Positions 1 through 64,000 of a stretch of 64,000 nucleotides of DNA are shown here, in pieces (within the stretch, counting starts at the first letter, position 1; every line of letters begins with the position of its first letter). The stretch is from Haloarcula pelagica (lineage in GTDB: Archaea; Halobacteriota; Halobacteria; Halobacteriales; Haloarculaceae), in contig NZ_CP126161.1 of NCBI RefSeq assembly GCF_030127105.1, positions 2,728,001 to 2,792,000 on the forward strand, in the 5' to 3' direction. Under the pieces are notes generated by a model. The model was not told where the DNA came from and did no database searches. It saw nothing but the letters and a program-made list of their open reading frames with translations. Both the position numbers and the translations under genes were made by a program.

Positions 1-262
1 ACACCGCTGCGACCCCCGTCGAGTCCGTCGCGTCGAGCGTATCGAGCGTGCGATGGAACCAGAACAGGTCCACCCAGGGCGATGTCCCGTGGAGCTCTCT
101 GAGTTGCTCGGTCGCGACGGGACTGATCCAGTGGAGGTCCGGGAGCATCGCCCACCCACCGCCGACGAGTGTCAGCGTCCGCGGATACCACGAGGCCGGG
201 ACCAACAGCGCGACCACGAGCGTGGTCGCCGCGGCCCCGAACGCGAAGTGGGCGATAGCCAT
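1..262 (-). CDS. Membrane protein, 3' end cut by window edge
   Basis: The visible 87 residues begin at an ATG at 262 and start MAIAHFAFGAAATT. A hydrophobic segment with small residues follows, then histidine/aspartate-bearing loops (PDLHW at about 43-47 and FWFHR at about 67-71). Early His and PD motifs in a membrane protein recall the DUF457/YdjM group of membrane-bound putative metal-dependent hydrolases, but this is a weak match by eye. The gene points away from tRNA-Gly on the same strand and is host, not viral, by base composition and position. Confidence 0.55.
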   Translation of the reverse strand, partial: MAIAHFAFGAAATTLVVALLVPASWYPRTLTLVGGGWAMLPDLHWISPVATEQLRELHGTSPWVDLFWFHRTLDTLDATDSTGVAAV

Positions 263-351
263 GGACATACAGCGTCGTATGCTCGGCGCGGAGATAAGGG
301 TTCAGACGACCGACGCGACTCGCTGTGCTCGTCGGTTGGCGTCGACAGAAA

Positions 352-422
352 TGCGCTGGCTGGGATTTGAACCCAGGTTGTGACCATGGCAAGGTCACGT
401 GATACCACTACACTACCAGCGC
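352..422 (-). tRNA. tRNA-Gly (GCC)
   Basis: Read on the minus strand, 71 nt fold as a complete tRNA. The acceptor strands GCGCTGG and CCAGCGC pair fully, the discriminator is A at 352, the anticodon loop TTGCCAT gives anticodon GCC, and the T arm carries GGGTTCAAATCCC. CCA is not encoded, as is usual in haloarchaea. A T-rich box around 461-470 (minus-strand CTTTTTACTA) is a possible TATA element about 40 bases upstream of the mature end. Confidence 0.96.
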
Positions 423-654
423 GCACTGCGCCTCTCTGCATCCCAATCTGGCGAGGGTGATAGTAAAAAGCCTTCCGTTTCGCGGGGGAAATCGTGGGGA
501 GTGAGGACATTCGTCTCTCCCTGTGCCGTCCGGATCGTGCGGGTCGATCACGCAGATCGGACTTTCGGAAGCGGCAAGCAACGTGACACCAATTCGTGAG
601 CAAACGGCGTCGATGGACCATGTGAACGCGTCTCAACGCGCGCGTGAAGCGGGG

Positions 655-664
655 TCTTTTTAAG
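655..664 (+). promoter_or_regulatory. TATA-like box before the ribosomal operon
   Basis: The sequence TCTTTTTAAG lies about 60 bases upstream of the methyltransferase start and is the only AT-rich patch there, so it is the likely archaeal TATA element for the operon. A start about 27 bases downstream would leave a leader of roughly 35 nt. The stretch from 423 to 720 otherwise holds no convincing gene. Confidence 0.45.
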
Positions 665-720
665 CCCGGGAAGGAGACGTATCGGCACAGTCTAGTGGCG
701 CGACGTGGAAGCGTCACGGC

Positions 721-1566
721 ATGACGACCAGCGTGCTCGTGCCGTCTTCGCTCACACGCGAAGCCGAGGACAAACGCGAGGCGACTCGCAAGCTCGGATA
801 CGTGGCCCGCGCGGCCACGGTCTTCCGGGTCGATCGGCTGACCGTCTTCCCCGACCCCGACGGGGCGGGGAAGTTCGAAGACGGGTTCGTCGAAACCGTG
901 TTGCGGTACGCCGCGACGCCGCCACACCTCCGAAAGGAGATGTGGGGCAAGCGGGGCGAACTGGAGTACGTCGGCGTCCTGCCGCCGCTCCGCGTGCGTT
1001 CACAGACCGGCTCCGGATCCGAGGGTTCGGGGTCGTTAAGACAGGGAATCGTGACCGAGGTCGGAGCTGATGGGCGCGTACGGGTCAATTGCGGACTGCA
1101 ACACCCGATCTCCCTCCCCGTTCCAGACGGACTGGACGTGGGCAAGGGGGAGCGCGTGACCGTCAGGGTCTCTTCGCGACGGCCGGTCCGGGCGAAACTC
1201 GTCGACGCCCCCACCACAGGGTTCGATGTCGTTTCCGCGGACCTCGATACGGCACTCTCGCGTGACGACGCCGGGCTCACCATCGCGTCATCGCGATACG
1301 GTGAGCCGGTCTCGACGGCGCGGCTCGGCCAGGTGGTCGAGCGCCGCGACGCCGCGGGCGGCATGACAGTCGCCTTCGGCGCACCCGAGCGCGGGTTACC
1401 GTCGATACTCGACGTGGACCCGGACGCCGCCGGGAGAGACCAGCGAGACGACGACCCAACAGGGTTCGACCTCTGGCTGAATACGGTTCCGAACCAGGGC
1501 AGCGAGGTCGTGCGAACGGAAGAAGCACTGTTCGCCTCCCTCGCCTGTCTAACCCTCACGGAGTAA
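721..1566 (+). CDS. SPOUT-class RNA methyltransferase (Methyltrn_RNA_3 type)
   Basis: This 281-residue protein is predicted to methylate RNA using S-adenosylmethionine. The C-terminal part shows trefoil-knot features: VAFGAPERGL (about residues 218-227) and NTVPNQGSEVVRTEEAL (about 253-269), which shape the cofactor pocket in SPOUT enzymes. A middle segment (about 95-165) rich in beta strands and glycine fits the OB-fold insertion typical of this archaeal family (COG2106/PF02598). A gene of this family directly before rpl3 is normal in haloarchaea, suggesting an rRNA-related role. The exact modified base is not visible from sequence. Confidence 0.85.
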   Translation: MTTSVLVPSSLTREAEDKREATRKLGYVARAATVFRVDRLTVFPDPDGAGKFEDGFVETVLRYAATPPHLRKEMWGKRGELEYVGVLPPLRVRSQTGSGSEGSGSLRQGIVTEVGADGRVRVNCGLQHPISLPVPDGLDVGKGERVTVRVSSRRPVRAKLVDAPTTGFDVVSADLDTALSRDDAGLTIASSRYGEPVSTARLGQVVERRDAAGGMTVAFGAPERGLPSILDVDPDAAGRDQRDDDPTGFDLWLNTVPNQGSEVVRTEEALFASLACLTLTE

Positions 1567-1570
1567 ACGA

Positions 1571-2587
1571 ATGCCACAACCAAGCAGACCACGCAAGGGC
1601 TCGATGGGCTTTGGCCCGCGCAAGCGCTCGACGAGCGAGACGCCTCGCTTCAACAGCTGGCCCGACGACGACGGCCAGCCGGGCGTCCAGGGGTTCGCCG
1701 GCTACAAGGCGGGCATGACACACGTCGTGCTCGTCAACGACGAACCCAACTCCCCCCGCGAGGGGATGGAGGAGACCGTCCCGGTGACGGTCGTCGAGAC
1801 GCCGCCGATGCGCGCTGTCGCCCTGCGAGCCTACGAAGACACGCCGTACGGGAAGCGTCCGCTGACGGAGGTCTGGACGGATGAGTTCCACGGGGAACTC
1901 GACCGCACACTGGACCTGCCGGAGGACCACGACCCGGACGCTGCAGAGGAACAGGTACGAGACGCACTCGAGGCCGGTGACCTGGGCGATATCCGACTGA
2001 TCACCCACACCGTCCCCGACGATGTCCCGAACGTCCCGAAGAAAAAGCCCGACGTGATGGAGACTCGCGTCGGCGGCGGCTCCATCTCGGACCGCCTGGA
2101 TCACGCGCTCGACCTCGTCGGAGACGGCGGCGAGCACTCGATGAACGACGTGTTCCGCGCCGGCGAGTACGCCGACGTCGGGGCCGTCACCACCGGGAAA
2201 GGGACCCAGGGTCCCGTCAAGCGCTGGGGCGTCCAGAAGCGGAAGGGCAAACACGCCCGGCAGGGCTGGCGCCGACGGATCGGTAACCTCGGTCCGTGGA
2301 ACCCGTCCCGCGTGCGCTCGACGGTCCCCCAGCAGGGCCAGACCGGCTACCACCAGCGCACCGAACTGAACAAGCGTGTCATCGACATCGGCGAAGGGGA
2401 CGACCCCAGCGTCGACGGCGGGTTCGTCAACTACGGCGAGGTCGACGGTCACTACACGCTCGTGAAGGGCTCGGTGCCCGGTCCGGACAAGCGACTGGTT
2501 CGCTTCCGGCCCGCAGTGCGACCGAACGACCAGCCGCGCCTCGACCCCGAGGTGCGCTACGTCTCCACGGAATCGAACCAGGGATAA
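1571..2587 (+). CDS. rpl3: Ribosomal protein L3 (uL3)
   Basis: At 338 residues this has the full length of haloarchaeal L3, a large-subunit protein that reaches toward the peptidyl transferase centre. It opens MPQPSRPRKGS and carries the conserved basic GTQGPVKRWGVQKRKGKHAR region (about residues 211-230) and the following GNLGPWNP loop. It starts four bases after the methyltransferase stop, so the two are probably co-transcribed. Its close resemblance to remembered Haloarcula L3 is the main evidence for the host family. Confidence 0.98.
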   Translation: MPQPSRPRKGSMGFGPRKRSTSETPRFNSWPDDDGQPGVQGFAGYKAGMTHVVLVNDEPNSPREGMEETVPVTVVETPPMRAVALRAYEDTPYGKRPLTEVWTDEFHGELDRTLDLPEDHDPDAAEEQVRDALEAGDLGDIRLITHTVPDDVPNVPKKKPDVMETRVGGGSISDRLDHALDLVGDGGEHSMNDVFRAGEYADVGAVTTGKGTQGPVKRWGVQKRKGKHARQGWRRRIGNLGPWNPSRVRSTVPQQGQTGYHQRTELNKRVIDIGEGDDPSVDGGFVNYGEVDGHYTLVKGSVPGPDKRLVRFRPAVRPNDQPRLDPEVRYVSTESNQG

Positions 2588-2590
2588 TCT

Positions 2591-3331
2591 ATGCAGGTAA
2601 CAGTACACGACCTGGACGGCGACGCCGACGGTGAGGTCGATCTGCCGGCTGTCTTCGAGACGCCGGTCCGGACAGACCTCATCCAGAAGGCAGTACGCGC
2701 CGCACAGGCCAACCGGAAACAGGACTACGGCGCCGACGAGTACGCTGGCCTCCGCACGCCGGCCGAGTCGTTCGGTAGCGGCCGCGGCCAGGCACACGTC
2801 CCCAAACAGGACGGCCGTGCCCGCCGCGTCCCGCAGGCGGTCAAGGGCCGTTCGGCCCACCCGCCCAAGTCCGAGAAGGACCGCTCGATCGACATCAACG
2901 ACAAGGAGCGCCAGCTCGCCGTTCGCTCGGCGCTGGCAGCGACCACCGACGCCGAACTCGTCGCCGAGCGCGGCCACGAGTTCGACCGCGACGAGGTGCC
3001 CGTCGTCGTCTCCGACGACTTCGAGGACCTCGTCAAGACCCAGGAGGTCGTCTCCCTGCTCGAAGCGCTCGACATCCACGCGGACATCGAGCGCGCGGAC
3101 GAGACCAAGATCAAGGCCGGACAGGGGAAGATGCGCGGCCGGAAGTACCGCCGCCCCTCTTCGATCCTGTTCGTGACCAGCGAGGAACCGTCGACGGCCG
3201 CCCGCAACCTCGCGGGTGTCGACGTGGCGACGGCCGCCGAGGTCAACACGGAAGACCTCGCGCCCGGCGCAGCGCCCGGTCGGCTGACGGTCTTTACCGA
3301 GTCCGCACTCGCGGAGGTGGCCGACAGATGA
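2591..3331 (+). CDS. rpl4: Ribosomal protein L4 (uL4)
   Basis: This 246-residue large-subunit protein has the archaeal L4 pattern MQVTVHDLDG at the N-terminus. An extended basic loop (about residues 63-95, including KQDGRARRVPQ) lines the exit tunnel in known ribosomes. The C-terminal half has the globular Rossmann-like fold, with EEPSTAARNLAGV near the end. It begins three bases after rpl3 and overlaps rpl23 by four bases. Confidence 0.98.
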   Translation: MQVTVHDLDGDADGEVDLPAVFETPVRTDLIQKAVRAAQANRKQDYGADEYAGLRTPAESFGSGRGQAHVPKQDGRARRVPQAVKGRSAHPPKSEKDRSIDINDKERQLAVRSALAATTDAELVAERGHEFDRDEVPVVVSDDFEDLVKTQEVVSLLEALDIHADIERADETKIKAGQGKMRGRKYRRPSSILFVTSEEPSTAARNLAGVDVATAAEVNTEDLAPGAAPGRLTVFTESALAEVADR

Positions 3332-3585
3332 GCTGGGACGTTATCAAGTTCCCCCACGTCACCGAGAAGGCCATGAACGACATGGACTTCCAGAACAAGC
3401 TCCAGTTCGTCGTCGACTCCTCGGCTACCAAGACGGATGTCATCGACGCCGTCGAGGACCAGTACGAGGTCGAAGTCGTCGACGTGAACACACAGAACAC
3501 GATGGACGGCGAGAAGAAGGCCGTCGTTCGCCTCTCCGAGGACGACGACGCCCAGGAAGTCGCCTCCAGAATCGGGGTGTTCTAA
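3328..3585 (+). CDS. rpl23: Ribosomal protein L23 (uL23)
   Basis: At 85 residues this matches the short archaeal L23, which sits at the tunnel exit and helps dock the signal recognition particle and SecYE. The opening WDVIKFPHVTEKAMNDM is the family signature. Its start lies inside the end of rpl4 (ATGA overlap), implying coupled translation. Confidence 0.98.
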   Translation: MSWDVIKFPHVTEKAMNDMDFQNKLQFVVDSSATKTDVIDAVEDQYEVEVVDVNTQNTMDGEKKAVVRLSEDDDAQEVASRIGVF

Positions 3586-3587
3586 CC

Positions 3588-4310
3588 ATGGGACGACGAA
3601 TCCAGGGACAACGACGCGGCCGCGGGACCTCGACGTTCCGAGCGCCCTCGCACCGCTACAAGGCCGATCTCCAGCACCGTAAAGTCGAAGACGGCGACGT
3701 TATCGCCGGCACGGTCGTGGACATCGAACACGACCCCGCACGCTCGGCGCCCGTCGCGGCCGTCGAGTTCGAGGACGGCGACCGCCGCCTCGTCCTCGCG
3801 CCGGAAGGCGTCGGCGTGGGCGACGAACTGCAGGTCGGCGTCAGCGCCGAGATCGCCCCCGGGAACACGCTCCCGCTCGCGGAGATCCCCGAGGGCGTTC
3901 CGGTCTGTAACGTCGAGTCCAGCCCCGGCGACGGCGGGCGCTTCGCCCGCGCGTCGGGTGTCAACGCGACGCTTCTGACCCACGACCGCTCGGTCGCGGT
4001 CGTCAAACTCCCCTCCGGGGAGATGAAACGGCTCGATCCGCAGTGCCGTGCCACCGTCGGCGTCGTCGCCGGCGGCGGCCGGACTGACAAGCCGATGGTC
4101 AAGGCCGGCAACAAGTATCACAAGATGAAAGCCCGCGGGACCAAGTGGCCGAACGTCCGCGGTGTGGCGATGAACGCCGTCGACCACCCCTTCGGTGGCG
4201 GTGGCCGCCAACACCCCGGCAAGCCCAAGTCCGTCTCGCGCGACACGCCGCCGGGCCGTAAAGTCGGGGACATCGCCTCGAAGCGGACCGGCCGAGGTGG
4301 AAACGAATGA
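3588..4310 (+). CDS. rpl2: Ribosomal protein L2 (uL2)
   Basis: This 240-residue protein contacts 23S rRNA at the peptidyl transferase region. Its N-terminus [13 protein letters not shown] is very basic. The catalytic-centre loop with [16 protein letters not shown] (about residues 189-204) includes the conserved histidine needed by the family. It overlaps rps19 by four bases. Confidence 0.98.
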
Positions 4311-4729
4311 GTTCGGAGTATCAAATCGGCCACGAGGGTGAGTTCACCTATCGCGGCCACACGCTCGACGAGCTACAGGAGATGGAGCTCGAAGAAGTCG
4401 CGGAACTGCTGCCCGCACGCCAGCGGCGAACTATCGAACGCGGCCTGACCGAGGAAAAGCAGAAGCTCCTCGAGAAGGCGCGCGAGGCCGAAGAGGAGGC
4501 AACGGCGAACAACCCGATCCGCACGCACCTGCGGGACATGCCGATCGTCCCCGTGATGGTCGGGCTGACCTTCGCCGTCCACAACGGCCAGAGCTTCGAG
4601 CGAGTCACCGTCGAGCCGGAGATGCTCGGCCACTACCTCGGTGAGTTCCAGCTCACCCGCACCGATGTCGAACACGGGCAGGCCGGGATCGGGGCGACAC
4701 GCTCCTCGAAGTTCGTACCGCTCAAGTAA
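4307..4729 (+). CDS. rps19: Ribosomal protein S19 (uS19)
   Basis: This 140-residue small-subunit head protein carries the conserved region [19 protein letters not shown] (about residues 78-96) and ends with the basic [11 protein letters not shown] tail typical of archaeal S19. The N-terminal charged helix ([16 protein letters not shown]) is the usual archaeal/eukaryotic addition. It is preceded by a four-base overlap with rpl2 and followed by rpl22 two bases later. Confidence 0.97.
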
Positions 4730-4731
4730 TC

Positions 4732-5193
4732 ATGGGAATCAGCTACTCAGTCGACGCCGACCCGGACACCACCGCGAAAGCAATGCTCCGGGAGCGGCAG
4801 ATGAGCCACAAGCACAGCAAGGCCATCGCCCGGGAGATCAAGGGCAAGACGGCCGGCGAGGCTGTCGAGTACCTCGAAGCAGTCATCGAGGGCGACCAGC
4901 CCGTCCCGTTCAAACAGCACAACTCGGGCGTCGGCCACAAGTCGAAGGTCGACGGCTGGGACGCCGGTCGCTTCCCGCAGAAGGCAAGCGACGCGTTCCT
5001 CGACCTGCTCGAAAACGCCGTCGGCAACGCCGACCACCAGGGCTTCGACGGCGAGTCGATGCGGATCATGCACGTTGCCGCCCACAAGGTCGGCGAACAG
5101 CAGGGCCGCAAACCCCGCGCGATGGGGCGTGCGAGCGCCTGGAACACGCCACAGGTCGATGTCGAACTCGTCTTAGAGGAGGTCGAAGAATAA
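4732..5193 (+). CDS. rpl22: Ribosomal protein L22 (uL22)
   Basis: At 153 residues this is the archaeal long form of L22, whose beta hairpin forms part of the exit tunnel wall. It opens MGISYSVDADPDTTAKAMLR and contains the hairpin region around GRASAWNTPQ (about residues 130-139). Its TAA stop shares one base with the ATG of rps3. Confidence 0.98.
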   Translation: MGISYSVDADPDTTAKAMLRERQMSHKHSKAIAREIKGKTAGEAVEYLEAVIEGDQPVPFKQHNSGVGHKSKVDGWDAGRFPQKASDAFLDLLENAVGNADHQGFDGESMRIMHVAAHKVGEQQGRKPRAMGRASAWNTPQVDVELVLEEVEE

Positions 5194-6104
5194 TGGCCGA
5201 CGAACAGCAGTTCATCGAGGACGGCCTCCAGCGGACCCAGATCGACGAGTTCTTCTCGGAGGAGCTGGGCCGTGCCGGCTACGGCGGCATGGATGTCGCC
5301 AAGACGCCGATGGGGACCCAGATCGTCCTCAAAGCCGAGAAGCCGGGTATGGTCATCGGCAAGGGCGGGAAGAACATCCGGAAGATCACGACCGAACTCG
5401 AAGATCGGTTCAACCTCGACGACCCGCAGATCGACGTGCAGGAAGTCGAGGAGCCGGACCTCAACGCCCGCATCGTCGCGGACCGACTCGCCAACGCGCT
5501 CGAACGCGGCTGGTACTTCCGGAAGGCCGGTCACACCACGATCGACCGGATCATGGAAGCGGGCGCGCTGGGTGCCGAGATCGTCCTCTCGGGGAAGGTC
5601 ACGGGCGCCCGCTCGCGCGTGGAGAAGTTCAACCGCGGCTACGTCAAGCACAACGGCGAACCCGCAGAGGAGATCGTCGACTCCGGCGTCGGCGTCGCGG
5701 TGATGAAGCTGGGCACCATCGGTGTCCGGGTCAAGATCATCCCGCCGAACGCCCAGCTCCCCGACGACTTCGAGATCTACGAGGATGTCGAGGTCGAGGA
5801 CTACGTCGCCGAGACCGAGGGCGAGTCCGTCGAGGAACTCCTCGAAGGCGAGCCCGAGGACGCCGACGAGGCCGAGACCACCGAGGTCGGCCACGACGAA
5901 CCCGACGAGGCCGGTGACGACGCTGAGGAAGTCGTCGAGGAGGAGATTGTCGAAGAAGATGTCGATGTCCCCACCGACGACGATGTCGAGGACATCGATG
6001 TCGACGAACTCGACGCCGCCGTCGACGAGGAACTCGACGAGGAGACCGAGGCGGAAGCCGAGGAACTGATGGACGAGATGGACGAGGAGGCTGACGACGA
6101 ATGA
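5193..6104 (+). CDS. rps3: Ribosomal protein S3 (uS3), long acidic tail
   Basis: The 303-residue small-subunit protein starts MADEQQFIEDGL; this ATG shares a base with the rpl22 stop, which decides the start over a longer open frame. A KH domain carries the GMVIGKGGKNIRK motif (about residues 50-62). After about residue 200 the protein becomes a tail of nearly pure Asp/Glu of about 100 residues, an extreme form of halophilic acidic adaptation known in haloarchaeal S3. Confidence 0.98.
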   Translation: MADEQQFIEDGLQRTQIDEFFSEELGRAGYGGMDVAKTPMGTQIVLKAEKPGMVIGKGGKNIRKITTELEDRFNLDDPQIDVQEVEEPDLNARIVADRLANALERGWYFRKAGHTTIDRIMEAGALGAEIVLSGKVTGARSRVEKFNRGYVKHNGEPAEEIVDSGVGVAVMKLGTIGVRVKIIPPNAQLPDDFEIYEDVEVEDYVAETEGESVEELLEGEPEDADEAETTEVGHDEPDEAGDDAEEVVEEEIVEEDVDVPTDDDVEDIDVDELDAAVDEELDEETEAEAEELMDEMDEEADDE

Positions 6105-6316
6105 CCGTCCTGCACGTCACCGAGATCCGCGACATGACTCCCGCCGAGCGGGAGTCAGAGCTCGATGACCTCAAGACGGAACTGCTGAACTCCCGGGCCG
6201 TCCAGGCCGCGGGTGGCGCGCCGGACAACCCGGGGCGCATCAAGGAACTGAAGAAGGCCATCGCGCGCATCAAGACGGTGCAGCGCGAAGAAGGCGACCT
6301 TCAGGAGAGCGAATAA
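6101..6316 (+). CDS. rpl29: Ribosomal protein L29 (uL29)
   Basis: This 71-residue two-helix protein sits near the tunnel exit beside L23. It has the family features EIRDMTPAERESELDDLK and the Ala/Gly-rich turn with NPGRIKELKKAIARIKT. It overlaps rps3 by four bases, and its last base is the first base of rnp1. Confidence 0.97.
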   Translation: MTVLHVTEIRDMTPAERESELDDLKTELLNSRAVQAAGGAPDNPGRIKELKKAIARIKTVQREEGDLQESE

Positions 6317-6615
6317 TGCCACTGACACCCGAGACGCTCCCACGACACGAACTCGTCGGCCTCGAAGTCGAGGTCGTCGCGGCGTCCAATCCGGACGCCG
6401 TCGGTATCAGCGGCAGCGTCGTCATGGAGACGACGAAGCTGTTGACTATCGAGGACGCGGGCGCAGACCGGGTGTGGCACGTGCCGAAGGACGCGGCGAC
6501 GTTCCGGTTCACGCTCGACGACGACTCGCGAACGCGAGTCCGGGTCGAGGGCGACCGACTGATCGCCCGTCCCGCTCGCCGCACAGAGACTACAGGAGAT
6601 TCACAATGGCGCTAG
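6316..6615 (+). CDS. rnp1: RNase P protein component 1 (Rpp29/Pop4 type)
   Basis: The 99-residue Sm-like barrel protein binds RNase P RNA and helps tRNA 5' maturation. The pattern TLPRHELVGLEVEVV with GISGSVVMETTKLLTIED is characteristic. Archaea keep this gene between L29 and S17, as here. Its end overlaps the start of rps17 by ten bases. Confidence 0.95.
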   Translation: MPLTPETLPRHELVGLEVEVVAASNPDAVGISGSVVMETTKLLTIEDAGADRVWHVPKDAATFRFTLDDDSRTRVRVEGDRLIARPARRTETTGDSQWR

Positions 6616-6944
6616 GACTGAACGTACAGGAACCGGAGGAGACCTGTACCGACCAGAACTGTCCGTTCCACGGAGAGCTCTCCGTCCGCGGACAGACACT
6701 GAACGGTACAGTAGCCTCCACTGACATGGAGAAGACCGTCGTCGTCGAACGTGAGTACGACGTGAAGGTGCCCAAGTACGACCGCTTCATGAAGCGGCGT
6801 AGCCGGATTCCGGCACACGCACCCGAGTGTCTCGACCTCGCGGAGGGCGAGACGGTCACGATCGCAGAGTGTCGACCACTCTCGAAGACAAAGAGCCACG
6901 TCGTCGTCGGCGTGGTCGCAGACGAACAGGACGGTGACGACTGA
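6606..6944 (+). CDS. rps17: Ribosomal protein S17 (uS17)
   Basis: This 112-residue OB-fold small-subunit protein begins [14 protein letters not shown] at an ATG inside the end of rnp1. It contains [19 protein letters not shown], an archaeal N-terminal cysteine-bearing region, and then the core [17 protein letters not shown] (about residues 66-82). An in-frame extension further upstream exists but has no support, because S17 of this group starts here. Confidence 0.97.
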
Positions 6945-7342
6945 TGGAAGCACTGAACGCTGACGTGACACAGGGCCTCGAAAAGGGGTCGCTCATCACG
7001 TGTGCCGACAACACGGGCGCACGCGAGCTCAAGGTCATCTCGGTCCACGGCTACTCCGGGACCAAGAACCGCCACCCCAAGGCCGGCCTGGGCGACAAGA
7101 TCACGGTCTCGGTCACCAAGGGGACGCCGGAGATGCGTCGCCAGGTGCTCGAAGCCGTGGTCATCCGCCAGCGCAAGCCGATCCGCCGACCGGACGGCAC
7201 GCGCGTGAAGTTCCAGGACAACGCGGCCGTCATCGTCGACGAGAACGAGGACCCCCGCGGGACCGAGCTCAAGGGCCCGATCGCGCGTGAGGTCGCCGAA
7301 CGATTCGGCAGTGTCGCCTCAGCGGCGACGATGATCGTATAG
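6944..7342 (+). CDS. rpl14: Ribosomal protein L14 (uL14)
   Basis: At 132 residues this is a standard archaeal L14, located at the subunit interface. It carries the conserved [18 protein letters not shown] region (about residues 22-39) and the motif [15 protein letters not shown]. Its ATG shares one base with the rps17 stop. Confidence 0.98.
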
Positions 7343-7346
7343 AACC

Positions 7347-7709
7347 ATGAGCGAGAAACCAGACAAACAGCGAACGAGTCAACGACGCGCGCCGCTGCAC
7401 GAGCGGCACAAACAGGTGCGGGCCACGCTGTCGGCCGACCTCCGCGAGGAGTACGGCCAGCGCAACGTCCGCGTCAACGCCGGTGACACGGTGGAAGTGC
7501 TGCGCGGCGACGACGCCGGCGAGGAGGGCGAAGTGCTGGACGTGGACCTGGCCGACGCGGTCATCCACGTCGAGGATGTCACCCTCGAAAAGACCGACGG
7601 CGAGGAAGTGCCGCGCCCGCTCGACACCTCGAACGTCCGGGTCACCGATCTGGACCTCGAAGACGACAGGCGGCAGGCGCGTCTCGAATCGGAGGACGAT
7701 ACAGCATGA
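7347..7709 (+). CDS. rpl24: Ribosomal protein L24 (uL24)
   Basis: The 120-residue protein has the archaeal start motif [18 protein letters not shown] and a KOW domain ([20 protein letters not shown], about residues 45-64). It is an early assembly protein of the large subunit. It overlaps rps4e by four bases. Confidence 0.97.
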
Positions 7710-8422
7710 GTAACCACCAGAAGCGCCTCTCGGTGCCAAACAGTTGGCCCGTAGAGCGCAAGACAGCGACGTTTACCGTCAAGGCCGGTGCCGGCCCGCA
7801 CGGTGAGTCGGGGGTCCCCCTGCTCATCGTCCTGCGGGACGTGCTGGGCTACGCCGACAACCGCAAGGAAGCGCGCTACGCGCTCAACGAGGACAACGTC
7901 CTCATCAACGGCACGCCCGTCTCCGACGAGGAACGGCCCGTCGGGATGTTCGACATCCTGGCCTTCACCGAGCGAGACGAGTACTACCGCGTGTTCCCCG
8001 GCGAGGGCGGTCGGCTGGCGCTGACCGCGATCGACGGCGACGCGGCCGACTCCAAACTGGGCAAGATCGTCACCAAGAGCAACGTCTCCGGTGGCGCTGT
8101 CCAGCTTGGGCTCCACGACGGGCAGACGCTGCTCGTCGAGGACGGCGACGCCTACAACGGCGGCGACTCGATCGTCGTCGACAACGAGAGCAACGAGATC
8201 GTCGCCCACTTCGAGTACGAGGAGGGCGCGCTCGTCACCGCCGTCGACGGCGCCCACGCGGGCGAGATCGGGACGGTCGAGGAGATCCAGGTCACCCCTG
8301 GCTCCTCTCAGAACAACGTCCTCGTCGAGCAGGACGACGCTGGCTTCGAGACGGTCGAAGAGTACGTCGTCGTCATCGACGAGAACTTCACGAGCGACGA
8401 CGACGGAGGTGACGACGAATGA
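7706..8422 (+). CDS. rps4e: Ribosomal protein S4e
   Basis: At 238 residues this archaeal/eukaryote-specific small-subunit protein combines an S4-like RNA-binding stretch ([20 protein letters not shown], about residues 49-68) with a C-terminal KOW-like segment. Bacteria lack this gene, so it supports archaeal origin. Its end encodes GGA GGT GAC just before the rpl5 ATG, a perfect ribosome binding site embedded in coding sequence. Confidence 0.97.
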
Positions 8423-8949
8423 GCTCCGAGAGCGAATCCTCGGGCTTCCACGAGATGCGCGAACCGCGCGTCGAGAAGGTCGTCGTCCACATGGGGATCG
8501 GCCACGGTGGCCGAGACCTGGCGAACGCCGAGGAGATCATCACGGAGATCACCGGCCAGACGCCCGTCCGAACGAAGGCAAAGCGGACCGTCGGCGAGTT
8601 CGACATCCGCGAGGGCGACCCCATCGGCGCGAAGGTCACGCTTCGCGACGACGACGCCCACGAGTTCCTGCAGACGGCGCTGCCGCTCGCGGAGCTCTCG
8701 GAAGCCCAGTTCGACGACACCGGGAACTTCAGCTTCGGTGTCGAGGAACACACGGAGTTCCCGAGCCAGGAGTACGACCCGAGTATCGGGATCTACGGGC
8801 TGGACGTGACGGTCAACCTCGTCCGCCCCGGCTACCGCGTCGCCAAGCGCGACAAGGCGTCGCGTTCGATCCCGTCGAACCATCGGCTCAACCCCGCGGA
8901 CGCGACCGCGTTCGTCGAGTCGACCTTCGACGCTGAGGTGAGCGAATGA
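8419..8949 (+). CDS. rpl5: Ribosomal protein L5 (uL5)
   Basis: The 176-residue central protuberance protein binds 5S rRNA. It shows [20 protein letters not shown] (about residues 14-33) and [21 protein letters not shown] (about 115-135), both typical of archaeal L5. It overlaps rps4e and rps14 by four bases each. Confidence 0.98.
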
Positions 8950-9128
8950 GCGAAAGTGAAACCACGGACGAGCCCGACGCCGAGGCCGACACGGAACGGA
9001 CCGGCCAGCTCGAATCCTGCCAGCGCTGCGGGCGCGAGCAGGGGCTGGTCGGCAAGTACGACATCTGGCTGTGTCGCCAGTGCTTCCGCGAGATCTCGCG
9101 GGGAATGGGCTTCAAGAAGTTCAACTAA
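8946..9128 (+). CDS. rps14: Ribosomal protein S14, zinc-binding form (uS14)
   Basis: This 60-residue small-subunit head protein has two CxxC pairs (CQRCG at about 20-24 and CRQCF at about 39-43) that bind one zinc ion, followed by the invariant [11 protein letters not shown] end. An acidic N-terminal extension is present. It sits in its normal place between L5 and S8. Confidence 0.97.
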
Positions 9129-9130
9129 CC

Positions 9131-9523
9131 ATGACAGGTAACGACCCATTCGCCAGTGCGCTGTCGGCCATCGATAACGCCGAGAGCGTCGGCCATCTGG
9201 AACAGACAGTATCGCCCGCCTCGAACGAAATCGGCTCCGTCCTCGAGGTCTTCTACGACCGCGGGTACATCGACGGGTTCAGCTTCGTCGACGACGGCAA
9301 AGCCGGTGAGTTCGAGGTCGAACTGAAAGGCGCCATCAACGAATGTGGCCCGGTCAAGCCCCGCTACTCGGCTGGGGCCGACGAGTTCGAGAAGTGGGAG
9401 AAGCGGTTCCTCCCGGCCCGTGACTACGGGACACTCGTCGTCACGACGAGCCACGGCGTCATGAGCCACTACGAGGCCCGCGAAGCGGGCATCGGTGGCC
9501 AAGTAATCGCGTACGTCTACTAA
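9131..9523 (+). CDS. rps8: Ribosomal protein S8 (uS8)
   Basis: The 130-residue protein starts [18 protein letters not shown], two bases after the rps14 stop; an open frame runs further upstream into rps14 but is not credible as S8. Its C-terminus has the conserved [20 protein letters not shown] region. S8 binds the central domain of 16S rRNA. Confidence 0.97.
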
Positions 9524-9525
9524 CA

Positions 9526-10062
9526 ATGACACGAGTAGCACTGGAGATTCCGGAGGACGTGACCGCCGAGATGGACCATCTCGACCTCACCGTCGAGGGT
9601 CCAAACGGCAGCGTCACGCGACGGCTCTGGTACCCCGACATCGATGTCTCGGTCGACGGTGACGAGGTCGTCATCGCGTCCGAGGAAGCAGACGCGAAGA
9701 CCAACTCGACGGTCGGGACCTTCGAGAGCCACATCGAGAACATGTTCCACGGCGTGACCGAGGGCTGGGAGTACGAGATGGAAGTCTTCTACTCTCACTT
9801 CCCGATGCAGGTCGACGTGGAGGGTGACGAAGTCGTCATCGAGAACTTCCTCGGCGAGAAGGCCGCCCGTCGCACGACGGTCCACGGCGACACCGAGGTC
9901 CAGATCGACGGCGAGGAACTCACCCTCTCTGGCCCCGACATCGAGGCCGTCGGCCAGACCGCCGCGGACATCGAACAGCTCACCCGCGTCAACGACAAGG
10001 ACGTTCGGGTGTTCCAGGACGGGGTGTACATCACCCAGAAACCGAACCGAGGTGACGCCTGA
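9526..10062 (+). CDS. rpl6: Ribosomal protein L6 (uL6)
   Basis: This 178-residue protein comprises two related alpha/beta halves, as expected for L6 near the factor-binding stalk base. The opening [19 protein letters not shown] and the motif [16 protein letters not shown] (about residues 23-38) are archaeal L6 features. Its stop shares a base with the rpl32e start. Confidence 0.97.
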
Positions 10063-10904
10063 TGGCAGACAACCCCGACAACAAGAGCAGTGACGCCGAC
10101 GCCAACGAGGAGGCGCTGACGCAGGGTGACGGCCCCGAGGCCGACATCGAGTCGGAGAAACCCCACGGGGGCGACCCCGAGGACCCCGACCAGGTCGCCG
10201 AGGAAGCCGAAGACGACGAGATGGAGCTGACCGACATCAGCGGTGTCGGCGACGCCAAGGCGGAATCGCTCCGCGAGGCCGGCTTCCAGACCGTCGACGA
10301 CGTTCGCGGTGCCGATCAGTCGGCACTCGCCGAGGTCACCGGCATCGGCAACGCGCTCGCCGCGCGGATCAAGGCCGATGTCGGTGGGCTCGAAGTCGAA
10401 GAGGAGACCGAGGCCGAAGTCGAAGAGGAGGGCGAGGAAGCCGAGCCCGAGGAGGGCGTGGAGACGGAACTCCAGCCCCGCGGGCTCGCCGACAAGACGC
10501 CGGACCTCGACGACGAGGAAGCCCGGCTCCTGACCCAGCGCCACCGGGTCGGGAAGCCCCAGTTCAACCGACAGGACCACCACAAGAAGAACCGCGTCTC
10601 GACCTCCTGGCGCCGCCCGCGCGGCCAGCTCTCGAAGCAGCGCCGCGGCATCAAGGGCAAGGGCGACACGGTCGAGGCCGGCTTCCGGTCCCCGACCGCG
10701 GTTCGCGGCAAGCACCCCTCGGGCTTCGAGGAAGTGCGTGTCCACAACGTCGACGACCTCGACGGCGTCGACGGCGATGCCGAGGCGGTTCGGATCGCCT
10801 CGAAGGTCGGCGCTCGCAAGCGCGAGCTGATCGAAGAAGCGGCCGAGGACGCGGGGATCCGCGTGCTCAACCCGACCTACGTGGAAGTGGAGGTGTCGGA
10901 ATGA
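10062..10904 (+). CDS. rpl32e: Ribosomal protein L32e with helix-hairpin-helix extension
   Basis: At 280 residues this is longer than the bare L32e core. The N-terminal half is acidic and contains two helix-hairpin-helix-like repeats ([16 protein letters not shown] at about 61-76 and [17 protein letters not shown] at about 92-108), a haloarchaeal addition. The basic L32e core follows ([20 protein letters not shown], about 172-191). The protein is archaeal/eukaryote-specific. Confidence 0.96.
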
Positions 10905-11350
10905 CCGACCTCTCCGCACAGAAGCGTCTCGCGGCGGATGTCCTGGACGTCGGGAAGAACCGCGTCTGGTTCAACCCCGACCGACAGGGCGACATCGCTG
11001 ACGCGATCACTCGCGAGGACGTTCGCGAACTGGTCGACGAGGGCGCCATCCAGGCCAAAGACGCGAAAGGCAACTCCCGCGGCCGCGCCCGGGAACGCCA
11101 GGAGAAACGCGCCTACGGCCACCAGAAGGGAGCCGGTTCCCGGAAGGGCAAAGCCGGCGCACGACAGAACGAGAAGGAAGCATGGGAGTCGCGCATCCGC
11201 GCACAGCGCGAGAAGCTGCGCGACCTCCGCGACGACGGCACACTGACGAAATCGCAGTACCGCGACCTCTACGACAAGGCCGGCGGTGGCGAGTTCGACA
11301 GTGTCGCCGACCTCGAACGGTACATCGACGCAAACCACGGTGACGAATAA
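10901..11350 (+). CDS. rpl19e: Ribosomal protein L19e
   Basis: The 149-residue protein has the archaeal signature [21 protein letters not shown] and a very basic hinge ([20 protein letters not shown], about residues 61-80) that reaches into rRNA and bridges subunits. It overlaps rpl32e by four bases and shares a base with rpl18. Confidence 0.97.
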
Positions 11351-11913
11351 TGGCGACAGGACCACGATACAAGGTGCCGATGCGGCGACGCCGCGAGGCC
11401 CGTACCGATTACCATCAGCGGTTGCGCCTGCTGAAATCCGGCAAGCCCCGCCTCGTTGCTCGAAAGAGTAACAAGCACGTCAGGGCGCAGCTGGTGACGG
11501 TCGGCCCCGACGGTGATCGCACACTCGCGTCCGCTCACTCCAGCGACCTCGAAGAGTACGGCTGGGAGGCCCCGACGGGCAACATGCCCTCGGCGTACCT
11601 CACCGGTCTGCTCGCCGGGCTTCGCGCACAGGAAGCGGGCGTCGAGGAAGCGGTGCTCGACATCGGCCTCAACACCCCGACCCCCGGAAGCAAAGTTTTC
11701 GCAATACAGGAAGGCGCAATCGACGCCGGCCTCGAAGTCCCCCACAACGACGACGTGCTCGCCGACTGGCAGCGCACGCGCGGTGCCCACATCGCCGAGT
11801 ACGACGAGCAGCTGGACGACCCGCTGTACAGCGGGGACTTCGACGCTGCGGACCTCCCGGAGCACTTCGACGAGACCCGGGAGACACTACTGGAAGGTGA
11901 CATCGAACTATGA
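11350..11913 (+). CDS. rpl18: Ribosomal protein L18 (uL18)
   Basis: The 187-residue 5S rRNA-binding protein opens [20 protein letters not shown] and contains [20 protein letters not shown] (about residues 27-46). The archaeal form is longer than bacterial L18, as here. It overlaps rps5 by four bases. Confidence 0.97.
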
Positions 11914-12548
11914 GTGCTGACAACGGCTGGGAACCCCGGACACGCCTCGGCAAGAAGGTTGCCGAGGGCGAGATCGACTCCATGCAGGAGGCGCTGAACT
12001 CGGGGCTTCCCCTGAAAGAATCGGAAGTCGTCGACCAGCTCGTTCCCGATCTGGAAGACGAAGTGCTGGACATCAACATGGTCCAGCGGATGACTGACTC
12101 CGGCCGGCGGGTGAAGTTCCGCTGTGTCGTCGCCGTCGGCAACCGCGACGGTCTGATCGGCTACGCCGAAGGGCGTGACGACCAGGTCGGCGGTGCCATC
12201 CAGAAGGCCATCGACATCGGCAAGCTGAACCTCATCGATGTCTCCCGGTCCTGTGGATCCTGGGAGTGTGGCTGTGGCCGTCCCCACACGGTCGCGCTGC
12301 GCACCAAGGGCAAGGCCGGCAGCGTCGAGGTCGAGCTCCAGCCCGCCCCGCGCGGCCTGGGCCTCGCGGGCGGAGAGACCGTCCGCAAGGTGCTCGAACT
12401 CGCCGGTATCGAGGACATCTGGACCCGTTCGTCGGGCAACACCCGCACGACGGTCAACTTCGCGAAGGCGACGTTCAACGCGCTCCAGAACACGGCCGAA
12501 GCCCGTGTCCCCCAGCGCACCTTCGAGAAGCGCGAGGTGATCGAGTGA
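11910..12548 (+). CDS. rps5: Ribosomal protein S5 (uS5)
   Basis: This 212-residue protein important for decoding accuracy has [20 protein letters not shown] (about residues 57-76), with a dsRNA-binding-like fold, and the conserved [19 protein letters not shown] part. The core is complete. Its stop TGA overlaps the ATG of rpl30. Confidence 0.97.
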
Positions 12549-13012
12549 TGCACGCGCTCGTCCAGCTCCGCGGCGAGGTCAACATGCACACCGACATCCA
12601 GGACACCCTGGAGATGCTGAACATCCACCACGTGAACCACTGTACGCTCGTCCCCGAGACGGACACGTACAACGGCATGGTGACGAAGGTCAACGACTTC
12701 GTCGCCTACGGCGAGCCCAGCCAGGAGACGCTGGAACTGCTCCTGGAGACGCGCGCCGAGCCCGAGGAGGGCGACGCCGATGTCGACGACGAGTGGGTCG
12801 CCGAGCACACCGACTACGACGACATCGCCGGCCTCGCGTGGGCGCTGATCTCCGAGGAGACGACCCTGCAGGACCAGGGGCTCTCCCCGACGCTCCGTCT
12901 GCACCCGCCTCGTGGCGGCCACGACGGCATCAAACACCCCACCAAGGAGGGCGGCGAGCTCGGCAAACACGACACCGACGGGATCGACGAACTCCTGGAG
13001 GCGATGCGATAA
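12548..13012 (+). CDS. rpl30: Ribosomal protein L30 (uL30)
   Basis: The 154-residue protein begins [19 protein letters not shown] at an ATG overlapping the rps5 stop. It has the archaeal L30 pattern MLNIHHVNHCTLVPETDTYN and the C-terminal LHPPRGGHDGIK tail. Long open frames in other phases across it are compositional shadows. Confidence 0.96.
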   Translation: MHALVQLRGEVNMHTDIQDTLEMLNIHHVNHCTLVPETDTYNGMVTKVNDFVAYGEPSQETLELLLETRAEPEEGDADVDDEWVAEHTDYDDIAGLAWALISEETTLQDQGLSPTLRLHPPRGGHDGIKHPTKEGGELGKHDTDGIDELLEAMR

Positions 13013-13500
13013 TGACGAGCAAGAAACGACGGCAGCGCGGCTCGCGAACCCACGGCGGCGGCTCCCACAAGAACCGCCGCGGTGCCGGGCACCGCGGTGG
13101 TCGCGGTGCGGCCGGTCGCGACAAGCACGAGATGCACAACTACCCGCCGCTGGGCAAGAGCGGGTTCAAGCGTCCCCAGAAGGTTCAGGAAGACGTTGCG
13201 ACGATCGATGTCCGCGAACTCGACGAGGACGCCGCCTTGCTGGCCGCCGACGGCGTCGCCGAACAGGACGGCGACACCTACCACATCGATGTCCGCGAGG
13301 TCGTCGACGACGGCCACGAGGTCGACGCCGTGAAAGTACTGGGTGCCGGCCAGGTCCGCAACGAACTCAGCCTCGTCGCGGACGACTTCTCCGAGGGCGC
13401 TCGCGAGAAGGTCGAAGCCGCCGGCGGCGAGACCGAACTGACCGAGCGCGGTCAGGAACGACAATCCCGCAAGACTGACAACGAGAGCGACGAGGAATAA
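13012..13500 (+). CDS. rpl15: Ribosomal protein L15 (uL15)
   Basis: This 162-residue protein opens MTSKKRRQRGSRTHGGGSHK, an extremely basic Gly-rich extension that threads through 23S rRNA in known structures. A compact C-terminal domain follows (VKVLGAGQVRNELSLVAD, about residues 106-123). It is the last ribosomal gene before secY, with a six-base gap. Confidence 0.97.
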   Translation: MTSKKRRQRGSRTHGGGSHKNRRGAGHRGGRGAAGRDKHEMHNYPPLGKSGFKRPQKVQEDVATIDVRELDEDAALLAADGVAEQDGDTYHIDVREVVDDGHEVDAVKVLGAGQVRNELSLVADDFSEGAREKVEAAGGETELTERGQERQSRKTDNESDEE

Positions 13501-13506
13501 CACACA

Positions 13507-14988
13507 ATGACCTGGAAGGATACCGCCGAACCACTGCTCGTCCGGATGCCGGCAGTCCGCCGGCCGGAGGGGCACGTCCCGTTCAAACGGAAGCTGCTGT
13601 GGACAGCCGGTGTGCTCGTCCTCTACTTCTTCCTGACGAACGTGAAGCTGTTCGGGCTGGACATCGACGCCAGTCAGAACATCTTCGGTCGTTTCGGATC
13701 CATCCTTGCCTCCGGGCAGGGGAGCATCATGCAACTGGGCATCGGGCCCATCGTCACGGCGTCGATCGTCCTGCAGTTGCTCGGCGGTGCCGACCTACTC
13801 GGGCTCGACACCCAGAACGACCCGCGTGACCAGATCCTCTACCAGGGGCTCCAGAAGCTCCTGGTGCTCGTGATGATCTGTCTGACCGGCCTGCCGATGG
13901 TCTTTGCCGGGAACTTCCTGCCGGCCGATCAGGCGGTCGCGAGCACGCTCGGTGTCGGGGCGACGGCCGTCAAGGGGCTGATCTTCGCCCAGATCTTCGT
14001 CGGCGGTGTCCTCATCCTGTTCATGGACGAGGTCATCTCCAAGTGGGGCGTCGGCTCCGGGATCGGGCTGTTCATCGTCGCCGGCGTGAGCCAGCGACTG
14101 CTGGGCGGTCTGCTCTCGACACCGTTTATCGGCAACCAGAGCGGCATCCTGCACACCTGGTTCCTGTTCGCGACGGGCGAGCGGGCGATCGGGCCGGTGC
14201 TTGCCACCCAGGGGATCCAGACGCTGTTCGTCACACCCGGTGGCGGACGGCTGCTGGCTCTGATCACGACCGTCCTCATCTTCGCGGTGGTCGTCTACGC
14301 CGAGTCGGTCCGGGTCGAGATTCCGCTGTCGAACGCCCGGGTCAAGGGCGCTCGCGGGCGCTTCCCGGTGAAGCTCATCTACGCCAGCGTCCTGCCGATG
14401 ATCCTCGTGCGGGCGCTGCAGGCCAACGTCCAGTTCCTCGGCCGGATCCTCTGTTCCCAACTCGGGAACACGCTCCCGGCCGGGCTGGGGACCTACGGCG
14501 GCCAGTGTAGCCAGCCCACCGGTGGGCTGTTCTACTTCCTGGCGCCGATCCAGACTCCCCAGGACTGGATGTGGTGGCTTCAGGGCGCGACCCAGCCGAT
14601 CTGGCAGATCATGATCCGGATCGGCGTCGACCTGACGTTCATGCTGATCGGTGGGGCCATCTTCGCCATCTTCTGGGTGGAGACCACCGACATGGGGCCG
14701 GAAGCGACGGCCCAGCAGATCCACAACTCCGGGATGCAGATTCCCGGGTTCCGACAGAACGTCGGTGTCATCGAGAAGGTGCTCGAACGCTACATCCCCC
14801 AGGTCACCGTCATCGGCGGTGCCCTGGTCGGACTGCTCGCGGTCCTGGCGAACATGATGGGTACCATCGGCGGTGTCTCCGGAACCGGGCTGCTGCTGAC
14901 GGTCTCGATCACGTACAAGCTGTACGAGGAGATCGCCGAGGAGCAGCTCATGGAGATGCACCCGATGATGCGCCAGATGTTTGGCTGA
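13507..14988 (+). CDS. secY: Preprotein translocase subunit SecY
   Basis: At 493 residues this is a full-length channel subunit of the SecYEG translocon, with about ten hydrophobic membrane segments starting near residue 30 and the conserved end of helix 2 (IMQLGIGPIVTASIVLQLL). The C-terminal tail MEMHPMMRQMFG is encoded inside the 21-bp provirus attachment repeat. Integration therefore keeps the secY reading frame and stop intact while separating secY from its normal downstream neighbours. Confidence 0.97.
   Translation: MTWKDTAEPLLVRMPAVRRPEGHVPFKRKLLWTAGVLVLYFFLTNVKLFGLDIDASQNIFGRFGSILASGQGSIMQLGIGPIVTASIVLQLLGGADLLGLDTQNDPRDQILYQGLQKLLVLVMICLTGLPMVFAGNFLPADQAVASTLGVGATAVKGLIFAQIFVGGVLILFMDEVISKWGVGSGIGLFIVAGVSQRLLGGLLSTPFIGNQSGILHTWFLFATGERAIGPVLATQGIQTLFVTPGGGRLLALITTVLIFAVVVYAESVRVEIPLSNARVKGARGRFPVKLIYASVLPMILVRALQANVQFLGRILCSQLGNTLPAGLGTYGGQCSQPTGGLFYFLAPIQTPQDWMWWLQGATQPIWQIMIRIGVDLTFMLIGGAIFAIFWVETTDMGPEATAQQIHNSGMQIPGFRQNVGVIEKVLERYIPQVTVIGGALVGLLAVLANMMGTIGGVSGTGLLLTVSITYKLYEEIAEEQLMEMHPMMRQMFG
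14968..14988. repeat. attL, left direct repeat at secY 3' end
   Basis: These 21 bases are the last six codons plus stop of secY and recur at 57860-57880 in the same orientation with a single mismatch (T at 14982, C at 57874). The mismatch is synonymous (Phe). They delimit the provirus on the left. Confidence 0.88.
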
Positions 14989-15168
14989 GGACGCCGAACA
15001 TCTGGAGTACACGCTCCAACGCGCCGGATCGACTTCGAAGCACGAAACTCCGAACATCCCACCGCGGGATGGTTCTCTTCCGCTGTTTTCGACGGGTAGC
15101 GCCCTCTGTGAACCGAATTTCGCTATAGCGACGCCACCGGAAACAGTCGAAACAGGGGGGTGTCCGGC

Positions 15169-15393
15169 ATGAGCCGGAGCTCCTACTCCGGCGACCCGCT
15201 CGATGGCACCGTCCAGTACATCACCGAGCGTCCGGAGCTGGACGATGGGGAGACCGTCGATGTCGTCGACGATCGCCTGGACGCACAGGGTGAGGAGTCC
15301 GTCGAGAACGTCCCGATCCCCAAGGACGAGCTCGACAAGCCCGATGTCGACGGGCAGATGAAACTGTCCGATTTCAAAGAGGGGTGTGGTTGA
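15169..15393 (+). CDS. Small hypothetical protein
   Basis: This 74-residue acidic protein begins MSRSSYSGDPLDG. A G-run (GGGGGG ending at 15160) sits about eight bases before the ATG; a GTG at 15160 is the alternative start. No known domain is recognised. Its stop overlaps the start of the HNH gene, so the two are coupled. The 180 bp between secY and this gene hold no other convincing gene. Confidence 0.55.
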   Translation: MSRSSYSGDPLDGTVQYITERPELDDGETVDVVDDRLDAQGEESVENVPIPKDELDKPDVDGQMKLSDFKEGCG

Positions 15394-16019
15394 TGCCTGC
15401 CAAACCATCGGAGCGGTACAGCGGACCACACCCTTGGCGCGATCCCGTCGTCTTGGAAGAGCTCTACGTCAAACGCGAGCTCAGCATCCACGACATCAGT
15501 GACATCCTCAGCTGCTCGAACGAAACTATCGGGCGGTGGTTGGATAAGCACAACATCGACACGCGGGCTTCTACACGCGAAAAAACGCCGGCGGAGCTAC
15601 AGGACTCGGAATGGCTACGAGAACAGTACGTCGACAGGAACCAGTCAGCTGAGCAAATCGCTTCCGCACTAGGATGTGCGTCGACGACCGTTCGTACTTG
15701 GGTTGATAAACACGGTCTCAAACGACGTTCAAGGTCTGAGGCTCTTAAATCGAGGGCCCTTTTCGAGCCCGCCCGGTATGACACCGATAGCGAGGGATAT
15801 TCCCGATGGCGTGTTTTCAGAGACGGCCAGCGGTATGAGGTCCGAGTCCACCGGCTTCTTGCTGTGGCTGAGGTTGGCGTAGACAATCTCAACGGCAACC
15901 ACGTCCATCACAAAAACGGTATCCCATGGGACAACCGACCGTCTAATATCGAGGTGCTGACGCCTGAGGAACACGGGCGGAGGCACGGTGGGCAGGTTTC
16001 CGGGGGTGAGTCGGCGTGA
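15393..16019 (+). CDS. HNH endonuclease with two helix-turn-helix repeats
   Basis: The 208-residue protein is probably a free-standing homing-type nuclease. Two similar DNA-binding units occur in tandem (LSIHDISDILSCSNETIGRW at about 30-49 and QSAEQIASALGCASTTVRTW at about 85-104). A C-terminal HNH domain follows with HVHHKNGIPWDNRPSNIEVL (about 171-190), containing the metal and catalytic histidines and asparagine. It starts at the ATG overlapping the upstream stop and ends overlapping the primase GTG start. Codon use is less GC-rich than its neighbours, consistent with a mobile origin. Confidence 0.82.
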   Translation: MPAKPSERYSGPHPWRDPVVLEELYVKRELSIHDISDILSCSNETIGRWLDKHNIDTRASTREKTPAELQDSEWLREQYVDRNQSAEQIASALGCASTTVRTWVDKHGLKRRSRSEALKSRALFEPARYDTDSEGYSRWRVFRDGQRYEVRVHRLLAVAEVGVDNLNGNHVHHKNGIPWDNRPSNIEVLTPEEHGRRHGGQVSGGESA

Positions 16020-19000
16020 GCGACAAGACGCCAGCAAAAAAAGTCCGGCAGTACCTTGAGCGTCACCCGGGCGCCACCCGTGCTCAACTGCTCGGTCACT
16101 TTGCCGGCGAGGACGTGACACCGTCTGTGGTCGCGGAGGCCCTCAACGAAACATCCGGTGATGACCCCCAGGTTTCAAGTGAAGATACCGGGGACCGTCT
16201 GAGAAGGTCGCAGGAGCGGTCTCAGATAGACCCCGAATGGGACCGTTGGTCCGGTGCCGACTGGGCCGACCCCGAGGCCGACGTTTACCCACCGGCGCTG
16301 CTCGAACGCGAGCAGTGGATGGGCCACCAAGAGAAGAAACCGTTTGCACCCTGGGCCGATCGCGACGCTCCCGCAGAGTGTAGCGAGGACGGCCACGACA
16401 CTGCAGCAACCTGTGACTGCGACGCACGGTATAAGTGGGGCTACGAGGGCAACTACCTGGACGGCGAGGGCATCGCGATGGCCGAGGTCGATCCCCGTCT
16501 CGACGGCCGGGCCTTTCTCCAGCAACCCGAGGATCCGTTCGCCTACGTCGACGGCGACGATGTGCGCGACCCCGAGACCGGCGACGTGCACCCGGCGTTT
16601 GTCGCGATCCTGGAGCATCTCGGACTGACCTACGCCGACATCTCTCAGTCCGGCAGCGGGGCCCACGCCATCTATCGCGGCGAGCTCCCCGAGGGCGTCA
16701 AGGAGGCCTCCTGGCAGCTCGACGAGGACCCGTGGGGCGACAACGACGACCTCCCCTCCATCGAGATCTACGCCAGAAAGCGTGTCTGTGTGATGACCGG
16801 CGATCACGTTGCCGGCACGCCCACCGAGGTCCGAGAGTGGGACGATGACGTTCTGGAGACGATCGTCCGGATTAACGACGACGTCGCTGCCAGTCAGCAG
16901 GAGCGCGTCGAGGACGTCGACGCCGCTCGCGAGAGCTTCGACAGCTCCGACTACGAACCAGCTGCGACTTCGGCCGACGAGACAACGACCGACATCCGGG
17001 ACATCTTCGCGGCGATCGACCGCCTGGATGCACGGCGAGTCGCTGAAGAGACGATCGTCCACCGCTGGAACGACTCGGCGTCGACGAGCGACGGGGAGCG
17101 GGCGTTCAGCCCGAGTTGGGGGAAGAGTTCGAACGGCACGGCGAACATCGTCAACGACAAGCGCTGGATGGACACCGGCGACCGTGGTGGCTACGGTGGC
17201 CCGGTTGTCATGGCGGCGATCGACGCCGGCGAGCTCGACGAGCGCCACGCTGCCGGTGGGGTCACCGGCGAGACGTGGTGGCGCGGCGTCGAACATCTCC
17301 GTGACCTCGGATTCGCGATCCCGGAGCTGGAGGAGCCCGACGACTACGACCCCGAGCAGACCAGCGGGGGGATCTCCGAACACTGGCCGATCGAAGAGTG
17401 CGAGCCGCCGGGGCTGGATCGCGAGACCGTCACGCCTCGCGAGCGCTGGGACGAGCTCCAGGGCCAGCGCTTCGAGCAGTTCGTCGACGCCGACGGCCCC
17501 GTCGCCTGGGCAGACGACCCCGGCAACGGCAAGACAACGAACGCCGCTATCGGCGCGACGAAGCGCGACCGCCCCCACGCCGTCCTCTTCGACAAGCACC
17601 AGAAGGCCCGGGAGTTTATCGAGGACGAACCCACCGCCGACGACTACTACCATCTGAAAGGCGGAGCACAGAAGCGCGGCGCCGTCTGCATGGACATTGA
17701 TCACGACGACGACCAGGACATGTGTCCCGAGCATGGCCACGCCGCCGACTGCCCGCACATGTGCCCGATCTACGACTTCGGGACCGACCACGAGGGCCGC
17801 AAGCGCTACGAGGCGCTGGCCGGCGAGGTCGGGCCGGTCAAGGCACATCAGATCCTCGCTGATGACCTCCCGGGCCACGACGAGCACGGCCGGTGTGCGT
17901 GGCTGGAGCAGTTCGACGACCTCGGCAGTGAGGATCGCGTCGCCGGCGTCCACCAGTACCAGTTGCTCAAGACAGTGCAACAGCGCGGTTCCGATGGCCC
18001 GCAGCGAGACATCCTCATCGACGAGAGCCCGGACTCGCTGCGCTCCGATCGCCGGGTGACCGTTGAGGACCTCGCTCGCTGTGGCAACGCCCTAGAGGGC
18101 ATGGTCTCGAACGCCGGCGACGACTACCAGGATGCGCTGGGGGAGTTCGCCCGCTTCGCCCGAGATCTCGTCGACGCGATCACTGACCCCGACGCCCCCG
18201 ACACGCTGGCCGACCTGGAGGCGCCCGCCGTCGAGGGCGAGATGATCACCCGCGAGGTCGACCCCGAGGCCCTCCCCGAAGATGTCGACGAAGCCGACAT
18301 CGAGACCAAGACGGTCCGCGAGCACAAGGGGATGCCCGGCGAGGGGTACACGGAGGTCGAGAAGGCCGTCGTCGAGGGGACGATGCTCGAGGAGACGCTG
18401 GCCCAGTGCAAGCTCCACTACAACGAGACGCTCATCGCTCGGATGCGAGACGATCGCTGGTCCGGGACGCCGCTGGTGTTCGACGCGCTGCTGGCCGCCG
18501 CTGCGGCGGCTGGCCTCGACGACGAGAGCGCTCGGAAGGCCATCGCCGTCGCGACGACGCTCGATCACTGCCCGTGGTGTGGCGAGGACGTTGGCTTCGA
18601 CAACGGCGCCCGCCACTGCGAGAGCGCGACCTGTGACTGGCACGAGGCAGACCACAACATTACCCGTCGCGACGGGCCCATCGCACGGGGCCGCGCCGAG
18701 CTCGACCTAGAGCCCGAGAAGGCCGGCGAGCCCCAGGGGCTGTTCTACGAGGAGCTGCCCCAGCCCTCCAGTCTCCCGGACTCGCCGCTCATCCTCGACG
18801 CGACGACGACCAAGCGCAAGATCGCCGGGCTCTATCAGACGCCCGTCGACGACGTTCTCGTCACTGGCGACGAGCCCCAGGCCTTCGAGAACCTCCGGAC
18901 CACGCAGGTCCTGGACGGCCAGTACCACGCCGGGACGATCGACGATAGCGAGAGTCTGCAGGGGCGAATCCAGCGCGTCATCGACACGGCGGCCGACGTC

Positions 19001-19975
19001 CACCAGTCGCCGCTGTTCGTCGTCAAGCGTGGGCTGCAGCCCCACTTCGACTTCCCCGATGACTCGCCAGTCTTGCACTACCACGCTGCCCGTGGGCTCA
19101 ACTTCAACGACTGTGATGCCGTCGTCGCGATCGGCGCGCCCCATCCCCGCGTCGGTGACCTGGAGCGCGAAGCCGAGCTGCTCGCGATGGATCACCCCGA
19201 CCTCCGGGTCGGTGGCGAGGAGCACTCGACGAGGAGCGATACTGCGGATCCCGTCTACCGGAAGCTCCACTTCGAGGACGGCGACGGACAGGGTCGGGCC
19301 GTGCCGACCAAACACTTCAGCGGCCTCACGGGCGACCTCTTCGAGGAGGCTCGCTCCAAGGAGCTCACGCAGGTCATCCACCGCACCCGGCCTGTGCTGG
19401 CCGACGAGACCAAGCACGCCTACCTGCTGACCAACGTCCCGACGGACGTGCCGATCGACGAGGTCGCGTCGTTCGACGAACTCGCCGATCCCATCGAGGC
19501 GATGCTGCCCGTCCCCGAAGGTGCGGTCGACCTCTTGGAGGCCGTCGACGATGTCGTTCACGGTGAGGGTCCCGACGGATTCCGCGCCGATCGGCTCGTT
19601 GAGCGTGATGGTGGGACGATCGCCAACCGCGTCGAGGGCTACCACCGGCTGGCCCAGCTGGCCGGCCTCGACGTGTCCCAGCGGACGGTCTACAACTGGG
19701 TGCATGCGCTAGAGGACATCGGCCTCCTGCAACCCCAGAGCTACGAACAGCACGCTGGGGTGGCCTACACGTGCGATATTGCTACTTTGAAATCGGCGTT
19801 ATCGGTACTGTCCAGTAACGGGAGTTTCAAAGTAGCGGCGAAGCGCCGCTTACGGTCGCTACTGACCGAATCCGAATCTGGCCTTGACTGGCTGGCCTGG
19901 GCGAGACGCGTCTTCGAGCTACGCGGCGACGAATCGGGGGCGGTATCTCCCGGTGGAGGTGCGTCGGGGACGTGA
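16016..19975 (+). CDS. Large viral primase-polymerase/helicase-like replication protein
   Basis: This 1319-residue protein is the largest in the provirus. The N-terminal third contains YLDGEGIAMAEVDPRLDG and SQSGSGAHAIYRGELP (about 205-220), a layout like haloarchaeal plasmid and virus primase-polymerase proteins. A Walker A motif DDPGNGKTT lies at about 499-507 and a Walker B-like DILIDESPD at about 664-672, indicating an ATPase/helicase. A zinc ribbon (CPWCG...CESATC) lies near 852-872. The C-terminal region has a winged-helix-like end (LAGLDVSQRTVYNWVHALED). It starts with GTG inside the HNH stop. Motif-level calls are by eye; the exact polymerase family is uncertain. Confidence 0.72.
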   Translation: MSDKTPAKKVRQYLERHPGATRAQLLGHFAGEDVTPSVVAEALNETSGDDPQVSSEDTGDRLRRSQERSQIDPEWDRWSGADWADPEADVYPPALLEREQWMGHQEKKPFAPWADRDAPAECSEDGHDTAATCDCDARYKWGYEGNYLDGEGIAMAEVDPRLDGRAFLQQPEDPFAYVDGDDVRDPETGDVHPAFVAILEHLGLTYADISQSGSGAHAIYRGELPEGVKEASWQLDEDPWGDNDDLPSIEIYARKRVCVMTGDHVAGTPTEVREWDDDVLETIVRINDDVAASQQERVEDVDAARESFDSSDYEPAATSADETTTDIRDIFAAIDRLDARRVAEETIVHRWNDSASTSDGERAFSPSWGKSSNGTANIVNDKRWMDTGDRGGYGGPVVMAAIDAGELDERHAAGGVTGETWWRGVEHLRDLGFAIPELEEPDDYDPEQTSGGISEHWPIEECEPPGLDRETVTPRERWDELQGQRFEQFVDADGPVAWADDPGNGKTTNAAIGATKRDRPHAVLFDKHQKAREFIEDEPTADDYYHLKGGAQKRGAVCMDIDHDDDQDMCPEHGHAADCPHMCPIYDFGTDHEGRKRYEALAGEVGPVKAHQILADDLPGHDEHGRCAWLEQFDDLGSEDRVAGVHQYQLLKTVQQRGSDGPQRDILIDESPDSLRSDRRVTVEDLARCGNALEGMVSNAGDDYQDALGEFARFARDLVDAITDPDAPDTLADLEAPAVEGEMITREVDPEALPEDVDEADIETKTVREHKGMPGEGYTEVEKAVVEGTMLEETLAQCKLHYNETLIARMRDDRWSGTPLVFDALLAAAAAAGLDDESARKAIAVATTLDHCPWCGEDVGFDNGARHCESATCDWHEADHNITRRDGPIARGRAELDLEPEKAGEPQGLFYEELPQPSSLPDSPLILDATTTKRKIAGLYQTPVDDVLVTGDEPQAFENLRTTQVLDGQYHAGTIDDSESLQGRIQRVIDTAADVHQSPLFVVKRGLQPHFDFPDDSPVLHYHAARGLNFNDCDAVVAIGAPHPRVGDLEREAELLAMDHPDLRVGGEEHSTRSDTADPVYRKLHFEDGDGQGRAVPTKHFSGLTGDLFEEARSKELTQVIHRTRPVLADETKHAYLLTNVPTDVPIDEVASFDELADPIEAMLPVPEGAVDLLEAVDDVVHGEGPDGFRADRLVERDGGTIANRVEGYHRLAQLAGLDVSQRTVYNWVHALEDIGLLQPQSYEQHAGVAYTCDIATLKSALSVLSSNGSFKVAAKRRLRSLLTESESGLDWLAWARRVFELRGDESGAVSPGGGASGT

Positions 19976-20229
19976 CCGGCACTGAGTCGGGACGGCTCGA
20001 CGACCTCCCGCCCAGTGCCAAGTACGTCCTGGACACCGTCGCTCGCGAAGAGCCGGTCACCCGGCAGGAGATCATCGACGAGACGGGACTCCGCCCACGG
20101 ACGGTCGACCGGGCGCTCGAAACCCTACAAAATGTCGACTTTATCGTCAAGACCCGCGATAACGACGACCTCAGACAGGTAGTCGCCAAAATGTCGAGCA
20201 TGCGGAGGTATAACCCCTCCCAGGACTGA
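19972..20229 (+). CDS. Small winged-helix (MarR-like) protein
   Basis: The 85-residue protein starts with a GTG overlapping the primase stop. It shows a clear winged helix: PPSAKYVLDTVAREEPVTRQ, then EIIDETGLRPRTVDRALETL as the recognition region. It may act as a regulator or a detached DNA-binding module of the replication protein, given their coupling. Confidence 0.72.
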   Translation: MTGTESGRLDDLPPSAKYVLDTVAREEPVTRQEIIDETGLRPRTVDRALETLQNVDFIVKTRDNDDLRQVVAKMSSMRRYNPSQD

Positions 20230-20251
20230 TATAATCCCGAGTTCTCTCAAG

Positions 20252-20265
20252 CCGCCCTCGGGCGG
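20252..20265 (+). other. Short GC hairpin before the 20279 gene
   Basis: CCGCC and GGCGG flank a CTCG loop. The hairpin follows an AT box (GATATAATC, about 20228-20236) and precedes the ATG at 20279, so it would lie in that gene's leader or mark the end of the preceding transcript. Confidence 0.35.
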
Positions 20266-20278
20266 TGTCCTGCTAGCC

Positions 20279-20827
20279 ATGTCTACGATCAGCTCCAGCG
20301 ACGCGACCGACATTCCCGACAGTCCCGACCGTGTCTTCGGCGCCGTGATCGAGCGCAACGACGGCGTGTGCAAGCGCTGCTATCGCCGTCTCCGCCGGCG
20401 CGAACCGGTCCCCCACGAGATCGGCTACCGTCACCGGGACATCCAGGCGTTCGTCGACGAGGTCCTCCCCGAGGACGGCACCCGCTTCGACATCCTCGAT
20501 CGGGAGTACTTCGAGGCCGTCCAGCTCCCCGATCGCCTCGAGGAGGCCCATCCGCCCGACGACGCCCACGACGACACGTCGGCCTGCTGGCACTGCGGCG
20601 CCATCGACACGCACCGCACTCCCGACACGCGGTCACGGCGGGATGCGCTCGCCGCGGCGGCGGGGATCTCGGTCACGTTCGACGAGCTGGACGTTCCCCA
20701 CGACTGGGTCGCGCTGCTGGAGGCCGTCGACGAGCTCAAGCAGGACCCCGACTACGCCGGCGACGACTACCGGACGTTTTCGGAGGCCGTCGCGACGGCG
20801 ATTCGTGTCGCCGACCTCCCCCGATGA
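20279..20827 (+). CDS. Zinc-finger protein of unknown function
   Basis: This 182-residue soluble protein has one CxxC pair near residue 32 (CKRCYRRLRRREPVP) and a second near 101 (CWHCGAIDTHR), which may bind zinc together. The remainder is acidic and helical. No family is recognised. It follows a possible promoter with a leader of about 40-50 nt and is separated from the next gene by a structured 180-bp gap. Confidence 0.65.
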   Translation: MSTISSSDATDIPDSPDRVFGAVIERNDGVCKRCYRRLRRREPVPHEIGYRHRDIQAFVDEVLPEDGTRFDILDREYFEAVQLPDRLEEAHPPDDAHDDTSACWHCGAIDTHRTPDTRSRRDALAAAAGISVTFDELDVPHDWVALLEAVDELKQDPDYAGDDYRTFSEAVATAIRVADLPR

Positions 20828-20897
20828 CCCGCAAGGCGAGGGCATACTGGCTTCCGCTTCACCCACCCCTACCCCCAGCAGTGAATCGTCAGTCAAC

Positions 20898-20935
20898 CGG
20901 CCGACGCCATGACTCATCTCGACCATAGTCGGCCG
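20898..20935 (+). other. Eight-bp stem-loop in intergenic RNA
   Basis: CGGCCGAC (20898-20905) and GTCGGCCG (20928-20935) form a perfect 8-bp stem around a 22-nt loop, directly upstream of the tRNA-like element. It could be a terminator, a processing signal or part of the same RNA. Confidence 0.4.
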
Positions 20936-20939
20936 CCCC

Positions 20940-20992
20940 GCCCGGATCCAGCACGCTCGCGAGAGCGTGGGGTGCAACTCCCCAGCCGGGCC
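20940..20992 (+). ncRNA. Compact tRNA-like RNA candidate lacking a D arm
   Basis: GCCCGGA (20940-20946) pairs with GCCGGGC (20985-20991) in six of seven positions like an acceptor stem. TGGGG and CCCCA (20968-20972, 20980-20984) form a 5-bp stem with loop TGCAACT, matching a tRNA T arm except at one position. Between them lies a 5-bp hairpin with a GCGA tetraloop (20954-20967) in place of the D and anticodon arms. At 53 nt it cannot be a normal tRNA. It could be a tRNA remnant, a tRNA mimic or a chance fold; no promoter is obvious. Confidence 0.4.
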
Positions 20993-21009
20993 CTCGCAGT
21001 TATGGCACT

Positions 21010-21270
21010 ATGTCCACGTCACGACCACTCAACCAAGAACTCGCCGCGTACAACGACCGCCTTGATCACTGCCTGAGGAGTCGATACGGCATGTCACTCC
21101 GTCTGTTCAAGATCATCAAGCAGCTCACGCAGCTGACCGGCGTCGCCGCCGGGATCTACGCGATGTCGCTGGGCGCCCCACCGCTCGCGACGTTCGCGAT
21201 GATGGCCGTGATCATCACCGGCCCCGAGGGCCTGGAGTACTTCATCGAGAAGGGTGGTGGGAGTGCCTAA
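21010..21270 (+). CDS. Small membrane protein
   Basis: This 86-residue protein has a charged N-terminal half followed by hydrophobic stretches (LTGVAAGIYAMSLGA at about 43-57 and LATFAMMAVIIT at about 60-71), suggesting one or two membrane passes. It is the first of four overlapping small membrane protein genes just before the terminase, a place where tailed phages often keep lysis genes. No family match is claimed. Confidence 0.65.
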   Translation: MSTSRPLNQELAAYNDRLDHCLRSRYGMSLRLFKIIKQLTQLTGVAAGIYAMSLGAPPLATFAMMAVIITGPEGLEYFIEKGGGSA

Positions 21271-21502
21271 CTACTGCCGGCTCGTCCGCCTGCTCCTGTC
21301 GACGGCGATCGTCGCGACGACGTTTGCGCTCTGGGTCCGGGCCCGACTCGTCGGCACCCGCCTCAGTCCGTTTTTCGTCCTGCTCGTGTTGGCCATCATC
21401 GTCGCCGCGTCCTACGTCATGTTCGGGAAGCGGCTGTTCGGCGACGCCGTCGAGGAGGCGACCGAGATCCGCGACAGCACAGGAGGCACCGATGACGAGT
21501 GA
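21263..21502 (+). CDS. Small two-pass membrane protein
   Basis: From the GTG at 21263 the protein has 79 residues (MPNYCRLVRLL), with a first hydrophobic helix (about 7-24), a short charged loop (RARLVGTRLS), a second helix (FFVLLVLAIIVAASYVMF) and an acidic tail. This is the overall shape of a holin. Earlier GTG codons at 21254 and 21257 are possible starts. It overlaps both neighbours. Confidence 0.6.
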   Translation: MPNYCRLVRLLLSTAIVATTFALWVRARLVGTRLSPFFVLLVLAIIVAASYVMFGKRLFGDAVEEATEIRDSTGGTDDE

Positions 21503-21671
21503 CGAACGCCAGTCGGACAACGTCGCCATGTCGCTGTTCGACGAGGCGCTGGCAGGCCCGTGGTATATCGCTATCCCGCGGCTGCTCGTGTTGGTGACGC
21601 TCGGCGTGCTCTACATCATCGCAGTCCTGGCCTGGCGATGGCTCACAGGAGTGGTCAGCCGTGGCGAGTGA
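21492..21671 (+). CDS. Small one-pass membrane protein
   Basis: This 59-residue protein, MTSDERQSDNVAMSLFDEA, has one strong hydrophobic helix (IPRLLVLVTLGVLYIIAVLA, about 31-50). Its ATG lies inside the previous gene's end, and its own end overlaps the next GTG start. Confidence 0.6.
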   Translation: MTSDERQSDNVAMSLFDEALAGPWYIAIPRLLVLVTLGVLYIIAVLAWRWLTGVVSRGE

Positions 21672-21801
21672 CGGACCACTTCCCGACGGCGCCGTCGGCG
21701 AGTTCGCGAGCACTTTTAAAGAGTGGCACTACCTGATCGGCGGGTTCTGCGTCGGCGTTCTCGTCGGTATCGAGTACGGCCGCCGGATCTCGCAGGACTG
21801 A
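21661..21801 (+). CDS. Tiny one-pass membrane protein
   Basis: The gene starts at a GTG overlapping the previous stop and encodes 46 residues with one Gly-rich hydrophobic segment (YLIGGFCVGVLVGIEYG, about 24-40) followed by a short basic end. It is the last of the membrane cassette; the terminase small subunit follows 16 bases later. Confidence 0.5.
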   Translation: MASDGPLPDGAVGEFASTFKEWHYLIGGFCVGVLVGIEYGRRISQD

Positions 21802-21817
21802 CGAAACAATCAATCCC

Positions 21818-22489
21818 ATGGACGTCAACGAAGAGGACCTCATCGGCGAGCCACTGGACGAGGTCCCCCAGCAACAGCCATCCGACGAGCACTGCCTGGG
21901 GCGGCGATCGGAGAAACGGGACGGTGAGTCGGTGTTCGTCGCCTACTGCCGGTCGACGCCAGGCAGAGGGACCGACCACGTCGGCGAGGGGCGGTGCAAG
22001 CACCACGGCGGCAACGCCGGCTCCGGTGGCGATCGCGAAGGGTCCGGGGCACCGGAGGACAACGGCAACGCCGAGACGCACGGCCTCACGGCGAACGGCC
22101 GCAAGTGGTTCGAGCGACACCGGGACGACGTTGAGGACGACGTCCGACGCATGGTCGCTGGCTGGATGGCTGACGCGCCGTTCGGGTACGATAACCACGG
22201 CAACGTTCGACTCCTGGTCGACGCAGCGATCAACGAGTGTCAGGTCCGCCGGGGCAACGAGTATATCCGCGAGAACGGGATGGTCATCGAGTCGTTCAAC
22301 GGGATCGCCGACGACGGTCGCGAGATATACGAACGCAAAGAGAACCCCGCACTTCGACCGAAGTCACGCCTTCAGCGCGACACTGTCCGCATCCTCGAAA
22401 AACTCGGCATCCTCGACGACCCGGAGACCCAGACCGCCGAGTCTCAGCGTGAGGTCGCCGACGCGTTGCGGGAGGCACTCGACTCATGA
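21818..22489 (+). CDS. terS: Terminase small subunit (predicted)
   Basis: The 223-residue protein would recognise viral DNA for packaging. It contains a Cys/His region with CKHHGGNAGSGG (about residues 50-61), a pattern seen in genome-associated small terminase proteins, and the helical C-terminal region RDTVRILEKLGILDDPETQ. The main argument is position: it overlaps the large terminase start by four bases. Confidence 0.68.
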   Translation: MDVNEEDLIGEPLDEVPQQQPSDEHCLGRRSEKRDGESVFVAYCRSTPGRGTDHVGEGRCKHHGGNAGSGGDREGSGAPEDNGNAETHGLTANGRKWFERHRDDVEDDVRRMVAGWMADAPFGYDNHGNVRLLVDAAINECQVRRGNEYIRENGMVIESFNGIADDGREIYERKENPALRPKSRLQRDTVRILEKLGILDDPETQTAESQREVADALREALDS

Positions 22490-24105
22490 GTACCAAGCTC
22501 CCAGAGGACCCGGCGACGTTCGCCGCCGAGGTTTTCCCTCGGTACGCCAAATCGACGGGTCCGGATCGCTACGCCCGCTTCATCGAGGAGGTGCTGGATC
22601 TCCAGCGAACGTACGTCCAGGACCGGATCCTCGCCGCCCTTCATGAGCACGACCAGGTCGTCGTCGCGGCGGCCAACGGTGTCGGGAAGTCCTACATCGC
22701 CGCCGCCGGCGGCGTCGCCGCACTCCACTGCAACCCGGATACGATCGTCAACGTCACCGCCGGGACGTCGGGCACGCTCAAGACCAACATTTGGAAGCCC
22801 GCACGGTCGTTGTATCGGGGCAGCATCCTGCCGGAGCTGTTCGGCGGGCGGACGATGGATGGGGATCGCGAGATTCGGACGGGGCTCGACGACGAGTGGT
22901 TCTTCGAGTGCGTCAGCCCCCGCTACCCTGACGATCTTGAGGGCCCCCACAATGACCACGTCATCTACATCATCGAGGAGGCGGACAAACCCGGCGTCAC
23001 CGACGAGCACATCGACTCCGTCCGTTCGACGGCCACCGACGCCGACGACCGGATCCTGGTGATTGCGAACCCGCCGGACGGATCGGGCAACGTCGTCAGT
23101 AAACTCATCCAGAACGACCAGTGGCACCACCTCCAGTTCCCGACGTGGGACTGTCACAACGTCCGCGTTGAGCGCGGTCTCGAAGAGGGCAACGAGATCG
23201 GCGGCCTCGCGACGGCATACAAGCTCAAGCAGGACTGGCGGGAGTACCACGACGAGCCCTGGCCCGGACTGGAGCAAGCAATCGAGTGGTCAGATCCGTG
23301 GCTCGGCGCCGACCTCGCTGACCGGAGCGCCGTACTCCCTGATGACCGCAGCGAGCTGCCGAACGACGCGTTTCGCGAGGACCTCCACTCGCTGTGGTAC
23401 CGCCGGCGGTGTGGGATCGTTCCACCAGGCGGGGCCAGTGTGCTCCGACCGATCGAGCCTGGCGATGTCCGGGCGGCCTATGACCGCCAGCCCGGCCAGG
23501 TCCGCGAGACGCCCCAGGCGGTCGGGATCGACGTCGCCCGGACGACGGACAACACGGTCATGCTCGGCGTCCACGACCTCGAACTGCGCGTCCACTACGC
23601 GGAGCAGGGCGACAACCACGAGGAACAAAAACCCGATGTCGTCGGTGGGACGGACACGACGCCGGGTCTTGCCGAGTGGCCGGCTCCTGATGTGGCGGTC
23701 GACAAGGGCTACGCCCCCGGTTTCCACGACTACGTCAACGACCGTTGTCCGAACGTCGTCGGCTTTCAGAACGGGACCAAACCCGTTGCCGGGACGCGGT
23801 GGTACGATAAGTGGGCCGAGGCGCTGCACCATCTCGGCGAATTCCTCGAGGCCGGTGGCTCGATCGCCAGCCAGCAACTCCGGAAAGAAGCGCTCGCGGC
23901 TGCCCGCGTCGTCCAGTACGAGGAACGGACGCTCGACAGCCGCGGGAAGAACGGCGCCGAGGTATATCAGGCGACGTCGAAGGACGCAATCAAAGATGAA
24001 CTCGGGCACTCGCCGGACTACCTCGATGCGGCGCTGATGGCAGTCTGGCGCGACCGCGCCGATCCCGACGACCAGGACGACCGCAGCAAGATCCTCACTT
24101 TCTAA
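22486..24105 (+). CDS. terL: Terminase large subunit
   Basis: This 539-residue packaging motor and nuclease shows Walker A ANGVGKS at about 63-69 and Walker B VIYIIEEA at about 159-166. The RNase H-like nuclease domain begins at AVGIDVARTTDN (Asp at about 349 and 355), has another acidic position near 400 (VAVDKGY) and ends with LDAALMAVW. Length and order are normal for a TerL. It starts inside the small subunit stop and is followed by the portal gene after three bases. Confidence 0.93.
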   Translation: MSTKLPEDPATFAAEVFPRYAKSTGPDRYARFIEEVLDLQRTYVQDRILAALHEHDQVVVAAANGVGKSYIAAAGGVAALHCNPDTIVNVTAGTSGTLKTNIWKPARSLYRGSILPELFGGRTMDGDREIRTGLDDEWFFECVSPRYPDDLEGPHNDHVIYIIEEADKPGVTDEHIDSVRSTATDADDRILVIANPPDGSGNVVSKLIQNDQWHHLQFPTWDCHNVRVERGLEEGNEIGGLATAYKLKQDWREYHDEPWPGLEQAIEWSDPWLGADLADRSAVLPDDRSELPNDAFREDLHSLWYRRRCGIVPPGGASVLRPIEPGDVRAAYDRQPGQVRETPQAVGIDVARTTDNTVMLGVHDLELRVHYAEQGDNHEEQKPDVVGGTDTTPGLAEWPAPDVAVDKGYAPGFHDYVNDRCPNVVGFQNGTKPVAGTRWYDKWAEALHHLGEFLEAGGSIASQQLRKEALAAARVVQYEERTLDSRGKNGAEVYQATSKDAIKDELGHSPDYLDAALMAVWRDRADPDDQDDRSKILTF

Positions 24106-24108
24106 CTC

Positions 24109-26469
24109 ATGACCGACGAGACTCCTTCAACAGACAAGCGCGAGGCCTACACGCCGGACGGTGAGCACGATCCGTCTGGCGCCGAACCTGAACTGACCGC
24201 GAACGAAGCCTTCGAGCAGGGCCTCCGCCTCGGCATCGCTCGCGAACTGGGGGCGTCGGGCTTCCAGGAGCGCGACCGCTACGATGCGTTCGGTTGGGAG
24301 GTCAACCCCAGCGAAGAGGAGTACGTCGGCCTCTACCTCCGGAACCCCTACTGCGGCGGGCTGATCGACAAGCCGGCCCAGCTCGCGTGGCGTCACGACC
24401 CCGACATCCAGGACGCCGCCGACGTCGAGGATCAGACGGACTTCGAGGAGGCTGTCGACAAGCTCGCCCGGAACTTGGACTTCTGGGCGTACTGTACTCG
24501 CGTCCAGCAGGCCGCTGGCTTCGGCGAGTTCGCCCTCCTGTTCATCGACTTCGACGATACCGACAAGCTCGATGACCTCAACGACCCAGTCGAGTACGAC
24601 AACGGCTCACTCGACAACATCCGTGGCTTCCGCGTGATCCCGCAGTTCGCTGTCGACGATCGCGACTTCGGCGACTTCGGCGACGACGACGGCCGCTGGG
24701 GCGAGCCGACCCACTACACTGTCGACTGGTCGGAAGATATCGACGACGACACCGAGGACTCCGAGGGCGCCGCTTCGAACGTCCACCACTCTCGTGTCAT
24801 CGAGGTCCCGTCGAAGCCGCCGCTGACCGAGGAGTACCAGAGCCGGTCGCGCATGGAGCGCTGGCTGAACACGCTCTACGACATCGAGAAGCTCCTGGGG
24901 AGCGCGGCGGAGATGGCCTACCGCGGCGCCGACAAGGGCCTTCACGTCAACTACGACCCCACGAAGGTCGATCCGTCGGGCCTGGACGATGCCTCCGAGG
25001 ACATCCAGGAGTGGTACCACGGCCTCGAGCCCGTGCTGAAGACGGTCGGCGGCGAGGTGAACGACCTCGGTGGCGACATCCGCGACCCGACCGGTGCCCT
25101 GGAGGCCGAACTCAAGAGCCTCTCGGCGGCCACGGGCTTCAGCAAGCAGTTCATCGAGGGCGCCGCAGCTGGCGAGATCGCGTCCTCAGAGACGAACATG
25201 CGCAACGACTTCGGCGAGGTCCGGGAGCGCCAGCGCCAGTACATCACGCCCTACATCACCAGGCGGGGGCTGATGACGCTCGCCAACGCCGGCGTCCTGC
25301 CGATGCCCGAGGGCGGGTCGTTCGACGTCGACTGGCCCGACCTCTTCGAGCTCTCGGACAAGGAGATCGCCGAGATCGAGCAAAAGCGCTCGCAGACGGC
25401 GAAGAACCTCGGCCTGATGGGCGAGCCGGCCCAGGACTACGTGGCCGAGGGCGAGTTCGCCGCATCGACGGCGCCGTCGATGCCACTCGACGAGTCGTCG
25501 CCGGCGGTCGCCAACCAGTTCGACGCGCTCTCGGGCGTGGTTGCGAACGCCACCGTCACGATGGACCCGGACATCGCCGAGCGCTACATCGATGAGTTCG
25601 GCGAGGATGCGTTCGTCCCGCCCGAGGCCGCTCAGGAGAAGGCCCAGCGCATCCTCGACATCCGTGAGGACGAGGACAGTGTCAACGGCGGCACCGACAC
25701 GGGGTGGCGGCGGGCCGAGCAGATCGCCGGCGGCGGTCCGATCCCGCCCGACGAGGTCCGCCAGATCGACGCATGGTTCTCGCGCCACCCCAAGAGCGAG
25801 GCCAGCGATGCACCCGACGACGAGCCCTGGACCGACAACGGCTGGACCGCCCGGATGCTCTGGGGCTGGGACGCGACAGCCGACTGGGCCGCCGACCTCG
25901 CTGCGGACATCCGCGAATTCGAAGATGAGGACCAGGACCAGAGCGGCAACACGACCGCCAACGCCACGCGCTACGAAGAGGGTGACACGGTGTCAACACC
26001 GCAGGGCGTCGGCGTCGTCGCGGACGTCCTGACCGAGACGGTCGAGACCGACGAGGACACGGTCGAGGCCTCGGACAGCTCCCCGACGTACGTCGTGGTC
26101 GTCGAGGACGCCCGCGTCGGCTACGAGATCTACAAGGCCGGCGACATCCACTCGACGACGATCGAGACGGACGTCGACCCGACCGAGGAAATCGCTGCCA
26201 ACACTGATACCGGCCAAGGCATCCTCGAAGTGCTGGGCATCCTCTCGTCGAACAGCGACTTCTCGCCGCCGCCGTCCTGGCGGAACTCGTCGACGCCGTC
26301 CCGGATCATCGCCCTGAAGGCCTTCGCGTCGATGGGGGGCTCCTTCGACGGCTGCGTCAGAGAGATGCGTGGGTCAGTGTCGTCACCCGACCGCTTCTGC
26401 GGGTCGTTTCTGGACTACGTCGTGGGCAACCCCTACTGGCGCGGTGACAGCATCCTCCCTGGTGACTGA
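24109..26469 (+). CDS. Portal protein (DUF1073-like) with C-terminal extensions
   Basis: At 786 residues this is about 250-300 residues longer than a typical portal. The first ~460 residues have portal features: YLRNPYCGGLIDKPAQLAW near 70-88 and SAATGFSKQFIEGAAAGEIA near 342-361. The C-terminal part adds a domain with VRQIDAWFSRHPKS...WTARMLWGWDATADW (about 548-590), a pattern I recall from phage head proteins, and a Tudor/KOW-like stretch (YEEGDTVSTPQGVGVVADVL, about 624-643). It follows the terminase, as expected for the head vertex channel. Confidence 0.85.
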   Translation: MTDETPSTDKREAYTPDGEHDPSGAEPELTANEAFEQGLRLGIARELGASGFQERDRYDAFGWEVNPSEEEYVGLYLRNPYCGGLIDKPAQLAWRHDPDIQDAADVEDQTDFEEAVDKLARNLDFWAYCTRVQQAAGFGEFALLFIDFDDTDKLDDLNDPVEYDNGSLDNIRGFRVIPQFAVDDRDFGDFGDDDGRWGEPTHYTVDWSEDIDDDTEDSEGAASNVHHSRVIEVPSKPPLTEEYQSRSRMERWLNTLYDIEKLLGSAAEMAYRGADKGLHVNYDPTKVDPSGLDDASEDIQEWYHGLEPVLKTVGGEVNDLGGDIRDPTGALEAELKSLSAATGFSKQFIEGAAAGEIASSETNMRNDFGEVRERQRQYITPYITRRGLMTLANAGVLPMPEGGSFDVDWPDLFELSDKEIAEIEQKRSQTAKNLGLMGEPAQDYVAEGEFAASTAPSMPLDESSPAVANQFDALSGVVANATVTMDPDIAERYIDEFGEDAFVPPEAAQEKAQRILDIREDEDSVNGGTDTGWRRAEQIAGGGPIPPDEVRQIDAWFSRHPKSEASDAPDDEPWTDNGWTARMLWGWDATADWAADLAADIREFEDEDQDQSGNTTANATRYEEGDTVSTPQGVGVVADVLTETVETDEDTVEASDSSPTYVVVVEDARVGYEIYKAGDIHSTTIETDVDPTEEIAANTDTGQGILEVLGILSSNSDFSPPPSWRNSSTPSRIIALKAFASMGGSFDGCVREMRGSVSSPDRFCGSFLDYVVGNPYWRGDSILPGD

Positions 26470-26471
26470 TC

Positions 26472-26690
26472 ATGTGTGAACGTCCTCTCGTCATCACCCT
26501 TGAAGATCCAATCCACGTGCCCGAATATACCAAGGTATTCCGGGCGCGGGAGCGCCGTACGGACGATTTGTTCACACAGTTTGTCGGGTCGAATACCACT
26601 GCAGATGTTCTGCACGTGCACAACGATAACATCAGGGCAATTGCTGACACAACCGGCTCGGAAACCATCGAAGCGGAGGCCATAAGATGA
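26472..26690 (+). CDS. Small hypothetical protein
   Basis: This 72-residue protein, MCERPLVITLEDPIHVPEYT, has no recognised domain. It starts two bases after the portal stop and is less GC-rich than its neighbours, so it may be a recent insertion in the head module. Confidence 0.5.
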   Translation: MCERPLVITLEDPIHVPEYTKVFRARERRTDDLFTQFVGSNTTADVLHVHNDNIRAIADTTGSETIEAEAIR

Positions 26691-26746
26691 GTCCATCGGC
26701 CAAAGACCTCGCCGTGCTTGCCGCCTACCTGTTGGTGTTCTACTGA
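26687..26746 (+). CDS. Possible 19-residue hydrophobic peptide
   Basis: An ATGA overlap with the preceding gene opens a frame coding for MSPSAKDLAVLAAYLLVFY, ending three bases before the head morphogenesis ATG. The hydrophobic pattern and tight spacing are suggestive, but the length is too short for certainty. Confidence 0.25.
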   Translation: MSPSAKDLAVLAAYLLVFY

Positions 26747-26748
26747 CC

Positions 26749-27714
26749 ATGTCCTGTTGCACCCACACTGCCAACGCCACGCGGAGTGGCGACCCCACCA
26801 ACACGCGCTCGCTCCGGCAGGCGTTCATCGCCGAACTTGCCCGCCGGATGCGTCGTGTGCGGGGACTGGTCCGGACGACGGTCGGCTACGAGAACGATGC
26901 GCTCGAGCTCACTGGCAACGCCGACCCCGAGGAGACCTTCGGCGTCAGCACGGACCCGGCCCGGCTCCGCGAGTTCGAGGCGTGGCTCCGCAACGCCATC
27001 CGCGAGGAGCTGGTGGAGCCCAAGCCACCGTCGCCGGTCCAGAGCGGGGCTCACTGGACGGCTGAGTACGTCCGCCGTGCGTATCTGGTCGGCTACAACC
27101 AGGCGACCGGGCGGCTGTTCCAGCAGGGCGTCTCGGTCGACAACCCGGACGACGAGGACATCCTGAACCTCCCGACGCCACGACGGCAGCTCCGACAGCT
27201 CTATCTCCGGGCGTTCGAGGCGCTGGAGTCGGTCCCGACCGAGGCCGCCCAGCAGGTCCGCGAGACACTGACGGTCGGCCTCGACGAGGGCGCGAACCCG
27301 CGCGAATTAGCCTCGCGGCTGAACCAGGAGTTGGAGTCGATCACGCGGGACCGCCTCGCGACGATCGCCCGGTCCGAGATCATCAACTCCCACTCCGAGG
27401 CGACGCTGGACCGCTACGAAGACGCCGGCGTCGACGTCGTCTCCCACGGAGAGTGGGCGACCGCGGCCGACACTCGGGTCTGTGCGATTTGCGAGGCGCT
27501 GGAGGGCAAAGCGTTCACCATCACGGAGATGCGGGAGGCGACGTTCGAGATGGAGGGTGTGTCGTTCGAGATCCGACTCAAACCGCCGGCCCACCCCAAT
27601 GGCCGCTGTACAATCCTGCCGGCTGTCGGCGCCGACCCGCCGGCATCGCCTCTCCAGGAGCGATTGCCGGATTCGCCTGCACAGCAGGCCGCCACCGCCC
27701 GCGTAGTGGCATGA
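26749..27714 (+). CDS. Head morphogenesis protein (Mu F / SPP1 gp7 type)
   Basis: The 321-residue minor capsid protein has the family core near the C-terminus: RLATIARSEIINSHSEAT (about 203-220), TAADTRVCAICEALEGKAF (about 237-255) and a final PPAHPNGRCTILPAV with the His-Pro-x-Cys pattern. Such proteins act in capsid assembly or DNA ejection. It lies directly after the portal, the standard place. Confidence 0.86.
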   Translation: MSCCTHTANATRSGDPTNTRSLRQAFIAELARRMRRVRGLVRTTVGYENDALELTGNADPEETFGVSTDPARLREFEAWLRNAIREELVEPKPPSPVQSGAHWTAEYVRRAYLVGYNQATGRLFQQGVSVDNPDDEDILNLPTPRRQLRQLYLRAFEALESVPTEAAQQVRETLTVGLDEGANPRELASRLNQELESITRDRLATIARSEIINSHSEATLDRYEDAGVDVVSHGEWATAADTRVCAICEALEGKAFTITEMREATFEMEGVSFEIRLKPPAHPNGRCTILPAVGADPPASPLQERLPDSPAQQAATARVVA

Positions 27715-27721
27715 TCCTTTT

Positions 27722-29047
27722 ATGACAAGCATCACACCGGAATACAGTACGAGCTTCGACACCCTGCGGGCCGATGGGTCGACCAACAAGGGCGACGTCC
27801 CGGCAGAGTACGACTTCAACTCCGAGCGCCACCGCGCTTACGTGACGCCCGATGGCGGCAGTCGCACACGCATCGTCAACCGGACGAACCTCAACGGAGC
27901 GTCGGGCCTGACGAAACTCTCGAACACCAGCAAGTTCAACGATCTCACGAAGGGCTTCGAGCTCAACCCGTCGGCGGGGGACGTCGTCGAGTACGGCTCT
28001 GCCGAGCGCTATCGCTACGTCCCCGGCTACGGCTTCCAGTTTGGCGTCCTCACTGCACTCCAAAACGCCGGCGACGGGCTCCGTGCCGGGCAGGAACTCA
28101 TGGTCCGCTTTGGGACCCAAGACAACAGCTACCGATTGCGGTATCGGGCCGATGACGACCACCAGGTCGGGCTTGTCAAGGCCGGCACACCCGATAGCGC
28201 GTCGGCCGTCGACCAGTCCCAGTGGCGCGACGATCCGTTCGGGAGCGAGGGTGCGTCGCTGTCGCGGCCGCTGATGCACCGCCCGGACTTCGTGCACTAC
28301 GGTGGCGGTGAGTTTCGGCCCAAACTATCGTATCTCAACAGCGACCGCGTGCAGGAAAACACCACGCTGGTGAAGACTGGGAACCGCGACGAGATTGCCA
28401 CCGAAGAGGTCAACGGGTTCGTCCGCGCCGTCTACGACTGCTCGGACAGCGCGAGTGGCGGCACCTGCGTCGTCGGCGACATCCAGACGCAGGTCGAGGG
28501 CCAGGTCACAGAGGTCGACCGGACGCCGCCCCACCGCATCCGCGAGCAGGGGACGGGGACGAACTTCAGTGCCGATACGTGGGAGGTCGTTGCTCTCGCT
28601 CGGAAAGACCCAGACCGGCAGAACGTGTCGATCGACATCCAGTCGCTTCGCTTTATCCCCGGCGCGTCAGCAGAGCTCGCGGTCGTGACAGTCCCTAAAG
28701 AGACGATTCCGTGGCCCTCGGAAAGCGACTGGTTCACGCCGGCGCCGAGCGACGGCCAAAACACGGTCGTCGAGTGGGCGGTGCCCGACGCCGGCGAGCG
28801 GACTGACTACCCGTCGCGAACACTCAACCCGCCCAACGTCGCGTCGGAGACGTTGGTTGAGGGCGCCGCTCTCGCGAGCGTTGAGGCACGTGATACGGCT
28901 CAGGGCAATCAGAACAACGCCACCACTGACGCGAGTGTTGAGAAAGCGAAGCTCCACGAAGACGAGTATGCCGTCTATGCAGTGCGCTTCGACGGTACGG
29001 GGGGCTCCATCACGCTGCTGAAAGATACCACTCGGGAGGACTTCTGA
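27722..29047 (+). CDS. Virion-module protein of unknown function
   Basis: The 441-residue, beta-rich acidic protein starts MTSITPEYSTSFDTLRADGS and has no recognised domain. It lies between the head morphogenesis protein and the protease, an unusual slot for an extra gene. Strand-rich composition and Asn/Asp/Thr content suit a structural virion protein. Function cannot be assigned. Confidence 0.6.
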   Translation: MTSITPEYSTSFDTLRADGSTNKGDVPAEYDFNSERHRAYVTPDGGSRTRIVNRTNLNGASGLTKLSNTSKFNDLTKGFELNPSAGDVVEYGSAERYRYVPGYGFQFGVLTALQNAGDGLRAGQELMVRFGTQDNSYRLRYRADDDHQVGLVKAGTPDSASAVDQSQWRDDPFGSEGASLSRPLMHRPDFVHYGGGEFRPKLSYLNSDRVQENTTLVKTGNRDEIATEEVNGFVRAVYDCSDSASGGTCVVGDIQTQVEGQVTEVDRTPPHRIREQGTGTNFSADTWEVVALARKDPDRQNVSIDIQSLRFIPGASAELAVVTVPKETIPWPSESDWFTPAPSDGQNTVVEWAVPDAGERTDYPSRTLNPPNVASETLVEGAALASVEARDTAQGNQNNATTDASVEKAKLHEDEYAVYAVRFDGTGGSITLLKDTTREDF

Positions 29048-29049
29048 GG

Positions 29050-31089
29050 ATGTACTATCAACTCATCGCCAACAGCGCCGACCCCGACCAGGTAGAGGAG
29101 CGGACGATCGACGGCGAGCGCTACCTGGTCGCGAAGAATGTGACGTTCATCCGACCGATGGACCTGGCCGGCGGCTACGTCCCGGAGCAGTCGATCGCAA
29201 ACTCAGTACCGGCCTGGGACGAGCGGCCGCTGACGATCAACCATCCGAAGAATCTCCCCGATCGGCCGTGGTATGACCCCGATCACGAGGGCTTCTACGT
29301 CTCGGCCAACGCCGGCGACGAGGTCCGGCGGCGGAAGGTGATCGGCCATGCCGAGAACCCCTCGCGAAACAGCGATGGATCCGTCGACGCTGACCTCGCC
29401 CACAACGTCGACCGCCTGGAGGCCATCGCGAACGGCGGGGCGGTCGCCCAGGAGGATGCCGACGCGGCTGCCGAACTCCTGAACGCACTCGAGGAGGGGA
29501 GACCGTTCGACGTCTCCTCGCAGTACCTACCCCGGCCGCTCCCGCCGGGTGAGTACGACGGGGAACACCGCGAGGAGGTCGAGGCGATCGGCAACGCGGA
29601 CAGCATCGCAATCCTGCCGACGAAGGACGGCGCCTGCTCTCTCGAAGACGGCTGTGGCTTCCAGCCCCAGCAGGCGACGGCGAACGCGGAGATCGTCCGC
29701 GCGCCGGTCGCGAACGCCGACTCCCATGTGCCGATGACCCCGAACAGTCAACACGGCGATGGCGAGGACATGGGTGCTGCGGCCGACGCGACGTTCGAAC
29801 CCGGCGACCTCGTCGCCTGGGACTGGTCGGGCGGGACCGCCCGCGGACGTGTCGAGGAGGTGTTCGTCGACGAGGGACTCGTCACCCGGACGCTTGACGG
29901 CACCGAGGTCAGCAAGGACTCCGACGAGCAGCCGGTCTATCTCGTCGACGTCTGGTCTGGGGTGGCGGATGACGCCGACGGCGAAGGCGAGTTCAGCGGG
30001 CAGGCACTCCGCCAGGAGGGGAGTCGCAACCTCCGCGAGTGGAGCGACCCGCCCGACGAACTCCAGCGGGGCAACGCCGCCAGCTATGAGCTGACCAACG
30101 TCTCGCCCGAGGACGCTCAGGACTGGGCTAACGAGATGTGGACTGACGAAGAGTGGGACGGCAGCGCTGCTATCGCGGCGATGCCTAATCCCTCGGAGTC
30201 CGACGACGCCGCGGACGTGCTCGACCAGACCCATGCGGCCGTCCCGGCCGACGCCGAGGCGCGTGATGCAAAGTCCAGCTGGAAGCTCCCCTTCCGGACT
30301 GGTCCGGACGCCCCCGTGAACACGCGGGCGCTGGTCGCGATCGACGCCGCCCTCTCCGGTGCGCGTGACGGCGTCGATGGTCTGGGCGAAGAGATCCGCG
30401 CCGACCTTGATGACTGGGTCGGGGCGATGCTCCAGGCGGCGCCCGAAGAGCTGTTCGGTGCGATGGACGATGCACAGTCGGCCAACGCGCTGGGGCGGTT
30501 CAAACGGCAGGTTCTCGACGCACTCGGCATCGGGAGCAGCGCGGCAGCCATGGACACAGCACAGGACGGCGACGAACCGGCGGAATCCGGCGCGACACCT
30601 GACGACACCACCAACGGTACTACTTCAATGGAAGACCGCACCGCCGAACTCGTGGCGAACCACGGCTTCGATGCGGCGAACCTCCCCGAGGAATCGACGG
30701 AGTGCTTCGACCGCATCTACGAGGCTGTGACCGCCAACGAGGACGGCACGGACGATGACGGCACGGGCGAACAGACTGCAAACAACGACGACAACGAGTT
30801 CGTCACGCACGACGAGCTCGACGAGTTCAAGGACGAGATCGTCGACGCTGTCTCGGCCAACGCCGACGACGGCACCGAGGACGACCTCGCCAAGGAGATC
30901 GTCGCCAACTCTGCGGAGTACGACGATCCCGAGGCGGTCCGCGAGGACTACCCGACCGAGGCCGCACTCCGCACCAAGCGCGACCAGCTGGAGTCGGGCG
31001 GCATGCCCGGCCCCGGCGGTTTCGACGGCATCTCGGCCAACGACGACGGCCCGGACATCGACGTCGACTCGGGGGTGCTGACTGAATGA
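29050..31089 (+). CDS. Prohead protease (DUF2213-like) fused to scaffold region
   Basis: The first ~200 residues resemble DUF2213-type capsid maturation proteases: ERPLTINHPKN (about 57-67), KVIGHAENPSRNSDGSVDAD near 97-116 and FDVSSQYLPRPLPPGEYDGE near 154-173. A Tudor-like insert follows (PGDLVAWDWSGG...PVYLVDVWSG, about 252-305), related in style to the portal C-terminus. The long acidic helical remainder (to 679) probably acts as a scaffold. It overlaps the next gene by four bases. Confidence 0.75.
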   Translation: MYYQLIANSADPDQVEERTIDGERYLVAKNVTFIRPMDLAGGYVPEQSIANSVPAWDERPLTINHPKNLPDRPWYDPDHEGFYVSANAGDEVRRRKVIGHAENPSRNSDGSVDADLAHNVDRLEAIANGGAVAQEDADAAAELLNALEEGRPFDVSSQYLPRPLPPGEYDGEHREEVEAIGNADSIAILPTKDGACSLEDGCGFQPQQATANAEIVRAPVANADSHVPMTPNSQHGDGEDMGAAADATFEPGDLVAWDWSGGTARGRVEEVFVDEGLVTRTLDGTEVSKDSDEQPVYLVDVWSGVADDADGEGEFSGQALRQEGSRNLREWSDPPDELQRGNAASYELTNVSPEDAQDWANEMWTDEEWDGSAAIAAMPNPSESDDAADVLDQTHAAVPADAEARDAKSSWKLPFRTGPDAPVNTRALVAIDAALSGARDGVDGLGEEIRADLDDWVGAMLQAAPEELFGAMDDAQSANALGRFKRQVLDALGIGSSAAAMDTAQDGDEPAESGATPDDTTNGTTSMEDRTAELVANHGFDAANLPEESTECFDRIYEAVTANEDGTDDDGTGEQTANNDDNEFVTHDELDEFKDEIVDAVSANADDGTEDDLAKEIVANSAEYDDPEAVREDYPTEAALRTKRDQLESGGMPGPGGFDGISANDDGPDIDVDSGVLTE

Positions 31090-31613
31090 GCACCCACAGC
31101 GAGACGCTGATCCTGGGCAAGAACGCCCAGTACACCTGTCTCGAGGGCGAGGTCGCATCCGGCGCGACCGTCTTCCCCGGCATGCTCGTCGAGGAAACCG
31201 GGACGACGCCGACGACCGGAGAGGACACGCCGACCGTCCAGCCAGTCTCGACGGTCGAGGACGCCCACTCGCCGGTGCTGGTCGCACTGACTCCGGACAC
31301 GCCGCCTCACGCCAACGACGCGGACATCCCGCGCCAGCACGAGTACGACGCTGGCGAGCACATCGAGTACGCCCAGGTCTACGCCGGCGAGATCCAGAAC
31401 CTCCTCGTCGCGAACGGCGCCGACCTGGCGACGGCGTCCGAGGCGAACATCTCCTACGACGACGCGCTCGCGACCAACGACGACGGCGCGGTGAAGAACG
31501 CCACCGGCACTGACGATGGCATCCTCCGCGCTCGCGAAGCCGTCGACAACTCCGGCGGCAGCGGCTCCGATGGCCCCGGAGACATGGCCCGCATCCGAGG
31601 GCTGGTGATCTGA
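31086..31613 (+). CDS. Capsid decoration-like protein
   Basis: This 175-residue acidic protein has strand-rich pieces such as YTCLEGEVASGATVFPGMLV (about 16-35) and YAQVYAGEIQNLLVANG, resembling small phage capsid-stabilising proteins. Its position between protease and major capsid protein is where decoration proteins usually lie. The family match is not certain. Confidence 0.6.
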   Translation: MSTHSETLILGKNAQYTCLEGEVASGATVFPGMLVEETGTTPTTGEDTPTVQPVSTVEDAHSPVLVALTPDTPPHANDADIPRQHEYDAGEHIEYAQVYAGEIQNLLVANGADLATASEANISYDDALATNDDGAVKNATGTDDGILRAREAVDNSGGSGSDGPGDMARIRGLVI

Positions 31614-31614
31614 C

Positions 31615-32796
31615 ATGTCTGCCAACAGCATCACGGCCAACGTCGGCACCGTCGACGACATCGGCCTCCCGGCCGATCGCGTCTTCGCGCTGACGGCCAA
31701 CGACGAACAGTCGCAGCGACTCCAGACCATCCGTGCGAACGCCGTCCAGGAGGCCAAGAAGAACTTCGGCCCCGGTGTCGCGAAGTGGGTCGCCAACTCC
31801 TTCACCACGCTGGATCAGGCAGTCGTCCGTGGCTACCGGATGTCCGGCCGCGGGCCCACGGGGACGCAGACGGCCAACAACCAGATCCTCGACTTCGACG
31901 AACACGAGGACCGTGCCGAGGACGTCCTCCAGGAGGTCCGGACGAACCTCACGATGATGGAGTCGGTCATGGCAGCCGGCTTCACGCGAGACACCTCGCT
32001 CGCTCGCACGGAGTACATCAAGCAGCGCTCCTCGAAGTGGTCGAACACTGGCGAGATCTCGATGGACGGGCGTGCGGAGTCGACGCCTGACGAGCGCAAC
32101 AAGGAGCGCTTCGGCGTCCCGATCCCGATCGTTCACGTCGACTACGACATCCCGGCTCGCAAGCAGCAGCAGTCGATGAACTTCGGCGAGTCCATCGAGG
32201 ACGAACAGGCCGAAGAGGCCGGCCGTATCCTCCGCGAGACCGAGGAGAACCTCTTCCGCGGTGGCTGGGGCCCGACTGTGCCCGACAGCCAGGGCAACAG
32301 CCTCGACCTCTACGGGATCACGGACTCGGCAGTCTCGATCACCGGCAGCGCCTCGGGCGACTGGGGGACCGCGTCGAACATCAAGGACACCATCGACGCC
32401 ATCCTCAACGAGCTCGAGACCCAGACCGCCGACAACGACCGCGGGCCGGATCCGGTCCAGCAGGGCGCCTGGCTCTGGTACCACCCCAACCAGCGCTCGG
32501 ACCTCCGCGCGGCCGACCCCGACGGCGACGGCAACATGACCGTCATGACGCGCCTGCAGCAGGACTACCCGTACTTGGACATGCAGGCCGCCGGGGAGCT
32601 CCAGGACGGCGAGGTCGTCTGCCTGGTCAAGGACCCGCGGTTCGTCCGCATCCTCACCGCGCAGGCACCGACCAACCTCTCCGAAGAGGTCGACATGGGC
32701 CTGGCGACGGAGTACAAGACCCTCGCCAGCCGTATCCCGTTCTTCCAGACGACCTACGACGGCGTCAAGGGCGCCGTCTACTACACGGGGGCGTAG
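31615..32796 (+). CDS. Major capsid protein, HK97-fold (encapsulin-like)
   Basis: The 393-residue protein forms the icosahedral shell. Typical features are an N-terminal helical region, a hydrophobic central strand with VPIPIVHVDYDIPARKQQQS (about 164-183), then EEAGRILRETEENLFRGG (about 199-216), which resembles the P-domain spine helix of encapsulin and DUF2184-like capsid proteins, and a C-terminal strand-rich end. Position after protease and decoration protein supports this. Confidence 0.88.
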   Translation: MSANSITANVGTVDDIGLPADRVFALTANDEQSQRLQTIRANAVQEAKKNFGPGVAKWVANSFTTLDQAVVRGYRMSGRGPTGTQTANNQILDFDEHEDRAEDVLQEVRTNLTMMESVMAAGFTRDTSLARTEYIKQRSSKWSNTGEISMDGRAESTPDERNKERFGVPIPIVHVDYDIPARKQQQSMNFGESIEDEQAEEAGRILRETEENLFRGGWGPTVPDSQGNSLDLYGITDSAVSITGSASGDWGTASNIKDTIDAILNELETQTADNDRGPDPVQQGAWLWYHPNQRSDLRAADPDGDGNMTVMTRLQQDYPYLDMQAAGELQDGEVVCLVKDPRFVRILTAQAPTNLSEEVDMGLATEYKTLASRIPFFQTTYDGVKGAVYYTGA

Positions 32797-32797
32797 G

Positions 32798-33070
32798 ATG
32801 GCTGACGAGCAGGGTACTGGCGAACCCGACGGTGCGTTCGCTCGCCAGCGCACCGGCGCCGCGGTCAACGGCATCCTCGACAACGTCGGGGCGGCCACTC
32901 GGAACCTGCCGCCCCAGGACGGCGAGCCATCCGGCCCCGAAGTCGGCGACCTCGCGGTCCAGGACGGCGGGAACTGGGACCCGGTCTCGAACGCCGGGAA
33001 CGGAGCGCTCATCATCTACGACGGGACCAACTGGCAGCTCGTCGTCGACATCGGGAGTGATCTGAGCTGA
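32798..33070 (+). CDS. Small head-region protein
   Basis: The 90-residue acidic protein begins MADEQGTGEPDGAFARQRTG. It ends with strand-like GALIIYDGTNWQLVVDIGS, a pattern similar to short repeats in virion spike or fibre proteins. It shares one base with the next gene. Function is unknown. Confidence 0.6.
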   Translation: MADEQGTGEPDGAFARQRTGAAVNGILDNVGAATRNLPPQDGEPSGPEVGDLAVQDGGNWDPVSNAGNGALIIYDGTNWQLVVDIGSDLS

Positions 33071-33420
33071 TGCCTGTCTACGAGTGGACCGGCGTGGACG
33101 AGTTCCGCGTCGGCGCAACCGACGATTACGTCGCGCCCGGCGAGACTGTCGAGCTCCCCGAGCACGTCGGCGGGCCCCAGCCAGAGATGCGCCGCGTCGC
33201 TGACGGCCCGGGCGAGGACTCGGGCGGCGAGCCGCCAGGCGCCGATAGCGACACACCAGACCCGCCGTTTGACCCCGGCGGGCTCTCCGTCGACGAACTC
33301 CGCGACCAACTCTCCGAGGGAGAGTTCGGTCCCGACGCGCTCGATGCCCTCGAAGCGGCCGAACTTGCCGGCGACGCCCGGTCGACGGCACTGGACGCCA
33401 TCGACGCCGCTCGGGAGTGA
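33070..33420 (+). CDS. Small head-region protein with disordered linker
   Basis: This 116-residue protein has an N-terminal beta-rich part (MPVYEWTGVDEFRVGATDDY), a Pro/Gly/Asp-rich linker and a C-terminal helix pair (LSVDELRDQLSEGEFGPDAL), layout like phage head fibre or head-closure accessory proteins. A 60-bp gap follows with no feature seen. Confidence 0.58.
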   Translation: MPVYEWTGVDEFRVGATDDYVAPGETVELPEHVGGPQPEMRRVADGPGEDSGGEPPGADSDTPDPPFDPGGLSVDELRDQLSEGEFGPDALDALEAAELAGDARSTALDAIDAARE

Positions 33421-33480
33421 GCACTCTCTCCATCTTTGGTCACGGCGAGGTTCAACCCCTTGCCGGGCCGCCAACTCACT

Positions 33481-33858
33481 ATGGCACGAACGAGCGCGTC
33501 GGACGTCGCCGACATCTTCGACACCAGTATCGACACGACCGTCCTCTCGGCGTACGTCGAGGCGGCCAGCGAGGTCGTCGACGACATCGCCGACCAGGCG
33601 CCAAGCACCGACGCCAGCCGGCTGGAGAAGATTGAGAAGTTCTACGCGGCTCACCTGGCGACCGCACAGGACCCTCGCGTCTCCTCTCGCAGCGGCGCCG
33701 CCCGCAGCGAGAGCTATCGCGACGTCGACGGCGACGGCAACGCCTCGTACAAGCAGGTCGCGATCACGCTGGATCCGACCAACACGATCGCCGGCGCGGG
33801 GCTCCCGAACGCCGGGCTGTCGGTCCCGGACGCCAAGAGCACGGACGACTACCCGTGA
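33481..33858 (+). CDS. Head-tail connector (gp6-like)
   Basis: From the ATG at 33481 the protein has 125 residues. Helices such as TTVLSAYVEAASEVVDDIAD (about 19-38) and LEKIEKFYAAHLATAQDP (about 49-66) match the all-helical phage connector family that docks under the portal. A longer upstream frame without support was rejected. Confidence 0.75.
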   Translation: MARTSASDVADIFDTSIDTTVLSAYVEAASEVVDDIADQAPSTDASRLEKIEKFYAAHLATAQDPRVSSRSGAARSESYRDVDGDGNASYKQVAITLDPTNTIAGAGLPNAGLSVPDAKSTDDYP

Positions 33859-33869
33859 TGGACTGAGTC

Positions 33870-34319
33870 ATGACTGATATCGACATCGACACCGACGGGT
33901 TCGAAGACGTCCTCTCCGACTTCGAGCAACTGGAGAACGACGTCGCCGGCGACGACACCTGGTTGATCGGGACCGGCGTCGAGTACGCAATCTTCTTGGA
34001 ATCGGGGACGCGCGACATGGACCCGAAGCCGTTCCTCCAGCCCGTGGTCAACGAGGTCAACGCGCTGGGCGTCCGCGGGTTCCTGGCCCGACACACCCGC
34101 GTCGATATCGCTGACCTCGACGACGCCGACGCGCTCGTGAAAGCCCTGGCGACGGGCATGGAGCGCCGTATCAAGGAGATCATCACGATTAAGGGGCTGA
34201 TCGACACCGGGACGCTGCGGGCCTCCATCAAGGCCTTCAAAAACGGCACGCCGTCGGACCTGCTGACCGAAGACGACGTCGACCCGGTCGCCGAGGCTGG
34301 CGTGGAGGTCGGTGTCTGA
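33870..34319 (+). CDS. HK97 gp10-like neck/tail completion protein
   Basis: The 149-residue protein contains YAIFLESGTRDMDPKPFLQP (about 36-55), the hallmark of the HK97-gp10 family that completes the tail or head-tail interface. It overlaps the next gene by one base. Confidence 0.82.
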   Translation: MTDIDIDTDGFEDVLSDFEQLENDVAGDDTWLIGTGVEYAIFLESGTRDMDPKPFLQPVVNEVNALGVRGFLARHTRVDIADLDDADALVKALATGMERRIKEIITIKGLIDTGTLRASIKAFKNGTPSDLLTEDDVDPVAEAGVEVGV

Positions 34320-34720
34320 TGCCGACTGACCAGTGGGACCGCTTCGAGGCCAGTGCCGGTCGGTCGCTGGAGGACCTCGGCTTCGAGGACAACATCAATG
34401 TCTACGAGCCGACCGAGACCTCCTCTCCTGGCGACGGTATCGAGATCACGTATCCCGACAACCCGACCGCGACGATCACCGGCGGGACCGAGCCCCCCTC
34501 CGCGGATGCCGACGAGGACCGCGGCGGGCTCACCCGCACCGCGGACCTGATCGTCTACGTGGCCGACGACACCGGCGTCGACTTCACCGACGCCGGCGAG
34601 AGCGGCGAGGCGTTGACCCGCATCGAGGTCGACGGCACGCCGTTCACGTACGAGGTCCTGCTCGTCGACAACCAGTTCGACGGGCTGCTGAAACTCACCT
34701 GCCAGGAGGTCGACACCTGA
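34319..34720 (+). CDS. Head-closure (stopper-like) protein
   Basis: The 133-residue beta-rich protein has DLIVYVADDTGVDFTDAGES and a final YEVLLVDNQFDGLLKLTCQE, consistent with small barrel-like head-closure proteins found at this location in siphoviruses. The assignment rests mainly on order and size. Confidence 0.55.
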   Translation: MPTDQWDRFEASAGRSLEDLGFEDNINVYEPTETSSPGDGIEITYPDNPTATITGGTEPPSADADEDRGGLTRTADLIVYVADDTGVDFTDAGESGEALTRIEVDGTPFTYEVLLVDNQFDGLLKLTCQEVDT

Positions 34721-34887
34721 TGCCACTGTGCTCAGATTGCAGAGATGAAGCGGAGGTCCAGGTCCGTGGCCCAGGCACACCGAACTGGCTGCAGTGGCTC
34801 CTCGGGCTCTCCCAGGATTCTCCGGCAACAACCAACGCAACAGAACCATGTGACGAATGTAGCCGGTGTGGGGGAGGCGTTACATGA
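34720..34887 (+). CDS. Small zinc-ribbon protein
   Basis: This 55-residue protein, MPLCSDCRDEAEVQVRG, has an N-terminal CxxC and a C-terminal CDECSRCGGG set, likely to bind one zinc. It starts in the overlap with the preceding stop and ends in an ATGA overlap with the next gene. A zinc ribbon inside the neck gene block is unexpected. Confidence 0.62.
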   Translation: MPLCSDCRDEAEVQVRGPGTPNWLQWLLGLSQDSPATTNATEPCDECSRCGGGVT

Positions 34888-35423
34888 GCCTACAACTCCC
34901 CGATCGGCCGGCGCGGTACTTCATCGACGAGATCCTCTTGCCGTCGTGGGACCCGAGCGAGGCCCAGGGCTTCGACCCACAGGCCAGCCTCGGCGACGAG
35001 GCTTACCTGCCGGTCGACACGACCATCAACGAGGTCGGTTCGATCTACCCGTCGTTGATCATCTCGTACTCGAACGAGACGCCGGGCGGGGGCGGCCTGG
35101 GCTACGACTTCCAGACCAGCGAGGGCCCCGGTCAGGACCGCAACGGGACGCTCGTCGCGACGGCGCGGGCCCAGGACCGTGGCGACGACTACGTCGGCGA
35201 CAGCGGAACCTACAGCGGGCAGGATGCGGAGGATATCGTCGTCACGCTCGTCGAGCACGTCGAAGACATCTGTCAGCAAAACGCCGATCCTGTCGGCACT
35301 GACTTCCGAGGCCTCTCCTCGCAGCGAGGGCCCGAGGCGCCGGACGACCAGTCAGAGAACCCAGTCGTCCGCCTGAGCAACTGCCAGGTCATCTATTACT
35401 GGGAGCGGTACCCCGAGCCGTAG
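34884..35423 (+). CDS. Tail terminator-like protein
   Basis: The 179-residue protein begins MSLQLPDRPARYFIDEIL at an ATG overlapping the preceding stop. Its alternating strand and helix pattern (YPSLIISYSNETPGG, then DAEDIVVTLVEHVEDICQQN) is like siphovirus tail terminators, and it lies right before the tail tube gene. By-eye assignment. Confidence 0.62.
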   Translation: MSLQLPDRPARYFIDEILLPSWDPSEAQGFDPQASLGDEAYLPVDTTINEVGSIYPSLIISYSNETPGGGGLGYDFQTSEGPGQDRNGTLVATARAQDRGDDYVGDSGTYSGQDAEDIVVTLVEHVEDICQQNADPVGTDFRGLSSQRGPEAPDDQSENPVVRLSNCQVIYYWERYPEP

Positions 35424-35461
35424 CGGCTTTTCATGCGATCAATCACGGAGACTAACAACTC

Positions 35462-36700
35462 ATGAGCATTACAGGCGGCCCGCCAGAAGCGGGCATCAGA
35501 CCGCAGCGATGGGAGTATATCCGCGAAACCACCAAGGGCCAGACGCCGTCCGATCCGGACTGGCAGCCCTTCTCGAACAAAGTCATGAGCTGGTGGGGCT
35601 GGGAGCCCGACGCCCAGGTCGAAGCTGACCGCAGCGGCGGCGACGCCGACCCGGTCGACTTCAACGGCGGCTCCGAGATCCACGAGCCGGGCATCAGCTA
35701 CCGGCTCCAGCAGTGGCTCGTCGACGGGTCGGGCGACCCGCAGGACGCGCTGGCCGACGCCATGCTGATCGACTCGGACAACTCGGTCAAGAACACGCAC
35801 TCGCTGCTCGGCCGGGAGGAGCACGCCGACGGTGGCGCCACCGGCAACGGCGTGCGGATCTTCGTCGTGTTCAAGGGCGCGACCCCCAGCGACGCGACGA
35901 TCCCCTTCGTCACCGAACAGGCCCAGAACCCCGAGGTCGAGCTGAACTGGCAGGCTCAGAAAGGGCGGGTCTACGGCATCGACCAACCGCCGGCGGACAC
36001 GACGCTGTGGGCCAAGAGCACCGACGACTCCGACACGACACAGACGCTGACTGTCGAGAACGAGGGTGCCGGGACGACCGACAGCATCTCCCTCAACGGC
36101 ACGACGGCCGTCCAGGGGACCAGCGGGTTCTCTGGCATCGACGCCGCCGAACTCTCCGCGGAGTGCGTCGGCGACGTCGAGCTCTACGACGGCGATCCCG
36201 GCGGCTCGGGGACGCTGCTGCTGACGATCAAGGGCCAGGACAGCTACGAGCACGGTGAAGGAGATCTGGGCGTGCCGACGCTGGGCGGCGGGTCGCACGC
36301 GGCGTCCATCTCCTCGCCGACGGACATCTCGTTCCTCGGCTCGGACTACGGCTACAGCTCGGCCGGCGAGATCGCCGCCGAGATCATCGAGGGCGAGCTT
36401 CAGGTCGACCTCGGCCTTGAGGACAACTCGCAGAACGAGGGGCCCCAGCGGAACATCCACATGACCGGTCGGACGACGACGTGGTCGGCCACGGTCGCCG
36501 GTCAGACAGAGTCGGTCAACCAGGTCGTCCGCTACCTGACCGGCGAGACCAGCGACATCGAGTGGGACGCCGGCTCGGTCGGGACGATCACCGGCCCCTC
36601 GGCGCGGATGATGTCGCCCGGATCCCATGACGAGTCGCCGGACTCGGGTAAGCACCAGCGCTCGCTGGAGTGGGAGTCCCAGGGGGTGACCATCTCGTGA
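35462..36700 (+). CDS. Major tail tube protein
   Basis: The 412-residue beta-rich protein starts MSITGGPPEAGIRPQRWEYI and has repeated strand-turn patterns rich in Gly/Ser/Thr, with an inserted domain in the middle (about 195-290, rich in TLTVENEGAGTTDS-like strands). Tube proteins in this position form the non-contractile tail. Its end overlaps the GTG start of the tail assembly chaperone. No sheath gene follows, which supports a siphovirus. Confidence 0.78.
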   Translation: MSITGGPPEAGIRPQRWEYIRETTKGQTPSDPDWQPFSNKVMSWWGWEPDAQVEADRSGGDADPVDFNGGSEIHEPGISYRLQQWLVDGSGDPQDALADAMLIDSDNSVKNTHSLLGREEHADGGATGNGVRIFVVFKGATPSDATIPFVTEQAQNPEVELNWQAQKGRVYGIDQPPADTTLWAKSTDDSDTTQTLTVENEGAGTTDSISLNGTTAVQGTSGFSGIDAAELSAECVGDVELYDGDPGGSGTLLLTIKGQDSYEHGEGDLGVPTLGGGSHAASISSPTDISFLGSDYGYSSAGEIAAEIIEGELQVDLGLEDNSQNEGPQRNIHMTGRTTTWSATVAGQTESVNQVVRYLTGETSDIEWDAGSVGTITGPSARMMSPGSHDESPDSGKHQRSLEWESQGVTIS

Positions 36701-37071
36701 CCGACGATCTCGAGCGGCTGACCAAGGAGGTCCGCACCGGCACGATCGAGGGGACTGTCGAGCACCCCAGCACTGCCGAGGAGTACGCGGTCACGTTCAC
36801 GAGCCTGACCCCTGACATTGAGGAGCGGCTGTCGGAGCTGGAGGGCGGCGCTCGCGATGGCGACGAGGACCGCAGCGACGAGTTCGAGCGCTACATCGTC
36901 GAGGAGCTACTGGTTGACCCTGACTGGAACCGCGAAAACACCGGGAAGGAGTGGGTCAACGCCATCTACATCGGCTATCTCAACGCCATCAACGCCGGCG
37001 GGCAGACCATCCAGGACGCGATGGAGATGATGTCCGCGATCATGGACGACGCCGACGAGGGAAACGAGTAG
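36697..37071 (+). CDS. Tail assembly chaperone, short form
   Basis: From the GTG at 36697 this 124-residue protein (MTDDLERLTKEVRTGTIEG) is the zero-frame product. Place (between tail tube and tape measure), size and helical acidic content match lambda gpG-like chaperones. It stops at TAG 37069-37071, six bases after the slippery heptamer. Its GTG lies in the stop of the tail tube gene. Confidence 0.8.
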   Translation: MTDDLERLTKEVRTGTIEGTVEHPSTAEEYAVTFTSLTPDIEERLSELEGGARDGDEDRSDEFERYIVEELLVDPDWNRENTGKEWVNAIYIGYLNAINAGGQTIQDAMEMMSAIMDDADEGNE

Positions 37072-37325
37072 AGCTGCCCGACGTCGCCGAGGAGGCGCTC
37101 TGGCTCAAGACCTACCACGAGTGGGGGTATCGCTTCTCCGACTTAGAGGACCTCTCGCACAGACAAAAACAGATGATCCAACTCGCCGAGACGACCGAAC
37201 AGTACCTCCAGCACCAGCGCGAGCAGCAGCACAACGCTGGCGGGTCGATCTCGACTCGATCGGGCATCGAGAACCGGCCGGAGAAACAGCGTCGGGTCAG
37301 CGAAGCGATCCAGGAGCACACATAG
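36697..37325 (+). CDS. Tail assembly chaperone, -1 frameshift fusion (gpGT-like)
   Basis: A second open frame runs to 37325 but has no credible start codon near its conserved part. It is joined to the short form by a -1 shift at G GGA AAC (37059-37065). After Glu-Gly-Asn the fusion continues RVELPDVAEEALWLKTYHEW and ends RRVSEAIQEHT, about 209 residues in all. Such fusions hold the tape measure protein during tail assembly in phages. The tape measure gene follows directly. Confidence 0.85.
37059..37065 (+). promoter_or_regulatory. Slippery heptamer for programmed -1 frameshifting
   Basis: GGGAAAC is in the correct phase to be read G GGA AAC in the short chaperone frame and follows the X XXY YYZ rule (GGG, AAA, C). 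It lies four codons before the end of the short frame, counting the stop, and slipping by -1 enters the open frame that continues to 37325. Confidence 0.85.
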
Positions 37326-38822
37326 ATGCCACCAGGAGTCTTCTCGGACGGCGGGTTGTCGGTCCGGATTACGGCCAACACCCGCGACTTCGAGGAGGGC
37401 ATGGACGACGCCCAGGGCGAGGCCCTGGAGCTGGCCGGGACGCTGGAGGTCGTCGAGAACCGTGCTGACGAGGCCGAGGACGAGATCGGCGCCGCAGGCC
37501 GATCGGCGTCGACGGCGTCGGCTGGCTTCTCCAGCCTCAGCCTCTCGACGGTTGCACTGTCCGGATCCATCGCGACGCTCTCAACGACACTGCTACCCAT
37601 CACGGCAGCGCTCGGGACGGCCGCCGCGTCGGCTGGGGCGTTGGCCGGTGCGTTCGGGACAGTCGTCGGCAGCGGGTTCGTCGCTTACGCCGACAGGGTC
37701 GGTGGCACCGAGGAGGTGTTCAAGAACCTCCGTCAGGAGATCCGGCCGCTCATCGTCGACTTCGGCCAGCGATTCGCCCCGGCGATCGAGGACGGCGTCG
37801 ACGCACTCCCGACGCTCGTCGAGCGCTCCCTGGAGGCCGCCGGCTCCACTCAGGAGTTCAACGAGGCGCTGCAGGACTTCGGCGGCTTCGCGATGGAGGC
37901 GATTCCGGCTGCCTCGGGCGCGATGTTCGATCTCGCGCGAGATTCGCTGCCGGCGCTCCGACAGCTGTTCCGCTTCCTCCAGCGCAACGGCCCGACAGCG
38001 CTGCGGGAGATCCGCCGAGCCAGTGACGAGGTCGGGCCGGAGCTGATGGAGCTGCTGGACGCGCTGATCGACCTCTCTCCCACTCTTTTGCGGTTCGGGA
38101 CCACTGTTGCGGACTCCGTCCTGCCGCCGCTGACCTCGGCAGTTCGGGCGACCGACGACCTCCTGGAGTCGTTCAACAACCTGCCGCCGGGGATGCAAGA
38201 TGTCATCGCGAAGGGACTGGTCCTCGCGCCGCTGCTCGCGAAGATCGGCGGGTCGCTTACCGCCATCTCCCAGCTGGGGAACGTCTTCGCCGGGACGGGG
38301 ATCGGCGCGGCCGCCGGGTCGGCTGCGACGTTCGCGAGCGCCGGCACGATCGGCGCGGCGATCGGCCTCGGCATCGTCGACCAGCTCGAACAGCGCGGGA
38401 TCCTGGAGGGCATCGAAGGCGCCGGCCAAGGCACGCGAGAGACGGTCGGCGGGCAGGCTGCCGACACTGCGCTAAACGCCGCGAACATCCTCACGCTCGG
38501 GCAGTTGGAGGCGACCTCCGAAGCCGGCGCCGGCGTCATCTCGCTGGTCGGCGGCGACGCTAGCCCTGAAGCAGCCTCCAGCGTCTTCCAGAACGCCGGC
38601 GTGTCGCTTACGCCGAGAATCCAGAGCGACGCCGTCTCACAGCAGACCCGGCGCCCACCGAGAGCCGCCATGGCGACCACGCAGCCGACGAGCACCACGA
38701 TCCAGGTCCAGGCCGACACGATCCAGGCCAGCAACCAGCGGGAGGCCGACGAGGCCGTCCGCCGCATCGACAGAGCACTCCAGCGCGAGGGAGTTATGGA
38801 CACGGGAGCGCCGGGTCGATGA
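37326..38822 (+). CDS. Tape measure protein
   Basis: The 498-residue protein sets tail length. It starts right after the chaperone stop. It shows an N-terminal helical region (TRDFEEGMDDAQGEALELAG), a long hydrophobic Ala/Gly-rich region (about 75-120), further helices and a hydrophobic stretch near 320-345. At roughly 0.15 nm per residue, the known phage relation, it would predict a tail of about 70-75 nm. Confidence 0.86.
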   Translation: MPPGVFSDGGLSVRITANTRDFEEGMDDAQGEALELAGTLEVVENRADEAEDEIGAAGRSASTASAGFSSLSLSTVALSGSIATLSTTLLPITAALGTAAASAGALAGAFGTVVGSGFVAYADRVGGTEEVFKNLRQEIRPLIVDFGQRFAPAIEDGVDALPTLVERSLEAAGSTQEFNEALQDFGGFAMEAIPAASGAMFDLARDSLPALRQLFRFLQRNGPTALREIRRASDEVGPELMELLDALIDLSPTLLRFGTTVADSVLPPLTSAVRATDDLLESFNNLPPGMQDVIAKGLVLAPLLAKIGGSLTAISQLGNVFAGTGIGAAAGSAATFASAGTIGAAIGLGIVDQLEQRGILEGIEGAGQGTRETVGGQAADTALNAANILTLGQLEATSEAGAGVISLVGGDASPEAASSVFQNAGVSLTPRIQSDAVSQQTRRPPRAAMATTQPTSTTIQVQADTIQASNQREADEAVRRIDRALQREGVMDTGAPGR

Positions 38823-40240
38823 TCTCCGTCGAAGACATGGACCTGCTGGTCTTCGAGCCCGACAACACGTCCACCTCCCCTACCAACGCCGACGAGCAAG
38901 TCCCGAAAGAGCGGATCCTCAACGCGCCGTCGACGACGCGGTCGGCGCAGGACCTCATCGACACGGGCACGCTGACGATCGACAACGACGACGGTTCACT
39001 GACGGATGCAATCACCGTCGGCGACCGGGTCATCTGGCGGACGCAGCTCGAGGGCGAGTCCAGTCTCCAGGCCGAGTGGACCGGCCTGGTCAAAGACACC
39101 GAGGACGTGCTGGACGGTCCTGTCACCCACCGTCGGGAACTCGATCTCGTGGACTTCGTCTACGGGGTCGCCAACTGGCGCTACTACACGGGCGTGTTCG
39201 ACAACGTGTCGGTTGACGAGATCATCACGACGATTCTCCAGTCCAAAGTCGCCGAGGTCGACATTGGCCAGATCAGCTCCATCTCCACGACGCAGAGCCA
39301 CGAGTTCCAGCGGACACCCGTCCTGGAGTGCCTGAAGCGGATCCGCTCACAGGCAGACATCCGCTACCGACAGGACGGGACAGCGCTGGATGTCGAGGCC
39401 AAGGGCTCGGTCCCGTCGTCGTTCGGACTGACCCTCCGGACCGACGTGGAGGGGGCACTGCGGAACCCCAAGATGGGGGACTGGCTCGCGAACGATATCC
39501 TCGTCGACGGGATCCGCGAGCCGGCGCTGGATGTCGAGCAGACCAGCAGCGACACCTACAACACGGTCACCGATAGCTCGCGAGAGGCCCAGCAGGTCGA
39601 CGTTCGGAAGAGCAGGATCGCCGCGATCGAGCTGGACCTGCAGAACAACTCCAGCGACGACATCATCGTCCGGATCCATCCCGACGACGGCAACGGCAAC
39701 CCTGCCAAGCCCTCGGACACGAAGGCCGACTACACCAGGGCCAGGCTGGCAGCGTCGGACTTCTCCTCGGGGATCGTCCGCTTCGAGTTTCCCGAGCACG
39801 ACGCGTCATTGCAGAATCCACACATCCTCGCCGAGGCCGACGGCTCATCGGGCCACGGCGTCGGTCTTGACAGCAGCACCGGGACGCTGTACTATCGGAT
39901 CTTTTACTTTTATCAGACTGCCGTGGAGGCGAGCGACGGCACCTCGATCAACGAATACCGCGCCAAGGAGGGCCGATATCGCCGGGAGACGGTCAGGGGG
40001 ATCGACGAGGGCAAGCAGATCGCCCAGGGCATCGTCGACGACCACAACGAGCCCTCGTCGCGACTGTCGTTCGAAGCCGCCAGCGCCCGGATGCATCGGG
40101 CTCAGCCCGGCGATGTGCTGGACGTGACGCTCTCTCGACTCAACATCAACGAGCCATACATGATCACGACGAAGACCGACCGGTATCGATCCGGCACGCT
40201 GGAGAGTCCGATCACCATGCGCCGTCTGGAGGAGGTCTGA
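38819..40240 (+). CDS. Tail hub/baseplate protein
   Basis: The 473-residue protein follows the tape measure gene with a four-base overlap. It contains DLVDFVYGVANWRYYTGVFD (about 104-123), DEIITTILQSKVAEVDIG (about 129-146) and VLECLKRIRSQADIRYRQDG, characteristic of distal-tail hub proteins with a gp27-like fold. C-terminal strands (PGDVLDVTLSRLNINEPYMI) close the barrel-like end. Confidence 0.72.
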   Translation: MISVEDMDLLVFEPDNTSTSPTNADEQVPKERILNAPSTTRSAQDLIDTGTLTIDNDDGSLTDAITVGDRVIWRTQLEGESSLQAEWTGLVKDTEDVLDGPVTHRRELDLVDFVYGVANWRYYTGVFDNVSVDEIITTILQSKVAEVDIGQISSISTTQSHEFQRTPVLECLKRIRSQADIRYRQDGTALDVEAKGSVPSSFGLTLRTDVEGALRNPKMGDWLANDILVDGIREPALDVEQTSSDTYNTVTDSSREAQQVDVRKSRIAAIELDLQNNSSDDIIVRIHPDDGNGNPAKPSDTKADYTRARLAASDFSSGIVRFEFPEHDASLQNPHILAEADGSSGHGVGLDSSTGTLYYRIFYFYQTAVEASDGTSINEYRAKEGRYRRETVRGIDEGKQIAQGIVDDHNEPSSRLSFEAASARMHRAQPGDVLDVTLSRLNINEPYMITTKTDRYRSGTLESPITMRRLEEV

Positions 40241-40242
40241 CC

Positions 40243-40773
40243 GTGGCGACCGTCGACAGCGCCGCAATCTCCGGCCGCTGGCGAATCGAGGAGCACGACA
40301 TGGACGCCGTCCGCGACGAGCACCCCACCTGGGACACGCTCGCCGACTGGCACAAGCTCGCGATCCTCCGGCGCCGGGAGCCTGAGGAAGCCGAGGAGAC
40401 GACGAACACGACAACGAAGAGCTTGGACCAGTACCGCGTCGACGACCTGGACCCGACGCAGTCGCCGACGGCGCTGACAGCGTCGCATATCGCGCTCGGG
40501 ACCGACGACACCTCGCCCGTCGCGACGAACACATCGTTGAATAGCGAAGAGTATCGCGAGTCGGTAGACGCCCACACCGACAACGGAGACAATCTGAAGT
40601 GCGAGACGCTGATCGGCAGCGGCGAGGCCAACGGCTTCGAGTACAAGGAAGCCGGGCTCGTCACCGCCTCGTCGGGCGGCACGCTCCTGAATCACTCGCT
40701 GATCAAACCCAGAGTCAAGACCTCGAACAAGTCACTGACCGTCACCGCCATCCTGCAGTTCAGACCTGCATAG
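40243..40773 (+). CDS. Tail tip protein
   Basis: From a GTG two bases after the hub gene, the 176-residue protein has ALTASHIALGTDDTSPVATN and SGGTLLNHSLIKPRVKTSNK, patterns seen in small tail-tip or fibre-attachment proteins of haloviruses and phages. The N-terminal region is helical and charged. Assignment is from position and pattern. Confidence 0.62.
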   Translation: MATVDSAAISGRWRIEEHDMDAVRDEHPTWDTLADWHKLAILRRREPEEAEETTNTTTKSLDQYRVDDLDPTQSPTALTASHIALGTDDTSPVATNTSLNSEEYRESVDAHTDNGDNLKCETLIGSGEANGFEYKEAGLVTASSGGTLLNHSLIKPRVKTSNKSLTVTAILQFRPA

Positions 40774-40781
40774 AGCCATCC

Positions 40782-42122
40782 ATGGTCCGAGATCCAGCCG
40801 AAGACGCCGCTCGCATCGTCTCCTCGGTCAAGCGCCGCGTCCAGCGCCTCGAGGAGGCCCGCTTCGCGGCGCCGCCGTCGGGGTCGTTCAGCAGCGGGAA
40901 CACGATCCTGTCGCCGGTCACGCGGATCCCCGATCGGGCCGAAGCCAGCGACAGCATCACCGTCACCGAGAAGACATCGCCGGCCAGTCAGTACATCGAG
41001 GACTGGGAGGACAACGATATCGCCGAATACAGCGGCGACACAGGGTCGGCGGCGGTCGTCGCGAACCCGGTCTACCAGCAGACCTACGCCGGCGAGCTGA
41101 CCTCGGGCCCCAACGGCGGGCAGCAGGCGATCTACAGCGCCGACGGCGACGGCCTGCCCTACTACCCGGTCGCTGGAGACCAGTGGGGGACCGAACTCTG
41201 GGTCAACAACAGCAACGCCATCAACTACGTGCTGTTCGGCGGGACGGACCTGAGCAACCACTACGAGGTCCGGATCACCGACAGCGCTCTGCAGGCCCGC
41301 GAGGTCTCTGGCGGGACCAAGACGCTGCTCATCGACCAGTCAGCGGGCATCCCCACGGGCCAGTGGCTCCGGCTCGTGGTCTCGTGGCTCTCCGGCGGCG
41401 GGTTCGACCTCGAGCTCTATCGCCAGGACGGCACGTCGGTCGTCTCGGGGTCGACGACCAACGACACATTCAGCGAGGGCGGCATCGGCTGGGGGGCTGG
41501 GGCGTTCGGGCTCAGCAACCAGGAGCGGGCCTTCTTTGACTTCGCTCGGACGGTCAGTGGCTCGGGAGCGCCGGGATCGGACGGCGGAGGCGGCGGCTCC
41601 AGCAAGGTCATTGACGACCACGAGGACGGCTCGGTCAGCGAGTACAACGGCGACACGAGCTCGGCATCCGTGGTTCCGGATCTCGGCGGCAACCCCGTCC
41701 AGCACGGCGACTACGCGCTGCAGTTGACGGGGGCTTCGCAGATCCAGATTGGCGCCGGCGTGCTGAACGCCGATGCTGCAGCTGGCGAGGCCTTCGACTG
41801 GCACTGCTACGTCTCGTCGGGCGAGGTCGCCCGGCACCTGTTCGCGGTCAAGGACCAGAACAACCACTATATTTCGGAGGTCAACAACAGCGGCGAGGCG
41901 CTCCGGCTGCTGGTCGAGGCCTCGGGAACGGAAGTCACGATCGTCGAGGATACGACGATCGTCATCCCCGACGACGAGTGGCTCCGTTGTAACATCGACT
42001 GGCAGTCAGATGGATCAATCACCATGACAGTCACCGAAGTCGACAGCGGCACGCAGGTCGGACAGATCAGCGGTTCAGATACCACGTATTCGGCCGGTGG
42101 CCACGGGTGGGAGTCGCTATGA
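40782..42122 (+). CDS. Tail fibre with repeated beta-sandwich modules
   Basis: Starting at the ATG at 40782, the 446-residue protein has an N-terminal coiled stretch and then two related modules. They begin IEDWEDNDIAEYSGDTGSA (about 68-86) and IDDHEDGSVSEYNGDTSSA (about 281-299) and are joined by a Gly/Ser linker (GSGAPGSDGGGGGSS). The pattern is like LamG/concanavalin-type binding domains. Module one ends FFDFARTVSG; module two stops at GGHGWESL just before the equivalent strand, which instead lies in the next open frame. Confidence 0.75.
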   Translation: MVRDPAEDAARIVSSVKRRVQRLEEARFAAPPSGSFSSGNTILSPVTRIPDRAEASDSITVTEKTSPASQYIEDWEDNDIAEYSGDTGSAAVVANPVYQQTYAGELTSGPNGGQQAIYSADGDGLPYYPVAGDQWGTELWVNNSNAINYVLFGGTDLSNHYEVRITDSALQAREVSGGTKTLLIDQSAGIPTGQWLRLVVSWLSGGGFDLELYRQDGTSVVSGSTTNDTFSEGGIGWGAGAFGLSNQERAFFDFARTVSGSGAPGSDGGGGGSSKVIDDHEDGSVSEYNGDTSSASVVPDLGGNPVQHGDYALQLTGASQIQIGAGVLNADAAAGEAFDWHCYVSSGEVARHLFAVKDQNNHYISEVNNSGEALRLLVEASGTEVTIVEDTTIVIPDDEWLRCNIDWQSDGSITMTVTEVDSGTQVGQISGSDTTYSAGGHGWESL

Positions 42123-42766
42123 CGCCGCCGTATTTCGATTACGCGATCAAGACCGGTGTCACATCGTCGCCAGGCACGCAGACGGTTGATGATTTTGAGG
42201 ATAATGACCTTGCGGAATATCAGGGCGATACTGGTGTTGCGAGCACACAGTCTGGCGTTGTCAAAGACGGCTCATATGCGCTTGAGCTCTCCGGTGACCC
42301 GGACGGATCGACAAAACCGAAGTTCCCAACGATCAAATCCTATTCCGGCCTTCCCACATATCCGGAAAAGGGGGACACGATCGAAATCTGGGTCCGCATT
42401 GAAAACGCCGGTGTGGACGCACAGGTGTGGTTTGGCGTTCAATCTGGGAGCAGCAATTCCTACAATGCCCTCCTGCGCGACGATGTTGAAGACATTGCGA
42501 TTTTCAAACGTGGGGAGAACACTGTTCTCGACAGCGATCCAGTCACCATCTCAACAGAAACCTGGTACCGGATGAAGATCCAGTGGAAATCAAACAGCGA
42601 TATCATTTACGAGCTGTTCGACACATCCGGATCGAACCTTGCGACAGCAGCTGCGCAAGATGGAACATTTTCCTCGGGAGGGGTCGGATTCCAAACAAAC
42701 TCAGGCGGTGGTGACTCGGGTCTGGATACAGTATCTGCCTATTACGACAGCTACGCCCTGATTTGA
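42119..42766 (+). CDS. Third fibre module, shifted frame and lower GC
   Basis: The frame opens at an ATGA overlap and encodes 215 residues. The first residues (TPPYFDYAIKTG) look like the missing last strand of module two, and then a third module begins (VDDFEDNDLAEYQGDTG) and ends in AYYDSYALI. Codon use is clearly less GC-rich than the fibre gene before it. The piece may be expressed by stop-start coupling, or the gene may be frameshifted. Confidence 0.7.
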   Translation: MTPPYFDYAIKTGVTSSPGTQTVDDFEDNDLAEYQGDTGVASTQSGVVKDGSYALELSGDPDGSTKPKFPTIKSYSGLPTYPEKGDTIEIWVRIENAGVDAQVWFGVQSGSSNSYNALLRDDVEDIAIFKRGENTVLDSDPVTISTETWYRMKIQWKSNSDIIYELFDTSGSNLATAAAQDGTFSSGGVGFQTNSGGGDSGLDTVSAYYDSYALI

Positions 42767-42769
42767 TGC

Positions 42770-44377
42770 CTAACAACCCTCTCCGATCTCATAGAGGTGG
42801 ATTTGATCACGCGGCGTCGACACAGTCTGCAGGAAAGAAGTATCCGAAACCGGGAGCGTATCGACCGGCTTTCGATCAAACATCGTTGACATATCTACAC
42901 TCCCGCCGTCTGGCAGTTTAACCGGCGTCACCAGCACATCGACCTGATAGGCTCCACCCTCGTCACGAAGTGACCACTCTTGCCCGAAGTGGCCGACATG
43001 TCCAGCACGGACAGCTATCCCGCGTTCTGTGGCCTCGAATGAGAGCCGTTCCGGTCGGAAGCGAGTATAATCGCCCGACGAACTCCACGCCGGTGTGTGG
43101 CTTATCCAGACCTCATCACAGCCAGCTGCATCGACCTCTGTCATCACGGTGTCTGAGAACGTCGTCGGTTGCGAGGACATCATGTCGAGGGTAGCAAACG
43201 CCACACCCGCCATCGCAACCGATGATAACAACAATCCGGCCACCGCAACGCGGATGACGCTATGTCGATTTGCCCACTCGTACCGCAAGCCGACCCAGAC
43301 GAACAGCAGCGTCATCAGTGCGATGATGATATTTGCTCGACCAGCTGTCCGGATCAGGCCGCTCCCTGGAAGAGTGTAAATGACCGGCGAACCCGTCGCG
43401 ATCAAAGTACCGACAGCGATCACAACAACTGCTGCAGGCCGCCACGGTCCACTAATATCGCCCCAGTCTGTCTGTTTGACCGATCGATATCCTAACCAGA
43501 GGGCTGGAAGCCCGATGACTGCGAATCCAGGGAAAATGAGTCCCTTTTTGATCGAAATGCTCTCAATCAGATGCAATCCGGAGAGGAGCCAGACCATTTT
43601 CGGCAGTGTGAGTTTGAATCCCACCTCGGGCCGCGATGTCCCCTCCAACAACAGTGCGACAACCGTCACCAGTCGCGGGGTGCCGATCAGTCCAGCAAGA
43701 ACAGCACCTTTGATCATATCACGATGCCAGTACGCGAGTGCAAACGGCACCGCGATTAGCAGCCCGTAAATGAAATAATAGTTCCCAGCGGCGAGAAACA
43801 TCATCCCACCACAGAAACCCATTATATACCCTGCTCGGCGAGGGCGCTCGGTCAGATTTGAGGGTCGAAGCTGCCAGACCAACAATACCAGCCACGGCCA
43901 CGCGAACAGTTTCTCCAAGTGCCCGCCGAAGGCTTGAACAGTGATCGGCATCAGCCAGAGATAGGCAAATGGGACAGCGAAATAGTACGGCAACGTCTTT
44001 TGGCTGTAGTAATATGCGATGGCGGGTGCCGCAAGTAGGTGCGGCGCGACTACAATGTAAATCGCGGTTTTAAGTGGCAACCCGGGGACGTACAGCGGCC
44101 AGGCAAACGGATACCAGCCGAACCAGAGTGGATTCGCGAACTGGTAACGGCCGGAAAAGAAGAGATCAGTGTATATCGGTAACTCGCCAGCCAGCAGTGA
44201 AAACCGCGCGTGGAGTGCTGGCATCAGGTGGACAAAGATTTCGTTCCCAACGGGATACCCCTCTGTCATCAATGATGGCAGCAGAAGGCCCAGCACCGGA
44301 AGTGAGACGAGAAACGCTGAAAAGGTCTCTTTGTCTGTCTTTGAGAACCGAGTGTCTATTTTATTCCTATAACTCAT
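42770..44377 (-). CDS. GT-C-like polytopic membrane protein
   Basis: The 535-residue protein has about ten or more hydrophobic segments (for example FLVSLPVLGLLLPSL and YLWLMPITVQAFGGH) and an extracellular-type C-terminal soluble part of about 150 residues. An early conserved-looking loop with EIFVHLMPALHARFSLLAGE recalls GT-C glycosyltransferase/YfhO-like membrane proteins. It reads opposite to the tail genes, is AT-richer and starts four bases from the fibre stop, so it is probable cargo that could alter the host surface glycans. No catalytic residue is assigned. Confidence 0.7.
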   Translation of the reverse strand: MSYRNKIDTRFSKTDKETFSAFLVSLPVLGLLLPSLMTEGYPVGNEIFVHLMPALHARFSLLAGELPIYTDLFFSGRYQFANPLWFGWYPFAWPLYVPGLPLKTAIYIVVAPHLLAAPAIAYYYSQKTLPYYFAVPFAYLWLMPITVQAFGGHLEKLFAWPWLVLLVWQLRPSNLTERPRRAGYIMGFCGGMMFLAAGNYYFIYGLLIAVPFALAYWHRDMIKGAVLAGLIGTPRLVTVVALLLEGTSRPEVGFKLTLPKMVWLLSGLHLIESISIKKGLIFPGFAVIGLPALWLGYRSVKQTDWGDISGPWRPAAVVVIAVGTLIATGSPVIYTLPGSGLIRTAGRANIIIALMTLLFVWVGLRYEWANRHSVIRVAVAGLLLSSVAMAGVAFATLDMMSSQPTTFSDTVMTEVDAAGCDEVWISHTPAWSSSGDYTRFRPERLSFEATERGIAVRAGHVGHFGQEWSLRDEGGAYQVDVLVTPVKLPDGGSVDMSTMFDRKPVDTLPVSDTSFLQTVSTPRDQIHLYEIGEGC

Positions 44378-44467
44378 ACAGTCTATACATACAGAAATAC
44401 TATCTCGTCATAACGCTAGGGGAAACAACATAAACCCAGTTATTCCCTCATCGGCGCCTCCGGGATT

Positions 44468-44911
44468 TTACTCGGGGACCAGCTGGACGATGTCGCCGTC
44501 GGGCGCCTGGACCGGCCCCGACAGCTCGCAGGCCTCGTCGTGGACGACCTCGAAGAGGTGCTCGTCGAGGTTCCCACAGGCACAGCGAAACGCCAGCGGC
44601 TCGTTCGTCGCGACGCCGGCTTTGCCGACCGCCGCGATGACGACCGTGATCTCGTGGTGGGGCTCGAACTCCGGCGTGGGCGTCTCCACGTCGACGTCGG
44701 GCTCCAAGTCGTCGTAGTGGGCGCGACCGTGCTCGCCGGCGAGCGAGCAACCAGCGTCGTGCCAGATCTGGTCGAGCGTCTCGTCGGCCTGGTGGCACTC
44801 CGCGCAGCGGTAGCCGACGCACTCCCCGGCGTGGACATCAGCCTCCTGCGGGTCGGTGACGGTCAGCCGGTGGACTGGCAGCCCCTCCAGAGGTTCCAGT
44901 TCGACTTTCAT
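44468..44911 (-). CDS. Cys-rich hypothetical protein
   Basis: The 147-residue protein has a first Cys set (YRCAECHQADETLD) and a second (FRCACGNLDEHLFEVVHDEA), suggesting two similar zinc-binding knuckles. It is the last gene of a leftward, tightly overlapped early cluster running from 47245. Function is unknown. Confidence 0.65.
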   Translation of the reverse strand: MKVELEPLEGLPVHRLTVTDPQEADVHAGECVGYRCAECHQADETLDQIWHDAGCSLAGEHGRAHYDDLEPDVDVETPTPEFEPHHEITVVIAAVGKAGVATNEPLAFRCACGNLDEHLFEVVHDEACELSGPVQAPDGDIVQLVPE

Positions 44912-45285
44912 CGCGACGCCTCCGTGAGGTGCGTGATCGTCACGTCTTCAACGACTTCGTCGCCGACCGGCCGCCAGTCGTCGCCGTCGCGCTCCTCGAC
45001 GTGGCGGGTCCACTCGTCGCCGTCGGGCACCCACCGATAGCGGCGGCGGTGGCCCGTCGGGAGCGTGTGCTCGACCACAACGCCACCCCCGCCGTCGGCG
45101 CGGACCGGGTCGCCATCTTCCCCGCCGTCGCCCAGCTCGTCCAGCGCCATGTCGGCGGCCATCGCGATGGTCGCCACGTCGACCGCCGCGTCGGCGTCCT
45201 CGTCGATCGCTTCCAGGACGAGGCCAGCTTGCTTGCGGATCTCCGCGAGGCGCTGCTGGGGAGAGCCCGTGGGGTGGTCAGTCAT
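44908..45285 (-). CDS. Hypothetical early protein
   Basis: This 125-residue protein has an N-terminal Ala/Asp-rich helix region (QQRLAEIRKQAGLVLEAIDE) and a strand-rich C-terminal part (RRRYRWVPDGDEWTRHVEER). It overlaps both neighbours. No domain is recognised. Confidence 0.6.
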   Translation of the reverse strand: MTDHPTGSPQQRLAEIRKQAGLVLEAIDEDADAAVDVATIAMAADMALDELGDGGEDGDPVRADGGGGVVVEHTLPTGHRRRYRWVPDGDEWTRHVEERDGDDWRPVGDEVVEDVTITHLTEASR

Positions 45286-45433
45286 TGACGGCCTCCTGCG
45301 CCGTCTCCCAGGCGTGACACGTCGGGCAGCCCCTGCGGTTGTGGTAGACGAACACGTTCCCGCAGTCGACGCAGTACACGACCCCGTCCGGCAGGTCGAG
45401 GTCTTGGGGTTCGTAGCTCGGGCCGTTATCCAT
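45278..45433 (-). CDS. Small zinc-ribbon protein
   Basis: The 51-residue protein starts MDNGPSYEPQDLDLPDGV and has CVDCGNVFVYHNRRGCPTC, a compact four-cysteine zinc ribbon. Its start overlaps the preceding SWIM remnant and its stop overlaps the next gene. Confidence 0.68.
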   Translation of the reverse strand: MDNGPSYEPQDLDLPDGVVYCVDCGNVFVYHNRRGCPTCHAWETAQEAVND

Positions 45434-45563
45434 CGTCGGACACCCCGGTATCGAAGTGTTGGTAGTCGGGCTCGCCGGCGACGTGCAGCCCCAGCTGGTC
45501 GTCGATCGCCGCGCGGTCGGCCCAGCTGGGGATCGGCCGCCGCCCGGTCGCGAAGGCGATCAT
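45426..45563 (-). pseudogene. Orphan 3' end of the SWIM gene after nuclease insertion
   Basis: The 45 residues begin MIAFATGRRPIPSWADRAAI and align with the end of the SWIM protein at 46312 (FETGRREVPGWADISAID): F-TGRR--P-WAD--AID-Q is shared. It looks like the original C-terminal part of a SWIM gene, now cut off by the LAGLIDADG gene. A perfect GGAGGTGA box at the end of the nuclease gene precedes this ATG, so it may still be translated. Confidence 0.68.
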
Positions 45564-46315
45564 CCGGTCACCTCCATCTTCAGTCGGTCATAGCGTTGGC
45601 GTGACTGGCTCTCCCACTTATACGCGAATCCTGCCGGCGCCGTCCCCATCCACTCAAGCAGGTCCTCTGTTTGCGTCGAAGACACACGCACGAGCGGTTC
45701 GCTGTATCGGGCGGTGAAGCCGTGCTCTCGGAACAGATCGCACAGGAACCCGGGACGATCGGCCTCGTTATGCGTTCCGAAGGCCGCGAAGACAGCACTG
45801 TCCGTCCACGAGATCCCGCCGTCCGAGCAGTACCATGCCTTCGCGGCAAGCGGGGTCAGATGGAGATCATCCGGATACCGAATTTCGCCGTCCGGATACC
45901 ATCGCTTGCGCATCATCGTGAGGTAGGGGTGCGACCGAACCGACATCCGGTAGATGTCGCTGTATTCCCAATCCCCACCGGAGTCGTCGAACGATGGGTT
46001 GCTCCGTGCCTTCCGACCGAGCTCTTCGCCAGTCTGGTCAAGCGTCGGCTCGGTCGCGAGCGGCCCGAACTGTGCGCGTAACCAGCGGAGCCAGCGTTCG
46101 TTCGTGCTGGTCACTCGCATCCGAGAATCACCGCTCCCGCGTTTGGGATTCGAGATCGATCCGTCGCCCATCACCAACCCCTTCAGCAGCTCACGCTGCT
46201 CTTGGGTGAGGGTGGGGTGGACACACGTCGCCGACTGCGCCCAGTGGTTCGCCAGTTGCTCGAACACACCACCGCAGTGTGGGCACACGTTCGCTGGCAG
46301 CACGTGTTCGCTCAT
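45560..46315 (-). CDS. LAGLIDADG-type homing endonuclease
   Basis: The 251-residue free-standing nuclease has an N-terminal Cys/His finger (CPHCGGVFEQLANHW at about 11-25), first LAGLIDADG-like motif LLKGLVMGDGSI at about 43-54 and a second LAAKAWYCSDGGIS at about 156-169, each ending in the acidic residue that binds metal. It lies inside a SWIM gene and overlaps the upstream and downstream pieces by four bases. Confidence 0.82.
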   Translation of the reverse strand: MSEHVLPANVCPHCGGVFEQLANHWAQSATCVHPTLTQEQRELLKGLVMGDGSISNPKRGSGDSRMRVTSTNERWLRWLRAQFGPLATEPTLDQTGEELGRKARSNPSFDDSGGDWEYSDIYRMSVRSHPYLTMMRKRWYPDGEIRYPDDLHLTPLAAKAWYCSDGGISWTDSAVFAAFGTHNEADRPGFLCDLFREHGFTARYSEPLVRVSSTQTEDLLEWMGTAPAGFAYKWESQSRQRYDRLKMEVTG

Positions 46316-46665
46316 TCCTCACCCTCCGCGGACACGTACTGGCGGAACTGCTCGTCGATCGCGCTGATGTCTGCCCAACCCGGCACTTCTCGCCGTCCAG
46401 TCTCGAACTGAACTCGGCGGATATGCAGACATCCGCCGGGTGGGTTTCGCACCTGATAGTCCAAGCACTCGCACGTCCCAAGATCCAGGTCAACAACGTA
46501 ACTGCGACCGGACCCGGACGTGACGTGAAACAGACCGGGCGCGTCGGCTGGCGCTGGCGCGATATCGTCCAGCACCGTCATGGTCTGAGTTAACGCCCGG
46601 GCGTCGCGTTCGTCGAGGTCCAGTGGGTCCGTCGCGGGGCGGAGTTCGGCGCGCTTCGACGCCAT
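46312..46665 (-). CDS. SWIM zinc-finger protein with replaced 3' end
   Basis: The 117-residue protein has the SWIM signature CxCx(n)CxH: CECLDYQVRNPPGGCLHIRR (about 66-85). It ends with FETGRREVPGWADISAID... The ending duplicates the orphan piece on the other side of the homing endonuclease. SWIM proteins often bind nucleic acid or partner proteins. Starts at the ATG overlapping the upstream stop. Confidence 0.78.
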   Translation of the reverse strand: MASKRAELRPATDPLDLDERDARALTQTMTVLDDIAPAPADAPGLFHVTSGSGRSYVVDLDLGTCECLDYQVRNPPGGCLHIRRVQFETGRREVPGWADISAIDEQFRQYVSAEGEE

Positions 46666-47066
46666 CACGCATCACCACCGGGGATCTCCCCGAGCCGCTG
46701 GCACTTGCTGGCCTCGTCGACGGCGCGGCGGCCGTCGGCGCCATGGTGGTCGATGATGTCGACCCGGTCGGCGACGACATCGTCCAGCCGCGCGAGGACC
46801 TGGGCCTTGGCCTCCGCATCGAGGACGTCGTGAATCTCTTCGCCGGCGGCGAAGGCGCCGTCCTTGGCGGCCTCGGACTCGACATCACCGGCGTCGGCGA
46901 GCGAGTAGGCCCGCTCCATGACGTTGGCGAGCCGGAGGACCGGCCCGTCGTCGTAGTACAGCTGGTCGCGGATGATGTCGCCCAGGAGCTGGCTCTCGAA
47001 GCGGTCGGCGACGCGATCGATGGCCTCACGCCGGCGCGTGTCGGCCATCGGGTGCTCGCCGTTCAT
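46665..47066 (-). CDS. Helical hypothetical early protein
   Basis: From MNGEHPMADTRRREAIDRVA the protein has 133 residues and is predicted almost fully helical and acidic (RLANVMERAYSLADAGDVES, AEAKAQVLARLDDVVADRVD). No domain is recognised. A longer frame runs upstream but the ATG at 47066 fits the overlap with the preceding gene. Confidence 0.62.
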   Translation of the reverse strand: MNGEHPMADTRRREAIDRVADRFESQLLGDIIRDQLYYDDGPVLRLANVMERAYSLADAGDVESEAAKDGAFAAGEEIHDVLDAEAKAQVLARLDDVVADRVDIIDHHGADGRRAVDEASKCQRLGEIPGGDA

Positions 47067-47245
47067 GCCGCCCCTCCGCAGCAGTCGGCGAGATCCCGCT
47101 CGCGCATCGCTTCGGCGCGGCAGTCGGTACACCGGTAGAAGTGCTCGCCGGTGTGCTGTCCGAACTTGTCGAACTCCGGGATCGGGCCCTCAATGCGGTC
47201 GTCAGTGTCGGTACGTTCTTGGGTTGGGGTCTGGTACGTAGACAT
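47063..47245 (-). CDS. Small zinc-ribbon protein, first gene of leftward cluster
   Basis: From the ATG at 47245 this is MSTYQTPTQERTDTDDRIEG followed by FYRCTDCRAEAMRERDLADC and CGG at the end, likely a zinc-binding protein of 60 residues. It is the promoter-proximal gene of the leftward operon that ends at 44468. Confidence 0.62.
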   Translation of the reverse strand: MSTYQTPTQERTDTDDRIEGPIPEFDKFGQHTGEHFYRCTDCRAEAMRERDLADCCGGAA

Positions 47246-47339
47246 GCTTGCTTGGCGGCAAGCGGTCGGACGTGTTGGCGCACGTGCCGGCCTTTCTGGA
47301 CCGGACTCCCGCTCACGTATAGGTGTAACAGTGCCACAA

Positions 47340-47403
47340 CCATATACCTTGGGGTCTATGGTATGTGGGACAAGGCATAAGTTATACACACACGTGGCTT
47401 ATG
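47340..47403. promoter_or_regulatory. Divergent control region with two inverted repeats
   Basis: Between the leftward operon (from 47245) and the winged-helix gene at 47427, the first inverted repeat is CCATATACC (47340-47348) with GGTATGTGG (47360-47368), one mismatch, 11-bp spacer. The second is CATAAG (47376-47381) with CTTATG (47398-47403). AT-rich steps such as TTATAC at 47382-47387 could serve as TATA boxes. These are plausible operators for the adjacent regulator. Confidence 0.5.
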
Positions 47404-47426
47404 GTGTGAGCGGAGCAACCAGCGGT

Positions 47427-47648
47427 ATGGCGCTGACCGATGACGACCTGTCGCCGGCGCAGAGCGAGGCCTTAGAGATGCTTCGCGAAGGCCGGGTGAC
47501 GGCACCGTTCGTCGCCGAACAGACGGGGTATAGCCTACAGTACGTCCGAGAACAACTGACCGACCTGCTCAAACACGGTCACGTGGAGAAGGTCCACGAC
47601 GGGCTCTACGAGCTCGTCGACGACCCACGGGAGAACGATGCCGAGTAA
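47427..47648 (+). CDS. Winged-helix regulator
   Basis: The 73-residue protein, starting MALTDDDLSPAQSEALEMLR, has a winged-helix fold: VTAPFVAEQTGYSLQYVREQ as the recognition region and HVEKVHDGLYELVDDP as the wing. It faces the leftward operon across a region with inverted repeats, so it may control both directions. A GTG at 47407 is an alternative start. Confidence 0.72.
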   Translation: MALTDDDLSPAQSEALEMLREGRVTAPFVAEQTGYSLQYVREQLTDLLKHGHVEKVHDGLYELVDDPRENDAE

Positions 47649-47662
47649 GACCGACCCGAACC

Positions 47663-47764
47663 ATGCGGATGCACAACGGCCCGCGCCACGGCCCGCTCGA
47701 ACTGCTCCGGCTGGCCTGGGCACGACTCACTACCGGCGCGGAGGACGATCGCGATGATTCCTGA
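47663..47764 (+). CDS. Small Arg-rich peptide gene
   Basis: An ATG at 47663 opens MRMHNGPRHGPLELLRLAWA, 33 residues ending in DDRDDS, and overlaps the next gene start by 11 bases. Size is small but the tight spacing and consistent codon use support a real gene. Confidence 0.4.
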   Translation: MRMHNGPRHGPLELLRLAWARLTTGAEDDRDDS

Positions 47765-47945
47765 GTGGGGGCTCCGCCGGGATCCGTGGGGCAACCTCCA
47801 GACGATCGTCAACATGGGGCTGCAGACGGCGCCGACGGTCGACGCAGTCTGTGAGATCTGTGGACAGCGGCAGGCGGCGACGCTGACCTCGGACAGCCAC
47901 CCCGACGGCCCGAACCTGCTCGCCTGCGAGGGGTGCTCGCTGTGA
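47754..47945 (+). CDS. Small zinc-finger protein
   Basis: The 63-residue protein, MIPEWGLRRDPWGNLQTIVN, has CEICGQRQ and a C-terminal CEGCSL, together one four-cysteine zinc site. It is coupled to its neighbours by overlaps. Confidence 0.66.
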   Translation: MIPEWGLRRDPWGNLQTIVNMGLQTAPTVDAVCEICGQRQAATLTSDSHPDGPNLLACEGCSL

Positions 47946-48106
47946 CTGACAGCCAATTCATCACGGCGCCGTGTTCCGAGTTCGCCGAGGCCGTCCTGAC
48001 TGGGCTCGGCGACGGGCCCGACCCCCACCGTGACGTGATACGGGCGCTGTCGGATCCCTACCGCTACGCGCACGTGCTCGACTGTCGGACGTTCGATGCT
48101 ACCTGA
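47942..48106 (+). CDS. Small hypothetical protein
   Basis: It starts with a GTG overlapping the previous stop and encodes 54 residues (MTDSQFITAPCSEFAEAVLT). No domain is recognised. It is the last gene of this short rightward group. Confidence 0.5.
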   Translation: MTDSQFITAPCSEFAEAVLTGLGDGPDPHRDVIRALSDPYRYAHVLDCRTFDAT

Positions 48107-48389
48107 ATCGCCTCCTGTTCCCCGTTGACTGGTAGCCGCGCTTCGGAGCTGGCTGGGGCGTTGTCGGGTACCGTTCCCTTCCACCAGAGGCGCGTTCTGG
48201 GTGGTACTCGTCGTGTTCGCGAACATCACCTAAGTCCAACATCACGCCACCGGGCTCCAACCCTTCCTCGTCATCGCGATTATCTTTCGCACGATGATAC
48301 ATGTCGATACCAAAACGACAGACGATTGCAATTCTCGATGCGATCTCGAGGGCAGCTATAACCCTTTCAACATAAGATGGTGCTCCCAT
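48099..48389 (-). CDS. Doubtful hypothetical protein in AT-richer patch
   Basis: A 96-residue frame (MGAPSYVERVIAALEIASRI) reads left and ends overlapping the preceding rightward gene. The amino acid mix is acceptable, but competing frames exist on both strands in 48367-48780, so the call is weak. The stretch 48390-48670 holds no gene I can support; it has an ATATCC/GGATAT inverted repeat at 48388-48393 and 48410-48415. Confidence 0.3.
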   Translation of the reverse strand: MGAPSYVERVIAALEIASRIAIVCRFGIDMYHRAKDNRDDEEGLEPGGVMLDLGDVREHDEYHPERASGGRERYPTTPQPAPKRGYQSTGNRRRFR

Positions 48390-48670
48390 ATCCGTTCATA
48401 TCGGAGAATGGATATAATTCTTTGGTACCAAAAACCATGGTTCGCCATGGCTTAGGCGCTGTAATGGCTCCATCCGATTTTAGCATACTGGATTTGTTAT
48501 TTATCTCCGACGGTGTTTTCGACAACGACGCTGCCACCCCTGCAAGCGCGTACTGCTCGATCGGTGGTCGTAACCGAACACGACTCTCGCCAGACCTGAC
48601 TCGTCGGTGGGAACTAAGTATCACCCATCGAGACAGTCCTCTGTCGGGATGTAAACCCTGACAGACCACT

Positions 48671-48841
48671 ATGAGCCTGTCACAGAAAACCCGCGAGCGC
48701 ATCGACGATAGCACCGCCCTAATCGCACTCAGTCTGGTGTGCTTCGCACTCAGTGCGGGACTACTGACCGGGACCCTCACACTGGAGGCACTGATTAACC
48801 TCCTGGACGCGGCAGCCTCCAGCCTGGAGTCGCTGCCGTAG
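48671..48841 (+). CDS. Small one-pass membrane protein
   Basis: This 56-residue protein, MSLSQKTRERIDDSTALIAL, has one hydrophobic helix (ALIALSLVCFALSAGLLTG) and a second weaker helix at the end. A basic N-terminus suggests an inside-facing start. Function is unknown. Confidence 0.5.
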   Translation: MSLSQKTRERIDDSTALIALSLVCFALSAGLLTGTLTLEALINLLDAAASSLESLP

Positions 48842-48914
48842 CGGGTCTCCTAACTTACCCCTCTTCAAAAGTTAACCTTTATCCCGGGAACATCCGCATG
48901 ACAGTTCGTATATA

Positions 48915-49553
48915 ATGTCTGACGGAGATGATGAAGCCAATCTTGCTGCCCTCCAGGGAGCCTGTGAGGAAGCAAAAGAGACGGTCAATCATCAAATGAA
49001 CTGGCTTCAACAAATGGATACAAAGGCGGTGAAAATCCTCCGGGCAGTTCTCGTGTTGATTGGCCTTCTACTAACCGCCCTCTCCGTTTCCGTCCGGTCC
49101 AGCTCGATACAAATCACACAGTTTGTCAACCTGTTCACTATTGCGGGCGGGCTGGCCCTCGTCTTGTCTTCGATCTCCGCCGCGATCACATACATCGCAT
49201 CCTCGTTCGAAGCCGGTATCGGTCGCAGGGATCTTACTGAAGCTATCGACGAAGGATACACCGAGGTCAAGTTCCACACAGAGCTCGCAAAGGGATACTC
49301 AAACTGGATTCAGTTCAACCAGTACGTTCTGCAGTACAACGCAATCATCCTTGCACTGACCATCATTTTCGTAATCAATGCGATTACGTTCCTCACTGCT
49401 GGAGCCATCGTTGGGGTACTTCAGGTAGCGTTTAGCCCGGCATCGACGGTTGTATTCGCCGCGCTTGTGATATTCCTTGTGGGTGTTGATATACTTGTGT
49501 ATAAATCCGAGGCGATAATCGTCTGGTATTTCGACACACGTGAAGCGGATTGA
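48915..49553 (+). CDS. Four-helix membrane protein, possible exclusion or toxin-like cargo
   Basis: The 212-residue protein has an N-terminal cytoplasmic-looking helix (about 1-38) and four hydrophobic helices (about 40-60, 68-95, 137-165 and 175-198) with a charged central loop containing GIGRRDLTEAIDEGYTEVKF. Small multi-pass proteins of this kind occur as pore-forming effectors of immunity systems, but I cannot place it in a family. The gene is AT-richer than the provirus backbone and has its own likely promoter (CTTTAT at about 48877). Confidence 0.6.
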   Translation: MSDGDDEANLAALQGACEEAKETVNHQMNWLQQMDTKAVKILRAVLVLIGLLLTALSVSVRSSSIQITQFVNLFTIAGGLALVLSSISAAITYIASSFEAGIGRRDLTEAIDEGYTEVKFHTELAKGYSNWIQFNQYVLQYNAIILALTIIFVINAITFLTAGAIVGVLQVAFSPASTVVFAALVIFLVGVDILVYKSEAIIVWYFDTREAD

Positions 49554-49616
49554 CCGATACACCATGGTATTTTAATGCCAAAACATTATAACAGGCGGTG
49601 CCTATGTTGGGATGTG

Positions 49617-49745
49617 ATGGGCAAGCGAAATGACAACGACAGTGACGGGTTTGAGGGTACCCGTATCTCGAACAGCCCTCGGTACGGTCCAATTCGGGCG
49701 GTCAGGAAAGTAATCCGCCGCCGTCGCCGCACCAAAGAGGACTAG
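49617..49745 (+). CDS. Small basic peptide
   Basis: An ATG at 49617 opens MGKRNDNDSDGFEGTRISNS and ends in a run of arginines (VIRRRRRTKED), 42 residues. Strongly basic ends are rare in haloarchaeal proteins and suggest nucleic acid or membrane-surface contact. It follows the membrane protein on the same strand. Between 49746 and 49849 nothing further is seen. Confidence 0.4.
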   Translation: MGKRNDNDSDGFEGTRISNSPRYGPIRAVRKVIRRRRRTKED

Positions 49746-49849
49746 TTGTTTTTCGCGCTTGCCGTGTTTCGCTGCGTGCTGGTGGTCAAACTCCCCACTG
49801 GTTAGACTTGCGCCCGCCAGAGCAGCACTTCCGGAATTGACGCACCCGT

Positions 49850-49857
49850 TTATATGC
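49850..49857 (+). promoter_or_regulatory. TATA box of orc1/cdc6, leaderless
   Basis: TTTATATG lies 26-33 bases before the ATG at 49883, the spacing expected for a transcript that starts at the start codon itself. Confidence 0.6.
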
Positions 49858-49882
49858 CAGTCTCTCATCACTACCGGCCAGC

Positions 49883-50938
49883 ATGATCGCTGACAGGTCG
49901 GTGTTTGGAGACGACCACCCGCCCCAAGAGCTTCTCCACCGCGAGCCTGCCGTGGCCGCCCTGACGCGCGCCTTCGAGCCCGCCACCCACGGTGATCGCG
50001 CCGACGACGTGCTGATCGCCGGCCCCAGCGGCGTCGGGAAGACCGTCCTCGCGACCCACACACTGGGGCGGCTCCAGCAGCGAGCCGACATCCACACCGC
50101 CTACGTCCGCGCGCTGGACCAGTCCGCCGCCGGGATCGTTCGCAATGTCCTCCAGGAGCTCGGCGCCGACCCAGCGATGAACACCCCACTCGAAGACCTC
50201 TGTCTCGCCCTCGACGAGCGCGTCGACCGGCCGACCGTCGTCGTCCTGGACGAAGCGAGCGAACTCCCGCGTTCGGATGCCCTCGCCCGGCTGGACGACG
50301 TTCCGCTGTGCTCGTGGGTCGCGATCTGCCACGAGCCAACCGACTGGCTGGCCCGCGTCGACGATCGTGTTCGTCACCGCGTCGTCGGCCGCGAGGTCGT
50401 CCTCGACCGCTACTCTGTCGACGAGCTTGCGGACATCCTCGAACCCAGGGTTCGTCAGGGGCTGCGTGGTGATCCCGTCGGTCGCGACCAACTGGAGCGG
50501 ATCGCCGACACCGTCGCCGGCGTCGCGAGAGCCGGGATCCAGACGCTGCTCGCTGCGGCGGAGATCGCCGACGAGCGCCAGCACTCCCGCATCCGGGACG
50601 CCGACATCGAGGACGGCTGGCCCCGCGCGCAAGCGTGGATCCGCGAGAGCAATCTGGAGTCGCTGCCCTTCCATCACCAGCTGCTGTACGAGCTCATCCG
50701 TCGCGATGGCCCGCTGCGAGGTGGGGCGTTGCACCGCCGCTACGACGAGATCGCCGACGACGCCTATGCTGGCAGGGCTCGGACGCCGGTCCAGCGCCGA
50801 GCGCGTCGCGATCAGCTGGCGAAGCTCCGCGAGTACGATTTGATCGAGTGCGAGGGATCCGGACGCGGCGCCGAGTATCGGGTGTGTGATGCCTCGATTC
50901 GGTCGCCGTACGAAGTGGCCGTGCCGCCGGGGCAGTGA
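49883..50938 (+). CDS. Orc1/Cdc6 replication initiator (AAA+)
   Basis: The 351-residue protein has Walker A AGPSGVGKT (about 45-53), Walker B TVVVLDEASEL (about 117-127), sensor-type WVAICHEPTDWLARVDDRVR and a C-terminal winged helix (LLYELIRRDGPLRGGALHRR then YDLIECEGSGRG). This is the archaeal Orc1/Cdc6 layout. It probably initiates viral DNA replication at the iterons just downstream. Confidence 0.9.
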   Translation: MIADRSVFGDDHPPQELLHREPAVAALTRAFEPATHGDRADDVLIAGPSGVGKTVLATHTLGRLQQRADIHTAYVRALDQSAAGIVRNVLQELGADPAMNTPLEDLCLALDERVDRPTVVVLDEASELPRSDALARLDDVPLCSWVAICHEPTDWLARVDDRVRHRVVGREVVLDRYSVDELADILEPRVRQGLRGDPVGRDQLERIADTVAGVARAGIQTLLAAAEIADERQHSRIRDADIEDGWPRAQAWIRESNLESLPFHHQLLYELIRRDGPLRGGALHRRYDEIADDAYAGRARTPVQRRARRDQLAKLREYDLIECEGSGRGAEYRVCDASIRSPYEVAVPPGQ

Positions 50939-50948
50939 CGCCGGCCGT

Positions 50949-51042
50949 TTAACCTACACTTCGCCGATATAGGTGGGGCGTTGTTGGTTAAGCGCGACGT
51001 GGGGGCGGTGTTGGTTAACCACACCGGGCGAGTGTTGGTTAA
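50949..51042. repeat. Iteron cluster, predicted replication origin
   Basis: TGTTGGTTAA occurs three times in direct orientation at 50982-50991, 51009-51018 and 51033-51042 (spacings 27 and 24), and a near copy lies inverted at 50949-50959 (TTAACCTACAC). Iterons directly after an orc1/cdc6 gene are the usual arrangement of haloarchaeal origins, although this sequence is not the canonical ORB box. Confidence 0.65.
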
Positions 51043-51116
51043 GCCCGTCGCGGCGCCGGCGCTTTCCGGAATTGAAGCGAACTTTAAGTGTGCTATCCCC
51101 CGTCGGTCGTCCCTGT

Positions 51117-51365
51117 ATGCCCGACACGACAACTATCGAGATCCGCAAGGGACTGGACGTTGAGGTCGAACACCTGGAGCCCCGCGGCGAACGCGGCGCC
51201 CGCGTCGATGTCGAGACCGACGACGGCCGGAAGTGGCGCCTCGACATCACCCGAGGAGGAAAGTACGAAGTCGTGACCTCCTGGCGCGACGGGGAGCTCG
51301 CCGATCTGGACGAGCCCGAGTGGCTAAACGACCTGCTGGCGAGGATCGGGCGGGCGGCGGCGTAG
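51117..51365 (+). CDS. Small hypothetical protein
   Basis: From the ATG at 51117 the 82-residue protein is MPDTTTIEIRKGLDVEVEHL, beta-rich, then WLNDLLARIGRAAA. An ACTTTAAG box at about 51080-51087 fits a leaderless promoter. Convergent with the repressor gene. Confidence 0.6.
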   Translation: MPDTTTIEIRKGLDVEVEHLEPRGERGARVDVETDDGRKWRLDITRGGKYEVVTSWRDGELADLDEPEWLNDLLARIGRAAA

Positions 51366-51372
51366 AATGATG

Positions 51373-51690
51373 TCAGTCGTCGACCGGATCGAGCGTCGAG
51401 GCGTCGAGGTCCTCGTCGAGGTATGCCTCTCCGTCGTCAGTAATCGCGTAAAGACCGGGCGCGATACGGGTAAGAAGCCCATACTTTGCGAGCTTCGAAC
51501 ACCGACGGCTGGCATGGTTAGCGGACGTGACGCCGAACTTTTCGACCGCGGCCGGATTGAGGTTCCCCTCTGCACGGAACAGCTCAAGTATCCGGTCGTC
51601 GATGGGATTCATCCACTCGGCGTCCTTGCGCGGCACATCATCTCTGTCCGATTCCGCACTCTTAGACTCACCGGTCTGACAGTTACTCAT
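51373..51690 (-). CDS. PhiH1-type repressor, winged helix
   Basis: The 105-residue protein contains WMNPIDDRILELFRAEGNLN (about 26-45), VTSANHASRRCSKLAKYGLL and ITDDGEAYLDEDLDASTLDP, which match the winged-helix family named after the halovirus phiH1 repressor. It probably keeps the lysogenic state. Its own promoter region carries palindromes at 51705-51730, suggesting self-regulation. Confidence 0.85.
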   Translation of the reverse strand: MSNCQTGESKSAESDRDDVPRKDAEWMNPIDDRILELFRAEGNLNPAAVEKFGVTSANHASRRCSKLAKYGLLTRIAPGLYAITDDGEAYLDEDLDASTLDPVDD

Positions 51691-51704
51691 TTATTATGTT
51701 TCAC

Positions 51705-51730
51705 CACGCTATTAGCGTGTGCGTTCACAC
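51705..51730. promoter_or_regulatory. Operator-like palindromes over the repressor promoter
   Basis: CACGCT-ATT-AGCGTG (51705-51719) is a perfect inverted repeat 15-29 bases upstream of the repressor ATG, overlapping the expected TATA position. GTGTG-CGTT-CACAC (51717-51730) overlaps it. Both could be bound by the adjacent winged-helix repressor. Confidence 0.6.
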
Positions 51731-51872
51731 ATAGTTGGTGAGTAACGACTAAGTAACTTGCGCCATACTGTCTGGATGGAAGCCATACACTCGCACAAAA
51801 ACGGCCCCTCGAATGGTGTACCAGCACCTCGGGGCCGCTGGCTTCCGTCCCTACCAAGGGAGATTCGAAGCC

Positions 51873-52427
51873 ATGAGACTATCAGAACACGGGCGCCTTA
51901 AGAGTACGCCCACTAATCGCGCAGTCGACCCTACGCAGGGTCGTGAAAGCACCGACTCGCAGAACACGAAACCGAACCCACGCGGGGGCGTGGGCCCAGA
52001 TACGTCAGGGGGTTGTGCAGGCGACAAGCGCCGCCCAGTCGCACAGTCCGACCCGGCGGCGGATAACAGTTGCCGTCCGATCGCCGACGGCGCCGGCGGG
52101 ATCGTCGGCCGCGCCGTGGCCGTCCTGACCGACGACAGCGACGACCAGGCGACGATGCTCGTCACGGGGATCCCCGGCAACCGCGCCGAGGACCATCCCG
52201 TCGGCAGCGGGTCGGAGACGGTCGCCGACTACAACGAGGACTACCCCGCGAGCGACTGGGTGATTCAGGTCTGTTACCCCCAGCGCACCGACGTGTCACT
52301 GGGCAGCCAGACCGAGTACAGCTTCCCGCGCTCGCGCCTGGAGCTGGTCCGGGCGATCCACACTGAAGACCGGCATCGGTTGGCCCACGCGGAGCCGCGC
52401 CAGCAGCCGACGGGAGGTGACGAGTGA
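51873..52427 (+). CDS. First gene of rightward early operon, hypothetical
   Basis: The ATG at 51873 gives 184 residues (MRLSEHGRLKSTPTNRAVDP). The N-terminal 75 residues look disordered; the core IVGRAVAVLTDDSDDQATML...ASDWVIQVCYPQRTD is compact and strand-rich. A GGGAG box precedes this ATG; the ATG at 51813 is a possible alternative. The coding end supplies GGA GGT GAC as ribosome binding site for the next gene. Confidence 0.55.
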   Translation: MRLSEHGRLKSTPTNRAVDPTQGRESTDSQNTKPNPRGGVGPDTSGGCAGDKRRPVAQSDPAADNSCRPIADGAGGIVGRAVAVLTDDSDDQATMLVTGIPGNRAEDHPVGSGSETVADYNEDYPASDWVIQVCYPQRTDVSLGSQTEYSFPRSRLELVRAIHTEDRHRLAHAEPRQQPTGGDE

Positions 52428-52717
52428 TGGCCGACGGACTTCAACACGGCGAACGTGCGACGGTTCGTGTCGACGGCGACGAACTCGAAGTGTTCGACCA
52501 CGTCAGCATCTCGACGCACCACTACGTCAACAGCGTCTACGGCTACGAGACGTTCGAGGCCGACATCGCGGCCGGCGACATGGGGCACGGGCCTGAGCCC
52601 GAGGCCGTCACCGCGCGGGTGGCCCGTCTGCTCCAAAGCACGTGGCACATCGACGTGTGGAACGACCACGACATCGAGGTCGTCGACATGGACCGCGACG
52701 ACGTGGAGGTGCTCTAA
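52427..52717 (+). CDS. Small early hypothetical protein
   Basis: This 96-residue acidic protein, MADGLQHGERATVRVDGDEL, has strand-rich FDHVSISTHHYVNSVYGYET and a helix in VTARVARLLQSTWHIDVWND. Coupled to both neighbours. No family recognised. Confidence 0.6.
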   Translation: MADGLQHGERATVRVDGDELEVFDHVSISTHHYVNSVYGYETFEADIAAGDMGHGPEPEAVTARVARLLQSTWHIDVWNDHDIEVVDMDRDDVEVL

Positions 52718-52926
52718 TGGACATCGCCGATCGGGCCGAGGCCCGCCGGCGGACCGAACACCCGCTCCTGCGCGACCAGGAGGTCACGGCCATCGAGCAC
52801 GGCGCCGAGACCATCCTCGCCCCCGAGCGGGGTATCCTCCGGTCCGACGACGGGACGCCACAGGCCTTTACCGGCGGGAAGTGGCTCGCGAGTACCGTCG
52901 TTGTCGACGCCGAGGAGGTGCGGTAG
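52717..52926 (+). CDS. Small early hypothetical protein
   Basis: The 69-residue protein (MDIADRAEARRRTEHPLLRD) starts in the overlap with the previous stop. It has a basic helix then strand-rich TILAPERGILRSDDG. Function is unknown. Confidence 0.55.
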   Translation: MDIADRAEARRRTEHPLLRDQEVTAIEHGAETILAPERGILRSDDGTPQAFTGGKWLASTVVVDAEEVR

Positions 52927-53259
52927 ATGGCGAACCTCACGCGCGAGGAGCGCCGGGCGCGCATCGAGCGCGACGACGGCGCCCTCGACGACGACGTTCA
53001 TCACAGTGCCACGACCAGCCGTGGCGATATCTGCTATCACGACGACGAGGACTGCCACAACCTGCTGCGGGCCGACAGCATCGAGACCGTGACGCGCGCC
53101 GAGGCCCACCGTCGGCTGTGGCCCGCCTGTCGTCTCTGTGTCTTGGACGACGCCGACGACCGCAACAAGGGGCCACAGCAGGCGTCACTCCGACACACCA
53201 CCGACGATGTCGACTACGAGTTCGAGTGGGACAAGCGCCACGCGGGAGGTGACGCCTAA
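52927..53259 (+). CDS. Early Cys/His protein
   Basis: The 110-residue protein has CYHDDEDCHNLLRADS and CRLCVLDDADDR, an irregular Cys/His set that may bind zinc. It ends AGGDA because the last codons contain the GGAGGTGA ribosome binding site of the next gene. Confidence 0.58.
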   Translation: MANLTREERRARIERDDGALDDDVHHSATTSRGDICYHDDEDCHNLLRADSIETVTRAEAHRRLWPACRLCVLDDADDRNKGPQQASLRHTTDDVDYEFEWDKRHAGGDA

Positions 53260-53498
53260 TGGCCGAGACAGTCGAGGTCTGTCCCGACTGCGACAGCGCG
53301 ACGATCCGCAAGCGCTCGTTGAGCGCCCGCGGGCAACACGCCACCGACAGCCGCCAGTACCACTGCGAGGACTGTGGGCACACGTTCGACCAGCCCACAG
53401 TCCGCCCGCCGGAGACGAACACGCAGGGCGGCGCGGAGAGCGCCCGGACCGCGGCGCTCCTCGCGATGGATCCCGACGCCGCTGGAGGTGACGCCTGA
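53259..53498 (+). CDS. Early zinc-ribbon protein, paralogue A
   Basis: The 79-residue protein contains CPDCDSATIRKRSLSARGQH and CEDCGHTFDQP, one zinc ribbon. The end MDPDAAGGDA resembles that of the following gene, so the two probably arose by duplication. Confidence 0.68.
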   Translation: MAETVEVCPDCDSATIRKRSLSARGQHATDSRQYHCEDCGHTFDQPTVRPPETNTQGGAESARTAALLAMDPDAAGGDA

Positions 53499-53725
53499 TG
53501 GATCGCCTGGTCGACGCCTGTCCCGAGTGTGACAGCCCCGAGTTCTACGGGATCGTCGGCTCCCCTGTCGGCGACGCCGGCACCGATCACGACTACCGCT
53601 GCCGGCAGTGTGGGGAGGCGTTCGACGAGCCGGCGCATCGGGAGGCCAAGGCCGACTCCGGCGGGAGCGACATGACGCGCCGGCTAGAGCGGATGGATCC
53701 CGACGACCTGGGGGGTGAGGCCTGA
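53498..53725 (+). CDS. Early zinc-ribbon protein, paralogue B
   Basis: The 75-residue protein has CPECDSPEFYGIVGSPVGD and CRQCGEAFDEP with the tail MDPDDLGGEA. Spacing of cysteines and tail match the preceding gene. Starts in the overlap with its stop. Confidence 0.68.
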   Translation: MDRLVDACPECDSPEFYGIVGSPVGDAGTDHDYRCRQCGEAFDEPAHREAKADSGGSDMTRRLERMDPDDLGGEA

Positions 53726-54168
53726 TGGCAGCCCACCCCGCCGCCGAGGACCTCCCCTTCGACGCCGAGCGGCTCCCACTCCCGCTCGGTCAGCCCGCCA
53801 GCGACCGAGCGCTTGCGGTCCTCGACGAGATCGCCGCCAACCGCGCGACCGTCCATCGCGTTCGCGAGGTCTGCCAGGAGGACGCCCCCGCCAGCGCTGC
53901 CGGCGCGACCGACTGGACGCGCACCCTCGCCCACGCCGACGGGGAGCTGGTCGCGACGACGTGGTCGAGCACAGGCGTCACGGAGGTCGGCTACGATCCT
54001 GAGGACGAATCCTACGAAGTCGTGGGATGGTCGGCCCTCGCGGAGACGATGGGCAACGACGCCCGTTTCGCCGAGTCCGCATCCGCGAGCAAGGCTCGGG
54101 ATCTCCTCGGCGGCGCCCCGCAGCTGATCCATCGCGAGGAGTCCGACCGGCTCGGGGGTGAGCGATAG
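53725..54168 (+). CDS. Early hypothetical protein
   Basis: This 147-residue acidic protein (MAAHPAAEDLPFDAERLPLP) has helix-rich ASDRALAVLDEIAANRATVH and strand-rich GVTEVGYDPEDESYEVVGW. No domain recognised. It ends LGGER with the ribosome binding site of the next gene in its last codons. Confidence 0.6.
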   Translation: MAAHPAAEDLPFDAERLPLPLGQPASDRALAVLDEIAANRATVHRVREVCQEDAPASAAGATDWTRTLAHADGELVATTWSSTGVTEVGYDPEDESYEVVGWSALAETMGNDARFAESASASKARDLLGGAPQLIHREESDRLGGER

Positions 54169-54683
54169 TGCCCCGCGCCGACTGCCAGGACTGTCCCTGG
54201 AGCGAGGACGCCGCGGATCTCGTCGCAGCGAGTGACGCCGCCGACCGCCACGAGCGCAAGGAGATGCACGACGTGCGTGTCGAGCGCGTCGCGACCGACG
54301 GCAGCGGCGAGACGCGCCTCGACGAGGACGGCGTGATCCTCTCGATTCATATTGCAGACGGGGAGGGCGGTTCGACCGACTTCGGCTTCGGCGTCACCAC
54401 ATCGCGCCACCTCGTCCGGGCGATCAACGCCGGCCTTCGCGTCGACGAGGTGTTCGACCGGCTGCCCGACGGCCGCCGCGACAAGCTCCGGCTCTTTTCA
54501 GACACGCTCGGCGACGCAGCGAGCCAGCGAGAACAGACCGACGGCGGTCGCGATGTCCACGCCGTCCAGCAGCTTCGTGGCGTCGGCGATCAGGGACTGT
54601 GCCCCAACGGCTCGCGGGACTGCCCCGACGAGCGCGGGTTGCCGTGCTCGGACTGTTTTCTGGGGGGCGAGGGCGATGTCTGA
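54168..54683 (+). CDS. Early Cys-containing hypothetical protein
   Basis: From a GTG start the 171-residue protein has CQDCPWSEDAADLVAASDAA at the start, which resembles the double-cysteine DUF1059-like opening common in haloarchaea, and a C-terminal set CPNGSRDCPDERGLPCSDCF. The middle is strand-rich. It overlaps the next gene by eight bases. Confidence 0.6.
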   Translation: MPRADCQDCPWSEDAADLVAASDAADRHERKEMHDVRVERVATDGSGETRLDEDGVILSIHIADGEGGSTDFGFGVTTSRHLVRAINAGLRVDEVFDRLPDGRRDKLRLFSDTLGDAASQREQTDGGRDVHAVQQLRGVGDQGLCPNGSRDCPDERGLPCSDCFLGGEGDV

Positions 54684-54924
54684 AGGCGACACCTACAGCG
54701 TCGACGACCCCGGCGTCGCGAAGGCCGAGGGCGAGAGTTTTGAAGAGGCCGCCGACCGGCTCCGGGAGACCGAGACTGTTGGGGTGTGGCTCGTCGTCGA
54801 CGCCGACGGCGATATCTGCGCCTACGACCCCCACCACTACCCTAAAGGCGCCGAAGATGCCGAGCACGCCACTGTCATCCGCGCCTGGTGGGAGACCGTG
54901 CCGGCGAGGGGGCGGTCAGCATGA
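54676..54924 (+). CDS. Small early hypothetical protein
   Basis: From the ATG at 54676 the 82-residue protein (MSEGDTYSVDDPGVAKAEGE) has the core ESFEEAADRLRETETVGVWL followed by VDADGDICAYDPHHYPKG. A larger frame without support starts upstream and was rejected. Coupled to the ParB-like gene. Confidence 0.58.
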   Translation: MSEGDTYSVDDPGVAKAEGESFEEAADRLRETETVGVWLVVDADGDICAYDPHHYPKGAEDAEHATVIRAWWETVPARGRSA

Positions 54925-56291
54925 GCAACCCGTTCAACGACGCGCTGGACTGGGCCCTGCAGGGCAAGCGCGTCCGTGTCCACACCGATCACGGCGTCTT
55001 CGAGGGATGGGTCGATCGGATCCATCACGGCCGCGGGAGTCTCGTCCTGCATGACTGCTACGACGAGGAGCGCGACGCCGAGATCGGCTCGGCGTTCATC
55101 CGAACCGCCCAGATCGTCACGGTCCTGAAACCGAAGAAGCGCATCGAGTTCCGCGCCGTCGACGAGCTGGACGCACATCCGGCTCACCCCGACGACTTCG
55201 AGCCCAGGGACGCCGTTGTTCGGCGCTGCTATCGCAACCAGTTCGCCGGCGGCTACCCCGTCGTTCGCGAGGACGGGACGATCATCAACGGTCACAAGCG
55301 GATCGCCGCCGCCCAGCTGTCCGGTCTAGACGAGCACCCGGTCGAGGTCGTCGACGTGACCGACGACCAGGCCGACGAACTGTTCGCGCTCGCGCACCGC
55401 GGCACCGAGCTCGAGGAGGCAGCGCTCGCGAGCGACGACGACGCGGAGGCCGGCAGTGGCGACGTGACTGAGCCAACCGACGAGCAGGAAGAGACCGTCG
55501 ACGAAGATCCCGCCGACGAAGCCGAAGCCAGCGACGAACTGACCTGCGATGTCGAGGGCTGCCCCTTCACGACCGACTCCAAGCGGGGGCTCGCGATCCA
55601 CAAAGGGCAGAAACACCATGACGCCACCTCCGACGAGGGGGGGTCCGGAATGGAAGCTGACATCGCTGCCCTCCTGGAGGAACACGGCGAGCTGCCGAGC
55701 AGTGAGATCGAGCTGTTGCTCGAAACGTCGTCGGGACACTACCGGAACGTCCTCTCGAAGATGCAACGCGACGGTCGTGTGGAGTCCCGCAAGGATCCGG
55801 ACGACAAGCGCCGGAGCCTCTACCGGCTAGCCGGCCACGACATCGACGAGGGCGACGACGCGCCCGATACCGACGACGACGAGCATCGCGTCGGCGACCC
55901 GCTCGAGGAGCCCGACGAGGGCGTCGACCCGGTCTGGTGTGGCGTCTGTGGCAAGGGGCCGTTCGACCAGCCCCCCGATCTCGGCAAGCATCACAGCATG
56001 GCTCACGACGCAGAGGATCCGGTGCCACTCGACCACGACCCCGACGACTCGGAGCTTGCTGACCCGGCGAGTGGCGACGACACGGCCGTCCAGGAGCGAC
56101 TGCCCGACGATGTGTCCGAGGATGATGTTCACGATGCCGTCGACGACCACGCCCCCAACGGGTATCTCGGCGAGATCGCCGAGGACCTCGGGATGGGCGA
56201 GGGCCCGACGCGGACGGTGCTGCACAAGCTCGGCCGGTATGCTGACGTGCTGGACGCCAGCGGGCCGAAGCTCGGAGGTGAGGAGGCGTGA
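54921..56291 (+). CDS. ParB-like protein with zinc fingers and winged helices
   Basis: The 456-residue protein has an SH3/Sm-like N-terminus (about 1-65), a ParB/sulfiredoxin-type domain with GYPVVREDGTIINGHKRIAA (about 112-131), and an acidic linker. A C2H2 finger follows (CDVEGCPFTTDSKRGLAIHK), then a winged helix (IALLEEHGELPSSEIELLLE-like, about 245-300), a second finger (CGVCGKGPFDQPPDLGKHHS) and a final winged helix (NGYLGEIAEDLGMGEGPTRT). It may handle segregation or gene control of the viral genome. It starts at the ATG overlapping the previous stop. Confidence 0.75.
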   Translation: MSNPFNDALDWALQGKRVRVHTDHGVFEGWVDRIHHGRGSLVLHDCYDEERDAEIGSAFIRTAQIVTVLKPKKRIEFRAVDELDAHPAHPDDFEPRDAVVRRCYRNQFAGGYPVVREDGTIINGHKRIAAAQLSGLDEHPVEVVDVTDDQADELFALAHRGTELEEAALASDDDAEAGSGDVTEPTDEQEETVDEDPADEAEASDELTCDVEGCPFTTDSKRGLAIHKGQKHHDATSDEGGSGMEADIAALLEEHGELPSSEIELLLETSSGHYRNVLSKMQRDGRVESRKDPDDKRRSLYRLAGHDIDEGDDAPDTDDDEHRVGDPLEEPDEGVDPVWCGVCGKGPFDQPPDLGKHHSMAHDAEDPVPLDHDPDDSELADPASGDDTAVQERLPDDVSEDDVHDAVDDHAPNGYLGEIAEDLGMGEGPTRTVLHKLGRYADVLDASGPKLGGEEA

Positions 56292-56368
56292 CACCCCAAC
56301 AGACTGGGGTCCTGGTGCTCGCGATCGGCGTCGTGAGTCTGCTGTTTGTCTGGCTGGTGATACCATGA
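56288..56368 (+). CDS. 26-residue membrane peptide
   Basis: A GTG overlapping the ParB-like stop opens MTPQQTGVLVLAIGVVSLLF and ends VWLVIP, an almost purely hydrophobic helix. Its stop forms an ATGA overlap with the next gene, so the tight coupling supports reality in spite of its length. Confidence 0.45.
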   Translation: MTPQQTGVLVLAIGVVSLLFVWLVIP

Positions 56369-56526
56369 GCGCAACCACAGAAGAACGGTCGGCTGAAGAA
56401 CGGCTTCTCGACCGCCTCGACGAACTCGAAGAACTGGTCGCTCACGAGCGGGGGCGTGATGGTGACGCGGCCTGGGTGTACGAACGCGTTTACGAGAATC
56501 TCCGCGAACGGGAGGGAGAGAACTGA
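56365..56526 (+). CDS. Small coiled-coil protein
   Basis: The 53-residue highly charged helix (MSATTEERSAEERLLDRLDE) has heptad-like Leu spacing. It is the last gene of the early operon and converges on the integrase gene six bases later. Confidence 0.5.
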   Translation: MSATTEERSAEERLLDRLDELEELVAHERGRDGDAAWVYERVYENLREREGEN

Positions 56527-56531
56527 TGCCG

Positions 56532-57821
56532 TCAGTCCTCCAGGAGGCTGGGGTTCTCGGCGAGCACCTCGCGGACGACCCCTTTCAGTTCCCGGCGGTC
56601 ACTGTCGGGTTCGTTGATGGCATCTCCAGAGACATCGTCTTTGGCGTCCTCTTTCAGTTGGCGGGCGGCGTCGTCGGTTTCGTGCCCGCAATTGGGACAG
56701 AACTGCGCGGTCGACTCGATCTCCTCGCGACAGTTCCCGCAGACGATGTGTTCGAAGGCGAGTTCGTCCTCGTCGCTCCCGCCGTTGCCCTGGCTGAAGC
56801 CCAGCGCCTCGTGGATGGCGCTGTTGCGCTCGGACTCGGTGGTCTGGTCGTAGGCTTCCAGCGGTCGGTCGTCCGACCAGCCGAGGATCTGGATGATCTC
56901 TTGTGGTGTGAGCCGGTCAGAGTTCGACATCCGCGTCGCCCCCGTGCGGCGGAAGTTGTGGGGGTTGACCGGCTTCGCGATGCCCGCTCGGTCAGCACAG
57001 CCTTGGAGGACATCACGGACGCGATCGTCCCCGACGGCGCTCTGCTGGGGGTTATCGTGATCGTACCCGCGTTCGAGCGCCCACACCGGCGCGCTGGGGT
57101 TGCCCTTGTCGGGGTGGTGGTGCCGGAGGTACGTGCGGACCTCCGCGCGCGAGTACAGGACGGGGATCTGCGTGCTGTCGAGGTCTTTCAGCCCGTCGAC
57201 AACCTCGGCATTCGGTTCGAAGTAGGGTTCGTCGCCGTCGAGGTGCATGTCTTTGCGCCGGAGCGAGAGGACCATGCCGATCCGGCCGCCGATGTCGGCA
57301 AGCAACGCGATCAGGGCCCGGTCACGGGGGCAGGTGGCAGCGTCTTTCAGTGCCTCGATGTCTTCGCCCGACAGCATCTCCTCACGGGACCCGGCGCCGG
57401 ACATCTCCAGCGTGGGCAGTTCGACATCTTCGTGCCACGGGTAGTCACCCCAGTCGTCGCTCTCGTCGAGGAACCGGAAGAAAACACGGAGGGCTCGCTT
57501 GTACCCGTACATCCCGGTGCCGTCGGGATCCAGCCCGTACCCGTCGGGTTTTGGTGTGACGAGCGTGCTCAGGAGCCGCCGGAGGTCCCCGAAGGACATG
57601 TCGACCAGCCAGGTCTCGGCCCGTTCGGATGCACAGCGCAGTTGACTCAGGTCATTCGTGAGTGTGGATCGCGCTCTGTCTTCGACATCGCGACGATACT
57701 CGACGAAGGCACGGATGGCCTCCCGATCGCGATCGTCGATGTCGGCGGCATCGAGCTGCTCCCAGCGCCGGTCCAGTTTTTGCTGGAGTCGGGTGGGCTC
57801 GTTGACGTTGACCATACTCAC
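56532..57821 (-). CDS. int: Tyrosine integrase of the provirus
   Basis: This 429-residue site-specific recombinase has an N-terminal SAM-like core-binding region (about 30-125) and a catalytic domain with Arg180 (GGRIGMVLSL), His288-x-x-Arg291 (PHNFRRTGATRM), Trp315 (LGWSDDRP) and nucleophile Tyr324 (LEAYDQTT). A zinc ribbon (CGNC at 361-364, CPNC at 375-378) and an acidic tail follow. It reads inward and starts 39 bases from attR, the expected position for the enzyme that cuts at the secY repeat. Confidence 0.93.
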   Translation of the reverse strand: MSMVNVNEPTRLQQKLDRRWEQLDAADIDDRDREAIRAFVEYRRDVEDRARSTLTNDLSQLRCASERAETWLVDMSFGDLRRLLSTLVTPKPDGYGLDPDGTGMYGYKRALRVFFRFLDESDDWGDYPWHEDVELPTLEMSGAGSREEMLSGEDIEALKDAATCPRDRALIALLADIGGRIGMVLSLRRKDMHLDGDEPYFEPNAEVVDGLKDLDSTQIPVLYSRAEVRTYLRHHHPDKGNPSAPVWALERGYDHDNPQQSAVGDDRVRDVLQGCADRAGIAKPVNPHNFRRTGATRMSNSDRLTPQEIIQILGWSDDRPLEAYDQTTESERNSAIHEALGFSQGNGGSDEDELAFEHIVCGNCREEIESTAQFCPNCGHETDDAARQLKEDAKDDVSGDAINEPDSDRRELKGVVREVLAENPSLLED

Positions 57822-57859
57822 CGTTCAGAGGCACATATGTTAGGATTAACTGACCGGAC

Positions 57860-57880
57860 ATGCGCCAGATGTTCGGCTGA
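57860..57880. repeat. attR, right direct repeat
   Basis: This copy of the secY 3' end repeat, with C in place of T at position 57874, lies between the integrase start and the flanking AT-rich DNA. It contains QMFG-stop in frame, like secY, but no secY sequence precedes it. Confidence 0.88.
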
Positions 57881-57935
57881 TTGGGGACACAACGTACCCC
57901 CAGATTTTATTTAGCAATTCCGCGTAGCCGACGGC

Positions 57936-58559
57936 ATGCCAGATGGGGCTCACGACAAAGTCAAACTCAATGTCCGAGTACCTCCCAACAAGAAGCAGGA
58001 GTGGAAGGATTCCTTGGAGGAGGGAGAGACGCTTTCGTCCCTTGTTCGACGAGCAGTTGATCACGAGATCCGCGACGAATATGTCTCGAAGGGCGCTATT
58101 GACGAATTAGTAACACCCACTGATCAGTCAGATATCGATCTTTCATCTCTGACGGATCGGCTCGAGGAAATGCAACAGACCGTAGAAGCTTTTGAGAGCA
58201 AACTCGACACACTGTCGGCGTCAAGTACGGAAGAAGCTGACGGAGACATTGAAAATCTCGCTATGGATCTTCTCCCACGGATTCCAACGTATCCTCAGGA
58301 CATCCCGGAGCATGTTCTACGTAGTGTGGAGGGGACTGGCGACATGGATCCGAAAGAGTATATCAGTTACATCATTCCGGCCTCCCGGAAAGACGAAGAC
58401 TTTCCCCTGATCGAAGGGACAGCACAACGGCTTGCGCGGGAGATGAGAGAACCCACTCCGAAGGTCCGTGAAGCACTCATTTACCTCGAAACAGATACGA
58501 CTGAGAACGTCGAGAGCGCCATCGTTGACGGTGTTCGGCACTGGATGAAAGGACTATGA
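57936..58559 (+). CDS. Ribbon-helix-helix protein next to integrase remnant
   Basis: The 207-residue protein starts MPDGAHDKVKLNVRVPPNKK and has a beta strand plus two helices (QEWKDSLEEGETLSSLVRRA), like CopG-type DNA-binding proteins. A coiled region (RLEEMQQTVEAFESKLDTLS) and a C-terminal helical domain follow. TTTTATTTAG at 57903-57912 is a likely leaderless promoter. It overlaps the truncated integrase by four bases, a RHH-integrase pair like other haloarchaeal integrative elements. Confidence 0.7.
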   Translation: MPDGAHDKVKLNVRVPPNKKQEWKDSLEEGETLSSLVRRAVDHEIRDEYVSKGAIDELVTPTDQSDIDLSSLTDRLEEMQQTVEAFESKLDTLSASSTEEADGDIENLAMDLLPRIPTYPQDIPEHVLRSVEGTGDMDPKEYISYIIPASRKDEDFPLIEGTAQRLAREMREPTPKVREALIYLETDTTENVESAIVDGVRHWMKGL

Positions 58560-59233
58560 GAAACGAAAAAGGCCAGTATTCCAGCCCGGAGGACAAGCAA
58601 ATCTCATCAGAGATGGAAGAACTACTGGGTCTTTATCTCACCAGCCTCCAACAACAGAAATCAAGAACCAAAGAGTCCACACTTGAAACCCGTCGCCGTG
58701 AGGTGCGATATTGGTTGGCATTCTGTGAGTCGAACGATATTGACCCACTTGCAGCGACTACCGACGATGTCAAAGGCTACATCCAGGTCAACACTCACCT
58801 TGCTGACACGACAATCGGTTCGTATTATCGTTCAGTTCAGTCGTTCTATAGTATCGTCGAGAACGACGCCGCAGAGGATCGGCTCGAACTTGCTAACGGC
58901 CATCCCTGCAAAGACCGACACACGATTAATCTGAAGGAAGATTACGACATCCACGAAGACAAGGCGGAATACAAGCTACAGCATGATTTAGTAGCGCAGG
59001 ATATCGACGGTGTCAGAGAAGGATCCAGTGACATACTTGCTCTCAAACCACAACAGGTAGAGTCCCTTTTCGATAACGTCCCGGGAAAGACGCCTGGATC
59101 AAAACTCCGGAATGAAGTCGCTGTGAGATTAAACTGGTATACGGGCTGCCGGAGCGTTGAATTGTCACGGCTGAGTATCGACAACATCGACTGGGACGAG
59201 TGTAGTATCGACGTCCAATGGGCAAAGCTCTGA
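58556..59233 (+). pseudogene. Truncated tyrosine integrase
   Basis: The 225-residue frame has a complete SAM-like core-binding domain (ESTLETRRREVRYWLAFCES at about 41-60) and the beginning of the catalytic domain through the first active arginine (WYTGCRSVELSRLSIDNID). It stops right afterwards, so His-x-x-Arg and Tyr are missing. It is AT-richer than the provirus. It is probably dead, or survives only as a DNA-binding protein. Confidence 0.78.
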
Positions 59234-59335
59234 TAGGATATGGTATATAAATGGTGTGGTGTTTGAGTGGGCACGCGCGCTCTGAGACACCCTGGGACTC
59301 TTAAGCACGGTCCAATAATAATCGGGGTATCGCAG

Positions 59336-60937
59336 ATGTTAGAAACGGAGCGTTCATCGGATGAAGCACTGCGGGAACCGACGTACCGCCGACTTTATCT
59401 CGGTGCTCTGGAGATCGAAAACTCCGAAAGACGATTGAAAGCCTGTTATATTATTCTACTTGGTGGGAGGTTAGGTCTCCGTACTGGTGAGATTCAGCAC
59501 GTTCGAAAGGAGTGGATCGATTGGGATCGCGGAGAAATAGCGATTCCTCGGCACGACCCGTGTACCTGTATGAACTGTTGGATCCGTGCGAAGCAGAAAG
59601 CCGCTGGTGAAGATGAGGACTTTAGGGATGAACTTGAAGAGTTAGTTGAGCGGAAAATGCTCGAGGACTCGGACAGAGACACGGAGGAAGTTGCTGAGAA
59701 AATGTTGCAGGATGATGAGCTACCCGAGGAAGTTTCCGACGAAGATGACGAGGAAGACGCAGATGACGAGGAAAACGCGGATGACGACAGGACACCAGAA
59801 GAGATTCTGTACGAGGAGCGGTGGCAGCCAAAATACGAACGGAGTGCCCGTCGAGTTCCGTTCGGTCATTCCCGACGACTAACAGCCGTTGTCATACAGT
59901 TTATTTCAAACTATGGGTATATGGAAATCACTCAGGTAGCGATGAATAATCTCGTAGAGGAGGCAGCGGAAAACGCTGAGGGGGTAGATCCGGAAAACAT
60001 TACGATTCGGGGCCTTCGGGCCACAGCAGCCACACACTATGCGACTTTTATCCGAAACCCCAAGGCGCTTCAAGATTTACTGGGCTGGACCCGAATCGAA
60101 ACGGCTGTCCGGTACCTTCGTCGTGCAGGCGCATTTACCACCGACGTAGTTTACCACGCGTTTGACGAAGGGGACCTCGCGCCGGCCATGTTCCCAGGAG
60201 AACCCAAGTATCGGTATCCGATTCTCGATAACCCGCTGCCGTATCAAAACGAACCGTACGACCCCATGATGTATCCCAAAGAGAGGCGGCAAGAGACTGG
60301 GCGCTCTCTCACAGAGTCTTCAGTCCGGCAGCTCATTCACCCGAGAGCACAAAATCATCCTGATGAACTTGATTACGACCCGGACAATCATCAACTGCTC
60401 ACTCACGAAGATTATGAAGATGACATTCTCGATCGCGGTGGGTTAACTATGTTTGAAGCACCAACGCTGGCGGAATTTTACGAGGACCACGAACGGCTGT
60501 CAGGATCCACTGTATCAGACCGTTCAAATCGTCGGTATGAATCGAAACAAGAGTGGGAGGAAAAGCATATTTGGCAGAGTGAATTATTTGAAAACCACGG
60601 AGAAGAAGACGAAAACCGTTTACCGATCCGAGGAGCAGCCTCAACGATTCTCATCACGTATCTTAAGTTTGTTGAGTATTTTGGTGATCGTCTGTCGACT
60701 CTGCTCAGTGGACACACTTCTGGACCAGTAGATACCGAGTCAAAACCACTTTTGGGGATCATGGGAATGGGAGCCATTGTTTCTATGCTCGTGATTATTT
60801 TCAGTCAGGTGGGAATCCTAAACTTGCAGACAATGTCGTTTCAGTTCCGCCCGCTGATACTCGTTTCACTTGCCATTGCTCTGTATACGGCCTACAAACT
60901 CCCCGACTTTGAGTCGATGAGTGAGATATTCAACTGA
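59336..60937 (+). CDS. Tyrosine recombinase with C-terminal membrane segments
   Basis: From the ATG at 59336 (MLETERSSDEALREPTYRRL) the 533-residue protein has the first catalytic Arg in GGRLGLRTGEIQHVRKEWID (about 47-66), CMNCW in a finger-like insertion, and an acidic insertion of about 60 residues. ITIRGLRATAATHYATF follows (Arg kept, the usual His replaced), then LLGWTRIETAVRYLRRAG with the Tyr. Two hydrophobic helices near the end (about 440-462 and 475-510) would place it at the membrane. CTTAAG at 59300-59305 is a possible promoter. Start upstream at 59267 is less likely. Confidence 0.75.
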   Translation: MLETERSSDEALREPTYRRLYLGALEIENSERRLKACYIILLGGRLGLRTGEIQHVRKEWIDWDRGEIAIPRHDPCTCMNCWIRAKQKAAGEDEDFRDELEELVERKMLEDSDRDTEEVAEKMLQDDELPEEVSDEDDEEDADDEENADDDRTPEEILYEERWQPKYERSARRVPFGHSRRLTAVVIQFISNYGYMEITQVAMNNLVEEAAENAEGVDPENITIRGLRATAATHYATFIRNPKALQDLLGWTRIETAVRYLRRAGAFTTDVVYHAFDEGDLAPAMFPGEPKYRYPILDNPLPYQNEPYDPMMYPKERRQETGRSLTESSVRQLIHPRAQNHPDELDYDPDNHQLLTHEDYEDDILDRGGLTMFEAPTLAEFYEDHERLSGSTVSDRSNRRYESKQEWEEKHIWQSELFENHGEEDENRLPIRGAASTILITYLKFVEYFGDRLSTLLSGHTSGPVDTESKPLLGIMGMGAIVSMLVIIFSQVGILNLQTMSFQFRPLILVSLAIALYTAYKLPDFESMSEIFN

Positions 60938-61081
60938 CGCTTTCGCAACGCAACTCTGTCAAAATGGTGTTGCAACATAAATTTTATATAATTTTGAGAG
61001 AATTTTAAGAGGTTAACCCCGAGACGGTCCGCACGACTTCAGCCGACAGCAGAAACGATCACTAAATTAGAAAGAGCCGCT

Positions 61082-61255
61082 ATGATTACTGATTTGGAGG
61101 GTAGGAAGTCAGGTGCTGTTCTGGAGGAGATCCATACTGTCTGTACCGACGTGTGGGCCGCAGCACAAAGAGGGTCTGAAGAGTTCTATCCGGCGACACA
61201 CGCGCTCCGAACGGCAGGGAGCGACTGGAGAGACGTGTTGAGGTGCGTTTTATAG
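61082..61255 (+). CDS. Doubtful 57-residue gene in AT-rich gap
   Basis: A frame opens MITDLEGRKSGAVLEEIHTV and ends overlapping the HNH gene stop in the opposite direction. It may be a remnant. The rest of 60938-61249 is AT-rich with poly-T runs (about 60975-61010) that may end transcription of the recombinase gene. Confidence 0.3.
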   Translation: MITDLEGRKSGAVLEEIHTVCTDVWAAAQRGSEEFYPATHALRTAGSDWRDVLRCVL

Positions 61256-62344
61256 GTCTGTTCGGATTTCCTCCATCGCTTGGATCAGTATCTCGAGTTT
61301 GGTTTGAATGTTCGATTCCTGACTCTCGTCAGTCAGTGACGTCCTCTCGTCACCGGACTCTTCACCATTCCGTGATGATTCTGCCGAGTCGGCATCGTCA
61401 CTTCCATCGGATTCTGCTGTCTCGTCCGACTCACACACGGTATCGAGACGCTGTTGCTCGTCGGTCTCAACGTGAGCGTCTGTAAGCGAGGGCTCTCCTT
61501 CCTGTGACGCGTCTTTTGACGGCCGCCCGCCACGGCTGAACGCGTCCAGCGGGAAGTCGTAGGCGTAGGCTCGCTTGGCCTTGTTGAACGTCGTCCGCCG
61601 GGACACGCCCAGGACGGCTTCGACCGCACTCCGATCGCAGTCACGATCGAGTGCCTGTCTCACCAACTCGTCTTCCATGCGCTGGAGGAGGAGCTGTGGG
61701 TCATCGGGGATGTCCCCACGGACGGAGTTTTCGATCTGGCTGGTCAGGCCCCACTCCCCGGTTTCGACGTCCTTGTCGACGACCTGTTCGTCACGGTCAT
61801 CGACGCGATTGTCGAGCCCCATCAGCACCCACAGCCGTTCCCGAACCGCCGAAACCGACAACTCCGTCGGCAGGCCGGCAGTGATATCGCCGGTGCGCTG
61901 GGGGCCGTTCCGCTCCAGGTACTGCAGGATCTCGATATCCTGGGGCAGCAAGACACTCTGGTCGGCATCGGTCAGGTCGACCGGCGAGTCGGCCGGCGTC
62001 GACTGCTGGTGGAGCCAACTGTGACAGGACCGGCACAACAGGGAGAGGTTCTCGGGGTCGTGCTCGTCCATCCCCTCGACATCGCGGTCGAGGTGATGAA
62101 CATGGAGTGTCGCCAGCCCGCCTCCTTCCGGGCCGTATCGGCCACAGGACTGACACCGGTGGTTATAGGTGCTGAGGATCTCTCTGCGGGTCTCCGGTGC
62201 AACGGTCTCGTTGCACGTCTGGGGATCCTGCTGGTCTGTTCGCTCGTCACTCTGGGTGACTGGACTGTTCTCGTCGTCAGATGGTTGTGGTTTCGTCTGT
62301 GCCATCTCTGGATATTCTATCGCCGCAGTTGGTCGTCGGCCCAT
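61250..62344 (-). CDS. HNH endonuclease with helix-turn-helix end
   Basis: The 364-residue protein has an acidic N-terminus, then an HNH nuclease domain with CQSCGRYGPEGGG (about 62-74), HVHHLDRDVEGMDEHDPENL (about 79-98) and CRSCHSWLHQ (about 102-111), complete with the zinc cysteines and catalytic histidines. Residues about 130-265 carry winged-helix-like and helix-turn-helix parts (EAVLGVSRRTTFNKAKRAYA). The tail is very acidic. The ATG at 62305 (MAQTKPQ) is an alternative start. It lies downstream of the DnaQ/RAMP gene pair on the same strand. Confidence 0.8.
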   Translation of the reverse strand: MGRRPTAAIEYPEMAQTKPQPSDDENSPVTQSDERTDQQDPQTCNETVAPETRREILSTYNHRCQSCGRYGPEGGGLATLHVHHLDRDVEGMDEHDPENLSLLCRSCHSWLHQQSTPADSPVDLTDADQSVLLPQDIEILQYLERNGPQRTGDITAGLPTELSVSAVRERLWVLMGLDNRVDDRDEQVVDKDVETGEWGLTSQIENSVRGDIPDDPQLLLQRMEDELVRQALDRDCDRSAVEAVLGVSRRTTFNKAKRAYAYDFPLDAFSRGGRPSKDASQEGEPSLTDAHVETDEQQRLDTVCESDETAESDGSDDADSAESSRNGEESGDERTSLTDESQESNIQTKLEILIQAMEEIRTDL

Positions 62345-62438
62345 CGCTGCTCTCTGTGGTGTATCGCTTCACTCCGCAGCCGCCATCGGGTAGTTCGTCC
62401 CGGATCCAGTCAGCAAGTTGCTGCCTCTCAGCCACCGC

Positions 62439-63107
62439 TCATGGCGTCCGTATCGGTGACAGCGACTTTACCTGGAAGTCCGATTTCGCACAGTAGCGCT
62501 CGGCTATACGGCCAAGCGCCGCCGTCCGCAGTATATCCGCCACGTTGTGCAGGACGAGCGACGTGAACTCCGCGTCGTCGAACGCCTCGACAGCTTCCCC
62601 GCTCTCCTCGAAGGGGTCAAGCTCGTTGGCCTCACCATCACAGAGGACGGCATACGCTGTCTCGAGATCGGCGTGGTCCTGCCCATCGACCTGCGTGTTG
62701 AACAGATCGTCGATGACCGGGTATAGATCAGCGTATGGCACGTCGACGAACGGCCAGGTCAGGCCACACGATGCAAACCGCGTTCGGAGGAAGGGCAGAT
62801 CGAACCCGCCGTTCCACGTCTCCCCGTTGTAGGCCGTGAGCAACACGTTAGCACCCTGAAGCCGGTCTCTGACGTACGACGAGAACGCGCGGAATAACTT
62901 CGCCTCCGAGGTGTGCATTGTCAGGTCGACGTGCTCGTCGGTCTTTGCCTGGACTGTCTCTTCGACGTCTCCCCAGTCGCGGACGCCCGTCTGGCAGAAC
63001 ACCCGCATACCGACGGGGAAACAGAAGCCGACGACTGTCACTTCATCCGTCCGGTCGAAGCCCGTCGTCTCGATATCGAACGCGACGAGGTCCAGTGGGT
63101 CACTCAT
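62439..63107 (-). CDS. DnaQ-like (DEDD) 3'-5' exonuclease
   Basis: The 222-residue protein has Exo I LVAFDIETTGFD (acidic pair at about 11 and 13), Exo II-like YNGETWNGGFDLPFLRTRF (about 92-110) and Exo III-like LVLHNVADILRTAAL (about 190-204), the ordered acidic motifs of RNase H-fold proofreading-type exonucleases. It starts in an ATGA overlap with the RAMP-like gene, so the pair are translated together. It may be the nuclease arm of an HRAMP-type system. Confidence 0.82.
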   Translation of the reverse strand: MSDPLDLVAFDIETTGFDRTDEVTVVGFCFPVGMRVFCQTGVRDWGDVEETVQAKTDEHVDLTMHTSEAKLFRAFSSYVRDRLQGANVLLTAYNGETWNGGFDLPFLRTRFASCGLTWPFVDVPYADLYPVIDDLFNTQVDGQDHADLETAYAVLCDGEANELDPFEESGEAVEAFDDAEFTSLVLHNVADILRTAALGRIAERYCAKSDFQVKSLSPIRTP

Positions 63108-64000
63108 CAGGCCTCACCTCCCCGGGCACTATCGCTACGTGCTGGCACTCGATCCGCACTCGTCGGCCGCAACCGGAACTCACCGAATCCGTATTTCGCG
63201 TGCGTGCCAACCCGTTTGATCCCGTTTTTCGCCGTCCGAACCGGGTCCGCCCCGGCGAAACTGACCACCTGTCCGTGGTCGACCGTCTCGAGAGCGTAGG
63301 CGTCTCCGCCGTCCTGCAGTCGCGTCTCCCGGCGCCGCAACGGCCTCTCGGGGTCCCACCACCACGGCACGTCCTGGTCGTCAGCACCAGGATAGTCACT
63401 CGCCAGTACGTACGGAGTGAGCAGTTCCAACTGCAGTTCCGTGTCTCTGAGCCGACTGTAGGACACCTGGTCCAGGTCGACCAATTGTGAATCGACGAGC
63501 GAGAGTTCGCCGAAGCCGTAGTTTCGCGCCCCGCCGACGCGCAGGGTCTCAAGGGTAGTCTCGTCGACCGGGAGGACCCCCGCGTCGGATTCGGCGTGCA
63601 GATAGCAGTGCAAAAACCACCGCGCGGTTCGCTGGGACTTTTGCATCTCCGGTGGGCGCCCGGACCGACAGGTGGACGCGAACGCCAGTCGGTCACCGTA
63701 GCGCTGGATATCATGCACGTTGTGGGCGTCCCGTGGGGGCGACTCCAGCAACCAGCGCTGGGCCACATCACGGTACAGGAACAGATCAGCGTATGTCTCA
63801 ACCCGTGGGAGCGACGACCCGAGCGTTCCGGCGCGGCCCGTCGCCGAGTGTTCCGGTGGATACTCGCCGTATTCGCCCGGGACGAACACGCCGTGACTCG
63901 CCTGTAGGGCCTGGCGAGTCCGACCATCTACTCGCCGGCCGAGAGCGTTACACAACGCATGCCCCGTCACGAAATACGGGTGGCCGGCGTAGTCCGTCTC
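63107..64000 (-). CDS. RAMP-superfamily (Cas5/Cas7-like) protein, HRAMP-type, start outside window
   Basis: At least 297 residues are visible, since the frame stays open to the window edge (ETDYAGHPYFVTGHALCNAL). A GTG at 63970 is an internal candidate start, but the conserved-looking upstream residues argue that the true start lies beyond 64000. Two Gly-rich loops typical of RAMP proteins occur: GGARNYGFGELSL (about 156-168) and HAKYGFGEFRLRP near the end. No CRISPR repeat is visible. With the neighbouring exonuclease and HNH genes, this resembles the haloarchaeal HRAMP loci described as derived class 1 systems. Confidence 0.68.
   Translation of the reverse strand, partial: ETDYAGHPYFVTGHALCNALGRRVDGRTRQALQASHGVFVPGEYGEYPPEHSATGRAGTLGSSLPRVETYADLFLYRDVAQRWLLESPPRDAHNVHDIQRYGDRLAFASTCRSGRPPEMQKSQRTARWFLHCYLHAESDAGVLPVDETTLETLRVGGARNYGFGELSLVDSQLVDLDQVSYSRLRDTELQLELLTPYVLASDYPGADDQDVPWWWDPERPLRRRETRLQDGGDAYALETVDHGQVVSFAGADPVRTAKNGIKRVGTHAKYGFGEFRLRPTSADRVPARSDSARGGEA

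Follow-up and report, generated by a model that had tools for sequence, protein, structure and literature searches.

The window, by which we mean the whole 64,000-nucleotide stretch of Haloarcula pelagica DNA that was analysed, is part of a 3.53-Mb contig, the chromosome of this haloarchaeon, and carries on its minus strand a run of small genes around a gene for a SWIM-type protein. An upstream neighbour (46665-47063; PHROG 26013, unknown function) is followed by the SWIM gene of 117 codons (ATG at 46665, stop at 46312), a LAGLIDADG homing endonuclease gene for 251 amino acids with an N-terminal C-C-H-C motif (45560-46315), an orphan frame (45426-45563), a zinc-ribbon-like frame (45278-45433) and a conserved downstream neighbour (44908-45285). 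The SWIM, LAGLIDADG and orphan frames had been named in a first-pass annotation and were found where it had placed them. The SWIM-type CxC...CxH residues are present in the protein, which matches PHROG 17897 (unknown function) at 2e-25; its zinc finger scores E=0.098 in Pfam, below cut-off. At each end of the nuclease gene a start and a stop codon share the bases ATGA: the nuclease start with the SWIM stop at one end, and the orphan start with the nuclease stop at the other. The SWIM frame ends in FETGRREVPGWADISAID..., where the nuclease frame overlaps its stop; the gene has its own 3' end and stop before the nuclease gene, and the SWIM protein is thus kept complete, as that annotation had proposed. 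The orphan frame opens with MIAFATGRRPIPSWADRAAID..., its new in-frame ATG being given by the nuclease stop within ATGA, and four bases ahead of this ATG lies a ribosome-binding-like box, GGAGGTGA (45568-45575), inside the 3' end of the nuclease gene. Because a tape-measure-like gene (37326-38822) lies on one side of the SWIM locus and an integrase gene (57821-56532) on the other, we read the element as a provirus.

The nuclease gene looks intact, as far as its sequence and predicted fold allow one to say. It matches Pfam LAGLIDADG_2 (E=2.4e-10) and the PHROG homing endonuclease family (2e-36), and the best fold match of its predicted model (pLDDT 91.4) is I-SceI, over the full length (Foldseek E=1.8e-8), which a sequence profile of the nuclease also ranks first (E=1e-5). 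The active-site aspartates D51 and D165 are both present and are invariant in 15/15 and 17/17 aligned sequences, the window's included, so that the protein combines the fold of a LAGLIDADG homing endonuclease with a catalytic Asp in each motif. The single-chain two-motif fold is that of the I-SceI-type endonucleases (PDB 5a0m, 1r7m); compared with I-SceI, the window nuclease has 14% identity and the extra N-terminal C-C-H-C motif, and is not intron-encoded. An intein or intron was considered and rejected: the foreign SWIM part described below has its own stop before the nuclease, which in turn has its own start and stop, and a domain search of the nuclease gave no Hint/intein match. The closest nuclease found (57%) is in genome G323, of another family, directly before a complete SWIM gene, in an order that is the reverse of that in the window; the two G323 genes overlap by ATGA, and a GAGGTGA box stands at the same place. 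At that locus (L117, G323:C1:544000-552000) the nuclease overlaps both of its neighbours by ATGA, a small zinc-type frame on one side and the complete SWIM gene on the other. Relatives of the nuclease adjoin swim, pcna, thyX, rtcB, terL or polB genes (the pcna and thyX neighbours by a Pfam check of one each). Many of them (L118-L121, L138-L147, L150 and others) lie close after a pcna stop in haloarchaeal chromosomes; a duplicated gene end was looked for at the loci after pcna, and none was detected.

The sequences upstream and downstream of the nuclease gene are homologous (TBLASTX, E=4e-8), the matches stopping 9 nt before the gene and resuming 3 nt after it. Together with the DNA alignment this bears out the earlier claim that the present SWIM end and the orphan are related at the protein and DNA level, and it places the nuclease gene between two homologous host-gene ends. 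Chance similarity of the two ends was rejected on two controls: only 2/273 mismatched upstream/downstream pairs scored, both of them thyX against thyX, which are real homologues, and the same comparison around 44 other ORFs gave one match, weak, distant and of 15 residues.

Which of the two ends is native is indicated by a second SWIM locus in the same genome, L002, found by a search with the window SWIM protein (59% identity). Its SWIM gene is uninterrupted: by BLASTN, the orphan and both flanks of the window's SWIM locus match it and the insert is absent. DNA identity is 88% over the upstream gene and the SWIM start (46574-47069), 90% between the orphan and the L002 SWIM 3' end over 129 bases (45431-45559) and 95% for the downstream gene (44908-45283), and window 45560-46573 has no BLASTN match in L002. 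The first-pass annotation had predicted that an uninterrupted SWIM gene would end like the orphan; L002 does so and does not resemble the present end, although this empty-site evidence is one uninterrupted copy, in the same genome as the window. Judged against L002, then, the downstream end is native and the upstream end foreign. The two SWIM matches in L002 lie 149 bp apart (L134 9671-9819), from which we take it that 149 bp of native SWIM were replaced by 1014 bp. The zinc-ribbon-like frame between the orphan and the downstream gene is absent from L002, whose two matches there abut (L134 9539/9542), and it marks a further event here, an insertion or a loss.

The two junctions differ in sharpness. 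Identity between the window and L002 SWIM genes is 0.97, 0.87 and 0.77 in the first three 30-nt blocks (nt 1-90) and 0.43-0.63 thereafter; because of this drop we put the left junction at about 46594-46574, blurred over about 20 bp. The native 5' part of the gene thus covers codons 1 to about 25-31 (46574-46665), and the foreign middle and 3' part (46312-46573) carries CxC...CxH and the stop codon. Because its start lies ahead of the zinc finger, the foreign part makes up most of the SWIM protein. The right junction is sharp, at 45559/45560, and is seen from two sides: in a DNA search across the order (392 genomes), 18 of the 41 matches listed, in 12 genomes, start exactly at 45559, two others starting 8 bases before these, and the match of the G323 nuclease ends at 45560. 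A search for the native left flank in 32 genomes gave only the window, L002 and one weak match. R/K-V-A-F runs without a break over the right junction in 19 of 35 compared SWIM genes, as it does in L002, by a loose pattern that 30 of the 35 fitted in some form, and on this ground L002 looks ancestral.

Base composition bears on the same question. The third codon position is G or C in 59/86 of SWIM codons 32-117 and in 189/252 of the nuclease codons, compared with 477/536 over six segments of the native flanks (p=5e-6 and p=9e-7), and the shift is common to both stretches with no native stretch between them. Composition therefore marks the insert in the window, not L002, as foreign. One might suppose instead that the window preserves the older state, in which a nuclease separates two SWIM genes in tandem, and that L002 arose by a deletion fusing the 5' part of one to the 3' part of the other; the G323 nuclease, preceding a complete SWIM gene, suggests that such a SWIM-nuclease-SWIM order could exist. 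However, the orphan lacks a 5' part, its beginning coinciding exactly with the end of the nuclease, and both the composition and the R/K-V-A-F reading of the other SWIM genes point the other way, so that we consider this account very improbable.

The alignments and the composition together lead us to conclude that in this putative provirus a foreign segment of ~1.0 kb (45560-46573), comprising most of a divergent SWIM gene and the nuclease gene, replaced 149 bp of native SWIM, and that the SWIM gene, as judged by these comparisons, is a 5'-native/3'-foreign hybrid whose native 3' end is the downstream orphan (native DNA from 45559). The first-pass annotation had pictured the insertion of a homing gene together with a divergent 3' end. 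That both entered the SWIM gene holds, and the orphan is native by comparison with L002, but its further proposal, a spare 3' end placed behind the CxH part, does not fit a foreign part that begins ahead of the zinc finger and a replacement in place of a pure insertion.

A donor with SWIM and nuclease in this order was not found in the order-wide DNA search or among viral contigs. The viral contig L008 is a relative of the foreign SWIM part, with 80% DNA identity over the first 75 nt of that part, from about codon 30; its N-terminus differs from that of the window SWIM protein, which supports the hybrid reading, and the contig ends within SWIM, its record giving no SWIM match beyond this one. 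The nuclease in G323 favors the replacement as well, in that it too adjoins a SWIM gene, on the 5' side, but its reversed order counts against it. Searches of viral contigs with the nuclease alone, SWIM codons 28-117, the L002 SWIM gene and the orphan DNA pattern gave no donor. In the genome contigs the window SWIM protein found no relative, and the nuclease N-terminus found a sole match, in a contig of a Planctomycetes bin (L136; 52% over 23 residues).

Plain intronless homing with co-conversion might have left the orphan as a domesticated, functional small protein and not as a scar, and its in-frame ATG behind a perfect GGAGGTGA box would suit such a role. Among the matches read in the SWIM and order-wide DNA searches, however, no stand-alone gene of the orphan kind was seen, and G323 has retained the box too, ahead of a full SWIM gene that it serves there; for the latter reason we think that the box comes with the nuclease gene, in line with the earlier suggestion that this gene supplied it. 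We regard a domesticated orphan as the least credible of the readings considered.

We compared 1.2 kb before with 1.2 kb after the nuclease at 70 non-redundant loci, at a cut-off of E<=1e-4, skipping sides shorter than 90 nt, and with some flanks shorter than 1.2 kb. Six of the 70 scored, of which five, the window included, are real; the sixth, L217, was rejected as an artefact (a low-complexity match 669 nt away). At the other 64 loci no flanking gene-end duplication was detected. Three of the five duplications are of 3' ends (SWIM, rtcB, polB) and two of 5' ends (rtcB, terL), the gene families having been checked, terL by PHROG only. Two RtcB C-terminal parts surround the nuclease in L128 (genome G113; E=2e-28); in L155 (genome G234) the nuclease is degraded and has the truncated 5' end of an rtcB before it and a complete rtcB after it (2e-20); truncated and complete terL 5' ends are found in the viral contig L166 (4e-11); and in the viral contig L184 the last residues of a polB N-half recur after the nuclease (25 residues, 3e-5). 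Codon composition of the gene end on the nuclease side is 0.40 in L128, compared with 0.91 for the orphan and 0.39 for the nuclease itself; the last 40 codons in L184 give 0.25 against 0.62, and the values are 0.64 against 0.82 in L155 and 0.55 against 0.76 in L166, where the orphan likewise has 0.55 and is not compositionally distinct. This nuclease-like composition agrees with a foreign origin of the nuclease-side gene end in all four loci. The weakest case is L184, with its 25 matching residues and a downstream copy 167 nt away. The upstream RtcB part of L128 matches a viral-type RtcB profile (PHROG 1075), which hints that the donor there may have been viral. Separately, L184 (IMGVR_UViG_3300017825_000024) is also a case of a split halovirus-like polB, in which the N-half, the nuclease and the short repeat of the N-half end are followed by an RNase-H-like frame and then by the rest of polB with an intein.

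The recurrence in unrelated genes of foreign gene ends on the nuclease side also weighs against a history in two steps, in which the nuclease alone split the native SWIM gene and the truncated upstream part later regained an end from another SWIM gene. The left and right junctions need not share an age, and SWIM genes are common enough to provide such an end, 51 of 60 related genomes carrying one. Yet SWIM codons 32-117 and the nuclease share the composition shift without a native stretch between them, and the upstream SWIM stop overlaps the nuclease start; we consider two steps unlikely.

We therefore favor the replacement of a segment in one event, and propose the following scenario. A cut by the nuclease, at 45559/45560 or right beside it, would have opened the native SWIM gene in the conserved RVAFATG region. 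Resection would then have removed about 150 bp from the left end, and the gap would have been filled by copying from a donor with a SWIM gene immediately ahead of its nuclease gene, by way of the short homology around 46574-46594. Since the right end had no homology past the nuclease gene, it would have been joined directly, and the duplicate would be the result. With the foreign SWIM end the invaded gene would stay complete, and the diverged site in that end may resist cutting; the duplicated gene ends at other targets of this nuclease family would be scars of the same process. To this explanation as a whole, that is, segment replacement yielding a hybrid SWIM gene and an orphan through a nuclease cut and one-sided repair, with the same process acting elsewhere, we assign a probability of about 0.8. 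One point against it is that L002, the likely target copy, persists uncut beside the nuclease in this genome; perhaps the nuclease is silent or inactive, or else the L002 site has changed.

Parts of this scenario have precedents. In the portions of the fungal mitochondrial literature that describe mORF gene hybrids (Allomyces macrogynus atp6; Glomus sp. atp6, atp9, cox2 and nad3; PMC3630166), a LAGLIDADG or GIY-YIG gene lies outside any intron or intein, and a native 5' part with an in-frame foreign C-terminal part is followed by the nuclease gene and an orphaned native C-terminal end, a close relative matching the downstream orphan end and not the present end. The four-part layout in the window is, on that description, the same. 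The window case differs in lying in a haloarchaeal chromosome, in what we read as an archaeal provirus, and not in a fungal mitochondrion; in that the foreign part covers about 86/117 SWIM codons; in that the nuclease has a frame of its own, which overlaps its neighbours and carries a ribosome-binding-like box for the orphan; and in that the nuclease family also has the mirror 5'-end cases. T4-like phages offer a second comparison, with free-standing homing endonucleases, intronless homing and the split genes of mobE/mobA (PMC2988022); as in the window, a phage-type nuclease gene lies beside or inside conserved genes. In contrast to the window, the sections of that paper that treat them have the host gene split in two or intact and mention no foreign gene end that arrives along with the nuclease. 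The same source reports that one-sided homing in a T4 intron system ended in illegitimate repair, with long resection and with microhomology at the junctions; for Haloferax, end joining by microhomology is reported (PMC7521656). A literature search of limited coverage found no report of this arrangement for archaea, their viruses or phages.

Invasion in which a nuclease brings its own gene end, known from fungal mitochondria, would thus extend to a provirus of an archaeon and, on the evidence of the scan, to genes of viruses and hosts such as rtcB, terL and polB, a mirror 5' form included. There may be a broader pattern, to which we give about even odds: that a free-standing family of haloarchaeal and viral LAGLIDADG nucleases invades coding genes together with one end of the target, 5' or 3', without an intron or intein, each jump bringing in a foreign, cleavage-resistant end, making a hybrid and turning the native end into a scar from which one could read where the cut fell and which way DNA had passed between viruses or between virus and host. 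Such scars should point to the cut sites of the nucleases, so that the specificity of the family can be tested; they also illustrate one way in which homing could build hybrid genes between viruses and hosts.

Two stretches of low GC content were noted elsewhere in the window. Between the tail genes and the SWIM locus, DNA of about 0.55 GC (compared with 0.66 around it) at 42770-44377 holds, on the opposite strand, a gene for a 535-aa membrane-type protein, which looks like a late acquisition; and a block of about 0.50 GC at 57936-60937 contains two further tyrosine-recombinase-like frames, at 58556-59233 and 59267-60937.

What the first reader, a model, noticed from the sequence alone, without database searches (positions are those of the whole stretch)
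61250..64000. Edge of a derived CRISPR-like HRAMP system without array
A RAMP-fold protein with two Gly-rich loops is translationally coupled to a DnaQ-like exonuclease, followed by an HNH nuclease. Cas5/Cas7-like proteins combined with alternative nucleases and no CRISPR array match the HRAMP systems proposed for haloarchaea by Makarova and colleagues, as I remember the report. Lying beside an integration hotspot, it would be a host defence island.
Basis: partly seen in the sequence, partly recalled or inferred. Interest (0 to 1): 0.85.

Follow-up and report, generated by a model that had tools for sequence, protein, structure and literature searches.

The report
Array-less CRISPR-like HRAMP defence operon
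The end of this window holds the last three genes of an HRAMP operon, a known kind of CRISPR-derived nuclease system of salt-loving archaea that has no CRISPR array; across related loci the same operon carries short repeats resembling replication-origin boxes inside a translated linker whose protein sequence is not conserved, which may bear on how the system recognises invaders.

Summary
63107-64033 (minus strand, running 33 nt past the window) is a Cas5-like RAMP protein (Cmr3-like), coupled to a DnaQ-like exonuclease and followed by an HNH nuclease. Beyond 64000 lie a conserved helical protein and a Csm3-like Cas7. That is the HRAMP gene set. Homologues occur in 96 of 392 genomes of the order. 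No array lies nearby and the genome has no cas1. I file it as a new member of HRAMP; defence is inferred from its genes and neighbours.

New to me: in 37 of 39 loci with a gap between the conserved protein and Cas5, one reading frame stays open, with start and stop codons overlapping the flanking genes, yet amino acids are under no detectable selection. These linkers carry tandem elements (ACTGGAAACGGGGTGTG) found exactly only in HRAMP loci and resembling ORBs, the Orc1/Cdc6-binding boxes of replication origins. Two linkers contain 27 nt identical to virus BJ1. The window's genome has the shortest form: a 15-codon linker with one ORB-like element. Whether these encode built-in guides, bind Orc1/Cdc6, or only serve translation is undecided. 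Gapless loci lack them, so they are not essential to every HRAMP.

The parts
61250..62344 (-). HNH nuclease gene (364 aa), last gene of the HRAMP operon
   Evidence: Pfam HNH E=1e-8; CxxC..HH..N..CxxCH residues invariant in 22 homologues
62439..63107 (-). DnaQ-like / RNase_H_2 3'-5' exonuclease gene (222 aa)
   Evidence: Pfam RNase_H_2 E=7e-6; D11, E13, D103, H187, D191 invariant in 26 homologues
63107..64000 (-). Cas5-like RAMP protein (308 aa; the gene continues to 64033, beyond the window). The rest of the operon also lies beyond the window, in continued numbering: linker ORF 64030-64077 with an ORB-like element at 64039-64059; conserved protein UNK 64074-64907; Cas7-like 64904-65872; shortened small Cys/His gene 65875-66150 (all minus strand); HTH-like gene 66351-66584 (plus strand)
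   Evidence: PADLOC Cmr3 in 42/44 members; AF2 model pTM 0.80, PDB hits are type III RAMP subunits; rest of operon:
63506..63538 (-). first Gly-rich loop of the Cas5-like protein (GGARNYGFGE)
   Evidence: invariant residues
63176..63211 (-). second Gly-rich loop of the Cas5-like protein (GTHAKYGFGEF)
   Evidence: invariant residues

Best explanation
The locus is a complete HRAMP operon, transcribed leftwards: [small Cys/His protein] - Cas7-like - conserved helical protein - linker ORF - Cas5-like - DnaQ exonuclease - HNH nuclease. Most likely the Cas7-like protein forms a filament on an RNA, capped by the Cas5-like protein and the third conserved protein, and this ribonucleoprotein brings the HNH and DnaQ nucleases to invading nucleic acid. 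Shown here: gene content, order, overlaps, homology to type III RAMP subunits, conserved catalytic residues of both nucleases, absence of a nearby array and of cas1, defence-gene neighbours. Inferred: assembly on RNA, targeting, and defence.
For: Cmr3-like Cas5 and Csm3-like Cas7 in one operon with a third conserved gene, HNH and DnaQ. The order Cas7-UNK-Cas5-DnaQ-HNH (or a family-10 protein in place of HNH) recurs in about 40 loci. Catalytic residues of both nucleases are invariant. No array in the window or the 40 kb fetched around its end; no Cas1 in the genome, with the control positive in Haloferax volcanii. Defence neighbours: DpdA/DpdC fusion here, BrxL, PglZ, DrmMI, DrmD, PbeC elsewhere. 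Published definition.
Against: No experiment. Sequence-profile searches of the PDB with the Cas5 and Cas7 alignments gave nothing, so the RAMP assignment rests on PADLOC profiles and the fold. The structural alignments have TM of at most about 0.47 and large rmsd. The Cas7 fold was not modelled. The source of any guide RNA is unknown. The original HRAMP paper (doi 10.1093/femsle/fnz079) could not be read.
Confidence: 0.72

Rival explanations
1. The ORB-like elements in the linker are DNA sites: Orc1/Cdc6 of the host or of an invader binds them and so switches, blocks or times HRAMP expression, or the sites titrate the invader's initiator.
For: The elements are up to 16/17 identical to inverted boxes next to orc/cdc6 genes in 5 of 6 replicons checked, and the Cas5-upstream element resembles the host's own oriC1 boxes. 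A cluster of ORBs negatively regulating oriC2 has been proposed in Haloarcula hispanica (PMC4010727). Two loci without linker (L062, L067) have an orc/cdc6-like gene directly after Cas5.
Against: By the fixed ORB pattern all 55 linker elements have the same orientation, none reversed, whereas origin boxes are inverted pairs. They lie inside the operon, not at its promoter.
Confidence: 0.25
2. The linker is only a translational device: a purine-rich, Shine-Dalgarno-like leader plus a short ORF that couples Cas5 translation to the gene before it; its resemblance to ORBs is incidental.
For: 37 of 39 gaps are bridged by an ORF with overlaps at both ends; substitutions are flat over codon positions (238:257:247 against 260:152:687 in Cas5), so only the open frame matters; GGAGGGGTG lies a few bases before the Cas5 start.
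Against: Only 2 of 965 control genes have an ORB-like upstream match, against 13 of 39. The tandem internal copies have no start codon after them, yet 17 nt are conserved between genera and are read in two different frames. BJ1 and Humcor1 hold the element outside any ribosome-binding context of this kind.
Confidence: 0.3
3. HRAMP borrows guide RNAs in trans from ordinary CRISPR arrays of the cell.
For: 40 of 96 HRAMP genomes have cas1 against 91 of 296 others (odds ratio 1.6, p=0.06).
Against: 56 of 96 HRAMP genomes, including this one, have no Cas1.
Confidence: 0.08
4. A decaying remnant of a type III system, no longer functional.
For: The small gene before Cas7 is shortened here and has lost most of its cysteines; some loci elsewhere are broken.
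Against: Five full-length genes with intact overlaps; invariant catalytic residues; third-position excess in Cas5 of relatives.
Confidence: 0.07

Closest known systems
HRAMP (haloarchaeal RAMP), Makarova et al. 2019; summarised in PMC8730458 and PMC12669027
   Same: Diverged Cas5 and Cas7, a further conserved protein, HNH nuclease, no array, haloarchaeal hosts
   Different: DnaQ-like exonuclease almost always between Cas5 and HNH in this branch (not named in the two summaries read); ORB-like linker elements not mentioned there; the original paper was not available
ARAMP of Asgard archaea
   Same: Array-less RAMP locus with alternative nucleases (as summarised)
   Different: Most ARAMPs carry a Cas1 homologue; no Cas1 in this genome
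Type III CRISPR-Cas effector (Csm/Cmr)
   Same: Cas7 resembles Csm3, Cas5 resembles Cmr3; third protein weakly resembles Cas10/Csm1 in fold
   Different: No full Cas10, no Cas6, no array, no cas1; DnaQ and HNH in the operon instead
Haloarchaeal origin recognition boxes (ORB, PMC3528665)
   Same: GGAAAC core followed by a G-string; HRAMP core 16/17 identical to boxes next to orc/cdc6 genes
   Different: All in one orientation, inside an operon, none of the long-linker loci has orc/cdc6 within the fetched flank

Membership tests
HRAMP | Diverged Cas5 (RAMP) homologue | tested here: met
   PADLOC Cmr3 in 42/44 members, best E 1.6e-8; AF2/Foldseek type III subunits
HRAMP | Diverged Cas7 homologue | tested here: met
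   PADLOC Csm3 in 19/36 members, best E 1e-6; fold not modelled
HRAMP | A further conserved, uncharacterised protein in the locus | tested here: met
   UNK family between Cas7 and Cas5 in most loci; identity with the published protein could not be checked
HRAMP | Associated nucleases, most often HNH or PD-(D/E)xK | tested here: met
   HNH here
HRAMP | No CRISPR array | tested here: met
   No array-like repeats in window, L002, L003; no Cas1 in genome; whole-genome array scan not possible
HRAMP | Found in Haloarchaea | tested here: met
   All named relatives are Halobacteria
HRAMP | RNA-dependent defence function | not testable with these tools
   Predicted in the literature, not shown
Replication origin (ORB cluster) | GGAAAC core with G-string | tested here: met
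Replication origin (ORB cluster) | Inverted boxes around an AT-rich stretch | tested here: not met
   All linker boxes in one orientation; linkers are G-rich, not AT-rich
Replication origin (ORB cluster) | Adjacent orc/cdc6 gene | tested here: not met
   No orc/cdc6 within the fetched flank of any long-linker locus
CRISPR array | Repeats separated by unrelated acquired spacers | tested here: not met
   Stretches between elements are often similar to each other and shared between species; spacing is a multiple of 3 in 32/36

The most novel reading that the evidence does not exclude
HRAMP is a hard-wired, non-adaptive RNA-guided system: the linker inside its own operon supplies guide-like RNA carrying ORB sequence, so the complex recognises the replication-origin boxes that Orc1/Cdc6-dependent viruses and plasmids need, and its HNH and DnaQ nucleases attack them there. 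The linker must stay translatable so that Cas5 is made, which explains an open frame without amino-acid conservation. Host origins would have to be spared by mismatches or masking.
Probability: 0.17. Interest if true: 0.93.

Novelty: new member of a known kind. Interest (0 to 1): 0.62.

Why it matters
HRAMP has been a puzzle because it has CRISPR effector subunits but no source of guides. If the ORB-like elements are its guides or its sensors, that puzzle becomes testable in culturable haloarchaea, and it would be a CRISPR derivative with a fixed target: the replication-initiation box of its enemies. Even if they are only regulatory, a translated linker with a strictly kept frame but no protein-level selection, carrying origin-box copies, is unusual.

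Tried and rejected
CRISPR array in or near the locus: none. Rfam: no match in seven loci, including linkers. Linker as an ordinary protein gene: rejected, substitutions are equal at the three codon positions. Linker as a classical array with acquired spacers: rejected, intervening stretches are shared between species; most linkers have no phage match. Linker as an essential HRAMP part: rejected, 15 gapless loci lack it. Linker as a replication origin: defining features not met. UNK as Cas10: suggestive only; PADLOC and NCBIfam give nothing and hhalign against a Cas10 alignment is not significant (P 0.24), although its single match pairs RHDVHK with the HD motif. A conserved hairpin family (C-GUGGUG-G loops) was real in one group of linkers: 22 of 38 seeds with 6 or more further pairs against 0 of 117 elsewhere, but it is absent from the other groups. 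Viral contigs matching the core are not evidently haloviral. HRAMP Cas7 in phage records: none. The ORB search pattern was written after seeing the HRAMP core; the test against the host's own oriC1 box is the less circular one.

Full report
WHAT IS THERE. The HNH gene (61250-62344) and the DnaQ-like gene (62439-63107) match Pfam HNH and RNase_H_2. The RAMP gene begins beyond the window: the window is G000:C1:2728001-2792000 and the stretch past it was fetched as L002, where window position = L002 position + 52000. With the start conserved in the family the gene runs 64033-63107. Its stop and the DnaQ start share one base. Upstream lie a 277-aa protein (called UNK here; 64074-64907 in continued numbering) and a 322-aa Cas7-like protein (64904-65872) that overlaps it.

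IS IT RAMP. Single-sequence Pfam and NCBIfam searches find nothing clear for the two RAMP genes, but PADLOC Cmr3 models match 42 of 44 Cas5-like homologues (best 1.6e-8) and Csm3 models match 19 of 36 Cas7-like homologues (best 1e-6). An AlphaFold model of the Cas5-like protein (pLDDT 78, pTM 0.80) finds type III-D and III-B effector chains, Csm4-like chains and Cas6. UNK folds with high confidence (pTM 0.90); its weak PDB matches are almost all Csm1/Cas10 (best E 0.04, TM 0.34-0.41 for most). I take that as a hint of a reduced Cas10, not as an identification; profile comparison was not significant.

IS IT HRAMP. Cas7 homologues occur in 96 of 392 genomes of the order and 45 of 95 genera, and on 22 haloarchaeal plasmid records. 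Neighbourhoods of about 80 loci show two branches: one with Cas7-UNK-Cas5-DnaQ-HNH (or a family-10 protein in place of HNH), usually preceded by a small Cys/His protein and a divergent small HTH-like gene; and one with Cas7-UNK-Cas5 alone. The window belongs to the first. No array lies in the locus and the genome has no Cas1. Published summaries describe HRAMP as array-less, type III-derived, with Cas5, Cas7 and alternative nucleases, mostly HNH and PD-(D/E)xK. I therefore file it as HRAMP. The original paper could not be read, so I cannot say whether DnaQ is described there.

DEFENCE CONTEXT. This copy lies near a DpdA-DpdC fusion and a second DpdA-like gene with QueC/D/E-like and FolE-like genes beyond them. 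Other copies lie by BREX (BrxL, PglZ), DISARM-like, Pbe, Druantia-like and type IIG genes. HRAMP is not significantly tied to cas1 (40 of 96 against 91 of 296, p=0.06).

THE LINKER. In 39 loci with a gap between UNK and Cas5, 37 have an ORF that is open from the UNK stop (usually starting GTGA or ATGA over it) to a stop that overlaps the Cas5 start by four bases. In 25 non-duplicate long gaps the coupled frame has no stop; the combined probability from dinucleotide shuffles is about 1e-38, overstated because some loci are related. Most indels between relatives are multiples of three. Yet substitutions fall evenly on codon positions, 238:257:247, against 260:152:687 in Cas5 of the same pairs. 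So the frame is kept and the protein is not. The window's genome has the shortest form: 15 codons, VRHQHSSGNGGGVLA (64030-64077 in continued numbering).

THE ELEMENT. Long linkers carry ACTGGAAACGGGGTGTG in tandem, spaced by multiples of three in 32 of 36 cases; 57 copies in linkers against 1 elsewhere in the loci. In 392 genomes the exact 17-mer occurs 14 times, every time in an HRAMP linker. It is read in different frames in two groups of loci (LETGCV and TGNGVC) and largely the same positions vary in both, so selection acts on the nucleotides. One group of linkers also has strong hairpins with C-GUGGUG-G loops.

ORB RESEMBLANCE. A near-identical motif, ACTGGAAACGTGGTGTG, turned up as inverted clusters on other replicons; 5 of 6 of these lie near an orc/cdc6 gene. 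In the window's own genome, weak matches to the HRAMP core flank or adjoin orc/cdc6 genes on contigs 3 and 4, and the boxes beside the chromosomal orc/cdc6 gene read TTCCACTCGAAACGAAGGGGTG as an inverted pair. Scored against that box, the 45 nt before Cas5 in linker-bearing loci average 13.8 of 22 matches against 9.7 for other genes; 23 of 39 exceed the control's 99th percentile; gapless loci do not (10.5). The window's genome scores 15, reached by 0.1% of controls. With a fixed ORB pattern linkers have 4.55 matches per kb against 0.019 elsewhere, none on the reverse strand; that pattern was written after seeing the core. The literature describes haloarchaeal ORBs as repeats with a terminal G-string (PMC3528665).

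VIRUSES. Two linkers from different genera (L077, L035) contain 27 nt identical to Halorubrum virus BJ1 and almost identical to Humcor1. In both viruses the sequence is noncoding or at a gene start, about 300 nt from tRNA-Phe. Both viruses encode Orc1 elsewhere. I found no second copy of the box in the parts scanned, so it is not shown to be a viral origin. Other linkers had no phage match, nor did the window's own short linker.

HOW IT MAY WORK. Best supported: a type III-derived RAMP complex that uses HNH and DnaQ nucleases, in defence. What it recognises is open. Three readings of the ORB-like elements remain: built-in guide RNA against origins; Orc1/Cdc6 sites acting on the DNA; or a translational leader that resembles ORBs. 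One-sided orientation and nucleotide conservation in two frames favour an RNA-level role; absence from gapless loci argues against any role that every HRAMP needs. Two gapless loci with an orc/cdc6-like gene directly after Cas5 (L062, L067) are a second, weak link to replication initiation.

LIMITS. Loci are related, so counts are not independent. Gene starts were assigned by homology. No expression or functional data were available.

Noticed in passing
beyond the window: G000:C1:2801299-2805644 (L003:1299-5644): A 971-aa DpdA-DpdC-like fusion and a second DpdA-like gene, with QueC, QueD, QueE and FolE-like genes beyond: probably a 7-deazaguanine DNA modification system next to HRAMP.
   Followed up: partly
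window 58556-60937: Tyrosine recombinase matches split over two adjacent frames (N-terminal part 58556-59233, C-terminal part 59267-60937): one broken gene or two genes.
   Followed up: no
L002:15739-17994 (beyond window): 751-aa SF1 helicase resembling MkoA of defence systems.
   Followed up: no
NC_008695.1:20340-20366 and MW344765.1:43799-43825: 27-nt and 26/27-nt matches of HRAMP linker sequence in two haloviruses, both about 300 nt from tRNA-Phe; could be a viral ORB, a decoy of the HRAMP element, or an old exchange.
   Followed up: partly
L062:6557-7465 and L067:6530-7441: orc/cdc6-like genes directly downstream of Cas5 and on its strand in two HRAMP loci without linker.
   Followed up: partly
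L104 linker (about 10521-11135): An in-frame insertion of about 240 nt with its own internal repeats; the coupled frame stays open over 614 nt although about 9 stops are expected.
   Followed up: no
L042, L044, L046, L048, L049 linkers: A different lineage-specific repeat (around ATATGGTCGTGCGGTGAGTC) in place of the core element, with an oriC1-box-like element (CCACTCGAA..GGGGGTG) before Cas5 in most.
   Followed up: partly
L034:13289-14023 and relatives (family 10): A protein of about 240 aa that replaces HNH in about ten loci and has a PD...ExV...K-like pattern, possibly the PD-(D/E)xK nuclease named for HRAMP; no Pfam match.
   Followed up: no
L076 (G039:C1:1200000-1218000): A very diverged, isolated Cas7 homologue (33% identity) near a CRISPR array and cas1.
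   Followed up: no
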